Assembly (NCBI GenBank): GCA_017462785.1
Contig: JAFTQJ010000080.1
Span: forward strand, 1-38,097
Direction of reading: 5' to 3'
From: Oscillospiraceae bacterium
Lineage (GTDB): Bacteria > Bacillota > Clostridia > Oscillospirales > Ruminococcaceae
DNA: 38,097 bases
The notes beneath the pieces were generated by a model. That model ran no database searches, had not been told where the DNA came from, and saw only the letters and a list, made by a program, of their open reading frames with translations. Positions 1-38,097 of the stretch are shown piece after piece. The stretch's first letter is position 1. Each line of letters opens with the position of its first letter. The translations under genes were made by a program, and so were the position numbers.

Positions 1-42
1 CTATTCTGTGAATGCAGAAGCAAGCAGTTTTTTATGTAAGTG

Positions 43-77
43 GAAATCCCCCATGTGTAGAGCACACGGGGGATTTC
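43..77. repeat. Terminal hairpin repeat, copy 1
   Basis: A 35-bp unit, GAAATCCCCC at one end and GGGGGATTTC at the other, with a TAGAG loop. Stem of 15 bp with one non-Watson-Crick position. Read as RNA from the minus strand that position is a G-U pair, so the fold is best on the minus strand. An identical copy lies at 297-331. Confidence 0.8.
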
Positions 78-296
78 AGCTTGTAGAAAAAGTCCTTTTT
101 CTTAGGGTTGGGCATCCTGTAACTGCCCCCACCTCACCGGTGCCGTCCCCTCTGTCACTTCGTGACGTCTCCCCACCCCGTGGGGAGCAGCCCCAATCCC
201 TCCCCGAGGGGAGGGGCTATGTTTGGAGGGTACTGCGTACTCTCCACCCGCCAATGGGCAAAGCCCTTTGAACCTGTTGAAGTTTTTCGACAGACT

Positions 297-331
297 GAAA
301 TCCCCCATGTGTAGAGCACACGGGGGATTTC
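297..331. repeat. Terminal hairpin repeat, copy 2
   Basis: Exact copy of the 35-bp hairpin at 43-77, in the same orientation. Because the unit is itself palindromic, the two copies act as both direct and inverted repeats around the 219-bp core. Confidence 0.8.
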
Positions 332-439
332 TTCTGTCATTGCATTCCGCATCCGGATTTTCCAGCCGTCAGTCCGCAAAACACGGACTCATCTCACCGC
401 TGTACTTCCGAATGCGTCTGCCGGCACAGGCTCTGTGCC

Positions 440-586
440 TTAGCAGCAGGGGGTGTTGCAGCCGCAGTTGCTGCTGCAGCCGCAGCTGTTGGTGTTGCTG
501 CCGCCGCAGCCGCAGAACAGGAAGAACAGAATGATGAGAACGATGATCCAGCAGCAGTTGTTACCTTCAAAGCATCCACAGTTCAT
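440..586 (-). CDS. Cysteine-rich 48-residue membrane micro-protein
   Basis: A 48-codon frame, ATG at 586, TAA at 442-440. Twelve of the 48 residues are cysteine (3, 5, 11, 12, 25, 27, 35, 37, 41, 43, 47, 48). Residues 13-24 (WIIVLIILFFLF) form one short membrane segment, with Cys-Gly-Asn-Ser-rich tails on both sides. A ribosome site (AAGGAG, plus-strand 597-602) lies about 10 nt before the ATG. The gene is too short for usual gene-call cut-offs, and the opposite strand reads as low-complexity Ala or Gln/Leu frames that are shadows. Similar short CGC-rich single-span peptides are, from memory, common and unexplained in Clostridia. Metal binding or an envelope/spore role is only a guess. A small hairpin (423-439) abuts the stop codon but has no T tract. 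Confidence 0.7.
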   Translation of the reverse strand: MNCGCFEGNNCCWIIVLIILFFLFCGCGGSNTNSCGCSSNCGCNTPCC

Positions 587-617
587 AAATCAAGCACTCC
601 TTAAAAAGTATGGTATT

Positions 618-648
618 TGGAACGTTTCTGCTCTCTTGAGCCGTTCCA
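618..648. promoter_or_regulatory. Inverted repeat between divergent genes
   Basis: TGGAACG (618-624) and CGTTCCA (642-648) form a 7-bp inverted repeat with a 17-nt spacer, in the leader of the minus-strand Cys-rich gene. Either an operator or an RNA hairpin. No function can be read from it. Confidence 0.3.
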
Positions 649-731
649 TATTACATACTATGACAGAACCGCAGATGTGTGCAGAATTTTTTTCGGGCTT
701 CCAGAATCAGACAGATATTTTACCGGAAATG

Positions 732-760
732 TGCTATACTATATTGTGCGTTTGCACAAT
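732..760 (+). promoter_or_regulatory. Extended -10 promoter and palindromic operator of the Clp ATPase gene
   Basis: TGCTATACT at 732-740 is an extended -10 element; no good -35 is seen. Directly after it, ATTGTGC (743-749) and GCACAAT (754-760) form a perfect 7-bp inverted repeat around a GTTT centre, at the expected start site. It matches neither the HrcA (CIRCE) nor the CtsR operator as I know them. It could be a repressor site or a 5' mRNA hairpin in front of the AAAGGAGG ribosome site (764-771). Confidence 0.5.
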
Positions 761-780
761 TGTAAAGGAGGCGGAACGGA

Positions 781-3027
781 TTGCCAAGAAACAGTGAACA
801 TTATGACATTGACCGATTCTCAGAGAGTGCCGTGCTCTCACTCGATGCTGCCATGTACCTCGCCGGAGAGCTGGGGCATACCTATGTCGGTACCGAGCAT
901 TACCTGCTCGGACTGCTCCGGCAGCAGCCCAATGCCGCAGCGGAGATCCTCACGGCTGCCGGCATCACAGAACCCCGTCTGTACCAGCAGATCGTCCAGC
1001 TGGTCGGAAAAGGAAACAGAACCTCCCCCGGCTACCGCTGCATGACACCTGCTCTGCACCGGATGTTCCGGAAAGCCCAGATGCTGGCGGATGCCGGCGG
1101 TCATACCGAAACCGATACACAGTGGCTCCTGCTTGCCGTCCTTCAGGACGATAATTGTGCCGCTGTGCAGCTCCTCGAAACTATGGCAGCGGATCTGGAT
1201 GCCCTTGCCGATGCCTGTCTGGGAAAACCCTCGCTCCGACATGCATCCCCTGCACTGCCCACTGCCAAGGAATTCCCCAACCTCTTCCGCTACGGGAAAC
1301 TCCTCACAGGGACGGATGCCTCGCAGGATCCGCTGATCGGCAGGGAAGAGGAGGTTACCCGTGTCCTCCAGATTCTTTCACGCCGCAGCAAAAATAATCC
1401 CTGCCTTGTCGGTGATCCCGGTGTCGGCAAAACTGCCATCGTGCAGGGCGTTGCGGAGCGTTTTGCAAAAGGGGAAGTCCCTGCACAGCTTCAGGGTATG
1501 TTCATCTTTTCCCTCGACCTCGGCTCACTCCTCGCCGGTGCAAAGTACCGTGGAGATTTTGAGGAGCGTGTCCGTGCCTGTGTGGATGAGGTCACTTCAG
1601 GCGGCAGGATCATCCTATTTATAGATGAGCTGCATACGATTGTCGGAGCAGGTGCCGCCGAGGGGGCGATCGATGCTGCCAATATGCTCAAACCACGTCT
1701 TGCAAGAGGGGATCTGCGGATCATTGGTGCAACGACTCCGGCAGAATATCATAAATCCATCGGCAAGGACGGTGCACTTGCCCGACGCTTCCAGTCCGTG
1801 GAGATCCGTGAGCCGTCACCGGAACAGACCCTCGCCATCCTCGGGGGACTGCGTGAAAGCTATGAGTCCTATCACGGCGTTACCATTTCTGACGAAGTTC
1901 TCAGAGCCTGTGTGAACCTCTCGGAGAAATATATCAGCGGCAAGAGCTTTCCGGATAAGGCGATCGACCTCATGGATGAAGCCTGTGCCCGTGCCGCCAT
2001 CCGTTCACAGGGCAAAACGGGCGAAACCGCCGTCACAGCCGAGGATGCCGCCGCCGTTGCATCCGTGAGAACGGGCATTCCGCTGCGGCAGATGACCGCC
2101 GCCGAACAGGAACGCCTGCTCCTTCTCCGCACGGAGCTGAACCGTGAGATCATCGGGCATGATGAGATCATCGAACGCCTGTCCGATGCCGTCTGCCGTG
2201 CCGGAAGCGGTTTCCGTGACATCCGCCGTCCCGTCGGTTCGTTCCTCCTGCTCGGTCCGACCGGTGTCGGCAAGACCGGACTTGTCCGTGCCCTTGCCAG
2301 ATGTCTGCACGGCTCGGAGGATGCCCTCCTGACCGTGGATATGTCCGAATATATGGAGCCGCATTCTGCTGCAAAGCTCATCGGTGCACCGCCCGGCTAT
2401 GCAGGCTATGAGGAGGAAACCAAGTTCTGTGAGCATATCCGCCGCCGTCCGTGCAGCGTGGTGCTCTTTGATGAGATCGAAAAAGCCCACCCCGATGTGC
2501 TCCATATCCTCCTGCAAATGCTTGAGGACGGCGTACTCACCGATGGTGCAGGCAGAAAGATCAGCCTCCGCAGTTCCATGATCTTCATGACCTCCAACCT
2601 CGGCATGCACGAAACCACGCAGAGCGTCGGGTTCATCCAGCGTTCCGAAACGGTACAGCGTGCACCGGAAGCCCTCCGGAAAGCCCTCCCTGCGGAGCTG
2701 CTCAACCGTATGGATGAGATCCTGACCTTTTCACGGCTCAGTGAGGAAAGCCTTGCAGCCATCGCACGGCGACAGCTTGCGGAGGTTGCAGAACGTGCGG
2801 ACAGAATGGGACTGACGCTCCACTTCTCAGAAGAAGCCATCCGCACCGCTGCATCCTGTGCGGAAACGAGGGAATACGGTGCACGCCCCATCCGCCGTTT
2901 CATCACAAGGGAGGTGGAAAACCCGCTTTCCCGTATGTGGCTGAAAGGCGAGATCCACGCCGGCGACCATGTGCAGATCACAGGAAATGACGGCGTACTG
3001 CGGTTCCTGACAGGGGCAGCGGTGTGA
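781..3027 (+). CDS. Two-domain Clp/Hsp100 AAA+ unfoldase (ClpC/ClpA type)
   Basis: 748 residues. An N-terminal Clp repeat domain (about 10-140) recruits substrates or adaptors. AAA+ domain 1 has Walker A GDPGVGKT (211-218) and Walker B LFIDE (279-283). Domain 2 has Walker A GPTGVGKT (492-499) and Walker B LFDEIEKA (562-569). The linker between the two domains is short and has no ClpB-like coiled-coil M domain and no ClpC UVR motif, so the architecture is nearer ClpA in length. SVGF at 615-618 sits where ClpP-binding loops ([ILV]-G-[FL]) lie, so it probably feeds unfolded proteins to ClpP in the cytoplasm. The start is TTG at 781, set by a strong AAAGGAGG 9 nt upstream; no ATG fits. It stands alone, without ctsR or mcsAB. 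Exact subfamily naming is uncertain. Confidence 0.88.
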
Positions 3028-3048
3028 TTGCTGTATACCGTTGCTTTC

Positions 3049-3066
3049 AAGGGGCGTAAGCCCCTT
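3049..3066 (+). terminator. Hairpin after the Clp gene
   Basis: AAGGGGC (3049-3055), GTAA loop, GCCCCTT (3060-3066), followed by a second small stem GCTGC/GCAGC (3071-3082). No T tract follows directly, so termination would be weak. T-rich sequence appears only at about 3110-3145. Confidence 0.35.
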
Positions 3067-3169
3067 GGTTGCTGCAGGCAGCGAATCTTCCTCTATGGAA
3101 AGAAACAAAACTTTTTCATATTTTTTTGTATTTTTTTACAATTTTAAGATTCCTTTAAGAAAACGCCCG

Positions 3170-3175
3170 TATAAT
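3170..3175 (+). promoter_or_regulatory. -10 element of the dockerin/beta-helix gene
   Basis: A perfect TATAAT 88 bp before the start codon. No recognisable -35 lies at 16-19 bp upstream. The leader between it and the ribosome site (AAAGGAG at about 3250) is about 75 nt. Confidence 0.45.
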
Positions 3176-3263
3176 GAAAACAATCGCAGGGGTCATCCGC
3201 CGTGCAAATAGGAGCGTACCCCTCGGCATACGGAAAATTCTATGATATAAAGGAGCGATTTTT

Positions 3264-5294
3264 ATGAAAAAGCATGTTTTCAAACGCAGTTTCGCAGGTC
3301 TGATCGCAGCAGGTACCATGTGTGCAGCAATGCCCGCATTCGAGATCTCCGCAGCACAGACACTCGCAGGTGACCTCAATCTGGACAGCACTGTCAGCGT
3401 TGCCGATGTTGTCATGATGCAGAAATATCTGCTCGGTCTGGCTTCCCTCTCCGGTGATGCATTTGATAATGCCAATGTATCCGCAGACAATGCGGTCAAT
3501 GCATTCGATATGGCAGTACTCAAGAAGATGGTGACAAAGGGCACAACCACCGAACCGGATCAGCCTGTTGAGCCTACCGGCGACAATGTGGTAACTGCAA
3601 TTGCTTATGATGCTGCAAGCGTCACACTGTACAATGCAAACGGCGAAGTCGTAACAGAGCCGACCAATGTCACAGCAAGCGGCACAACTGTCACCGTGAT
3701 CCAGCCCGGTACGATCGATGTCAGCGGTACCTGCGATACTGCACAGATCATCGTGGACGTTGACAAAACAACCTATGTGGACGGCGAAGTAGAGCTGGCA
3801 CTCAAGGGTGCAAACCTCTCCAACTCCAGCACATCCCCGATCTATGTTGCACAGGTGGACGGCGAAGCAGTCATCTCCGTGAAGAACGGCTATGAAAATA
3901 CCATTTCCGATGGTACAAGCTATACCAATGCGGATGGTGATATGGGTGCCATCTATGCCTGTGATGACCTCAAGATCAAGGGCAAGGGTACTCTGACTGT
4001 CAACGGCAACGGCGGTGACGGTATCGTCTGCAAGAATGACATCAAGCTCTACAATGGTACACTCATTGTCAATGCTGTGGATGACGGTATCCGTGGCAAG
4101 GACAGCGTCACGGTTGGTGATGTGGATGATACGGACTTCAGTGCACTGAATGTTACCATCAATGCAAAGGGCGGCGACGGCATCAAGTCCACCGAAACCG
4201 ATACCACTTCCGGCAAGGGCTATGTGGAAGTGAACGGCGGTACACTCAATATTACATCCTATGGCGATGGTATCAGCGGCGTGCAGACTGTTAACATCAA
4301 CGGCGGTACACTGGATATTGAAACCACCGGCAGCAAGGATTCCGGCAGTGCAAAGGGCATCAAGTCCGGTGAAACAGATGACGAAACAGGCACAGTGACC
4401 ACCGGTGTTGTGAACATCAACGGCGGCACACTGAACCTCAATACCAATGATGACGGCATCAACTCCAACGGCGATGTCAACATGCTCGGCGGTGTCACAG
4501 AAATCACCGTCAAGGGCACAACCTCCGGCTATCAGGGCGTTCATGCAGATGCAGCTGTAACCCTCGGCAATGCCGGCAGCGAAACAGTCTACAACGATAT
4601 GACGCTTATCATCTATCAGGCATATGAGGGCATCGAAGCTATGAACATTTACCAGAAGAGCGGTACAACGATCGTTTCCTCTACGGATGACGCTTATAAT
4701 GTAGCAGGCGGTGCGGATAACTCCGGTTCTTCCGGCATGTGGCCCGGTCAGGGCGGCGGCATGGGCAGCAGTTCCGGCGGCGTTCTGGAGATCAGCGGCG
4801 GCTTCTCCATCGTAAGTGTTGCTTCCGGCGACCATGATGGTTACGACTCCAACGGTTCTCTGACAATTTCCGGCGGTATTTGTGTTACCAATGGTCAGGA
4901 TGCGTTCGACTGTGACGGCGGCATCTCTTATACTGGCGGTGTATATGTCAAGGACATCGGCTCCCAGATGGGCGGCATGGGCGGCATGGGAGGCGGCTCT
5001 TCCATGACAGAATCCGTCAATGTATCCGCATCCGTAAGTGCCGGCACAAGAGTGACTCTCTGCGACGGCAGCGGCAATATCATCGTATCCTTCATTGCTG
5101 ACAAGCAGTGCTCCAGCCTTGTTGCAGGCTGCACAGCCTACAGCGGTGCGACCTTCTACACGGGCGGTGAGCTGAATGGTTCCACCTACTTCCAGGAATA
5201 TGACCAGACACAGCTTGCTGCATACGGCGGCACACTCTCCGGCGGTACCGCAGTCAGCGGCTCTTCCTCCGGCGACAATAACCAGTGGTGGTAA
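3264..5294 (+). CDS. Secreted protein: N-terminal dockerin plus Cthe_2159-like beta-helix
   Basis: 676 residues. Signal peptide 1-31 (KR-rich start, cut after SAA). A dockerin with two calcium-loop repeats follows directly (36-91: LNLDSTVSVAD, then NVSADNAVNAFD). A TEP/DQP linker (94-106) leads into a long right-handed beta-helix-like region with recurring VNINGGTL, GDGI and DDGI steps. It resembles the carbohydrate-binding Cthe_2159 family, whose Clostridium thermocellum founder is known to bind cellulose and polygalacturonate. Two Gly-Met-rich loops (about 490-505 and 567-586) are unusual. The dockerin implies cell-surface cellulosome attachment; the substrate is probably pectin or cellulose (inference). 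A N-terminal dockerin is less common than a C-terminal one. Start supported by AAAGGAG 11 nt upstream. Confidence 0.85.
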   Translation: MKKHVFKRSFAGLIAAGTMCAAMPAFEISAAQTLAGDLNLDSTVSVADVVMMQKYLLGLASLSGDAFDNANVSADNAVNAFDMAVLKKMVTKGTTTEPDQPVEPTGDNVVTAIAYDAASVTLYNANGEVVTEPTNVTASGTTVTVIQPGTIDVSGTCDTAQIIVDVDKTTYVDGEVELALKGANLSNSSTSPIYVAQVDGEAVISVKNGYENTISDGTSYTNADGDMGAIYACDDLKIKGKGTLTVNGNGGDGIVCKNDIKLYNGTLIVNAVDDGIRGKDSVTVGDVDDTDFSALNVTINAKGGDGIKSTETDTTSGKGYVEVNGGTLNITSYGDGISGVQTVNINGGTLDIETTGSKDSGSAKGIKSGETDDETGTVTTGVVNINGGTLNLNTNDDGINSNGDVNMLGGVTEITVKGTTSGYQGVHADAAVTLGNAGSETVYNDMTLIIYQAYEGIEAMNIYQKSGTTIVSSTDDAYNVAGGADNSGSSGMWPGQGGGMGSSSGGVLEISGGFSIVSVASGDHDGYDSNGSLTISGGICVTNGQDAFDCDGGISYTGGVYVKDIGSQMGGMGGMGGGSSMTESVNVSASVSAGTRVTLCDGSGNIIVSFIADKQCSSLVAGCTAYSGATFYTGGELNGSTYFQEYDQTQLAAYGGTLSGGTAVSGSSSGDNNQWW

Positions 5295-5341
5295 ACAATA
5301 AAAGGTTCACCTAAAGTTTCTCCATAATTTCCCATACGAGG

Positions 5342-5372
5342 AATGCCCCCGATCAATCGGATCGGGGGCATT
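5342..5372. terminator. Terminator hairpin between convergent genes (1)
   Basis: AATGCCCCCGAT (5342-5353) pairs with ATCGGGGGCATT (5361-5372). Strong 12-bp stem with a short T stretch after it on the plus strand. Serves the beta-helix gene. Confidence 0.7.
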
Positions 5373-5381
5373 TCACGGAAG

Positions 5382-5413
5382 AGAGCCTGTTCACTTTTTT
5401 GTGAACAGGCTCT
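5382..5413. terminator. Terminator hairpin between convergent genes (2)
   Basis: AGAGCCTGTTCAC (5382-5394) and GTGAACAGGCTCT (5401-5413), a perfect 13-bp stem around TTTTTT. It lies directly after the stop of the minus-strand scaffoldin gene, so it probably ends that transcript. Confidence 0.65.
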
Positions 5414-5418
5414 GCTTG

Positions 5419-6651
5419 TTATTCCACTGTCAGCGGCAGCTCCTCTACGATCAGGAGTGCCCTTTGCAGGATCAGGAGCATGTCTGCGGAATCGACCGAC
5501 TGATCCAGATTGACATCCGCTTCTTTCTGCTGGGCTTCATTCAGAGGATCACCAATCATCAGATTGCGGTTGAGTGTCAGAACGTCCGCAATGGTAACAC
5601 CGCCGTCAAGGTTGACATCACCCGTTCCCGTCAGTGTGATCGGATATTCTACCACGATCTTTGCGAAGTAAATGTCTGCACCGCAGTAGGCAAATACCAT
5701 TGCCGAACCATTGGAAATGCCCGTGAGCTGTCCGCTGCTGTCCACTGTGACCACATTTTCATTGAACGACTGCCATGTGATCTCACCGTCATAGCCCGAG
5801 CAGGTGAGCGAAACCTTCTGTTCCGGATCACGCAGATATATGGTCTGCATTCCTTCGCCCATAATGTCGTAAATACCGTCCTTTGTGACTGTCACCACAC
5901 AGGTCAGCATCTTGTTGTCAGCAATCGCATAGATCATGCATTCACCCTCTTTTTGGGCTGTGACAACACCATCCTCAACCGTTGCAGTCAGGTCGGAGGT
6001 GGTGATCCAGAGCACATTTTCCGCATTGGTGACGGAAAGCGTTTTCGTATCTCCCACCGTAAGCCGGATCTCGGAATGACTCAGCTTCGGAGCGTTTGGA
6101 TCCACCACCTGAATGCCGCCGTCCACTGCGGCTGACTGGACATCCTCCAGCAGATCCGTTCGTTCTGTATCCACCCACAAGCCGGGTTTCTGATTCACCT
6201 TTGTCCATGTGAAGGAAACAGGATAATTCGCACCGTCTGCCGCATCCGCCGGAACGGAGAAATACAGCGTGAACATCAGCTCCGTCTGTGCCTCATTTTC
6301 CGTTGAAAGGGAAGTGCCGGCACCGCAGAACCAGACGAGATTCTTTTGCGGATTGATGCACCAGCTGTGCGAAGCTCCGGCAGCATTCTCCGCACGCACA
6401 TCCTCAAGGATCAGGTCGTTGTCGTAGGTGATGCCATAGGATGTTGCCAGAAACCCCTCCGTATTGTCAGTGATCGTGACCTCCATTGCGATGGTTTCAC
6501 CGGCTGCCGCTTGTTCCGGCGTGATCTCGGCTGATTCGATCGTCAGTACCGGCACACTGCCTGCCGCCGTCGGCAGGGGAAGCATACCGGCGAGCATTGC
6601 CGCACATGCCGCCAATGCTGTAATCGTTTTCGGAAATTGCAGCTTTCTCAT
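5419..6651 (-). CDS. Adaptor scaffoldin: cohesin, two Big2 domains, dockerin
   Basis: 410 residues from the ATG at 6651, which has GGAGG 8 nt upstream; a longer in-frame extension to 6744 lacks such support. Signal peptide 1-30. Residues about 36-184 look like a cohesin: beta-rich, with AAGETIAMEVTITDN and YGITYDNDLILEDV as in the first strands of the fold. Two bacterial Ig-like (Big2) repeats follow at about 189-256 and 266-337 (LTVGDTKTLSV; ITWQSFNENVVTVDSSGQLTG). The C-terminal dockerin (344-405) has calcium loops DVNLDGGVTIAD and DVNLDQSVDSAD. A single cohesin plus dockerin is the plan of adaptor scaffoldins such as ScaC of R. flavefaciens, which change the specificity of an attachment site. 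Its dockerin is of the same class as that of the GH26 enzyme at 9558-11585. The cohesin assignment is by eye. Confidence 0.78.
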   Translation of the reverse strand: MRKLQFPKTITALAACAAMLAGMLPLPTAAGSVPVLTIESAEITPEQAAAGETIAMEVTITDNTEGFLATSYGITYDNDLILEDVRAENAAGASHSWCINPQKNLVWFCGAGTSLSTENEAQTELMFTLYFSVPADAADGANYPVSFTWTKVNQKPGLWVDTERTDLLEDVQSAAVDGGIQVVDPNAPKLSHSEIRLTVGDTKTLSVTNAENVLWITTSDLTATVEDGVVTAQKEGECMIYAIADNKMLTCVVTVTKDGIYDIMGEGMQTIYLRDPEQKVSLTCSGYDGEITWQSFNENVVTVDSSGQLTGISNGSAMVFAYCGADIYFAKIVVEYPITLTGTGDVNLDGGVTIADVLTLNRNLMIGDPLNEAQQKEADVNLDQSVDSADMLLILQRALLIVEELPLTVE

Positions 6652-6788
6652 ATTGATACCCTCCATTCTATATGCAGCTGCATGTTTTGACGACCGGCAG
6701 CTGCTTCTGACATTTCCAACAGGCACAGCTGACTCTTTGCACAAATTCTTTCTGCCAATGTTCTGAAAAATGTCACTCTATACCATAG

Positions 6789-6817
6789 ATTATATCACAA
6801 ATTGTAAAAAACGTCAA
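6789..6817 (-). promoter_or_regulatory. Sigma-A promoter of the scaffoldin gene
   Basis: On the minus strand, TTGACG (6817-6812), 17-bp spacer, TATAAT (6794-6789). About 138 bp before the start codon. The remaining 6818-7025 is A+T-rich with no gene seen. Confidence 0.8.
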
Positions 6818-7025
6818 TGCTGTTCATAATTTTGTTAGAATTTCGGGGGTCAGAATGTCAAATACTATACGCATTGTACAAAAAACAAATCATATTCCGT
6901 GTAGAATATGAAAATTAAAAAACAAAATCGAAGCTAACTTGCACTTATTCACAAAATATCCGTTTTAGTTTTACTGAAAATTCATAAAATGTTTTTTTGT
7001 ACAGGATATTCCTCGTGCAGATATA

Positions 7026-7034
7026 TGATATAAT
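7026..7034 (+). promoter_or_regulatory. Extended -10 promoter of the CPBP-like gene
   Basis: TGATATAAT is a full extended -10. No clear -35. Leader of about 80 nt to the GTG start. The 470-bp stretch 6652-7121 holds this and the divergent scaffoldin promoter and otherwise nothing recognised. Confidence 0.6.
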
Positions 7035-7121
7035 ATAAAATGACAAAGAGTGTATGGCAGAAAATGCATTCATCACCAGAATTTTTCTGTCAGGGAGCAA
7101 ACATAGCAGGGAGGTGAACAT

Positions 7122-8264
7122 GTGCAGGAACTGAATTCGGAGCGAGTCATCGACGTTGTGGAGGATTTTGCATGTCCGCAGCAGACCGAATGCTACCATG
7201 AGGCATTCCGGAAATGGAGGCGGCGTGAGAAAAACCGCTATGCCTTCCGCTGTAAGAAGCACCCGAAGGAAGCGGCATTCTCCGAAAGCAAGGCAGTGAG
7301 CACGGAAACGCCGGCACAGATCGAGCAGGGTGTGCTCGGCAGGCTCGGCTATCTGATCGGCTGTCTGATGATATTGTATCTCGTTGTGGAAAATGTGCTT
7401 GATAAGGTGATCGTTCTCGTGCTCAATCTTATGGGTCTGCATGTTTCCATTTCGTTCTGGGATTCCGGTTTTTTCGGGGATGAGCTGGGTGTATTTCTCA
7501 GCGTCATGCTGGTGAATTGCCTCAAATACCTCCTGCCCGCACTGCTCTTCCAGCTGATCCTGCGGTTTCCGCTGCGTGTGGGTGTGCCCATGCGGATCGC
7601 CAAAGCAGAACCGCTTTTGTTCGGTGCGGTGCTGACAATGCTGCTCAGTGCAGGGCTTGGCATGTTCTTTGTGTCCAGCTCACAGGAGCTTGAAAAATAC
7701 AAGCTCATCTGCAATGCAGCGGATATGGAGGATAACCGCATGGTACTGTACATGCTCTTCACCATATTTGCCCTGCCGATCATGATGGAGCTTCTGCTCC
7801 ACGGTGCACTGTTTCAGGCACTCCGGCAGTTCGGGGATGCCTTTGCATCATTAGCTGTGACGCTGGTTGCCGCATGCCTGATGCACAATCCGCTGGACTC
7901 GCTGCGTTCAGCGATCATCACGCTCACGATCTCCTATTTCGTACTCCGCAGCGGCAGCTTCCTGACTGCGATCATGCTCCATATTGTGCATGAGATCTAC
8001 ATGTTCGCCCTGTTCTACATCGAAACATTCGGCAGTGTCTATTCCCTGCAATGGTGGCTGACGATCCTTCTGCCCTGTGTGGTGGGTCTGATCACGGGTG
8101 TCTACATCCTCTGGCACAGAAAGCCCTCCGAGGAAGCGGATCCGTACAATCACACCTTCCTTCGGCTGCCTGACAAGATCACCGCTTTCTTTTCCAGCTT
8201 CCCGATGCTCAGCGTGATCATTGTCAGCATTGTTCTTGCGGTTATTTCTGTCTATATTTCTTGA
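7122..8264 (+). CDS. Multi-pass membrane protein, degenerate CPBP/CAAX protease-like
   Basis: 380 residues, GTG start with GGGAGG 7 nt upstream. The first 70 residues are charged and cytoplasmic, with Cys/His pairs (C18, C24, H26, C44, H47). Seven or eight membrane helices follow from about 72 to 377. The region 216-291 resembles a CPBP (Abi) intramembrane protease core: ELLLHG at 223-228 where EExxxR is expected, CLMHN at 252-256, and HIVHE at 287-291. The first glutamate and the arginine of motif 1 are missing (M222, H227), so proteolytic activity is doubtful. Such proteins act in peptide processing or bacteriocin self-protection in other bacteria; no such genes are adjacent. Followed by a strong terminator. 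Confidence 0.55.
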   Translation: MQELNSERVIDVVEDFACPQQTECYHEAFRKWRRREKNRYAFRCKKHPKEAAFSESKAVSTETPAQIEQGVLGRLGYLIGCLMILYLVVENVLDKVIVLVLNLMGLHVSISFWDSGFFGDELGVFLSVMLVNCLKYLLPALLFQLILRFPLRVGVPMRIAKAEPLLFGAVLTMLLSAGLGMFFVSSSQELEKYKLICNAADMEDNRMVLYMLFTIFALPIMMELLLHGALFQALRQFGDAFASLAVTLVAACLMHNPLDSLRSAIITLTISYFVLRSGSFLTAIMLHIVHEIYMFALFYIETFGSVYSLQWWLTILLPCVVGLITGVYILWHRKPSEEADPYNHTFLRLPDKITAFFSSFPMLSVIIVSIVLAVISVYIS

Positions 8265-8272
8265 AAATTCTG

Positions 8273-8303
8273 AACCGTCCGCTTTGAAGGCGGACGGTTT
8301 TTT
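8273..8303 (+). terminator. Rho-independent terminator in front of tadA
   Basis: AACCGTCCGC (8273-8282) pairs with GCGGACGGTT (8290-8299), then six T in total (8298-8303). The next bases, AGGAGGT, are already the tadA ribosome site. Confidence 0.85.
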
Positions 8304-8313
8304 AGGAGGTACC

Positions 8314-8829
8314 ATGGAATCACATGAATTTTATATGCACCGAGCCCTTGAGCTTGCCGCAAAGGCGGCGGAGCTGGGGGAGGTGCCCGTGGGGGCGGTC
8401 ATCGTCTGGAAAACCACGGGAGAGATCGTAGGGGAGGGGTACAACCTCCGTGAAACCGGCAAGCATGCCCTTGCCCATGCGGAGATGATGGCAATTGATG
8501 CTGCCTGCCGGAAGCTCGGCGGCTGGCGTCTTCCGGAATGTGCCATGTATGTGACACTCGAACCATGCCCCATGTGCGGCGGTGCCATCTTGCAGGCACG
8601 CATCGACGAGGTGTATTTCGGTGCATATGATGCCAAAAGCGGTGCAGTCTGCTCCGTGCAGCGGATGTTTGACCTGCCCTACAATTGGCAGCCCGCCGTC
8701 ACCGGCGGCATGATGCAGGAAGAATGCAGCGGCATCCTCTCCGCTTTTTTTCGCATGCTCCGCCAGAAAAAGCAGAATCTGAAAAAAACAGCCGCTGGGT
8801 CTTGCAATGACTCGGAAAATATGGTATAA
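8314..8829 (+). CDS. tadA: tRNA adenosine(34) deaminase
   Basis: 171 residues. Deaminates A34 to inosine in the wobble position of tRNA-Arg(ACG), using a zinc-activated water. Zinc and catalytic motifs: HAE in HALAHAEMMAID, then LEPCPMCGGA (PCxxC). The remainder (GAYDAKSGA, EECSGILSAFFRMLR) matches TadA from end to end, and length is typical. The ATG at 8314 is set by AGGAGGT 3 nt upstream; a longer frame back to 8221 would run through the terminator and the end of the upstream gene. With the terminator directly ahead, transcription must come from read-through or an internal promoter in the upstream gene. The last codons contain the promoter of the next gene. Confidence 0.95.
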   Translation: MESHEFYMHRALELAAKAAELGEVPVGAVIVWKTTGEIVGEGYNLRETGKHALAHAEMMAIDAACRKLGGWRLPECAMYVTLEPCPMCGGAILQARIDEVYFGAYDAKSGAVCSVQRMFDLPYNWQPAVTGGMMQEECSGILSAFFRMLRQKKQNLKKTAAGSCNDSENMV

Positions 8830-8830
8830 T
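8802..8830 (+). promoter_or_regulatory. Sigma-A promoter inside the 3' end of tadA
   Basis: TTGCAA (8802-8807), 17-bp spacer, TATAAT (8825-8830). The -10 overlaps the tadA stop codon (8827-8829). Drives the lipoprotein gene at 8888. Confidence 0.75.
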
Positions 8831-8846
8831 GGGTATATATCTTGTG

Positions 8847-8875
8847 AAAGGAGTATCTGCGGCAGTTCCGCAGAT
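8847..8875 (+). promoter_or_regulatory. Ribosome site separated from its start by a hairpin
   Basis: The only good Shine-Dalgarno is AAAGGAG at 8847-8853, 34 nt before the ATG at 8888. Between them a perfect 8-bp stem, ATCTGCGG (8855-8862) with CCGCAGAT (8868-8875), could fold out 21 nt and leave about 13 nt spacing. An in-frame TAG at 8882-8884 excludes an earlier start. Confidence 0.6.
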
Positions 8876-8887
8876 CAGTGATAGAAT

Positions 8888-9460
8888 ATGAAAACCAGAA
8901 AGTATTTATGTGCACTTCTCGCATTCGTGACACTCGCAGCAGTTGGCTGCAATAAGCCGGAGGGCAGTGCGACCGTATATGAAAGCGGTCAGACACAGCC
9001 GGCAGAAACCGATGCAACCTATGAGGAAGTCAAGACCTTCTACGGAGAATCCGCAGAGGTGGGCGGCATGACCGTGACTGTGACCAAGGTCGAGGATCCG
9101 GAGATCATTATGGACAATTCCGGCAAGATGGCAGTGTTCTTTTCCGTGACGATCGACAATGGCACAGAGGACGCAGTTCCGGCAAATTACCTGAACAACT
9201 TCACCCTGACCGTGGACGGCGAGTACCTCGAAGCCGCTGACTGCTTCACCATTCCGGTCATGAAAAAGCTCTATGATACTTACGGTGAAGAGGCACTCCA
9301 GACTGATATTGCAGCCGGTGAATCCGTTTCCGGTTATCTTGCAGCAGAGGTCGATCCTGATTTTGAGGAGCTTGCACTGCACTACCTCCCCAAGACTTCC
9401 GATCGTGGTTCCCGTGTGACCGTGGAGCTGACGAGGGACAATATGACAGCAGCTGAATAA
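8888..9460 (+). CDS. Secreted lipoprotein, DUF4352-like
   Basis: 190 residues. Lipoprotein signal peptide with lipobox LAAVGC, lipid-bearing cysteine at about 21, then a Thr/Glu-rich linker. The rest is a single beta-rich domain (about 48-185) with VGGMTVTVTKVEDP, FFSVTIDNGTEDAV and VSGYLAAEVDPDFEEL, the pattern of DUF4352/telomeric-repeat-factor-like immunoglobulin domains common in Firmicutes lipoproteins. Role unknown. Transcribed from a promoter inside tadA and translated across a structured leader. Ends in a strong terminator shared with the convergent mannanase gene region. Confidence 0.7.
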   Translation: MKTRKYLCALLAFVTLAAVGCNKPEGSATVYESGQTQPAETDATYEEVKTFYGESAEVGGMTVTVTKVEDPEIIMDNSGKMAVFFSVTIDNGTEDAVPANYLNNFTLTVDGEYLEAADCFTIPVMKKLYDTYGEEALQTDIAAGESVSGYLAAEVDPDFEELALHYLPKTSDRGSRVTVELTRDNMTAAE

Positions 9461-9465
9461 ACACA

Positions 9466-9498
9466 AACCCCGTTCTGACCGGAACGGGGTTCATTTTT
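9466..9498 (+). terminator. Terminator of the lipoprotein gene
   Basis: AACCCCGTTC (9466-9475) pairs with GAACGGGGTT (9482-9491), followed by CATTTTT. Confidence 0.8.
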
Positions 9499-9517
9499 CG
9501 GACTGCATTACAAACAA

Positions 9518-9546
9518 AGATCCGGCAGAATCCATCTGCCGGATCT
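9518..9546 (-). terminator. Terminator of the mannanase gene
   Basis: AGATCCGGCAGA (9518-9529) and TCTGCCGGATCT (9535-9546), perfect 12-bp stem, 11 nt past the stop codon; followed on the minus strand by TTTGTTTG. Confidence 0.75.
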
Positions 9547-9557
9547 CTTATTTTCTC

Positions 9558-11585
9558 TTACTTTACAGGAAGTTCCTTCAGGATCTTGACTGCATACTTG
9601 AGGATGTTCAGTGCGTCCGCAGAAGTCGGCTCGCCGTCGCAGTCAACGTCTGCATTCTTGATGCTCTGCTCGGAAAGTGTCTCGCCGATCATCAGATTCT
9701 TGTTCAGTGCAAGTACGTCTGCAATGGATACTGTGCCGTCACCATTGACATCACCGTAAACAACTTCATCCGGAGCAGCAGTATCACTCGGATCAGTATC
9801 GCTCGGATCGGTTTCTTCCGTTGCCGGAGGTGTATCGGGAGCGTCAGAAGAATAGAGATCAGCCGGCAGCTCATCGAGCATAATGCAGTAATCGCTTGTC
9901 AGCAGCTCTGTCAGGGCCTCCTTGTCCTGATAATTGTCACCGCTGATGAAATTATCCTGACCGTTGTCATACCATGTGCAGAAGTACAGCCAGCCAGCCT
10001 TTTCGATGGTCATGTTGTCCAGACTCGGAACGGAGCTGTTCTCGGGCATTGCAACCATCTTCTTGCCGTCCACATAGTTGTACAGATCGTAGAAAATGCC
10101 GGTTTCAGCGTCCAGATTCGGGCCGCTTGTCAGACCGTCATGACGGTTGTACTGGGTGTTGTACTTATCCAGACCAACAATGTCCACATAGTCATCACCA
10201 ACATACCATTCTGCGGAAGCCGGTGACCAGTTGTAGAGGTTCTGTACCCAGATCAGGTTGTGCAGACCATAGGTTTCAGTCAGCTCTGTATAAAGGTACT
10301 TCCAGAGTGCCTTGTAGGTTTCTGCACCCTCCTGTGCCCACCAGAACCATGCACCTTCGCCGTTGATACCGCCGTTGCCCTCTGCTTCATGGAACGGACG
10401 GAACATGATCGGTGCACCTGCTTCCTGTGCAAGGAGGAACTGTTCAGCGAGATCCTCAATGCAGAGATTCAGGAAATCATTTTCCTTTGTACCCTCAACA
10501 ACAGCATTTGCAACGCTGAAGGAGGAGTTGTTCTTATAGCTTGCTGCGGACCAATCCACCGGCTCGCCCAGCTCATAGCTGCCGAAATCGGTCGGGAGAT
10601 TCAGGTGCCAGCAAACAGTAGCGATACCATTCTTCTCTGTTACCCAGTTGATCAGACGCTCTGTGGAGCCGTCCTCCCAGCCGTACAGGGGGTTGTAGTT
10701 CATCAGGTCAAAGCCACGGATCGCCGGGAAGGAACCGGAAAGGCTCTCCATGTACTCAAATTCCAGATCATAGTTGGTATGCTTATAGCAGCGGTTCTGG
10801 CTGTCATACTCATACTTCTTGCCGTTTTCGTCGTAGCACTTCCATACAAATGTGCTGCCGTCGTCAGCAGTTGCGAGGTCAGCCTCATCATAGGTATACA
10901 CATTGCCCTCGCTGTCGGTCAGATTGCCGGCTGCGGTATTCAAGGTCAGGGAGTGTGTGGACTGGTGCATGGAGCTGCCGCCGCCGTAGATCTCCTGCTG
11001 ACCTGCAAGGATATGATCGCCGTAAACAGATGCAAGGTACTGCATCAGGGACTTGGTTTCCGGTGTTGCATCGGGGTCACAGGGAACGCTGTTGCCCTTC
11101 AGCTCCGGCAGAACTGCTTCCTTGATGGTGATGGTATCATACGCAACATAGCCATATTTCGGCATGAACTCGATGGTGTTCACACCTGCATTCAGGCGGA
11201 AATTACCAAAGCTGAAATCCGTCCATTCAGCGGTGTAGGGGAATGTTTTCATGTATTCAGAGCCATTGACTGCCACAGTGCTCTGTCTGCCCTCTTCATT
11301 GAGGATCTGTGCATAGCGGCATGTGATCTCATACATACCATCCTCCGGCACCTCTACTTCGAGTGTGATATTACTGCTGGTGTGGTACACGAAGCCATCA
11401 CCGCTGTAACCGGGGAGCTGGGTTTCATAGATACTTGTCCAGACATTCTCAGGATCAAGCACCTCCGCCTCATAGGTGCCAAGCTCCAGTGCGGAAGCCT
11501 GATACAGGGGCATTGCACTGCACATGGAAAGGCTCATTGCAGCTGCCAGTGCAGCGGATGTGAGCTTTCTGAAAGATTTTTTCAT
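9558..11585 (-). CDS. Cellulosomal GH26 beta-mannanase with CBM35 and dockerin
   Basis: 675 residues. Start is the ATG at 11585, 9 nt after AAAGGA; the ATG at 11594 is too close to the ribosome site. Signal peptide 1-32. A CBM35-like module at about 35-160 (YEAEVL, SGDGFVYH, TIEFMPKYGY) binds mannan or uronic acids. The GH26 catalytic domain spans about 165-575, with acid/base glutamate in FRPFHEAEGNGG (E400) followed by WFWWAQ, and the likely nucleophile in MPENSSVPS (E515). A DPSDTDPSDT linker leads to a dockerin (618-675) with loops DVNGDGTVSIAD and DVDCDGEPTSAD. It probably cleaves beta-1,4-mannan or glucomannan on the cellulosome. Substrate is inferred from the family. Confidence 0.93.
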   Translation of the reverse strand: MKKSFRKLTSAALAAAMSLSMCSAMPLYQASALELGTYEAEVLDPENVWTSIYETQLPGYSGDGFVYHTSSNITLEVEVPEDGMYEITCRYAQILNEEGRQSTVAVNGSEYMKTFPYTAEWTDFSFGNFRLNAGVNTIEFMPKYGYVAYDTITIKEAVLPELKGNSVPCDPDATPETKSLMQYLASVYGDHILAGQQEIYGGGSSMHQSTHSLTLNTAAGNLTDSEGNVYTYDEADLATADDGSTFVWKCYDENGKKYEYDSQNRCYKHTNYDLEFEYMESLSGSFPAIRGFDLMNYNPLYGWEDGSTERLINWVTEKNGIATVCWHLNLPTDFGSYELGEPVDWSAASYKNNSSFSVANAVVEGTKENDFLNLCIEDLAEQFLLAQEAGAPIMFRPFHEAEGNGGINGEGAWFWWAQEGAETYKALWKYLYTELTETYGLHNLIWVQNLYNWSPASAEWYVGDDYVDIVGLDKYNTQYNRHDGLTSGPNLDAETGIFYDLYNYVDGKKMVAMPENSSVPSLDNMTIEKAGWLYFCTWYDNGQDNFISGDNYQDKEALTELLTSDYCIMLDELPADLYSSDAPDTPPATEETDPSDTDPSDTAAPDEVVYGDVNGDGTVSIADVLALNKNLMIGETLSEQSIKNADVDCDGEPTSADALNILKYAVKILKELPVK

Positions 11586-11620
11586 TTCTACCATTCCTTT
11601 CTGTATATTAAGGTACTCTC

Positions 11621-11649
11621 ATTATACCACAAACTGCACAAGATTTCCA
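11621..11649 (-). promoter_or_regulatory. Promoter of the mannanase gene
   Basis: On the minus strand TGGAAA (11649-11644), 17-bp spacer, TATAAT (11626-11621) with an upstream TGG giving an extended -10. Confidence 0.65.
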
Positions 11650-11755
11650 GCTAAAATTTGCACAAATTTTTAGCATGCGTTTTAGGTAAAATAGCACATC
11701 TATTTACTTTAATTAAAAAACTGTAAATATTCATTTCATTTTTCGCATGAATTCC

Positions 11756-12826
11756 CTATGGGGCTGCAAAATATTTCCGGAACTTCTCCGCATTCTTCTC
11801 ATAGAGCAGATCCGCCATCGTATCCGCAATGCGGATGAGCATTTTTTCATAGGCACACTGCATCGGGGAAACCTCGGCTTCATCCCCTGTTTCCAGACGG
11901 TTCAGACAGCCGCAGGAATTCGTGCATCGCTCACGCAGATCACATTCCCTGCACTCCTCCGGCAGAACATGCACACGGCTTGCGATCGCCGTTTGTTTCT
12001 GCACATCCAGCCCCCCGAACACATCGCCCATGCAGAAATCTTCGTCCCCGATGAACTGCGTGCAGGCGTAGATCTTCCCGTCCACATTGACCGGCATCTG
12101 CCGCTGTCCGAGGTGGCAGCGGTCGGCAGGATTCTCACCCCTGATGCACTGCCGGATCTTCGCATCGAACGGGCTGAAATAGAACGCTTTCCCTTCAGAA
12201 AAGCATTTTGCATAGAAGGCGGAAATGTCGGTCAGCTCCTTTTCCAGCATTCCGAGGTGTTCCTCCGTCCACTGCACACGTTTCCCGTAGGCAGGCGTTG
12301 CGGTGATACGCCGGAATCCCAGATCGCAGAGATATTTCACAGAATCCGCAAACTGTCCCACCGCCTGCGGTGCAAGGGTCATCATCGCATAGGAACGGGG
12401 CATTTCCTCCAGAAGCAGCCTTGCCGCCCTCTCCGCATCCGCAAGGCTGGAGCTGCCGTCCGCATAGGGACGGCTGATGCCCTGTGCCAGCCCGTCAAAG
12501 GACATGGCGATCGTCATACCGACGGATTTTGCATGATGCAGGAACGTCCTGTCGAGAAGCGTTCCATTCGTCGTCATCTTGCACTGGAACGGCTTTCCGG
12601 TTTGGTGGGAGAGGGATTCGCAGTGATCGAGGGCGATGCCGATCAGCCTTTTTTCCAGCAGCGGTTCACCGCCGAAAAAGCAGAGTCCGGCGGTTTTTCC
12701 CTTGGAAAAGGCAAGCTCACACGCCGCATGCAGCACGTCCTCCGTCATGCGGCGTGGGTGCTTTTCATGGATGCAGTAAACACAGTCCATATTGCAGTTT
12801 TCCGTCAGATGGAGCGTGAAATTCAT
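11756..12826 (-). CDS. Radical SAM/SPASM peptide-maturase-like enzyme
   Basis: 356 residues. Radical SAM cluster motif C11-x3-C15-x2-C18 (CNMDCVYC), FGGEP at 51-55 and MTTNGT at 84-89 for SAM binding. The C-terminal SPASM region carries many cysteines for auxiliary iron-sulphur clusters (C237, C255, C265, C292, C295, C301, C305, C307, C324). This arrangement is shared by sulfatase maturases (anSME) and by enzymes that modify ribosomally made peptides. No sulfatase gene is nearby. Its ATG is 3 nt after the stop of the acidic lipoprotein gene, and its GGAG ribosome site overlaps that gene's last codons, so translation is probably coupled. The likely substrate is that lipoprotein. I recall an NCBI family called the FibroRumin system peptide maturase that should be tested. 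Substrate and reaction are inference. Confidence 0.82.
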   Translation of the reverse strand: MNFTLHLTENCNMDCVYCIHEKHPRRMTEDVLHAACELAFSKGKTAGLCFFGGEPLLEKRLIGIALDHCESLSHQTGKPFQCKMTTNGTLLDRTFLHHAKSVGMTIAMSFDGLAQGISRPYADGSSSLADAERAARLLLEEMPRSYAMMTLAPQAVGQFADSVKYLCDLGFRRITATPAYGKRVQWTEEHLGMLEKELTDISAFYAKCFSEGKAFYFSPFDAKIRQCIRGENPADRCHLGQRQMPVNVDGKIYACTQFIGDEDFCMGDVFGGLDVQKQTAIASRVHVLPEECRECDLRERCTNSCGCLNRLETGDEAEVSPMQCAYEKMLIRIADTMADLLYEKNAEKFRKYFAAP

Positions 12827-12829
12827 GGC

Positions 12830-13273
12830 TTACTCCGTTTCTGTGATGAAAAGCCCCGGTACAGCCGGCGGAATGTCCGAAGCCGGAATTTCATTCACCG
12901 CAATATCTCCTGCAATTTCAAGCTCCGGCTTAGGGGGGGCCGGTTCCGTGTCCGGAAAGGTGAACTCCGCAACACCGGCTGCAAGGGACTCGGAGAGGGG
13001 ACAGGTTTCTTCCGGTTCCATGACCACATCACCGGCAAGCATCACCTCTGTGAATTCCTCCTCGGTCGTATCCTCCGTGGTATCCTCCGTCACGAATGCT
13101 GCATCGCCAGCCAGCTGCACACATGTGGTATCCTCCGGCACATCCATGTCACCGTCGAGCTGCACATCACCGGCAGGATCCGTGCATCCGGTCATTCCTC
13201 CTGCAAACAGCATTGCCGCAAGTCCTGCGGCATATTTCGGAAGCTTGTAATTCTTTTCGGGGTTGCGTTTCAT
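12830..13273 (-). CDS. Acidic lipoprotein with repeated AGD motifs, candidate maturase substrate
   Basis: 147 residues from the ATG at 13273, which has AGAGGAG 8 nt upstream. Basic N-terminus, hydrophobic stretch 14-26 and MTGC at 27-30 form a lipoprotein signal with lipidated C30. The mature part is very acidic, Thr/Pro/Glu-rich and apparently unstructured. Four copies of a short motif, hAGDhxh, stand at PAGDVQL (33-39), LAGDAAF (54-60), LAGDVVM (79-85) and IAGDIAV (120-126), separated by acidic spacers (EDTTEDTTEEE). Cysteines at 51 and 91. No known domain is visible. It sits between a small alarmone synthetase gene (14 nt upstream) and the radical SAM gene (3 nt downstream). The repeats plus the maturase suggest multi-site peptide modification on the cell surface. 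This is inference. Confidence 0.7.
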   Translation of the reverse strand: MKRNPEKNYKLPKYAAGLAAMLFAGGMTGCTDPAGDVQLDGDMDVPEDTTCVQLAGDAAFVTEDTTEDTTEEEFTEVMLAGDVVMEPEETCPLSESLAAGVAEFTFPDTEPAPPKPELEIAGDIAVNEIPASDIPPAVPGLFITETE

Positions 13274-13287
13274 ATCCTCCACTCCTC

Positions 13288-13962
13288 TCAATCCAGTTCA
13301 TGTATCTGCTGATAAATATCCTGCATCCGAAGGTCGGTCATGGAGATGATCTCCGCACATTCCTTCAGCTCTTCTTTCAGCGACAGCGGCACCTCACAGC
13401 TCGTCTTATAATGCAGCTGGTGCTCCAGTGCTGCCCAGAAATCCATTGCGATCGTGCGGATCTGGATCTCTACGGGCACACGCTTCTTTGTTGCCGCCAT
13501 GTATACCGGCACCGTAATGACCATATGAAAGCTCCGGTAGCCGCTGGGCTTGGGGTTCTTGATATAGTCCTTTACCTTCACCAGCTTGAATTCATCATGC
13601 CTTGTGAGCAGCTCCGCAATCGCATAGATATCATCTATGTAGTAACAGATGACACGCACACCGGCAATGTCCATCAGATGCTGTTCCGCTGATTTTGCAG
13701 AAACCGGATGCCCCTTTTTCTGAAGCTTTCCCACAATGCTCTGCGGTGACTTGATGCGGCTCTTGATGTTGTGGATGGGATTCCGCTGGAATTTCATGCT
13801 GAATTCATTGTCATAAATGCTGAGCTGTGTCTTGACGATCTCCGCAGCGGATTCATATAAATGCTCCAGCTCCAGGAATTCATAGAATGCATTGATGATC
13901 TGCTCCCTCTGTGCCGGAACGATCTGCCCGATCGTATCAAGGTAAAAATTCTGTTCGTCCAT
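13288..13962 (-). CDS. Small alarmone synthetase, RelQ/YjbM-like
   Basis: 224 residues from the ATG at 13962 (weak GCAGGTG 5 nt ahead); a GTG at 14013 is an alternative. A single RelA/SpoT synthetase domain without a hydrolase, TGS or ACT domain. Landmarks: IKSRIKSPQSI (substrate entry), DIAGVRVICYYIDDIY (114-129 by the longer count), the KDYIKNPKPSGYRSFH G-loop with the nucleobase-stacking tyrosine, and VEIQIRTIAMDFWAALEHQLHYK, the signature of RelQ/RelP enzymes. It makes (p)ppGpp from ATP and GTP/GDP in the cytoplasm. Its stop lies 14 nt before the AGD-lipoprotein start, so the alarmone synthetase, lipoprotein and radical SAM genes look like one transcript. No promoter of its own was seen in 13963-14041. 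Confidence 0.9.
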   Translation of the reverse strand: MDEQNFYLDTIGQIVPAQREQIINAFYEFLELEHLYESAAEIVKTQLSIYDNEFSMKFQRNPIHNIKSRIKSPQSIVGKLQKKGHPVSAKSAEQHLMDIAGVRVICYYIDDIYAIAELLTRHDEFKLVKVKDYIKNPKPSGYRSFHMVITVPVYMAATKKRVPVEIQIRTIAMDFWAALEHQLHYKTSCEVPLSLKEELKECAEIISMTDLRMQDIYQQIHELD

Positions 13963-14041
13963 ATCTGCACCTGCTTTCTGTTCTGTATCATTTTCGGGCG
14001 AAAGCAGACACAAGGACCTGCTTTTGCTTTGGGCAACGCCT

Positions 14042-14791
14042 TTATTCTATCGTATAATACACTTTGCTTGCTACCAGCTCATCTGCAATGCTTTCAATGT
14101 AGGACTCGCTGAGAGTGTCCACAGCAAAAAGCTTTGCACGGGATGCGTCATCCAGCTCGATCTTGAAAGTCACATTGGAATATCTGATGTTTTCAAGCAC
14201 ATCGTTCTGCAGTTCCGGTGCTTCCTCCGGAGCAAAGAAGAAATCATCCTTGTGTTTTGTGAGCGTCTCCTGACCGTGCTCCAGATCGAAATAAAGATCC
14301 ATAAAGCCCAGCGTGGAATATAATGTATATATGCCGTCAAGTGAAGAATAGCTGATCAGGAAGTCGTATTCCTCGACCATATCGCTGACGGTCTTGCCTT
14401 CCAGAGATTTCACGAATGCGTCAAGATTTTTGTCAGTATAGTCATCGTGCTTTGCGTAAACGAACAGGATGTCGGAAATACGCCAAAAACCGCTGACCTC
14501 AAAGCCGATATCCTCCAGCTCTGCAAGTGTCTTTCCAGCCATTTCATTCAGCACATATGTTTCCTGCACTGTTTCCTGTGGCGGTGCAAGATAATCATAG
14601 ATGCTTTTCGTGCCGCCCGCACCCCGATACGCCGCATACTGTAAAATCAACGCTGCGTCTGCGGCATCGACATCGTCATCACCATCCAGATCTCCGCCAA
14701 CAAACTGTACCGCCGATACCGGCATTGCCATTGTGCCTGCTGCTGCTGCGATCGTGAGCAGGAATGCTGCTGCTTTCTTCCAATTCATCAT
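14042..14791 (-). CDS. Secreted protein with a single dockerin repeat
   Basis: 249 residues from the first of two tandem ATGs (14791, 14788), after AAGGAGG. Signal peptide 1-29. Directly after it, at about 30-64, GDLDGDDDVDAADAALILQY followed by a GAGGTKSIYDYL tail is one calcium-binding dockerin repeat with the tail typical of the second half of ruminococcal dockerins. The first repeat is absent. The remaining 180 residues (LNEMAGKTLAELEDIGFEVSG, VKSLEGKTVSDMVEEYDFL) form an acidic domain that I do not recognise; two LEGKT/MAGKT-like segments hint at an internal repeat. It may attach to a cohesin by the half module or use it as a calcium-stabilised fold. Own promoter at 14841-14869. Confidence 0.65.
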   Translation of the reverse strand: MMNWKKAAAFLLTIAAAAGTMAMPVSAVQFVGGDLDGDDDVDAADAALILQYAAYRGAGGTKSIYDYLAPPQETVQETYVLNEMAGKTLAELEDIGFEVSGFWRISDILFVYAKHDDYTDKNLDAFVKSLEGKTVSDMVEEYDFLISYSSLDGIYTLYSTLGFMDLYFDLEHGQETLTKHKDDFFFAPEEAPELQNDVLENIRYSNVTFKIELDDASRAKLFAVDTLSESYIESIADELVASKVYYTIE

Positions 14792-14840
14792 AAAATCCTC
14801 CTTATTATGCTTCATCTTTTTATGGTATGAGGTTTCTATC

Positions 14841-14869
14841 ATTATACCATAGTTTTCCTCACATTTCAA
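14841..14869 (-). promoter_or_regulatory. Promoter of the half-dockerin gene
   Basis: Minus strand TTGAAA (14869-14864), 17-bp spacer, TATAAT (14846-14841) with a TGG extended -10. TATGGTA (14821-14827) and TACCATA (14844-14850) form a possible inverted repeat around the start site. Confidence 0.8.
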
Positions 14870-14940
14870 GTGCTTTTGCACAAATTTCATGCTGATTTTC
14901 ATTAATTTTCACTAATTTTTCCAAAAATACCAAAAAACGC

Positions 14941-14980
14941 TTGACTTAGTAGCGGAAATATACTATAATGAGAATATAGT
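14941..14980 (+). promoter_or_regulatory. nadR-pnuC promoter with overlapping dyad
   Basis: TTGACT (14941-14946), 17-bp spacer, TATAAT (14964-14969). ACTATA (14962-14967) and TATAGT (14975-14980) form a perfect 6-bp dyad with a 7-bp centre lying across the -10 and start site, placed as a repressor site would be. The regulator is not identified. The leader also contains GAACAG/CTGTTC arms (15012-15039). Confidence 0.65.
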
Positions 14981-15085
14981 TAGTAGTCGGATGATACCAA
15001 CTGCAAAATCAGAACAGAGAGCAATGGATTCCGCTGTTCAGGCAAGAAAAAACACCCGAACCGCATCACAGAAAGGAGCATCATC

Positions 15086-16096
15086 ATGAAATACAAACTC
15101 GGACTTTACGGCGGCAGCTTCAATCCGCTGCATATGGGGCATGTGGAGTGCATCATCCGCAGTGCCAATCAATGCGAACGCCTGCTCGTGGTCATCAGCC
15201 ACGGCACAAACCGCAGGGAGATCGACGTGCGTGAGCGTTACCGCTGGATCTACCAGCTCACCAAGCACATCGGCAATGTGGAGCTGATGATTCTGGAGGA
15301 TACCGCAGCCACCAAAGCGGACTACAACTGTGAGGAATGCTGGTTTGCGGATGCACAGAAAGTGCGTGAGCGAGTCGGAGCACCCATCAATGCGGTGTTC
15401 TGCGGCAGCGACTACGGCGAGGACAGCTTCTGGGCGAAATGCTATCCGGAGGCGGAGCTTGTGATCTATCCGAGGAACGGCATTTCCTCCACACTGATCC
15501 GTGAAAATCCCTACCGGCACTGGGAGCTTCTCCCGAATGTGGTGAAACCGCATTATGTGAAAAAGGTGCTCCTCATCGGTGCGGAGAGCACGGGCAAATC
15601 CACGCTGACGGAGAATCTGGCGAATTACTTCAACACCAATTTTCTGGAGGAGGTCGGACGGGATATTTCCGAGCGTTCCGGCACGGATACCCTCATGCTG
15701 CCGGAGGATTTCACGGACATTCTGCTGACGCACAAGCTGCGTGAACGTGAAGCGGTGAAGCACAGCAGAATGGTGCTGTTTGAGGATACGGACTGCCTGA
15801 TTACCCGCTTCTTTCTGGAATTTCTGGAGGGGAAGGACAAGGAACGGAACATCGCCCTTGCAAATGCCATTGCATCGCTGAATGACTACGATCTGATCCT
15901 CTTTCTGGAGCCGGATGTGAAATTCGTGCAGGACGGCGATCGGAGCGAGGTCATTGCGGCAGATCGGGAATATTACAGCACCGCCATCAAAAATCTCTAT
16001 CGGGAGCATGGTTTTGCTTTTGTGGAGGTGCGTGGCAGCTACGAGGAGCGTTTTCAGAGGGCTGTGGAGCTGACAAGGGAAATGCTGAATATCTGA
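15086..16096 (+). CDS. nadR: NadR-type NMN adenylyltransferase / nicotinamide riboside kinase
   Basis: 336 residues. The N-terminal nucleotidyltransferase (1-155) has LGLYGGSFNPLHMGHVE (the GxFxPxHxGH site) and GISSTLIRENP. The C-terminal kinase (160-336) has P-loop GAESTGKST and LFEDTDC. Together they turn nicotinamide riboside into NMN and then NAD in the cytoplasm. The DNA-binding helix-turn-helix found in enterobacterial NadR is missing, so it is not a self-repressor. It is followed 14 nt later by pnuC, the cognate transporter, and the pair forms a salvage operon. Start set by AAAGGAG 8 nt upstream. Confidence 0.94.
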   Translation: MKYKLGLYGGSFNPLHMGHVECIIRSANQCERLLVVISHGTNRREIDVRERYRWIYQLTKHIGNVELMILEDTAATKADYNCEECWFADAQKVRERVGAPINAVFCGSDYGEDSFWAKCYPEAELVIYPRNGISSTLIRENPYRHWELLPNVVKPHYVKKVLLIGAESTGKSTLTENLANYFNTNFLEEVGRDISERSGTDTLMLPEDFTDILLTHKLREREAVKHSRMVLFEDTDCLITRFFLEFLEGKDKERNIALANAIASLNDYDLILFLEPDVKFVQDGDRSEVIAADREYYSTAIKNLYREHGFAFVEVRGSYEERFQRAVELTREMLNI

Positions 16097-16110
16097 CAGG
16101 AGGAATCATC

Positions 16111-16788
16111 ATGAACATTCTCAAAAAAATTGCCGCCTACATGACCCCATTCCAGTGGTTTGAGGTACTGGGTGTCATCGGCTTTACCATCTATTTTGCA
16201 GTGATTGACAAAGAAAGTGAAATGTGGTATACTATCCTTAGTTCCATTGCTGCCATCGCCGGCATCTTCTGCGTGGTGCTCTGTGCAGCAGGGAGAAAAT
16301 CTCAATATTACTGGGGATTTATCAATATTGCAGGCTATGTTGCGGTTTCGTGGATGATGAAATTCTACGGAGAAGTCATGCTCAACGCACTCTATTACCT
16401 GCCCACGCAGTTTCTGGGGCTGTATCTCTGGAACAAGCACTCCGCACAGGAGGAGGGCTTTGTCAAGTGCCGCCGACTCAGCCCCCTCTGGACATGTATT
16501 CTGCTGGTCGTGTCGGCTCTGGGCATCTGGGGCTATAAGTACCTGCTGACCGCACTCGGCGGCAATGCGGCATGGCTTGACAGTGCCAGCACGGTGATCT
16601 CCATCGTAGCCAATGCACTGATGGTGCTCCGTTTCCGTGAACAGTGGCTTCTGTGGATCATTGTGGATGCGGTGACCGTTGTGATGTGGCTCGGCACGGG
16701 CGATTACATCATGACCGCAATGTGGGCGTTCTATCTGCTGAATGCGGTGTACGGATTTGTGACGTGGACACGGAAGAGCAGAGCATAA
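16111..16788 (+). CDS. pnuC: Nicotinamide riboside transporter PnuC
   Basis: 225 residues, seven predicted membrane helices. Motifs of the PnuC family are visible: WFEVLGVIGFTIYFAV near the start, a YYWGFINIAGY segment, LYYLPTQFLGLYLW, and the C-terminal LLWIIVDAVTVVMWLGTGDY. It carries nicotinamide riboside into the cell by facilitated diffusion; NadR traps it by phosphorylation. Ribosome site AGGAGG 8 nt upstream, in the same operon as nadR. No terminator follows; instead there is a repeat-rich 312-bp spacer. Confidence 0.94.
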   Translation: MNILKKIAAYMTPFQWFEVLGVIGFTIYFAVIDKESEMWYTILSSIAAIAGIFCVVLCAAGRKSQYYWGFINIAGYVAVSWMMKFYGEVMLNALYYLPTQFLGLYLWNKHSAQEEGFVKCRRLSPLWTCILLVVSALGIWGYKYLLTALGGNAAWLDSASTVISIVANALMVLRFREQWLLWIIVDAVTVVMWLGTGDYIMTAMWAFYLLNAVYGFVTWTRKSRA

Positions 16789-16790
16789 GG

Positions 16791-17042
16791 GGGTATGGGG
16801 GAAAGCAACGCCTTTGCCTTGGAGCGATTGAGTTTACGATTGATAAGCAGACAGTCAGTGAGCTTGCGAACGCTGCTGGTCGCTTATGCATAGCTGCGTA
16901 AAGGCAAACCTGTCTGCGTTGCGTCCCCCATTTTAGATCAGAGGGTATGGGGGAAAGCAACGCCGTCAGAATCATCTGCTTCCTGCGACGGAAGTTCCCG
17001 AACCGCATGATTCCTTTACTCACTCCGTTCGTGCGGAATCAT
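16791..17042. repeat. Repeat-rich spacer with competing hairpin arms
   Basis: The 312 bp between pnuC and the HAD gene hold no credible gene. A 22-bp direct repeat (GGGTATGGGGGAAAGCAACG and CC) occurs at 16791-16812 and 16943-16964. A reverse-complement partner (GCGTTGCGTCCCCCAT, 16916-16931) lies between. It can pair with the first copy (TTTGCC 813-818 with GGCAAA 903-908 extends this stem) or with the second, not both. The same layout recurs for GAATCAT (16969-16975), ATGATTCC (17007-17014), GGAATCAT (17035-17042). Either a decayed intergenic repeat or a two-state RNA. Confidence 0.6.
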
Positions 17043-17100
17043 CGCTATTGGCAGTCATGATCTCATTTTTCATAACAATTCCCACGAAAGGACGATTTCC

Positions 17101-17751
17101 ATGAAATACAAACTCGCCATCTTCGACCTTGACGGTACGATCCTCAATACATTGGAAGATCTCACGGACGGTACCAATTTTGCCCTCTCCGCATGCGGAT
17201 ACCCCGTCCGCACGATCGAGGAAGTCCGCCGCTTTGTCGGCAATGGCATCCGCAAGCTGATCGAACGTGCTCTCCCGTCCGGTACGCCGGAAGCGGAAAT
17301 TGACCGTGTACACGGTATTTTTGCACCGTATTATAAAGAGCACTGTGCGGTCAGAACCCGTGCCTATGACGGCATACCGGAGCTGCTCCTTGCCCTGCGT
17401 GAACAGGGCATGCTGACTGCCGTCCTTTCCAATAAGGCGGATTTCGCAGTCCAGCCCCTTGTGCAGCAGTATTTTCCCCAGCTGTTCGATCTTGCCCGTG
17501 GTGAGATCGCAGGCGTTCCAAGAAAACCTGCTCCCGATGCCGTTTTCCAGATCCTTGCACAGCTCGGTGTGGAAAAAGAACACGCCGTCTATATCGGGGA
17601 TTCCAATGTCGATGTGGAAACTGCACGCAATGCCGGTCTTGCCTGCATCTGTGTCGATTGGGGCTTCCGTGACCGTGAACAGCTCCTCGCTGCCGGTGCC
17701 GGACAAATCGTTTCTTCGCCGGAGGAGCTGCTGCATGCTCTCCTCTCATAA
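17101..17751 (+). CDS. gph: HAD hydrolase, phosphoglycolate phosphatase-like
   Basis: 216 residues. HAD motif I FDLDGTILNT (8-17) with nucleophile D9 and acid D11, motif II VLSNKAD, motif III lysine in PRKPAPD, motif IV IGDSNVDVETARNAG. The helical cap between motifs I and II (about 18-85) places it in the Gph/PGP subfamily, which removes phosphate from 2-phosphoglycolate or related small phosphoesters in the cytoplasm. The true substrate cannot be told from sequence. Start supported by AAAGGA 8 nt upstream. Single gene ended by a strong terminator. Confidence 0.82.
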   Translation: MKYKLAIFDLDGTILNTLEDLTDGTNFALSACGYPVRTIEEVRRFVGNGIRKLIERALPSGTPEAEIDRVHGIFAPYYKEHCAVRTRAYDGIPELLLALREQGMLTAVLSNKADFAVQPLVQQYFPQLFDLARGEIAGVPRKPAPDAVFQILAQLGVEKEHAVYIGDSNVDVETARNAGLACICVDWGFRDREQLLAAGAGQIVSSPEELLHALLS

Positions 17752-17759
17752 TATCACTC

Positions 17760-17797
17760 AAACAGCGGCTGTCACCACAAAGCCGCTGTTTGTTTTT
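17760..17797 (+). terminator. Terminator of the HAD gene
   Basis: AAACAGCGGCT (17760-17770) pairs with AGCCGCTGTTT (17781-17791), followed by GTTTTT. Confidence 0.85.
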
Positions 17798-17840
17798 CTA
17801 TCATCCTCGTTGCGAAATTCAAGAATGATTTGTGAGCATG

Positions 17841-17894
17841 ATATTGACATTTCATCTATAAAATATTGACAAAATATGAAATATATGGTATATT
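17841..17894 (+). promoter_or_regulatory. Promoter with duplicated ATATTGACA
   Basis: TTGACA (17866-17871), 17-bp spacer, TATATT (17889-17894) with a TGG extended -10. ATATTGACA occurs twice, at 17841-17849 and 17863-17871, exactly 22 bp (two helical turns) apart; the downstream copy includes the -35. Confidence 0.7.
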
Positions 17895-17927
17895 ATACAT
17901 ATCTTCAATATTTAGGGGGAGTCAGTG

Positions 17928-20735
17928 ATGAAGAAAGAACAAAGAAACACATGGAAACGCACCGCCGCTTGGCTCTGTGCAGCAGTCATCAGCTTCGGTG
18001 CAGCAGCTCCGGCTGTGTCCGCAATCGAGATCGCACCGCAGGAAAGCGGCATCACCGCAAAGGCAGAAAACCTCCTCACAAGGGATGTCATCTGCCAGAA
18101 CCAGAGTGGTGTGAACTATTGGGAATCCGAGCATTTCCAGTTCATCTGGGGCAGCTACGGCACGGAAAGCTCCAGAGTGACGCAGGAATTTCTGGAGGGC
18201 AATGCCAAGCACCTTGAAGCCTGCTGGGATGTCTACATGAATCACCTGCAAATGGCACCGCCCACGCAGTCCGTGAACCTGTCCCTGCGTGACGGCAATG
18301 AGTACAAGACCAATATCTATATCTCCGGCACAGGACTGGAGGCTTTCACCGATGACTGGGCATATATGTCCTACGATTCCGGCGGATTCGGCTATATGTT
18401 CTGCTGTGTGGATTCCATGGCATATGATACGCCGTCCTGGGTCATGCCCCATGAATTCGCCCACGTTGTCACCGCCCATCAGCTCGGCTGGAATGAGAAC
18501 AAGTACACCTATGCATGGTATGAAACCATGGGCAACTGGTTCCGTGAGCAGTTCCTCTACTCCGATTACTATGCACCATGGGCGGAGTCCGTCGGCGGTA
18601 CGGATTTCTTTGAAACCTACATGAAAAACCTTTGCTTTACCTTCCCGTTCGGACGGGATTATTACGCAGCATGGCCGTTCCTCCAGTATCTGACCGAGAA
18701 TCCCGACAATCTGGAGGGTTACGGTACGGACTTTGTGAAAACCATGCTTCAGGAGGGGCAGAGGGATGAATATCCGCTGACCATGATCGACCGCCTCGCT
18801 CCGGCGGATATGAAGGATACCCTCGGTCACTTCGCCAAGAGAATGGCAACGCTCGACCTTGCACAGCAGGACCGCTACCGTGCAAGACTGAACCAGCTGT
18901 TCTGGAACGGTGCATGGAACTGGGGTGAGATCTACACACCCCTTGACCGCAGCACGGACGATCCGAACTATTATACTGTCCCCACCGAACGTGCACCCCA
19001 GCAGGCAGGCATCAACCTCGTGCCTCTGAATCCCACGGGTGACACCATTTCCGTCACGCTCGAAGGTCTGACCAAGGTGCAGGGTGCGGACTGGAGAGCC
19101 TGCATCGTGGTGGAGCAGAGCGACGGAACCACCCGTTATTCCGATCTTTTCCGATCCGGTGAAACCATGCAGATGGCGTGGAATGCCGGCAGTGATGTGC
19201 AGGCATTCCTGACCGTTGCCGCAACTCCCGACACGAATACCTATGTGCAGGTGGGTCTGCCCTATGGTCCGGATTCTGAGTTTGCAGAAACCAATTATCC
19301 CTTTGATTCCAAGACACGCTATCCCTATGCCGTGACCCTGACCGGAGCTGAGATGCAGTACGAGCAGACCAGCGGCGGTGCATCATACGGCGGCTATCAT
19401 CCGAACGGCGGCGGCTTTGTTGCAGCCACCGCAAGCGTTGACGCAAGTGTCTATGTCGGACCGAATGCCAAAGTACTCGACTATGCGACCGTGACCGGAA
19501 ATGCAGTCATTACGGACTATGCGACCGTCTGCGGCAGTGCGAATGTTTCCGGCAATGCCATTGTCAGCGGTCATGCGGTGATCGCTGAACGTGCAAGCGT
19601 CCGTGACAATGCCATCATCAGCGACTATGCCGGTGTGATGGGCAATGCCGTTGTCAGCGACTACGGCAGAGTGCTCGAAAGCGGTCTGATCTACAACGAC
19701 TATCAGGTAAGCGGCAATGCAGCCGTCAAGGGCGTGGCGTTCTGCATGGCAAAGGGTTCCCTCTCCGGTCAGGCAATTGCGGACGGCGATTATTACGACG
19801 ACGGCAATAAGTCAGTATCCGCAGGCACGGTTTACGGCTGGGTATCGCCGGAAAGCTATACTTCCTCCAGACCGTATACCGACGGTCTGTACATCGGCTA
19901 TGAATTCTCCGAGGACAACGGTGCCATCATTGAGGACACCTACACCTCCACCTACGGCGTGGCAAAAAATGCACCGCTTTGGGAGCAGGAGCGTACCAGC
20001 GGTCAGGGCGTGATGACATTTGACGGCAGAAACCAGTACATCATTGCGGACAGCTCCATGGCAAATTTCCATGATATGGAGATCCAGACAGCTGTGCTCT
20101 GGCGTGACACATTCCGCAGCGACCAGCGTATCTTCAGCTTTGGGGATGATGAAAGGTACATGTATCTGACGGCATCCGGCACGAACGACACACTGGAATT
20201 TGTCATCAACGACGGCAGCGGTGAACAGAAGCTGACAACCGATGTATTCCTGAATTATGGCGAGTGGGTGACCATCAACCTGTCTTTGGCAGGGGATTCT
20301 GCAAAACTGAACGTCAGCGGATGGAATGGCCTATCCAGTGAAGTGACCGGAAACATCACCGCAGACCCAGCAGATGTGGTTTCCTCCGATGCGAAGTACT
20401 ATATCGGCAGGGGACTTGACGGCAATTTCTTCAACGGCTCCATGGACTATTTCCGTGTGAATTTCAAGGATGTAACAGATCCGGACTACTACTATACAGA
20501 AATCGAGAATCCGCCTTCTGAGAGTGGGATTTTCGGTGATCTGGATCGGGACGGCAATGTTGACGCCTTCGATCTTGCCATTCTCAAAAGACGAGTGCTT
20601 GAGCCGGATTACTTTTATCGCTTTGCAGACTGTAATCTTGATAATACAGTTGATGTGACGGACGTTATTGCACTGCAAAAATACTTGTTGGGTTATGGCT
20701 CTGATATCATCGGCACAGAATTGATTATTGGCTAA
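17928..20735 (+). CDS. Cellulosomal HExxH metalloprotease-like protein with beta-helix, LamG-like region and dockerin
   Basis: 935 residues from the ATG at 17928 (GGGGGAG 7 nt upstream; a GTG lies one codon earlier). Signal peptide 1-32. Residues about 60-390 contain HEFAH (175-179) and a downstream WYETMGNWFRE with the candidate third zinc ligand E199, a gluzincin-like site. From memory this resembles the DUF6055/avirulence protein Svx family. A beta domain follows (about 390-480), then left-handed beta-helix hexapeptide repeats (about 498-588: SVDASVYVGPNAKV, ATVTGNAVIT), a LamG/concanavalin-like domain (about 655-848, with FDGRNQYI) and a dockerin (868-925: DLDRDGNVDAFD, DCNLDNTVDVTD). Presumably it acts on glycoproteins at the cell surface. 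The substrate is unknown. Confidence 0.75.
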   Translation: MKKEQRNTWKRTAAWLCAAVISFGAAAPAVSAIEIAPQESGITAKAENLLTRDVICQNQSGVNYWESEHFQFIWGSYGTESSRVTQEFLEGNAKHLEACWDVYMNHLQMAPPTQSVNLSLRDGNEYKTNIYISGTGLEAFTDDWAYMSYDSGGFGYMFCCVDSMAYDTPSWVMPHEFAHVVTAHQLGWNENKYTYAWYETMGNWFREQFLYSDYYAPWAESVGGTDFFETYMKNLCFTFPFGRDYYAAWPFLQYLTENPDNLEGYGTDFVKTMLQEGQRDEYPLTMIDRLAPADMKDTLGHFAKRMATLDLAQQDRYRARLNQLFWNGAWNWGEIYTPLDRSTDDPNYYTVPTERAPQQAGINLVPLNPTGDTISVTLEGLTKVQGADWRACIVVEQSDGTTRYSDLFRSGETMQMAWNAGSDVQAFLTVAATPDTNTYVQVGLPYGPDSEFAETNYPFDSKTRYPYAVTLTGAEMQYEQTSGGASYGGYHPNGGGFVAATASVDASVYVGPNAKVLDYATVTGNAVITDYATVCGSANVSGNAIVSGHAVIAERASVRDNAIISDYAGVMGNAVVSDYGRVLESGLIYNDYQVSGNAAVKGVAFCMAKGSLSGQAIADGDYYDDGNKSVSAGTVYGWVSPESYTSSRPYTDGLYIGYEFSEDNGAIIEDTYTSTYGVAKNAPLWEQERTSGQGVMTFDGRNQYIIADSSMANFHDMEIQTAVLWRDTFRSDQRIFSFGDDERYMYLTASGTNDTLEFVINDGSGEQKLTTDVFLNYGEWVTINLSLAGDSAKLNVSGWNGLSSEVTGNITADPADVVSSDAKYYIGRGLDGNFFNGSMDYFRVNFKDVTDPDYYYTEIENPPSESGIFGDLDRDGNVDAFDLAILKRRVLEPDYFYRFADCNLDNTVDVTDVIALQKYLLGYGSDIIGTELIIG

Positions 20736-20811
20736 AACAGGCTCCCCGCCGTAGGGCGAGGCTTCTATCCTTTGGAAATTGGCAGTTCCTGCAATTTTTT
20801 TCCCAAACCCC

Positions 20812-20840
20812 TTGCAATTCTGACAAAGTTCGTGTATAAT
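20812..20840 (+). promoter_or_regulatory. glyA promoter
   Basis: TTGCAA (20812-20817), 17-bp spacer, TATAAT (20835-20840). Leader of about 50 nt. Confidence 0.8.
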
Positions 20841-20896
20841 AGAAGTGTACGGCAGTATTTCTGCCTTGATTAATGAAGATAAAGGAGAATCTACCT

Positions 20897-22153
20897 ATGT
20901 TTCACAATCTGATCGACACCATCGGTTATGTAGAAAGCGTTGACCCCGAGGTTGGTGCAGGCATGCAGCAGGAGCTGGCACGCCAGAGAAGAAACCTCGA
21001 ACTGATCGCAAGCGAAAACATCGTTTCCCCGGCTGTGATGGCAGCAATGGGCAGCGTGCTGACCAACAAGTACGCTGAGGGCTATCCGGCAAAGCGTTAC
21101 TACGGCGGCTGCGAGTGCGTTGACGTTGTAGAGAAGATCGCTATCGAGAGAGCATGCAAGCTCTTCGGTGCAAAGTATGCCAATGTACAGCCCCATTCCG
21201 GTGCACAGGCTAATACTGCTGCCTATTTCGCAGTACTCCAGCCCGGTGATACCGTTCTGGGTATGAGCCTTGCAGACGGCGGTCATCTGACACATGGTTC
21301 TCCTGTGAATCTGTCCGGTAAGTACTTCAATTTCGTTTCCTACGGTCTGGATGACGAAACTGAAACCATCAACTATGAAACTGTTTACAAGCTGGCTGTG
21401 AAGAACAAGCCCCGTCTGATCGTTGCAGGTGCTTCTGCATATCCGAGAGCAATTGATTTCAAGAAGCTCTCCGAGATCGCAAGAGCAGTCGGTGCACTGT
21501 TCATGGTGGATATGGCACATATCGCAGGTCTGGTTGCAGCTGGTCTGCACGAGTCCCCTGTTCCGTATGCGGACATTGTAACCACCACCACTCATAAGAC
21601 CCTGAGAGGCCCGAGAGGCGGTCTGATCCTGACCAATAACGAATATCTGGCAAAGAAGATCAACTCTGCAATCTTCCCCGGCACACAGGGCGGTCCTCTG
21701 ATGCACACCATCGCTGCAAAGGCAGTATGCTTCGGCGAAGCTCTGAAGCCCGAGTTCAAGGAATACCAGCAGAGAATCATCGAGAATGCAAATGCACTCG
21801 CTGAGGGACTGGTAAAGCGCGGCTTCAATCTGGTATCCGGCGGTACGGACAACCACCTGATGCTGGTTGACCTGCGTCCGTTCAACATCACCGGCAAGGA
21901 GCTGGAACACAGACTGGACGAGGTATATATCACTGTCAATAAGAATGCGATCCACAACGATCCGGAGAAGCCGTTTGTAACCAGCGGTATCAGAATCGGT
22001 ACACCGGCTGTCACAACCCGTGGTCTGGGCGTTGCGGAGATGGAGCTGATTGCTGAATACATCTACCTCTGTGCAACGGACTTTGAGAACAAGGCAGACG
22101 AGATCCGTGCAGGCGTGACTGCGATCTGCGAGAAGTATCCGCTTTACGAGTAA
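20897..22153 (+). CDS. glyA: Serine hydroxymethyltransferase
   Basis: 418 residues, full length. PLP enzyme interconverting serine and glycine with tetrahydrofolate, the main source of one-carbon units. Landmarks: [51 protein letters not shown], and the PLP lysine in [14 protein letters not shown]. Start at 20897 chosen because AAAGGAG lies 9 nt before it; an in-frame ATG at 20873 lies ahead of that site. Monocistronic, with its own promoter and terminator. The ending [12 protein letters not shown] is typical of clostridial forms. Confidence 0.97.
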
Positions 22154-22169
22154 ATGATAGGATAGTTTG

Positions 22170-22198
22170 AAAGGGCGGACGGGGTGTCCGCCCTTTTT
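22170..22198 (+). terminator. glyA terminator
   Basis: AAAGGGCGGAC (22170-22180), GGGGT loop, GTCCGCCCTTT (22186-22196), then TT. Confidence 0.9.
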
Positions 22199-22225
22199 GT
22201 CTGACCAGCAGAAAGGAGCTGTCCC

Positions 22226-22651
22226 ATGAACTACCTGAACCTGTCGGACGATTTTCTGAAAGCTGCCGAGCAATACTGTACCTATGATCCGGATATTCCA
22301 TTTCCGTTTCGGGTACTTGCAAAGCTGCTGGCAGAGAGCCGATTCTCCGATGCTCTGCGGATAATGGACGCAAATCCAGATGCATTCACTGGAACATACA
22401 GCTGGATGCCGCTGGATTCTGCTGTTGAAATGTGCCTGAATCAGGTACAGGAGAAAGACGGTGTGTACTATCCTGTTCAGGATGCCGTGCATTTCATTGC
22501 GTATCTGCTGGAACATGGTGCAAACCCGAAGCTTCCGGCACATTTTCACCAATTGGAGCATCTTGCGGATCTGGAAGAGGACAGCACACAGCAGACCGGA
22601 TTTCGGTTTGATTGTTCCGAGATCAGAGAATTGCTGGAACAGTATTGGTGA
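22226..22651 (+). CDS. Small ankyrin-like hypothetical protein
   Basis: 141 residues, cytoplasmic, acidic, no signal peptide or membrane helix. Mostly helical. The segment DAVHFIAYLLEHGANPKLP (about 86-104) looks like an ankyrin repeat, and CSEIRELLEQYW at the end looks like the start of another. Family not recognised. Small proteins of this type are often found as immunity or adaptor proteins, but nothing here proves that. Start supported by AAAGGAG 8 nt upstream. It marks the beginning of a more A+T-rich stretch that continues to about 23940. Confidence 0.6.
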   Translation: MNYLNLSDDFLKAAEQYCTYDPDIPFPFRVLAKLLAESRFSDALRIMDANPDAFTGTYSWMPLDSAVEMCLNQVQEKDGVYYPVQDAVHFIAYLLEHGANPKLPAHFHQLEHLADLEEDSTQQTGFRFDCSEIRELLEQYW

Positions 22652-22661
22652 ACGATTGCTT

Positions 22662-22730
22662 ATGCTTGGGGTGTTTGCGATTGCGGCAGGGGTGACGGCG
22701 GCGGTGATTTGGGTATGTTTGAATAGGTGA
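22662..22730 (+). CDS. Possible 22-residue membrane peptide
   Basis: ATG at 22662, then one hydrophobic span (FAIAAGVTAAVIWVCL) and NR before TGA. The stop overlaps a GTG (22727) of the following frame. No convincing ribosome site precedes it. It may be a true micro-peptide, the remnant of a larger membrane protein, or chance. Confidence 0.25.
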   Translation: MLGVFAIAAGVTAAVIWVCLNR

Positions 22731-22792
22731 AAAATGCCGTCAGATTATTTACGTTTCAGAAAAATGATCCGAATGTAAGGAAACGAAAGAAT

Positions 22793-23917
22793 ATGATTAC
22801 AATCAAGAAAGCCACAGAAGAGGATTTGAAAGAAATCCTCGCATTGCAGTATATTGCCTATCAAAGTGAGGCGGAATTATTCCAAAGTACGGATATTCCG
22901 CCGTTAAAACAGACCATCGGGGAAGTTTTGGAGGAATTTCATAAAGGCATCATCCTGAAAGCAATGGATGAAAACGGAAGCATCATCGGTTCTGTAAGAG
23001 CATATCCCGAAAACGGAACAGCCCATATCAGTAAACTGATGGTACATCCCGAAATGCAGAACAGGGGAATTGGTGCAAGACTTCTTTCCGAAATCGAACA
23101 GCAATATCCCAATCAGCGGTATGAACTCTTCACCAGCACGAAAAGCATCCGCAATATCGAACTGTATCAAAAGCTTGGATACATGATTTTTAAAGAAGAT
23201 GCTGTTACAGAGGAATTGCAGTTTGTGTATCTGGAAAAGCAGGGAATACCAATGAATCTCAGAGACATTGTGACTGAAGAGCATTTTTATATAGTGAACG
23301 GCGGAAAAATCCATTTTTACTATGATCATGATGATGATGGCTATTATCTTTGCAATGGCTATTGGAACGGTGAATACAAAGGCCGCAACAGCGAACATAT
23401 CACGCAATTCTATATTCCCAATACAATCAACGGAAAGCCTGTTATTGGGATAGAGGGTGATACATTCGATGGAATGGCAAAGCTGTCTACGTTTATCATG
23501 GATGACCATCATCCGTTTTTCCGTTTGTATAAGGGCGGCTTGTACACAAAAGATATGAAGTATCTGTATTGTATGCCGCCTGCTTACAGACAGGATACGT
23601 TTTGTGTTCCGGATTTAGTAGAATTTATCATGGATTCAGCCCTTTCAAACGGACATATCGAAACACTGGTTTTATCAAAGAAATGCAGAAAAATTTTTGA
23701 ATACGGTGTTGCGTGTGCAAAGAAATTGAAGAGAATCTATTTGCCGAAAAGTATCGAATTTATTGGGTTTAAAGCGTTTATCTGGACTTCACCGGAGGAA
23801 GTTTTCTATGAAGGCAGTCAAAAAGACAGAGAAAAGATCAATTTTACGGACTTGAATTTTAATGCCGGCATCATAAATGCCAAATGGCATTATGAATGCG
23901 GATTTCCGAACACATAA
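22793..23917 (+). CDS. GNAT acetyltransferase fused to a BspA-type LRR domain
   Basis: 374 residues. Residues 1-150 are a GNAT N-acetyltransferase: MITIKKATEEDLKEI start, SKLMVHPEMQNRGIGARLLSE with the acetyl-CoA loop (QNRGIG), and NIELYQKLGYMIF. Residues about 160-374 resemble LRR_5/BspA repeats: TFDGMAKLSTFIM, LKRIYLPKSIEFIGFKAF, and a VFYEGSQKDREKI-type closing segment usual in secreted BspA proteins. There is no signal peptide, so this fusion is cytoplasmic. The ATG at 22793 matches the GNAT family start but has only a distant AAGGAA; a GTG at 22727 is an alternative. Base use is visibly richer in A+T than in its neighbours, suggesting transfer. Substrate unknown. Confidence 0.72.
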   Translation: MITIKKATEEDLKEILALQYIAYQSEAELFQSTDIPPLKQTIGEVLEEFHKGIILKAMDENGSIIGSVRAYPENGTAHISKLMVHPEMQNRGIGARLLSEIEQQYPNQRYELFTSTKSIRNIELYQKLGYMIFKEDAVTEELQFVYLEKQGIPMNLRDIVTEEHFYIVNGGKIHFYYDHDDDGYYLCNGYWNGEYKGRNSEHITQFYIPNTINGKPVIGIEGDTFDGMAKLSTFIMDDHHPFFRLYKGGLYTKDMKYLYCMPPAYRQDTFCVPDLVEFIMDSALSNGHIETLVLSKKCRKIFEYGVACAKKLKRIYLPKSIEFIGFKAFIWTSPEEVFYEGSQKDREKINFTDLNFNAGIINAKWHYECGFPNT

Positions 23918-23954
23918 ATTCTGATTGTAATTAACTGATAAAAGGAGGCTTACC

Positions 23955-25214
23955 ATGCCACTTGCCGATTCCATCCGCCCGAAAACCCTTGATGATGTTG
24001 TCGGACAGCAGCATTTGCTGGGGGAGGGGAAACCCCTGCGACGCATCATTGAAAGCGGACGCATCCCCAATATGATCTTCTACGGCCCGTCCGGCATCGG
24101 GAAAACCACCCTTGCCAGCATCATCGCAAGCCGCACGAATATGACCCTCCACATCCTCAACGGCACACAGGCTGGCGTGGCTGACATCAAATCCGTCATT
24201 GCCGATGTGGGCACGTTTGCCGGCATGAACGGCATCCTGCTGTACCTCGATGAGATCCAGTACCTCAACAAAAAACAGCAGCAAAGTCTGCTTTCCTATA
24301 TCGAAAACGGCGATATTACACTGATTGCATCCACCACCGAAAACCCCTACTTCGCCGTGTACAATGCCGTCATCAGCCGGAGCACCGTCTTTGAATTCAA
24401 GCCCGTGGATGCTGCCGAGATGGAAAAAGCCGTCCGCCGTGCGTTCCGCATTATGCAGGAGGAACAGGGGAATCCCCTCATCATCGAGGACGGCGTGACT
24501 GCCCATATCGCACAGGGCAGCGGCGGCGATGTCCGCAAGGCGATGAATGCCGCAGAACTCTGTGTCCTCTCTGCGGAACCGACCGCTGACGGCATGCGTG
24601 TGACGCTGGACATTGCCAAGGCACTGACCCAGCGGAGCAATATGCGATACGACCGTGACGGCGATGCACATTATGACATCCTTTCGGCACTTCAGAAGTC
24701 CATCCGTGGCAGTGACGAAAACGCCGCCCTCCACTATACCGCAAGACTGCTGGAGGCTGGTGATCTCATTTCCCTGACAAGGCGGCTTCTCGTAATCGCC
24801 TCGGAGGACATCGGGCTTGCCTATCCGCAGGCGGTGAGCATTGTCAAATCCTGCGTGGATTCGGCATTGCAGCTCGGACTTCCGGAGGCGAGGATCCCCC
24901 TTGCAGAAGCGGTGATCCTGCTGTGCACCTCCCCGAAATCCAATTCGGCGATCAATGCCATTGATGCGGCACTGGAGGTCGTGCGTTCTGGAGATTACGG
25001 CGATATTCCGGCACATCTCAAAGACGGGCACTACGGCGGTGCACAGAAGCTGGGCAATGCCATCGGCTATCAGTATCCGCATGAATTCCCCAATCACTAT
25101 GTACCGCAGCAATACCTCCCCGACAAGATCGCCGGACATGTCTATTATGAATTCGGGGACAACAAACAGGAGCAGGCTGCACTGCTCTACCGCAGGAAGA
25201 TCAAGGGGGAATAG
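23955..25214 (+). CDS. rarA: Replication-associated recombination protein A, AAA+ ATPase
   Basis: 419 residues. RarA/MgsA (WRNIP1 homologue) acts at stalled replication forks with SSB. Landmarks: LADSIRPKTLDDVVGQQHLL, Walker A GPSGIGKTT, Walker B LYLDEIQYL, sensor TTENP, arginine finger SRSTVFEF, then the C-terminal tetramer domain with ASEDIGLAYPQA and HLKDGHYGGAQKLG. Length is typical. AAAGGAGG 7 nt before the ATG. Confidence 0.94.
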   Translation: MPLADSIRPKTLDDVVGQQHLLGEGKPLRRIIESGRIPNMIFYGPSGIGKTTLASIIASRTNMTLHILNGTQAGVADIKSVIADVGTFAGMNGILLYLDEIQYLNKKQQQSLLSYIENGDITLIASTTENPYFAVYNAVISRSTVFEFKPVDAAEMEKAVRRAFRIMQEEQGNPLIIEDGVTAHIAQGSGGDVRKAMNAAELCVLSAEPTADGMRVTLDIAKALTQRSNMRYDRDGDAHYDILSALQKSIRGSDENAALHYTARLLEAGDLISLTRRLLVIASEDIGLAYPQAVSIVKSCVDSALQLGLPEARIPLAEAVILLCTSPKSNSAINAIDAALEVVRSGDYGDIPAHLKDGHYGGAQKLGNAIGYQYPHEFPNHYVPQQYLPDKIAGHVYYEFGDNKQEQAALLYRRKIKGE

Positions 25215-25279
25215 GCTCATACAGAGCAGCTCCTCCGAAAATACAGCCGGCAGAATCGCCGGAGCAAGGAGAATTATCT

Positions 25280-26143
25280 ATGAAATTCAGTAAAATGCAT
25301 GGCATCAGCAACGACTATGTATATGTCAACGGCTTCACGGAAACGGTCGGTGATCCGAATTCCGTTTCCAAGTTTGTCAGCGACCGCCGCTGCGGTATCG
25401 GTTCGGATGGTCTGATCATGATCCTCCCCTCGGAGGTGGCGGACTGCCGTATGCGGATGTTCAATGCGGACGGCTCGGAGGGCATGATGTGCGGCAACGG
25501 CATCCGCTGCGTGGGCAAATTCGCATATGACAACGGCATTGTCACAAAGCCGGAGCTTTCCGTAGAAACCAAGTCCGGCATCAAGTACATCACACTGGAG
25601 ATCAATGACGGCGTGGCTGTGGCTGCGACGGTGGACATGGGCAGGGCGATCCTCAGACCTGCGGAGATTCCGGTGAAAATGGACGGTGAGGACTGCGTTG
25701 CAAAGCCCATCATGGTGAACGGGCAGGAATACACAGTGACCTGTGTTTCCATGGGCAATCCGCACTGCATCGTATTCTGTGACGATCCGGCGGACATTGA
25801 GCTGGAGAAGATCGGACCGCATTTTGAGCATCATGAGCTGTTCCCCGAGCGTATCAACACGGAGTTTTTGCAGGTGATCGACGAAACCACGCTGAACATG
25901 CGTGTCTGGGAGCGTGGCAGCGGTGAAACCTTTGCATGCGGTACGGGTGCATGTGCTTGTGTGGTGGCGGCTGTGCTGAACGGCTACTGCAAGCATGACA
26001 CGGAGGTGACGGTGCATCTGCTGGGCGGTGACCTGAAGATCACTTACCAGTCGGATGGTACTGTTATGATGACCGGACCTGCGACCCATGTGTATGATGG
26101 TGAAATTGATATTGCAGGGATTCCGTCGCCGCTGGGACTTTGA
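25280..26143 (+). CDS. dapF: Diaminopimelate epimerase
   Basis: 287 residues. Converts LL- to meso-diaminopimelate for lysine and peptidoglycan synthesis. Both catalytic cysteines are present: MMCGNGIRC (first) and FACGTGACAC (second). RRCGIGSDGLI, MGNPHCIVF and NTEFLQV also match. AAGGAGA 9 nt upstream. Followed by a strong terminator that separates it from the holin-lysin pair. Confidence 0.96.
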   Translation: MKFSKMHGISNDYVYVNGFTETVGDPNSVSKFVSDRRCGIGSDGLIMILPSEVADCRMRMFNADGSEGMMCGNGIRCVGKFAYDNGIVTKPELSVETKSGIKYITLEINDGVAVAATVDMGRAILRPAEIPVKMDGEDCVAKPIMVNGQEYTVTCVSMGNPHCIVFCDDPADIELEKIGPHFEHHELFPERINTEFLQVIDETTLNMRVWERGSGETFACGTGACACVVAAVLNGYCKHDTEVTVHLLGGDLKITYQSDGTVMMTGPATHVYDGEIDIAGIPSPLGL

Positions 26144-26170
26144 TCTCACTAAATGCATTCAATATAATTT

Positions 26171-26209
26171 GAAAAAGTTGCACACAAACGTGCAACTTTT
26201 TCTTTTTTT
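26171..26209 (+). terminator. dapF terminator
   Basis: GAAAAAGTTGCAC (26171-26183) and GTGCAACTTTTTC (26190-26202), 13-bp stem, followed by TTTTTTT. Confidence 0.9.
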
Positions 26210-26234
26210 GCCCCTTTATAAAGGGGGTGAATTG

Positions 26235-26654
26235 ATGGATCTGAAAATTGCTGCCGGAATCGGAGTGTGCGGAAGCTTGCTTTCATGGCTGTTCGGCGGC
26301 TGGGATGCTGCCCTGCAAACACTGCTGGTTTTCATGACAGCGGATTATCTGACGGGGCTTTCGGCTGCCGGCATCTTCCGGAAATCGCCGAAGAGCAAGG
26401 GCGGCGGACTCAGCTCCGAAGCAGGCTTTCAGGGGCTGACACGCAAATGCATGATGCTGGTATTTGTTCTGCTTGCCCATCGGCTGGATGAGGTGCTCGG
26501 AACTGCCTGCATCCGTGACGGCGTGTGTGCTGCGTTCATGGCAAATGAGCTGCTCTCCATCATTGAAAATGCCGGAATCATGGGCGTTCCTGTTCCGGAT
26601 GCTGTCAAAAACGCAATCGACCTGCTCAAACAGAAAGGAGAACATGATGACTGA
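26235..26654 (+). CDS. Phage-type holin (toxin secretion/phage lysis family)
   Basis: 139 residues with three or four hydrophobic segments (about 5-20, 24-47, 73-92, 98-118). LVFMTADYLTGLSAA and KCMMLVFVLLAHRLDEVLG are characteristic of the clostridial phage holin 4 family, whose members open the membrane for lysins or export large clostridial toxins. AAGGGGG 7 nt upstream of the ATG. Overlaps the next gene by 8 nt. No terminase, capsid or tail genes surround it. Confidence 0.85.
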   Translation: MDLKIAAGIGVCGSLLSWLFGGWDAALQTLLVFMTADYLTGLSAAGIFRKSPKSKGGGLSSEAGFQGLTRKCMMLVFVLLAHRLDEVLGTACIRDGVCAAFMANELLSIIENAGIMGVPVPDAVKNAIDLLKQKGEHDD

Positions 26655-27282
26655 TTTGCAGAAACACTTTATTGAAACTGTGGGGACACTTGCACGGACG
26701 GATAAGCATGCGGACAGAATTCTGCCGAGTGTGACCATTGCACAGGCGATCCTCGAATCGGGCTGGGGAAAATCCACCCTGACCACGAGGGGCAATGCCC
26801 TTTTCGGCATCAAGGCAGGCAAAGGCTGGAAGCGGAGAGTCTATTCCTGCAAGACACAGGAATGCTATGACGGTGTGAGCTTCACGACAGAAACGGCTTG
26901 TTTCCGTGCATATTCCAGTTGGGCAGAGAGCATTGCCGATCATGGTGCATTCCTCTGCGGACTGAAACGCTACCGGAGTGTGGTCGGGGAACGCAATTAC
27001 CGGCTCGCCTGTGCAGCATTGAAGGCAGCCGGTTATGCGACGGATCCTGTCTATGACGGGAAGCTTGTGCATCTGATCGAAGCCTATGACCTGACCCGTT
27101 TTGACAGCATCCCCTCCGGTTCAGCGGCTGGGATGCAGTACACCATTCAGCGTGGCGATACGCTCACAAGGATCGCAAGGGAACATTCCACAACGGTGGC
27201 TGCACTTGTGGAAAAGAACCGCACGAAGTACCCTGCCATGACAAGGGATTATATTCAGGCTGGATGGACGTTGAGCATATGA
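26647..27282 (+). CDS. Peptidoglycan hydrolase: glucosaminidase plus LysM
   Basis: 211 residues from ATG 26647 (AAAGGAG 6 nt upstream; the ATG at 26644 is too close). Residues 1-150 are a GH73-like glucosaminidase domain (AQAILESGWGKS with the catalytic glutamate, NALFGIKAGKGW, FRAYSSWAESIADHGAFL). Residues about 163-211 are one LysM cell-wall-binding repeat (YTIQRGDTLTRIAREHSTTV). There is no signal peptide, so export would depend on the holin encoded by the overlapping gene, as in phage lysis cassettes. Could be a prophage remnant or a retained lysis/export device. Confidence 0.88.
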   Translation: MTDLQKHFIETVGTLARTDKHADRILPSVTIAQAILESGWGKSTLTTRGNALFGIKAGKGWKRRVYSCKTQECYDGVSFTTETACFRAYSSWAESIADHGAFLCGLKRYRSVVGERNYRLACAALKAAGYATDPVYDGKLVHLIEAYDLTRFDSIPSGSAAGMQYTIQRGDTLTRIAREHSTTVAALVEKNRTKYPAMTRDYIQAGWTLSI

Positions 27283-27283
27283 C

Positions 27284-27316
27284 AAAGAACCGCCCGTGCT
27301 TCACGGGCGGTTCTTT
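27284..27316. terminator. Bidirectional terminator
   Basis: AAAGAACCGCCCGTG (27284-27298) and CACGGGCGGTTCTTT (27302-27316), a perfect 15-bp stem between the convergent lysin and membrane-protein genes, with T/A tracts on both sides. Confidence 0.85.
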
Positions 27317-27318
27317 CT

Positions 27319-27651
27319 TTATTCCATGTGCTCCTCCTGCACACTGTTTCTGTAATTCTTCTTCAGCTGACCCATTCTTGTGCCCTCAGCCACAATTTCC
27401 TGTGTAATGGAGCCGAGCAGGATCAGGGTCGGAATGCCGATGATGAGCAGGGCGATCATGCAGGTAACACAGGATGCAAAGAAATCCGCTGCCCAGAGCA
27501 GAAGCGTTACCACAAGGATCGGACCCATCAGGACGGCAGCAAAAACGAGCAGTGCCGTGCAGTTTTTGCAAATCTGCTTCTTTTCTGCAAGGTACTCCTC
27601 TGTGGTCGGATGTGCGGGGATGGGGCGGTGCTGATGATTGATTCTATCCAT
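27319..27651 (-). CDS. Small two-span membrane protein of unknown function
   Basis: 110 residues. The ATG at 27651 is 7 nt from GGAGG; the ATG at 27657 is only 1 nt from it. The first 30 residues are hydrophilic (HQHRPIPAHPTTEEYLAEKK), then CKNC and two membrane helices (about 33-55 and 60-84), then a charged tail. Family not recognised. It has its own extended -10 promoter (27700-27708), so it is not part of the ABC exporter transcript upstream. Confidence 0.6.
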   Translation of the reverse strand: MDRINHQHRPIPAHPTTEEYLAEKKQICKNCTALLVFAAVLMGPILVVTLLLWAADFFASCVTCMIALLIIGIPTLILLGSITQEIVAEGTRMGQLKKNYRNSVQEEHME

Positions 27652-27699
27652 TTCCATACCTCCTCTGTTCGATGCGTACATTTCCTCTTCACTATCTTT

Positions 27700-27708
27700 A
27701 TTATAACA
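27700..27708 (-). promoter_or_regulatory. Extended -10 promoter of the small membrane protein
   Basis: Minus strand TGTTATAAT (27708-27700). No good -35. Confidence 0.5.
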
Positions 27709-27737
27709 TATGAGATGTTCAGAATTTGTACATCTGG

Positions 27738-27772
27738 AAAAAGAATGAGCTGCCGCACAAAAGTGCGGCAGC
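27738..27772 (-). terminator. Terminator of the ABC exporter operon
   Basis: GCTGCCGCAC (27749-27758) and GTGCGGCAGC (27763-27772) just past the stop of the second ABC gene; on the minus strand a T run (27742-27738) follows a few bases after the stem. Confidence 0.75.
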
Positions 27773-27777
27773 GTGGA

Positions 27778-29691
27778 TCATTCAAGCTCAAAAGCACCGG
27801 TATACAGGCGATAATAATTGCCCTTCTGTGCGATCAGCTGGTCATGTGTGCCCTTTTCGATGATATGTCCATGGTCGAGTACCATGATGACATCGGAATT
27901 CTGTACCGTGGAAAGACGGTGGGCAATGACAAATACCGTTCTTCCCTTCATCAGACCATCCATACCCTTCTGGACAAGTGCCTCGGTTCGGGTGTCGATG
28001 CTCGAAGTCGCTTCGTCAAGGATCATGACGGGCGGATCTGCAACGGCAGCTCTTGCAATGGAGATCAGCTGCCGCTGACCCTGTGAAAGTCCGGAGCCGT
28101 CCCCCTCCAGCACGGTCTGATAGCCGTCGGGGAGCATCTCGATGAAGCTGTGGGCATTCGCAAGCTTCGCCGCTGCGATGCACTCCTCATCCGTTGCATC
28201 CAGTCTGCCGTAGCGGATGTTCTCCATCACCGTTCCGGTGAACAGATTGACATCCTGCAATACCACGCCAAGGCTGTGACGCAGGTCGCTCTTTTTGATC
28301 TTGTTGATGTTGATGTCGTCATAGCGGATCTTGCCGTCCGCAATGTCATAGAAACGGTTGATGAGGTTTGTGATGGTGGTCTTTCCGGCACCGGTCGCAC
28401 CGACAAAGGCAACCTTCTGACCGGGTTCTGCATACAGGCTGATGTCATGCAGGACGATTTTCTCCGGTACATAGCCGAAATCCACCTCTTTCATCCGCAC
28501 ATCGCCACGCATGGGCGTGTAGGTCAGGGTGCCGTCACCGTGGGGATGCTTCCATGCCCAGAGTCCGGTTCTGTGGTCGGCTTCGGTCAGCTCGCCGTTT
28601 GCATTGTACTCGGCATTGACCAGCGTTACATAGCCCTCGTCCGTTTCGGGCTGTGCATCAAGGAGGTTGAAGATACGCTCCGCACCGGCAAGTGCCATGA
28701 CAATGGCGTTGATCTGCTGGGAGATCTGTGTCACGGGCATATTGAAGCTCTTGCTCAGCTGGAGGAACGACACGATGCCGCCGAGCGTCAGGCTCGGGGA
28801 GATGCCGCTGACAGCGAGAAAGCCGCCGAACATCGCCAGCAGTGCAAACTGGAGGTGTCCCATATTGCCCATGATGGGCATGAGGATGTTGGCAAAGGTG
28901 TGTGCCTGCGTTGCATTGTGGCAAAGCTCATCATTGAGCTTGTCAAAATCCGCCTTGGCTGCCTCCTCGTGGCAGAACACCTGCACGACCTTCTGACCCT
29001 CGATCATTTCCTCGATATAGCCGTTCACCGTACCGATGGACTTCTGCTGTTCCACGAAGTATTTGCCGCTTCTGCCGCCGATGAAGGCGGTGACTGCCAT
29101 CATAGCAATGATGGTCAGGATCACAAATCCCGTCATCCAGAGGCTGGTTGCACACATTGCCGCAAAGACGGAAATGATCGTGATCGCAGAGGTCACCATC
29201 TGCGGAATGCTCTGGGAGATCATCTGGCGGAGGGTGTCGGTGTCATTGGTGTAATGGCTCATGATCTCGCCGTGGGTGTGGGTATCGAAGTACTGCACGG
29301 GGAGCGTCTGCATGTGGGCAAACATCTCGTCACGGATCGTTTTCTGGATACCCTGCGAAACCTTTACCATGGTAAAATTGCAGAACCATGTGGAGAAGAT
29401 ACCCAGCACATAGATCACTGCCATTGTGCCGATCGCCCGTAAAAGTCCTGTGAATACGGGGTTTTCCTGTGTCATCATGGGGGTGATGTAGTCATCGATC
29501 AGCCTCTGTAGGAACAGATTGCCTGCAACGCCTGCAAGGGAGCTGAAAATGACGAACACGAACATCGCTATCAGGGAGAATTTGTACTGACTGAGGTAGG
29601 TAAGCAGTCGGAGCATGGTCTTTTTGCTGTCCTTTGCACCCTGTCCCTTCATCATTGCACCCTTGGGCGGTCTGCTATGCGGTCCTGCCAT
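27778..29691 (-). CDS. Heterodimeric ABC exporter half, catalytically competent subunit
   Basis: 637 residues. Six-helix membrane domain (about 30-340) followed by an ATPase domain (about 395-637). Walker A GATGAGKT (431-438), a signature LSQGQRQ (535-541), Walker B MILDEATS with catalytic E560, and H-loop H591 (IAHRLST). An unusual hydrophilic stretch of about 40 residues (352-395, DEGYVTLVNAEYNANGELTE...) lies between the two domains. The gene overlaps the end of its partner by 17 nt. Together they form an efflux pump of the BmrCD/TM287-288 or LmrCD type, probably for drugs or lipophilic compounds. Start supported by GGGAGG 8 nt upstream. Confidence 0.9.
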   Translation of the reverse strand: MAGPHSRPPKGAMMKGQGAKDSKKTMLRLLTYLSQYKFSLIAMFVFVIFSSLAGVAGNLFLQRLIDDYITPMMTQENPVFTGLLRAIGTMAVIYVLGIFSTWFCNFTMVKVSQGIQKTIRDEMFAHMQTLPVQYFDTHTHGEIMSHYTNDTDTLRQMISQSIPQMVTSAITIISVFAAMCATSLWMTGFVILTIIAMMAVTAFIGGRSGKYFVEQQKSIGTVNGYIEEMIEGQKVVQVFCHEEAAKADFDKLNDELCHNATQAHTFANILMPIMGNMGHLQFALLAMFGGFLAVSGISPSLTLGGIVSFLQLSKSFNMPVTQISQQINAIVMALAGAERIFNLLDAQPETDEGYVTLVNAEYNANGELTEADHRTGLWAWKHPHGDGTLTYTPMRGDVRMKEVDFGYVPEKIVLHDISLYAEPGQKVAFVGATGAGKTTITNLINRFYDIADGKIRYDDININKIKKSDLRHSLGVVLQDVNLFTGTVMENIRYGRLDATDEECIAAAKLANAHSFIEMLPDGYQTVLEGDGSGLSQGQRQLISIARAAVADPPVMILDEATSSIDTRTEALVQKGMDGLMKGRTVFVIAHRLSTVQNSDVIMVLDHGHIIEKGTHDQLIAQKGNYYRLYTGAFELE

Positions 29692-31426
29692 CTTCCTCGC
29701 CTCCCTTCACCTGAGATGTGTAGACTTCCTGATAAATCGCATTGGTACGCAGCAGCTCCTCATGGGTGCCCACTGCATTGATCCTGCCGTCATCCATGAC
29801 GATGATCTGGTCAGCCTCCTCCACGGAGGAAATACGCTGTGCGATGATGATTTTGGTGGTGTCCGGAATCTCCTCTCGGAACGCCTTGCGGATGAGTGCA
29901 TCCGTCTTGGTATCCACCGCACTGGTGGAGTCGTCCAGAATCAGGATCTTCGGCTTTTTCAGCAGTGCTCTTGCAATACAAAGTCTTTGCTTCTGACCGC
30001 CGGATACATTGCGTCCGCCCTGCTCGATGTGGGTATCATAGCCGTCGGGGAATTCGGTGATAAAGCCGTGTGCCTGAGCAAGCTCACAGGCATGGATCAG
30101 CTCTTCATCCGTTGCGTCGGGATTGCCCCAACGCAGGTTTTCCTTGATGCTGCCCGAGAACAGGACGTTTTTCTGGAGCACCATCGCCACGCTGTCACGC
30201 AGCACCTCCAGATCATAGGCACGGACATCATTGCCAGCCACGAGCACCTCGCCCTTGGTGACATCGTACAGACGGGGGATCATCTGCACGAGGGTGGACT
30301 TGGAGCTGCCGGTGCCGCCGATGATGCCGATGGTCTGACCCGACTGGATATGCAGGTTGATATTGGAAAGACAGGGCTTTCCGGATTTGTCGGAATAGCT
30401 GAACTCCACATTCCGGAACTCGATCTCACCGCTTCCGACCTCCGTCAGCGGATCTTTGGGATTGTGGATGCTGGGTGTTTCGTTCAGGATCTCGACCACT
30501 CTTTCCGCAGATGCTCTGGACATGGTGATCATGACCATGATCATGGAGAGCATCATCAGGCTCATGAGGATCTGCATGACATAGGTGAACATGCTCGTCA
30601 GCTCGCCCGTGGTCATTGCAGTTTCACCGCCGAGGACGATGAGTCTTGCACCGAACCACGAGAGCAGGAGCATGCAGCCGTAGGAGCAGAACTGCATCAG
30701 CGGACCATTGAACGCCAGCACACGCTCTGCAAAGCAGAAATCCTTGTAGATGGAGTCGGATACTTCCTTGAATTTCTTCGTTTCATGCTCCTCACGGACA
30801 AAGGACTTCACCACACGGATACCGTAGAGGTTTTCCTGCACTACCCGATTGAGCTTGTCATAGGTCTTGAAAACTCTCGTGAATACGGGATGTGCGTGGG
30901 AGATGATGATGTACAGACCGCCTGCAAGGATCGGGATGGCTGCCAGAAACACGAACGCCAGCTTCCAGTTGATGGTGAACGCCATTACCACGGAGCTGAT
31001 GAGCATGAACGGGCTTCTGACCGCAGTACGGATGATCATCTGGAAGGAATCCTGAATACGGGTGACATCCGTGGTCAGTCGGGTGACGATACTTGCGGTG
31101 GAATATTTGTCGATGTTGTGGAATGAAAAATTCTGCACATTATAGTACATATCTTTGCGGATATTGCGTGCAAGTCCGGCGGATGCCGATGCAGCAAATT
31201 TTCCGGCAAATGCACCGCAGCAGAGCGAAGCGGCACAGCAGACGATCAGCACCAGACCCATTTTTGCAATGTAGTCCAGATCGCCGGCATTGATGCCGTT
31301 GTCAATGATCTTCGCCATGATCCACGGCATCAGTACTTCCAGAAGCACTTCGCCGCTGATGATCACGGGGGCGAGGATCGAATCCCGCTTGTACTGCCGT
31401 ACACATTGCAGCAAACGTTTGATCAT
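29675..31426 (-). CDS. Heterodimeric ABC exporter half, degenerate ATP-site subunit
   Basis: 583 residues. Six membrane helices (about 15-300), ATPase domain from about 332. Walker A GGTGSSKST (370-378), signature VSGGQKQ (474-480). The residue after Walker B is aspartate (LILDDSTS, D499) instead of the catalytic glutamate, and the H-loop histidine is replaced by glutamine (IIAQRISS, Q530). This is the known pattern of the non-hydrolysing site in heterodimeric exporters, which explains the pairing with the downstream gene. Second in an operon begun by marR, 13 nt behind it. The substrate is unknown; regulation by MarR suggests a toxic compound. Confidence 0.9.
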   Translation of the reverse strand: MIKRLLQCVRQYKRDSILAPVIISGEVLLEVLMPWIMAKIIDNGINAGDLDYIAKMGLVLIVCCAASLCCGAFAGKFAASASAGLARNIRKDMYYNVQNFSFHNIDKYSTASIVTRLTTDVTRIQDSFQMIIRTAVRSPFMLISSVVMAFTINWKLAFVFLAAIPILAGGLYIIISHAHPVFTRVFKTYDKLNRVVQENLYGIRVVKSFVREEHETKKFKEVSDSIYKDFCFAERVLAFNGPLMQFCSYGCMLLLSWFGARLIVLGGETAMTTGELTSMFTYVMQILMSLMMLSMIMVMITMSRASAERVVEILNETPSIHNPKDPLTEVGSGEIEFRNVEFSYSDKSGKPCLSNINLHIQSGQTIGIIGGTGSSKSTLVQMIPRLYDVTKGEVLVAGNDVRAYDLEVLRDSVAMVLQKNVLFSGSIKENLRWGNPDATDEELIHACELAQAHGFITEFPDGYDTHIEQGGRNVSGGQKQRLCIARALLKKPKILILDDSTSAVDTKTDALIRKAFREEIPDTTKIIIAQRISSVEEADQIIVMDDGRINAVGTHEELLRTNAIYQEVYTSQVKGGEEDGRTA

Positions 31427-31439
31427 AACAGTTTCCTCC

Positions 31440-31892
31440 TTATTCTTGGTTCCCCATTTTCCCTAGATTGTCGAAGAGCTTTTTCATCGTTCCCATGAAC
31501 GCATCCAGTTCCTCGTCCGTGATCCCCTCACAGAGCTGCTCCTCGAAATGGTCGATGCACTGCATCCCTTTGCGGTGCATCTCCACACCTCGTTCCGTGA
31601 GCAGGAGCTTTTTCTGCCGTGCATCATTCTCCGCCGGCACACGCTGCACCAGACCGTTTTTTTCCATGAGCTGCAAGGTCTGCGTCACCGTGGAACGCCG
31701 GATGTGAAAATGCGTTTCCAGCTCCCTCTGGTACACATCCCGATTCCGGTTGCAGTGCAGATAGCCTATGATCCGGCAATGGTTGGCAGTCGCTTCATCC
31801 TGAAAGACCTTCAGCATTGCCTTATCTATCTCACGCTTCACCAGATTTGCCAGCATTTTCACGTTAAATCCGATATATCTTACTTCTTTCAT
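31440..31892 (-). CDS. MarR-family repressor of the ABC exporter
   Basis: 150 residues. Winged helix-turn-helix: REIDKAMLKVF start, VYQRELETHFHIRRSTVTQTLQ recognition region, and the wing ENDARQKKLLLTERG (the MarR D-x-R signature), then dimerisation helices. GGAGGAG just upstream of the ATG. First gene of the operon with both ABC subunits. A perfect 14-bp palindrome lies at its own start site, so it probably represses the whole operon until a ligand binds. Confidence 0.92.
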   Translation of the reverse strand: MKEVRYIGFNVKMLANLVKREIDKAMLKVFQDEATANHCRIIGYLHCNRNRDVYQRELETHFHIRRSTVTQTLQLMEKNGLVQRVPAENDARQKKLLLTERGVEMHRKGMQCIDHFEEQLCEGITDEELDAFMGTMKKLFDNLGKMGNQE

Positions 31893-31906
31893 GACTCCTC
31901 CTTTTT

Positions 31907-31920
31907 GTTAGCATGCTAAC
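31907..31920. promoter_or_regulatory. Palindromic MarR operator
   Basis: GTTAGCATGCTAAC, a perfect 14-bp palindrome between the -10 and the marR ribosome site, centred on the predicted start of transcription. Confidence 0.75.
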
Positions 31921-31950
31921 ATTATAACATATCCGCAGCCCATCTGTCAA
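31921..31950 (-). promoter_or_regulatory. marR-ABC operon promoter
   Basis: Minus strand TTGACA (31950-31945), 18-bp spacer, TATAAT (31926-31921) with an extended TGT. Confidence 0.8.
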
Positions 31951-32058
31951 GAGCAGGGGAGGGGGCAGGAGCAGGTTCTGCTCTTTGTGCAAAGCATATG
32001 GAACAGCGGGGGATTTTTTGTGCAGAATCATGAATCTGGCAATGCAGCTTTGAGAGGG

Positions 32059-32090
32059 AAAAAACAAAAACCCCCGCTTTTCAGCGGGGG
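32059..32090 (-). terminator. Terminator after rplA
   Basis: CCCCCGC (32071-32077) and GCGGGGG (32084-32090), followed on the minus strand by TTTTTGTTTTTT (32070-32059). Confidence 0.85.
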
Positions 32091-32105
32091 AAAGTATTTC
32101 AGTGA

Positions 32106-32801
32106 TCAAACACCGTACTTTGTAGTAGCAACCGGAACGCCGGGGCCCATTGTGGAAGTCACTGTGCAGGACTTCAGGTAGGTACCCTTTGCAGCAGCCG
32201 GCTTAGCCTTAACGATTGCTTCCATCAGAGTTGCGAAGTTCTGATCGAGCTTCTCAGCACCGAAGGATGCCTTACCGATCGGGCAGTGAATGATGTTGGT
32301 CTTGTCCAGACGATACTCGATCTTACCAGCCTTAGCCTCAGTAACAGCCTTAGCTACGTCGGGAGTTACAGTACCAGCCTTCGGGTTGGGCATCAGACCT
32401 CTCGGACCGAGCACACGACCCAGACGGCCAACCAGACCCATCATGTCGGGGGATGCGATCACTACGTCGAAATCCATCCAGTTTTCCTTCATGATCTTAT
32501 CAACCAGATCCTGACCGCCAACGAACTCAGCACCAGCTGCCTGAGCAGCCTCGTACTTGTCCTCCTTGCAGAATACGCAGACTCTTACCTTCTTACCAGT
32601 GCCGTTGGGCAGTACAACTGCACCACGAACCTGCTGGTCAGCATGTCTGGAGTCAACGCCCAGACGAATGTGAGCCTCAACTGTTTCGTCGAACTTTGCC
32701 TTTGCATTCTGGCAAACAACTTCCAGAGCCTCAACGGAATCATAGAGCTTTGCAGAATCAATAGCCTTACGGCTGTCTACATACTTCTTGCCGTGTTTCA
32801 T
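32106..32801 (-). CDS. rplA: 50S ribosomal protein L1
   Basis: 231 residues, full length. Binds the L1 stalk of 23S rRNA and represses its own operon by binding the mRNA leader. Landmarks: [69 protein letters not shown] upstream. The gene is followed by a strong terminator, not by rplJ-rplL as in most bacteria. Confidence 0.97.
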
Positions 32802-32821
32802 TATTATTTCCTCCTAATTCA

Positions 32822-32877
32822 GTGGTAATACCGGCGTGCTGCTTCGCACATCCGATTAGCGGAAAGTTTCCTCCCAC
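32822..32877 (-). promoter_or_regulatory. Leader of rplA with L1-site-like pairing
   Basis: On the minus strand GTGGGAG (32877-32871) begins and GGTATTACCAC (to 32822) ends a structured stretch; the GUGG and CCAC ends pair. It resembles the GUGGGAG...UUACCAC frame of L1-binding leaders seen before rplK in Firmicutes. The assignment rests on memory of those leaders. Confidence 0.45.
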
Positions 32878-32907
32878 CATATTGAGTGACAGTATTTTCT
32901 GCCGTAA

Positions 32908-33333
32908 TTAGTCTTCTACAACAACGCCCATGGAACGAGCTGTACCAGCAACCATGCTCATAGCAGCCTCCAGAGAACCAGCGTTCAGGTCGGGCATCTT
33001 GGTTTCAGCGATCTTCTGAACCTGCTCCTTAGTGATCTTAGCCACCTTGGTTTTGTTCGGAACACCGGAACCGCTCTCGATACCGCAAGCCTTCTTGATC
33101 AGAACAGCTGCGGGGGGAGTCTTAGTGATGAATGTAAAGGAACGGTCAGCGTAAACAGTGATAACAACCGGAATGATCATGCCGATGTCATTCTTTGTTC
33201 TCTCGTTGAATTCCTTTGTGAATGCCATGATATTTACACCATGCTGACCGAGAGCCGGACCAACAGGCGGAGCAGGTGTTGCCTTACCTGCAGCGATTTG
33301 CAGCTTAATATAGCCAACTACTTTCTGTGCCAT
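32908..33333 (-). CDS. rplK: 50S ribosomal protein L11
   Basis: 141 residues, typical length. Lines the GTPase-associated centre, contacts EF-G and is needed for RelA sensing of stalled ribosomes. Landmarks: [65 protein letters not shown]. Ribosome site GGAGGTG before the ATG. Preceded by a structured leader. Confidence 0.98.
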
Positions 33334-33353
33334 GATATTGCACCTCCATTATT

Positions 33354-33410
33354 GTGGTAAAGGCGAGTGCGGATGCTGCCGCATCTCTCCCACGGAAAGC
33401 TTACGCTTTC
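33354..33410 (-). promoter_or_regulatory. Leader of rplK with putative L1-binding hairpin
   Basis: On the minus strand GTGGGAGAGATGCGG runs into CCGCACTCGCCTTTACCAC (33393-33354): GUGG/CCAC, GAG/CUC and UGCGG/CCGCA pair with internal loops. This matches the L1 autoregulatory leader of rplK-rplA operons as I remember it. A second stem, GAAAGC/GCTTTC (33395-33410), lies just upstream. Confidence 0.6.
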
Positions 33411-33465
33411 ATCTTGTAACTGAATACATTATTTTCGGGCAGCTCAGAAATGCGAGCAGAACCCA

Positions 33466-33999
33466 TTAGTCATCAAGCAGTACAGCCTGATGCAGTGCGA
33501 TGGTCGTCGGTGTTTCACGTCCGAACATATTAACGAGGACTTCAACCTGTCCGCCCTCAAGATCAATACTCTGAACCACACCGGTGAAGCCGTCCAGATT
33601 CGTGCCTGTAACACGGATGCGGTCGCCGACACTGTAATCCACCTTGATGGCGGAAGAACCGGTCACTTCAACACCCATTGCAGCAACTTCCCTTTCAGAA
33701 AGGGGAGTCGGCTCAGAACCGGGGCCTACAAATCCCGTCACACCTCTTGTGTTGCGTACAACATACCAGGAATCATCGTTGCAGATCATCTTCACCAGAA
33801 CATAGCCGGGGAAGGTCTTGTATTCAACTTCCTTGGTCTTGCCGTCAACGATTTCCGTAACACGCTCGGTCGGAACTCGGATTTCCTGAATCAAGTCGTG
33901 CAGCTTACGATTCTCCACAACCTTTTCAATATTCTGTGCCACTTTGTTTTCGTAACCCGAATATGTGTGAATGACATACCATTTTGCCGCCTGCGACAT
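33466..33999 (-). CDS. nusG: Transcription termination/antitermination factor NusG
   Basis: 177 residues. N-terminal NGN domain (KWYVIHTYSGYENKVAQNIE, FPGYVLVKMICNDDSWYVVRNTRGVTGFVG) binds RNA polymerase; C-terminal KOW domain (DYSVGDRIRVTGTNLDGFTGVVQSIDLE) contacts S10 or Rho. GGAGG upstream. 26 nt after secE in the usual order. Confidence 0.97.
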   Translation of the reverse strand: MSQAAKWYVIHTYSGYENKVAQNIEKVVENRKLHDLIQEIRVPTERVTEIVDGKTKEVEYKTFPGYVLVKMICNDDSWYVVRNTRGVTGFVGPGSEPTPLSEREVAAMGVEVTGSSAIKVDYSVGDRIRVTGTNLDGFTGVVQSIDLEGGQVEVLVNMFGRETPTTIALHQAVLLDD

Positions 34000-34025
34000 T
34001 TCAAATCCTCCTTCTTACCCTGCGG

Positions 34026-34340
34026 TTACTCACCCTGACTCAGTCCAATGAGGAACTTGAGCAGTTCGAGCAGTCCGAGGTCGAGTAAACCTACAACAAT
34101 ACTTGCAGCCACGATCGTACCGAGAACGATGCTTGTATTAATGAATACGGTCTTTCTGGTCGGCCATGTTACGTTCTTGAATTCGATCTTCAGATCCTTG
34201 AACCACTTGGCGATCCCGGCAAAGAATCCCTTCTTGCCTTCGTCCTTCTTATCGGACTTCTTGTCCTTTTTGGCTTTTTTGGTTTCTTCCTTCACGGAAG
34301 ACTCAACGTTTTGCAAAGTGTCTTTTTTCTCCTTCGCCAT
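34026..34340 (-). CDS. secE: Preprotein translocase subunit SecE
   Basis: 104 residues. A long lysine/aspartate-rich cytoplasmic head (1-40), the conserved amphipathic helix FKDLKIEFKNVTWPTRKTV, and one membrane helix (INTSIVLGTIVAASIVVGLL). Clamps SecY. The charged N-terminal extension is longer than in B. subtilis (about 59 residues in total) but common in Clostridia. Confidence 0.95.
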   Translation of the reverse strand: MAKEKKDTLQNVESSVKEETKKAKKDKKSDKKDEGKKGFFAGIAKWFKDLKIEFKNVTWPTRKTVFINTSIVLGTIVAASIVVGLLDLGLLELLKFLIGLSQGE

Positions 34341-34355
34341 GCGTCAGACCTCCGA

Positions 34356-34505
34356 TCACTTTGTTTCCTTGTGCAGCGTATGCTTTCTGCAGAACTTGCA
34401 GTGCTTTCTCATCTCGATCCGCTCAGGATCGTTCTTCTTGTTCTTCTTAGAAACATAGTTACGCTGCTTGCATTCTGTGCAGGCTAAAGTCACCTTAACT
34501 CTCAT
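34356..34505 (-). CDS. rpmG: 50S ribosomal protein L33
   Basis: 49 residues, ATG at 34505, TGA at 34358-34356. Sequence begins [20 protein letters not shown] and ends [15 protein letters not shown]. The two CxxC pairs show it is the zinc-binding form. GGAGG 9 nt upstream. It lies in the standard rpmG-secE-nusG order. Too short for many gene-finders. Confidence 0.95.
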
Positions 34506-34532
34506 ATATCGGCACCTCCTGATAAATTACTT

Positions 34533-34553
34533 CATCCGAAAAACCCTCGGATG
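34533..34553 (-). promoter_or_regulatory. Leader hairpin upstream of rpmG
   Basis: CATCCGA (34533-34539) and TCGGATG (34547-34553), 7-bp stem, about 16 nt ahead of the rpmG ribosome site. Possibly protects or regulates the leader. Confidence 0.4.
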
Positions 34554-34600
34554 CTTAGGTTGTTTGCCTCCCTCGACTGGCGGATGGTATAAAAGCACAT

Positions 34601-34623
34601 AAAAATACCTCCGCAAAGAGGTA
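34601..34623 (-). promoter_or_regulatory. Terminator-like hairpin at the 5' end of the rpmG-secE transcript
   Basis: TACCTC (34606-34611) and GAGGTA (34618-34623) with five A after it on the plus strand (TTTTT in the transcript). It begins at the predicted start of transcription, so it is a 5'-terminal stem or a very early attenuator. Confidence 0.5.
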
Positions 34624-34628
34624 CTCTT

Positions 34629-34657
34629 ATTTTACCACATTTTTTTACGTTTGTCAA
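34629..34657 (-). promoter_or_regulatory. Promoter of the rpmG-secE-nusG-rplK-rplA cluster
   Basis: Minus strand TTGACA (34657-34652), 17-bp spacer, TAAAAT (34634-34629) with a TGG extension. Confidence 0.8.
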
Positions 34658-34729
34658 GGGGTTTCTTCACGCAGTTTCAAAGAAATTTTGTACAAAAATC
34701 AGGCGGACAGGCACCCTCCTTTTTCACAG

Positions 34730-34767
34730 AAAAAACACAGCCCCATGCTGCACGGCATGGGGCTGTG
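34730..34767 (-). terminator. Terminator of the XRE regulator gene
   Basis: CACAGCCCCATGC (34736-34748) and GCATGGGGCTGTG (34755-34767), perfect 13-bp stem, then TTTTTT on the minus strand. Confidence 0.9.
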
Positions 34768-34787
34768 CCAGATACGCCGGATCACCT

Positions 34788-35339
34788 TCAGGTCATCTGT
34801 CCGGCAAGGCTGGAGTAGTAATTGCTCAAATACTGTGCGATCTCCGTGATCAGCTGCTTTGCCTCTGCTGCACGGGAGGCATTCGCATAGATTCCGGCTT
34901 CCGCTTCCTGCACCGCAAGCCTTGCATGATTCACCGCATTCTGCATCTGCTCTGCCTGCTTGCTCTGGCAAAGTGCTTTTGCAAGCTCCAGATGTGCAAT
35001 GCTGTGCAGTGCATGCAGCTCATCCCCGATGGATGCCTGTGCATCCTGCACCTGAAGCAGTGCCTCATAGTTCTTCTCTTTTAATAGTACCTTTGCACGG
35101 CTGAGCACAGAGATCGCCTCCGGTTCTGCCGGACCGCCCTGATCTGCCAGAAGCCGTTCCATCGGGATCTCCAGAACGCCCGCAAGATACTCCAGCGTTT
35201 TCATGGACGGTGTTGCACTTCCGCTTTCGATCTGACTGAGCATGTTCCTCGTGATGAAATCACCCACCACATCACTCTGCGTCATTTTCTTTGCCAGACG
35301 TGCAGCCTTCAGTCTTCTGCCCAATTCTGCGTTATCCAT
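34788..35339 (-). CDS. XRE-family regulator with helical C-terminal domain
   Basis: 183 residues from the ATG at 35339 (AAGGAG about 11 nt upstream; longer frames to 35381 begin in the operator). Residues 1-60 are a Cro/C1-type helix-turn-helix: LGRRLKAARLAKKMTQSDV, then NMLSQIESGSATPSMKTLEYLA. The rest is helical and Ala/Glu/Gln-rich (LAKALCQSKQAEQMQNAVNHARLAVQEAE), resembling TPR-like sensor domains. It is divergent from the NfeD-flotillin operon, and matching palindromes sit at both start sites, so it probably represses both itself and that operon. Its signal is unknown; membrane stress is a guess. Confidence 0.85.
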   Translation of the reverse strand: MDNAELGRRLKAARLAKKMTQSDVVGDFITRNMLSQIESGSATPSMKTLEYLAGVLEIPMERLLADQGGPAEPEAISVLSRAKVLLKEKNYEALLQVQDAQASIGDELHALHSIAHLELAKALCQSKQAEQMQNAVNHARLAVQEAEAGIYANASRAAEAKQLITEIAQYLSNYYSSLAGQMT

Positions 35340-35360
35340 ATTGCTTTCATCTCCTTGCAT

Positions 35361-35375
35361 GTAAACTCTGTTTAC
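35361..35375. promoter_or_regulatory. XRE operator 1 (own promoter)
   Basis: GTAAAC-TCT-GTTTAC, perfect palindrome with a 3-bp centre. Lies just after the -10 of the XRE gene. Extra half-sites TTTACT follow at 35372-35386. Confidence 0.65.
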
Positions 35376-35383
35376 TACCATTT

Positions 35384-35389
35384 ACTATA
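35384..35389 (-). promoter_or_regulatory. -10 element of the XRE gene
   Basis: Minus strand TATAGT. The -35 region is only T-rich, so the promoter is weak. Confidence 0.45.
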
Positions 35390-35484
35390 TCATAACACAT
35401 CCTTTCAAAAAAAGCAAGCCTTTTTTGAGAAAAAAATAAAATTTCTCGAAATTTTCACAAAGAACCGCATATTGATAAAGAGAA

Positions 35485-35530
35485 AGCACCGCTTTGCAGA
35501 GCCGGAGGAGCCGTCCCTTTGGACGGTGCT
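35485..35530. promoter_or_regulatory. Alternative hairpins in the XRE/NfeD spacer
   Basis: CCGTCC (35511-35516) with GGACGG (35521-35526), or AGCACCG (35485-35491) with CGGTGCT (35524-35530); the two pairings exclude each other. An A+T-rich palindrome AAAATTTCTCGAAATTTT lies at 35438-35455. The 343-bp spacer 35340-35682 holds no gene. Confidence 0.35.
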
Positions 35531-35573
35531 GAAAAAAATTTGCGGATGGGGAGAAAAAATTGGGGGAAATCTC

Positions 35574-35602
35574 TTGACAAACGACAAAAAATGCTGTATA
35601 AT
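35574..35602 (+). promoter_or_regulatory. Full-consensus promoter of the NfeD-flotillin operon
   Basis: TTGACA (35574-35579), 17-bp spacer, TATAAT (35597-35602): both hexamers and the spacing are exact consensus, so it must be held down by repression if not constitutively strong. Confidence 0.9.
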
Positions 35603-35609
35603 AAATTCA

Positions 35610-35624
35610 GTAAATAAAATTTAC
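35610..35624. promoter_or_regulatory. XRE operator 2 (NfeD-flotillin promoter)
   Basis: GTAAAT-AAA-ATTTAC, perfect palindrome with a 3-bp centre, 8 bp after the -10. Same half-site and same place relative to the start site as operator 1 at 35361-35375. A hairpin GCTCTC/GAGAGC (35633-35650) follows in the leader. Confidence 0.65.
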
Positions 35625-35682
35625 ATGATATAGCTCTCCTGCGTGAGAGCAAATCACATGGGAAAGGAGGACGAACAAGGAT

Positions 35683-36339
35683 ATGGAAGCATGGTGGGAA
35701 AACCTCGGGCCTGTTCTGCAGGTGCTGTACTGCATTGCGATCCCTTCCACGCTCGTGCTGGTGCTCCAGATGATCCTGTCCATGATGGGCGGTGAGTCGG
35801 ACGGCGGTATCGACGTATCGGACACATCCGGACTGGATATGCCCGGTGAGCTGGATGTGGATGTTACATTTGATGCGGATGCAGGGGATGTGGACACCGT
35901 CATTGACGGCGGCAATCCGGCGGATTTCGGAACGCTCAAGTTCCTGACGCTGCAAACGATCGTGACATTCCTGACAGTATTCGGCTGGGTATCCATTGCC
36001 TGCGTCAGCGGCGGCATGTCGCCCGTTCTGGGCATCGTGCTCGGTGCGGTCTGCGGCTTGATCATGATGTTCATCGTGGCAAAGCTCGTGCAGGTATCCG
36101 CAAGACTTGCGGAGGACGGAACGCTGAATATGAAAAACGCCATCGGCGAAACGGCAACGGTTTATCTGACCATTCCGGCAAAGGGCAGCGGGGAAGGCAA
36201 AGTGACCATGCAGCTGCAGGGACGCTTCTGTGAGATCGACGCAGTCAATGAGGGCGAAGCTCCCATTGAAACCGGTGCACAGGTGCTGGTGACCGATGTG
36301 CTCGGTGACACGCTGGTGGTTGAGAGAACAGCGGATTAA
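35683..36339 (+). CDS. NfeD-like membrane protein (YuaF type)
   Basis: 218 residues. Membrane helix about 11-35, then an acidic Asp/Gly loop (37-80) probably outside the cell, two further helices (about 85-106 and 110-133), and a C-terminal OB-fold domain (about 148-218: NAIGETATVYLTIPAKG, GAQVLVTDVLGDTLVVER) in the cytoplasm. This is the short NfeD form without the protease domain, which partners flotillins in B. subtilis (YuaF-YuaG). It is followed 55 nt later by the flotillin gene. AAAGGAGG 12 nt upstream. Confidence 0.88.
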   Translation: MEAWWENLGPVLQVLYCIAIPSTLVLVLQMILSMMGGESDGGIDVSDTSGLDMPGELDVDVTFDADAGDVDTVIDGGNPADFGTLKFLTLQTIVTFLTVFGWVSIACVSGGMSPVLGIVLGAVCGLIMMFIVAKLVQVSARLAEDGTLNMKNAIGETATVYLTIPAKGSGEGKVTMQLQGRFCEIDAVNEGEAPIETGAQVLVTDVLGDTLVVERTAD

Positions 36340-36394
36340 GGCTGTATGTTGTCCGACATCTGAATTTTTGATTGACATGTAAGGAGTACGAGAA

Positions 36395-37822
36395 ATGGAA
36401 GTATTAATTGTAATCTGCGTAGTCGTTGTGGTGCTGTTTGCGGTTGTGCTCGGCATCCTGTCACGCTACAGAAAATGCCCGTCCGACAAGATTCTGGTCA
36501 TCTACGGTAAGGTGGGTGCTGACCAGTTCGGTCAGCCGAGAAGTGCACGATGCATCCACGGCGGTGCGGCGTTCATCTGGCCGGTCATCCAGTCCTATCA
36601 GTATCTGGATCTGACCCCCATCTCCATGAACGTTGACCTGAAAAACGCCCTGTCCAAGCAGAATATCCGTATCAATGTACCGTCCCGATTCACAGTCGGC
36701 ATTTCCACAGAGCCGGGCGTGATGCAGAACGCCGCAGAGCGTCTGCTGGGTCTGAAGCTCGTGGAGATTCAGGAGCTGGCAAAGGACATCGTATTCGGTC
36801 AGCTGCGTCTGATCATCGCAACGATGGACATTGAGGAGATCAACTCCGACCGTGAGAAATTCACACAGGCAGTTGCAAAGAACGTAGAGATCGAGCTGAA
36901 GAAGATCGGTCTGCGTCTGATCAACGTAAACGTCACCGACATCACCGATGAATCCGGCTACCTGAACGCTCTCGGTAAGGAAGCCGCTGCAAAGGCTGTG
37001 AACGACGCTAAGAAGAGCGTTGCAGAGCAGAACCGTGATGGTGAGATCGGTCAGGCAAACGCACAGCAGGAACAGCGTGTACAGGTCGCTGCTGCAAATG
37101 CTGCTGCAATCGAGGGTGAGAACACCGCAAGAGTAGCCGTTGCACAGTCCGAGGCAGTACGCCGTGAGCGTGAGGCTGAGTCCCTCCGTCAGGCTACCGC
37201 AGCCGAGGCAGTACAGGCTGCAAAGGCAAAGCAGGAAGCCTACGCTGCACAGCAGGAAGCTGAACAGCAGAGAGCACAGCTCGAAAAGGCTACCCAGCAT
37301 GCGGACATCATCGTAAAGGCGGAGATCGCCAAGGAACAGGCTGAGATCGACGCTGAGGCTGAGGCTGAGGTCATCCGCCGCAAGGCACGAGGCGAGGCTG
37401 ATGCGATCTTTGCGAAGATGGAAGCAGAAGCGAAAGGTCAGCAGGAATTGCTGGTTCGTCAGGCAGAGGGTATGCGTCAGATCGTGGACGCTGCCGGCGG
37501 CAATGCAGATGCCGCAGTCAAGCTCCTCATTGCAGAGAAGCTCGAAGATCTGGTTGCAATTCAGGTCGAGGCGATCAAGAACATCAAGATCGACAAGGTT
37601 ACTGTCTGGGACAGCGGTCAGAATGCGGATGGTCAGAACTCCACAGCCGGCTTTATTTCCGGCATGATGAAGGCTGTACCGCCCCTGAACGAGCTGTTCA
37701 AGCAGGCAGGCATGGAGCTGCCGGAGCTGCTGGGCAAGGACATCACCGAGGAAGAAACCGAGGGAGAAACCGAGGAAGCACCGCAGTTTGTAGAAACCGT
37801 TGCTGCCGAAACAGAGGAATAA
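36395..37822 (+). CDS. floT: Flotillin-like SPFH scaffold protein
   Basis: 475 residues. N-terminal hydrophobic anchor (4-22), SPFH domain (about 28-200: IHGGAAFIWPVIQSYQYLDLTPISM, LAKDIVFGQLRLIIATM, LRLINVNVTDITDESGYLNALG), then a long Ala/Glu/Gln coiled coil (about 205-355) with the EAEAE-type repeats typical of flotillins. An acidic Glu-rich tail ends the protein. Organises membrane microdomains. Belongs to the NfeD operon and carries a strong terminator after it. AGGAG site 10 nt upstream. Confidence 0.93.
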   Translation: MEVLIVICVVVVVLFAVVLGILSRYRKCPSDKILVIYGKVGADQFGQPRSARCIHGGAAFIWPVIQSYQYLDLTPISMNVDLKNALSKQNIRINVPSRFTVGISTEPGVMQNAAERLLGLKLVEIQELAKDIVFGQLRLIIATMDIEEINSDREKFTQAVAKNVEIELKKIGLRLINVNVTDITDESGYLNALGKEAAAKAVNDAKKSVAEQNRDGEIGQANAQQEQRVQVAAANAAAIEGENTARVAVAQSEAVRREREAESLRQATAAEAVQAAKAKQEAYAAQQEAEQQRAQLEKATQHADIIVKAEIAKEQAEIDAEAEAEVIRRKARGEADAIFAKMEAEAKGQQELLVRQAEGMRQIVDAAGGNADAAVKLLIAEKLEDLVAIQVEAIKNIKIDKVTVWDSGQNADGQNSTAGFISGMMKAVPPLNELFKQAGMELPELLGKDITEEETEGETEEAPQFVETVAAETEE

Positions 37823-37826
37823 TCAC

Positions 37827-37860
37827 AAAACCGCTGCACATCCCGTGCGGCGGTTTTCTT
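37827..37860 (+). terminator. Terminator of the flotillin operon
   Basis: AAAACCGCTGCAC (37827-37839) and GTGCGGCGGTTTT (37845-37857), one G-T wobble, followed by CTT. Confidence 0.8.
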
Positions 37861-37863
37861 TGC

Positions 37864-37891
37864 AAAAAAATCCCCCCGATCGCTCGGGGGG
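37864..37891 (-). terminator. Terminator of the partial dockerin gene
   Basis: CCCCCCGA (37872-37879) and TCGGGGGG (37884-37891), then A and TTTTTTT on the minus strand (37870-37864). Confidence 0.8.
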
Positions 37892-37928
37892 AAATAGGGA
37901 AAATTGTCTAAGGAGGATGCCGAAGGTA

Positions 37929-38097
37929 TTACTTGCGGAGAATGTCCACCCAGCTTACGTCCGCACCCGTGCCCTTTGCGGCAGCGTAGGAGAGGACGGC
38001 GGCGGCGTCGGACGCATCCACATAGCCGTCAGCGTTCACGTCATTTGCGGAGGTTGCCTTGATGCCTGCACCGGTGCCGTTCTGTGCAGCGATCACC
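37929..38097 (-). CDS. C-terminal end of a dockerin protein (cut by window edge)
   Basis: 56 codons up to TAA at 37931-37929; the 5' end lies beyond 38097. The visible part contains NDVNADGYVDASDAAAVLSY, a complete calcium loop and F-helix, then AAAKGTGADVSWVDILRK at the end. The preceding QNGTGAGIKAT matches the end of a first repeat. It is of the same class as the half module in the protein at 14042-14791 and different from the GH26/scaffoldin class. The catalytic or binding domain is not visible. Confidence 0.85.
   Translation of the reverse strand, partial: VIAAQNGTGAGIKATSANDVNADGYVDASDAAAVLSYAAAKGTGADVSWVDILRK

Follow-up and report, generated by a model that had tools for sequence, protein, structure and literature searches.

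A gene pair of gut and rumen bacteria for a probable, as yet undescribed type of chemically modified surface protein

Introduction

Radical SAM enzymes that modify ribosomally synthesised peptides (RiPPs) are mainly known from small secreted peptides. Here we describe an uncatalogued gene pair of some gut and rumen bacteria, a lipoprotein and an adjacent radical SAM/SPASM enzyme, whose product is most probably a surface protein of a hitherto undescribed, chemically modified type. Judged from sequence and genomic context, the two probably form a substrate-enzyme pair, in which a leader would guide radical modification at multiple sites around glycine before the lipoprotein is exported and lipidated. 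Should a leader inside a lipoprotein signal peptide indeed tag an entire surface protein for radical chemistry at many sites, RiPP biology would broaden from small products to the structural surface proteins of gut and rumen bacteria.

Organization of the locus

The window, by which we mean the whole 38,097-nucleotide stretch of DNA that was analysed, carries on its minus strand a synthetase, a lipoprotein and a maturase gene with intergenic gaps of 14 and 3 nt, as an earlier note on this DNA had described. The same note placed the ribosome-binding site of the maturase inside the end of the lipoprotein gene, where a GGAG is indeed found. The features are as follows.

13288..13962, minus strand: small alarmone synthetase-like gene, adjacent, judged to lie outside the system (RelA_SpoT, Pfam E 5.9e-35)
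12830..13273, minus strand: lipoprotein precursor and proposed substrate, 147 aa from ATG (ORF, lipobox Cys30, repeats)
13229..13273, minus strand: leader MKRNPEKNYKLPKYA at residues 1-15, putative recognition element within the signal peptide (conservation in 25 aligned lipoproteins)
13184..13186, minus strand: codon of lipobox Cys30, lipid attachment (invariant column, 25 sequences)
13157..13177, minus strand: repeat motif 1, PAGDVQL, residues 33-39 (sequence)
13139..13159, minus strand: repeat motif 2, LDGDMDV, residues 39-45, sharing one residue with motif 1 (sequence)
13094..13114, minus strand: repeat motif 3, LAGDAAF, residues 54-60 (sequence)
13019..13039, minus strand: repeat motif 4, LAGDVVM, residues 79-85 (sequence)
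12962..12982, minus strand: degenerate motif AAGVAEF, residues 98-104 (weak fit)
12896..12916, minus strand: repeat motif 5, IAGDIAV, residues 120-126 (sequence)
12842..12862, minus strand: degenerate motif VPGLFIT, residues 138-144 (weak fit)
12833..12836, minus strand: GGAG ribosome-binding site of the maturase, overlapping the final lipoprotein codons (sequence)
11756..12826, minus strand: radical SAM/SPASM maturase, 356 aa (Pfam PF04055, E 3.4e-13; NCBIfam NF047865, 178.9 bits)
12773..12796, minus strand: CX3CX2C radical SAM cluster motif, C11-C18 (invariant in 46 aligned maturases of three lineages)
11855..12118, minus strand: SPASM cysteines C237 to C324, auxiliary-cluster ligands (96-100% per position in 26 lineage-A enzymes)

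The lipoprotein and the maturase

Lipoproteins of lineage A, which includes the window locus, open with a leader that follows the pattern MKIxPxKxYKKPxYA and lies within the signal peptide. In an alignment of 25 of these proteins M1, P12, Y14 and A15 are invariant, and mean column identity is 53% over the leader and signal versus 17% over the whole lipoprotein. The signal, as read from the sequence, consists of a hydrophobic stretch followed by the invariant lipobox cysteine. The mature part of the window lipoprotein (118 residues) contains 31 D+E and 1 K+R, and in profile scans the protein matched no NCBIfam family and only Pfam models below their cut-offs, which bears out its earlier description as acidic and lacking any known domain. 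Some homologous lipoproteins end in a C-terminal domain, and none of the large lipoprotein domains that were scanned reached the cut-off of a Pfam or NCBIfam model.

The maturase has the CxxxCxxC and SPASM cysteines that had been noticed before, namely C11, C15 and C18 (CX3CX2C) together with C237, C255, C292, C295, C301, C305 and C324, and in addition a conserved C307. Its first cluster cysteine is already residue 11, and no signal peptide is visible by eye. Among the best 25 of its 63 NCBIfam matches the cut-off is exceeded only for a general SPASM domain model, the best match being the PapB model NF047865 (178.9 bits versus a cut-off of 340), while the anaerobic sulfatase maturase model TIGR03942 yields 59.2 bits of the required 349.45. 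The suggestion that the enzyme may belong to, or extend, the FibroRumin maturase families finds no support, since no model of that name is among these 25 matches (the lowest of which scores 36.1 bits); the word was also not found in the open-licence papers searched. In a profile search the closest PDB sequence is 5wgg (E 4.2e-58), which we take to be CteB, a thioether-forming peptide maturase. The start of the maturase aligns with residue 99 of 5wgg, which indicates that it lacks the N-terminal part of that protein, presumably a RiPP recognition domain.

The phylogenetic tree covers 24 of the 30 lineage-A enzymes (without L035, L040, L047, L137, L142 and L143) and 12 of the 13 in lineage B (without L071). 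The L035 gene is interrupted close to its 3' end by a stop or a break in frame; it was left out of alignment A1 and retained in the pair count. Three loci stand outside every lineage count: L072 (31% identity, partial), L056 (which adjoins another radical SAM gene) and L048 (24%).

Pairing of maturase and lipoprotein across genomes

Directly upstream of the maturase, 29 of the 30 lineage-A loci, including that of the window, have one to five leader-bearing lipoproteins, and at the single exception (L046) the contig end falls inside the lipoprotein gene. The leader also follows the enzyme at the genome level. Among 297 genomes of the family, leader profile A3 matches at E<1e-5 in exactly the four that have a lineage-A maturase and in none of the 293 others, and in the window genome (G000) it matches at this locus alone, the window leader being itself one of the profile rows. 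In 22 maturase genomes the profile recovers 38 leaders at E<1e-6, 15 of which are not profile rows, and 36 of the 38 adjoin a maturase. The two unlinked leaders belong to proteins of G354 (241 and 408 aa) that carry EYAGETETY or EYMGDTTVC shortly after the lipobox, with a large domain next. These results make it quite likely that the lipoprotein is the substrate of the maturase.

Several weaker leader matches were rejected. The match in G047 (E 7.9e-5) is a membrane protein without a lipobox, those in proteins of about 810 aa in G690, G691 and G694 (E 0.01-0.04) are in frame but internal, and on contig 53 of G246, matched by the profile within E 0.005-0.05, no leader protein was seen. By eye, the proteins of about 810 aa resemble M56-type peptidases.

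Neighbouring sulfatases, which the earlier note had named as evidence against its reading, were found beside the maturase in none of the 25 genomes examined out of 29 with lineage A, many of whose contigs are short. The nearest lie 7.6 kb from the maturase in G554 and about 240 kb away, on the same contig, in G536. A sulfatase was thus rejected as the maturase target for these 25 of the 29 genomes.

The glycine-centred repeats

The window lipoprotein contains four AGD motifs at exactly the residues given earlier (33-39, 54-60, 79-85 and 120-126, the first opening with P), and beyond these LDGDMDV and the degenerate AAGVAEF and VPGLFIT. The pattern [ILVMFY][AEDGSTP]G[DEAG] occurs four times against a shuffle mean of 0.52 (reached in 14 of 20,000 shuffles), and four or more [LIVMPA]AGD motifs were seen in none of 20,000 shuffles, counts that are not strict P values because the pattern was picked after inspection. 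Across 36 lipoproteins from 25 loci, 105 hydrophobic-x-Gly-x-hydrophobic repeats were observed versus 20.0 expected, and none of 1000 shuffles was as high, with the motif and leader rule defined on the same proteins as were counted, for which shuffling does not correct. The pattern does not occur in one leader-bearing lipoprotein at L036, and a 65-aa homologue of that locus has one motif.

In lineage A the motif is not confined to AGD. The glycine, which was itself fixed as the anchor of the pattern, is preceded by A, E, D or G and followed by D, E, G or A, and the consensus reads [VPL]-x-[LIY]-[AEDG]-Gly-[DEGA]-[VATI]-x-[VIL]. The earlier note had proposed to test whether homologues of the enzyme neighbour repeat lipoproteins, and both the pairing and the repeats do recur. 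Its wider proposal, which makes the lipoprotein the substrate and places the sites in the repeats, gains comparative support from pairing, repeats and co-occurrence, but AGD proves too narrow a definition of the site. With slightly less assurance than for the substrate itself, the glycine-centred motif is likely to be where modification would take place.

Proposed pathway

In the proposed scheme the n-region of the precursor's signal peptide holds the leader K-x-Y-K-x-P-x-Y-A, which the SPASM enzyme would recognise in the cytoplasm before acting on the repeated glycine-centred stretches of an otherwise acidic stalk. The modified lipoprotein would then undergo Sec export, Lgt lipidation at Cys30 and LspA cleavage, and would thereby come to form a surface-anchored stalk with modifications at several places. 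Tentatively, the enzyme might abstract a hydrogen from the glycine alpha carbon, which would then be oxidised and perhaps trapped by a neighbouring Thr, Asp or Glu. It is rather doubtful, if conceivable, that the modification serves to stiffen or protect the surface stalk.

Alternative explanations

An unlikely alternative is epimerisation, or formation of a side-chain C-C bond, at residues adjacent to the glycine, as in the cyclopropylglycine of TvgA. TvgB, a multi-cluster radical SAM enzyme, forms cyclopropylglycine in TVGG repeats and thus acts repeatedly beside glycine (PMC9062424), and a distant lineage C of SPASM enzymes is associated with the motifs TIGDV and TVGEE. However, Val or Ile directly precedes the glycine in 1 of 86 lineage-A motifs, and the position as a whole is mixed (Ala in 30, Asp in 19, Glu in 18, Gly in 9 and others in 10), which argues against one common side-chain reaction. 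Epimerisation is, moreover, impossible where the preceding residue is itself glycine.

It is somewhat less probable still that the lipoprotein is an accessory or membrane anchor of the enzyme and that something else is modified. The motif could serve as a binding site, and the tight pairing described above would be expected for such a partner as well. On the other hand, nine of the 30 lineage-A maturases have two to five tandem lipoproteins, and together with the unlinked leader proteins of G354 this is the pattern of substrates. In addition, lipoproteins act outside the cytoplasm, while an enzyme with no signal peptide discernible by eye would stay inside.

Ranthipeptide-type chemistry, in which a PapB-like enzyme would couple the sulfur of cysteines in the lipoprotein to its Asp or Glu side chains, is improbable. 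PapB, whose model is the top NCBIfam match, links Cys to Asp or Glu in CX3D/E and tolerates spacings of 0-6 (PMC9413430), and the window lipoprotein offers C51-X5-D57 and C90-X3-E94. Nevertheless, the score is about half of the cut-off, nine of the 36 leader-bearing lipoproteins have no cysteine besides the lipidated one (eight of these nine match the motif), and a cysteine falls within the 24-residue context of just 26 of the 86 motifs. A motif that is centred on glycine and has neither a cysteine nor a reactive side chain in common suggests a chemistry other than that of the thioether and cyclopropane classes.

A starvation-linked unit of three genes including the alarmone synthetase, the coupling to (p)ppGpp proposed in the earlier note, is largely refuted and now highly improbable: the shared strand and 14-nt gap make co-transcription likely in the window genome, but no synthetase was matched at any of the 42 other fetched maturase loci (tblastn E<1e-3; flanks of at most 5 kb, many at most 1.5 kb), most genomes of the genus have the synthetase (24 of 31) and few the maturase (4 of 38), and the relative G695 keeps a 95% identical synthetase and, of the lipoprotein, only a 46-bp match to its start.

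Relation to known systems

A close parallel is offered by the RiPP-lipoprotein hybrids or DAG-RiPPs (DybA/DybH and NedA), in which, according to a preprint (PMC12636315), precursors with a lipoprotein signal are modified in the cytoplasm and lipidated at the lipobox cysteine, and NedA has repeats as the lineage-A lipoproteins do. Lineage A shares with them both a lipoprotein signal on the precursor and a RiPP-type modifying enzyme next door (29 of 30). However, the DAG-RiPP enzyme is an MNIO iron oxidase and DybH recognises a C-terminal motif, whereas the window pair has a radical SAM/SPASM enzyme, a conserved leader in the signal peptide and a glycine-centred motif; the authors of the preprint expect leader-independent pathways.

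PapB ranthipeptide maturases (NF047865; PMC9413430) are alike in length, SPASM type and top profile match, but apart from the sub-cut-off score and the substrates without a free cysteine the window system differs in having no CX3D/E repeats (by inspection, a single CX3E). TvgB likewise acts on tandem glycine-containing repeats; TvgA differs in its TVGG repeats with Val as the site, and the main text of that paper (PMC9062424) never uses the word lipoprotein. The window leader, which reads YxxPxY, resembles the lasso and LPP leader motif YxxPx[LVIFA] that is bound by RRE domains (PMC13381572).

No description of a radical SAM enzyme paired with a leader-bearing lipoprotein was found in the open-licence papers searched, and lipoproteins are not named in the available parts of PMC8326336 or PMC10352776. 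The family exceeds the cut-off of no specific curated model among the best 25 of 63 NCBIfam matches, and its genes are short. A radical SAM enzyme also lies beside a small lipoprotein in TIGR04133/TIGR04134, which we take to be the rSAM/lipoprotein system of Bacteroides; these models are absent from the same 25 maturase matches, and the window lipoprotein matches no NCBIfam family.

Related lineages

In lineage B, at least three motifs occur at 4 of 13 loci (L006, L007, L008 and L066), with none or one per protein at the other nine. Lineage C follows the same plan with dockerin proteins, a point in favour of the proposed substrate-enzyme pair, and is too distant from lineage A to be given the same family label. 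It is possible, though distinctly speculative, that a single undescribed radical modification is introduced independently by two or more SPASM lineages of distant relationship. It would fall on Ala/Asp/Glu-Gly repeats of surface stalks or linkers, which belong to lipoproteins in one lineage and to dockerin proteins of the cellulosome type in another, and a signal-peptide leader of its own would guide each enzyme. If true, this would be a general means for gut and rumen Clostridia to harden surface linkers chemically. Two of the nine lineage-C maturases have no leader-bearing dockerin neighbour in the fetched flanks. The genomes with a lineage-C leader are the very ones that have the enzyme, 7 out of 297, and the lineage includes one case outside the profile that bears AG repeats.

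The window locus

The proposed unit consists of three genes that are separated by gaps of 14 and then 3 nt, and re-reading of the window sequence confirms the coordinates and motifs reported in the earlier note:

13962-13288, minus strand, RelA_SpoT synthetase, a small alarmone synthetase-like gene, first of the three
13273-12830, minus strand, lipoprotein of 147 aa, second gene
12826-11756, minus strand, radical SAM/SPASM enzyme (the maturase) of 356 aa, third gene

The mature part of the lipoprotein is acidic (31 acidic residues and 1 basic out of 118). Beyond its four AGD motifs it carries LDGDMDV at residues 39-45 and two degenerate copies, and it holds 4 motifs of the Gly-centred pattern [ILVMFY][AEDGSTP]G[DEAG] compared to a mean of 0.52 in its shuffles.

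A lineage of maturases paired with lipoproteins

Relatives of the maturase were sought in 297 family, 391 class and 38 genus genomes and in a collection of 84,980 species, which contributed 17 close relatives. With one second copy met later, lineage A, the window enzyme's own, amounts to 30 enzymes in 29 genomes, the window's included, and the 24 placed in the tree form a single clade with full support. Seventeen named records belong to Lachnospiraceae, Saccharofermentans, Ruminococcus and other Oscillospiraceae or Clostridia, and their isolate names refer mostly to ruminants, a pig and a horse, and in one case perhaps to a digester.

The lipoprotein neighbour anticipated in the earlier note is indeed present, as 29 of the 30 lineage-A enzymes have upstream of them one to five lipoproteins bearing a common leader inside the signal peptide, the nearest of which ends between -4 and +71 nt relative to the enzyme start. 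The one exception is locus L046, the sequence of which begins within the lipoprotein gene. In locus L036 (3373-4996), one maturase is preceded by a tandem row of five lipoproteins with the leader, 62-115 aa in length, and four of them have at most one motif; these small proteins are good minimal putative substrates. In addition, about 140 aa at the C terminus of some lipoproteins (L002, L003, L031, L032, L046, L137 and L142; alignment A4) form a domain with an invariant Trp-Gly, for which Pfam and NCBIfam gave no match above cut-off in those scanned.

The leader

Across 25 aligned lipoproteins the leader consensus is MKIxPxKxYKKPLYAxG, with M1, P12, Y14, A15 and the lipobox Cys invariant. Its YxxPxY part resembles YxxPx[LVIFA], described in excerpts of PMC13381572 as the leader motif bound by RRE domains in lasso and LPP peptides. 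A profile search of 22 maturase genomes recovers 38 leaders at E<1e-6, of which 23 are rows of the search profile and 15 are not, and 36 of the 38 adjoin a maturase, the second pair of genome G689 (L103) among them. Among the 297 family genomes, the leader occurs at E<1e-5 only in G000 (the window's genome), G188, G246 and G295, which are exactly the four with a lineage-A maturase, and leaders from three of these are themselves profile rows. A fifth match, in G047 (7.9e-5), sits in a membrane protein that lacks a lipobox and was rejected.

Two leader-bearing lipoproteins in genome G354, 241 and 408 aa long (L104 2159-2884 and L105 1873-3099), are encoded on contigs other than that of its maturase. 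Each has one motif (EYAGETETY and EYMGDTTVC, respectively) shortly after the lipobox and, beyond it, a large domain that matches no family above cut-off. Leader and motif thus remain associated apart from the enzyme gene as well, the pattern expected, in this one genome, if the former serves for recognition and the latter is the site.

Repeats and their bearing on the chemistry

In 36 lipoproteins from 25 loci, those selected by the leader rules at that stage, the motif pattern, which was anchored on Gly and fixed after looking at the sequences, is found 105 times versus 20.0 expected, and none of 1000 shuffles is as high. The commonest residues in 130 unique windows are [VPL] at -4, [LIY] at -2, [AED] at -1, Gly, [DEG] at +1, [VATI] at +2 and [VIL] at +4. 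As a control, a single rule was applied to the loci collected up to that point and picked out 52 lipobox ORFs; the 33 with a P-x-Y-[AP] leader have 29 motifs per 1000 residues versus 3.6 per 1000 in the 19 others, some of which are spurious and several of which are system members that the rule missed.

Nine of the 36 lipoproteins have no Cys except the lipidated one, a single one of 86 stricter motifs has Val or Ile directly before the Gly, and aromatic and His residues are absent altogether from one lipoprotein; therefore neither thioether nor cyclopropylglycine chemistry fits all of them. Because the residues flanking the Gly vary, and include Gly, its alpha carbon would be the most economical site of modification.

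More distant lineages

Lineage B consists of 13 enzymes of 35-42% identity (L005-L008 and L063-L071) that also adjoin lipoproteins; in L067 the lipoprotein gene lies on the opposite side, and L069 is cut by a contig end. A leader of the YxxPxYP or similar type is readable in 12 of the 13 loci, in L068 only with a start before the first ATG. Four loci (L006, L007, L008 and L066) have at least three motifs and the other nine have 0-1 per protein, so lineage B lends partial support. L072 is the sole enzyme without such a lipoprotein neighbour among the 16 from the class-genome search (391 genomes).

Lineage C enzymes are distant, PapB-like and about 327 aa long; at E<1e-70 there are 9 copies, confined to 7 of the 297 family genomes. 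For 7 of these copies, the neighbouring proteins start with M[RK]KFT and have linkers rich in Pro, Thr and Glu (L049, L050, L052, L054, L055, L057 and L160), with AG and TIG motifs in repeats such as PPLAGTM, PPMAGDPLPPDEL, YPTIGDVLPEE and AGDMMPPDYTETE. Behind the linker lies a dockerin, above the Pfam cut-off in the five tested; in L057 and L160 it is dockerin-like on visual inspection. The seven linkers contain the AG pair, picked after looking at them, 24 times versus 4.6 in shuffles, none of 2000 reaching that count. A leader profile of six of these neighbours matches the same 7 genomes as the enzyme at E<1e-4 and none other of the 297; G292 contig 12, the only case not in the profile, has the same repeats. 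L051 and L053 have no dockerin or M[RK]KFT-type neighbour within about 2.5 kb on each side. Long branches separate lineage C from A and B in the tree, and it cannot be called a member of the same family.

The enzyme

In Pfam, the window enzyme matches Radical_SAM (E 3.4e-13), and SPASM below threshold. NCBIfam yields 63 matches, PapB being the best with 178.9 bits versus a cut-off of 340, and among the best 25 of the 63 only the general SPASM-domain model reaches its cut-off (37.3 bits versus 27). Among solved structures, 5wgg/5why comes nearest (E 4.2e-58, with a profile of 27 enzymes from the three lineages). The alignment begins at residue 99 of that protein, so the window enzyme lacks its N-terminal part, which we take to be the RRE domain. 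Alignment of 26 lineage-A, 12 lineage-B and 8 lineage-C enzymes shows invariant radical SAM cysteines throughout, with SPASM ligands conserved to 96-100%, 83-100% and 100%, respectively, and an extra Cys two residues past C305 is conserved like these ligands in all three lineages.

Proposed mechanism

The leader would carry the nascent lipoprotein to the enzyme, where a SAM-derived radical would abstract a hydrogen at or beside the Gly of each motif and an auxiliary cluster would accept the second electron, leaving an oxidised or cross-linked residue. The modified protein would then be exported and lipidated, and a single LspA cut at Cys30 would remove leader and signal together, so that no dedicated leader peptidase would be needed. 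Comparison of the sequences supports leader recognition and multi-site action as likely features, the radical chemistry at the motifs is a guess, and a role as a stalk that is stiff, protease-proof or ligand-binding is possible.

For MNIO enzymes, hybrids of RiPP and lipoprotein have been demonstrated under the name DAG-RiPPs, and excerpts of that preprint (PMC12636315) have its authors expecting such hybrids chiefly in leader-independent pathways; compared to these, the present pair would be the radical SAM counterpart, its leader lying within the signal peptide. TvgA/TvgB, as excerpted from PMC9062424, provide a precedent for radical chemistry on Gly-containing tandem repeats. No description of the lipoprotein-maturase system was found in the open-licence literature searched.

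Synthetase and sulfatases

The suggested coupling to a (p)ppGpp synthetase is not borne out, as none of 42 other lineage-A and lineage-B loci yields a synthetase match (flanks up to 5 kb, often no more than 1.5 kb), and the synthetase is present in 24 of 31 genus genomes versus 4 of 38 for the maturase. Genome G695 has a synthetase of 95% identity, and after it come an unrelated ORF and a 46-bp match, 91% identical, to the lipoprotein start (L140 3353-3398, corresponding to window 13273-13228), and no maturase was found there, which suggests that the pair has been lost. The earlier note had counted homologues consistently next to sulfatases against its reading; no sulfatase adjoins the maturase in 25 maturase genomes. 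Any sulfatase at E<1e-10 is present in 14 of the 25, on the same contig in G554 (7.6 kb from the maturase) and G536 (about 240 kb).

Other observations

The window encodes three dockerin proteins (3264-5294, 9558-11594 and 17925-20735), which are a Cthe_2159-type protein, a GH26 with CBM35 and a DUF6055 protein with a laminin-G-like domain, and the host therefore looks cellulosome-bearing. Directly upstream of the synthetase, the protein encoded at 14042-14902 carries no more than roughly one half of a dockerin repeat (VGGDLDGDDDVDAADAALILQYA), under the Pfam cut-off. At 15086-16788, a cytidylyltransferase-like and AAA_28 protein, presumably NadR-like, stands beside a PnuC-type NMN transporter, and the region looks like ordinary NAD salvage. 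Finally, L056 1225-3499 (genome G158) has two different radical SAM genes adjacent to each other and an apparent ABC transporter further along, and is perhaps another peptide-maturation locus.
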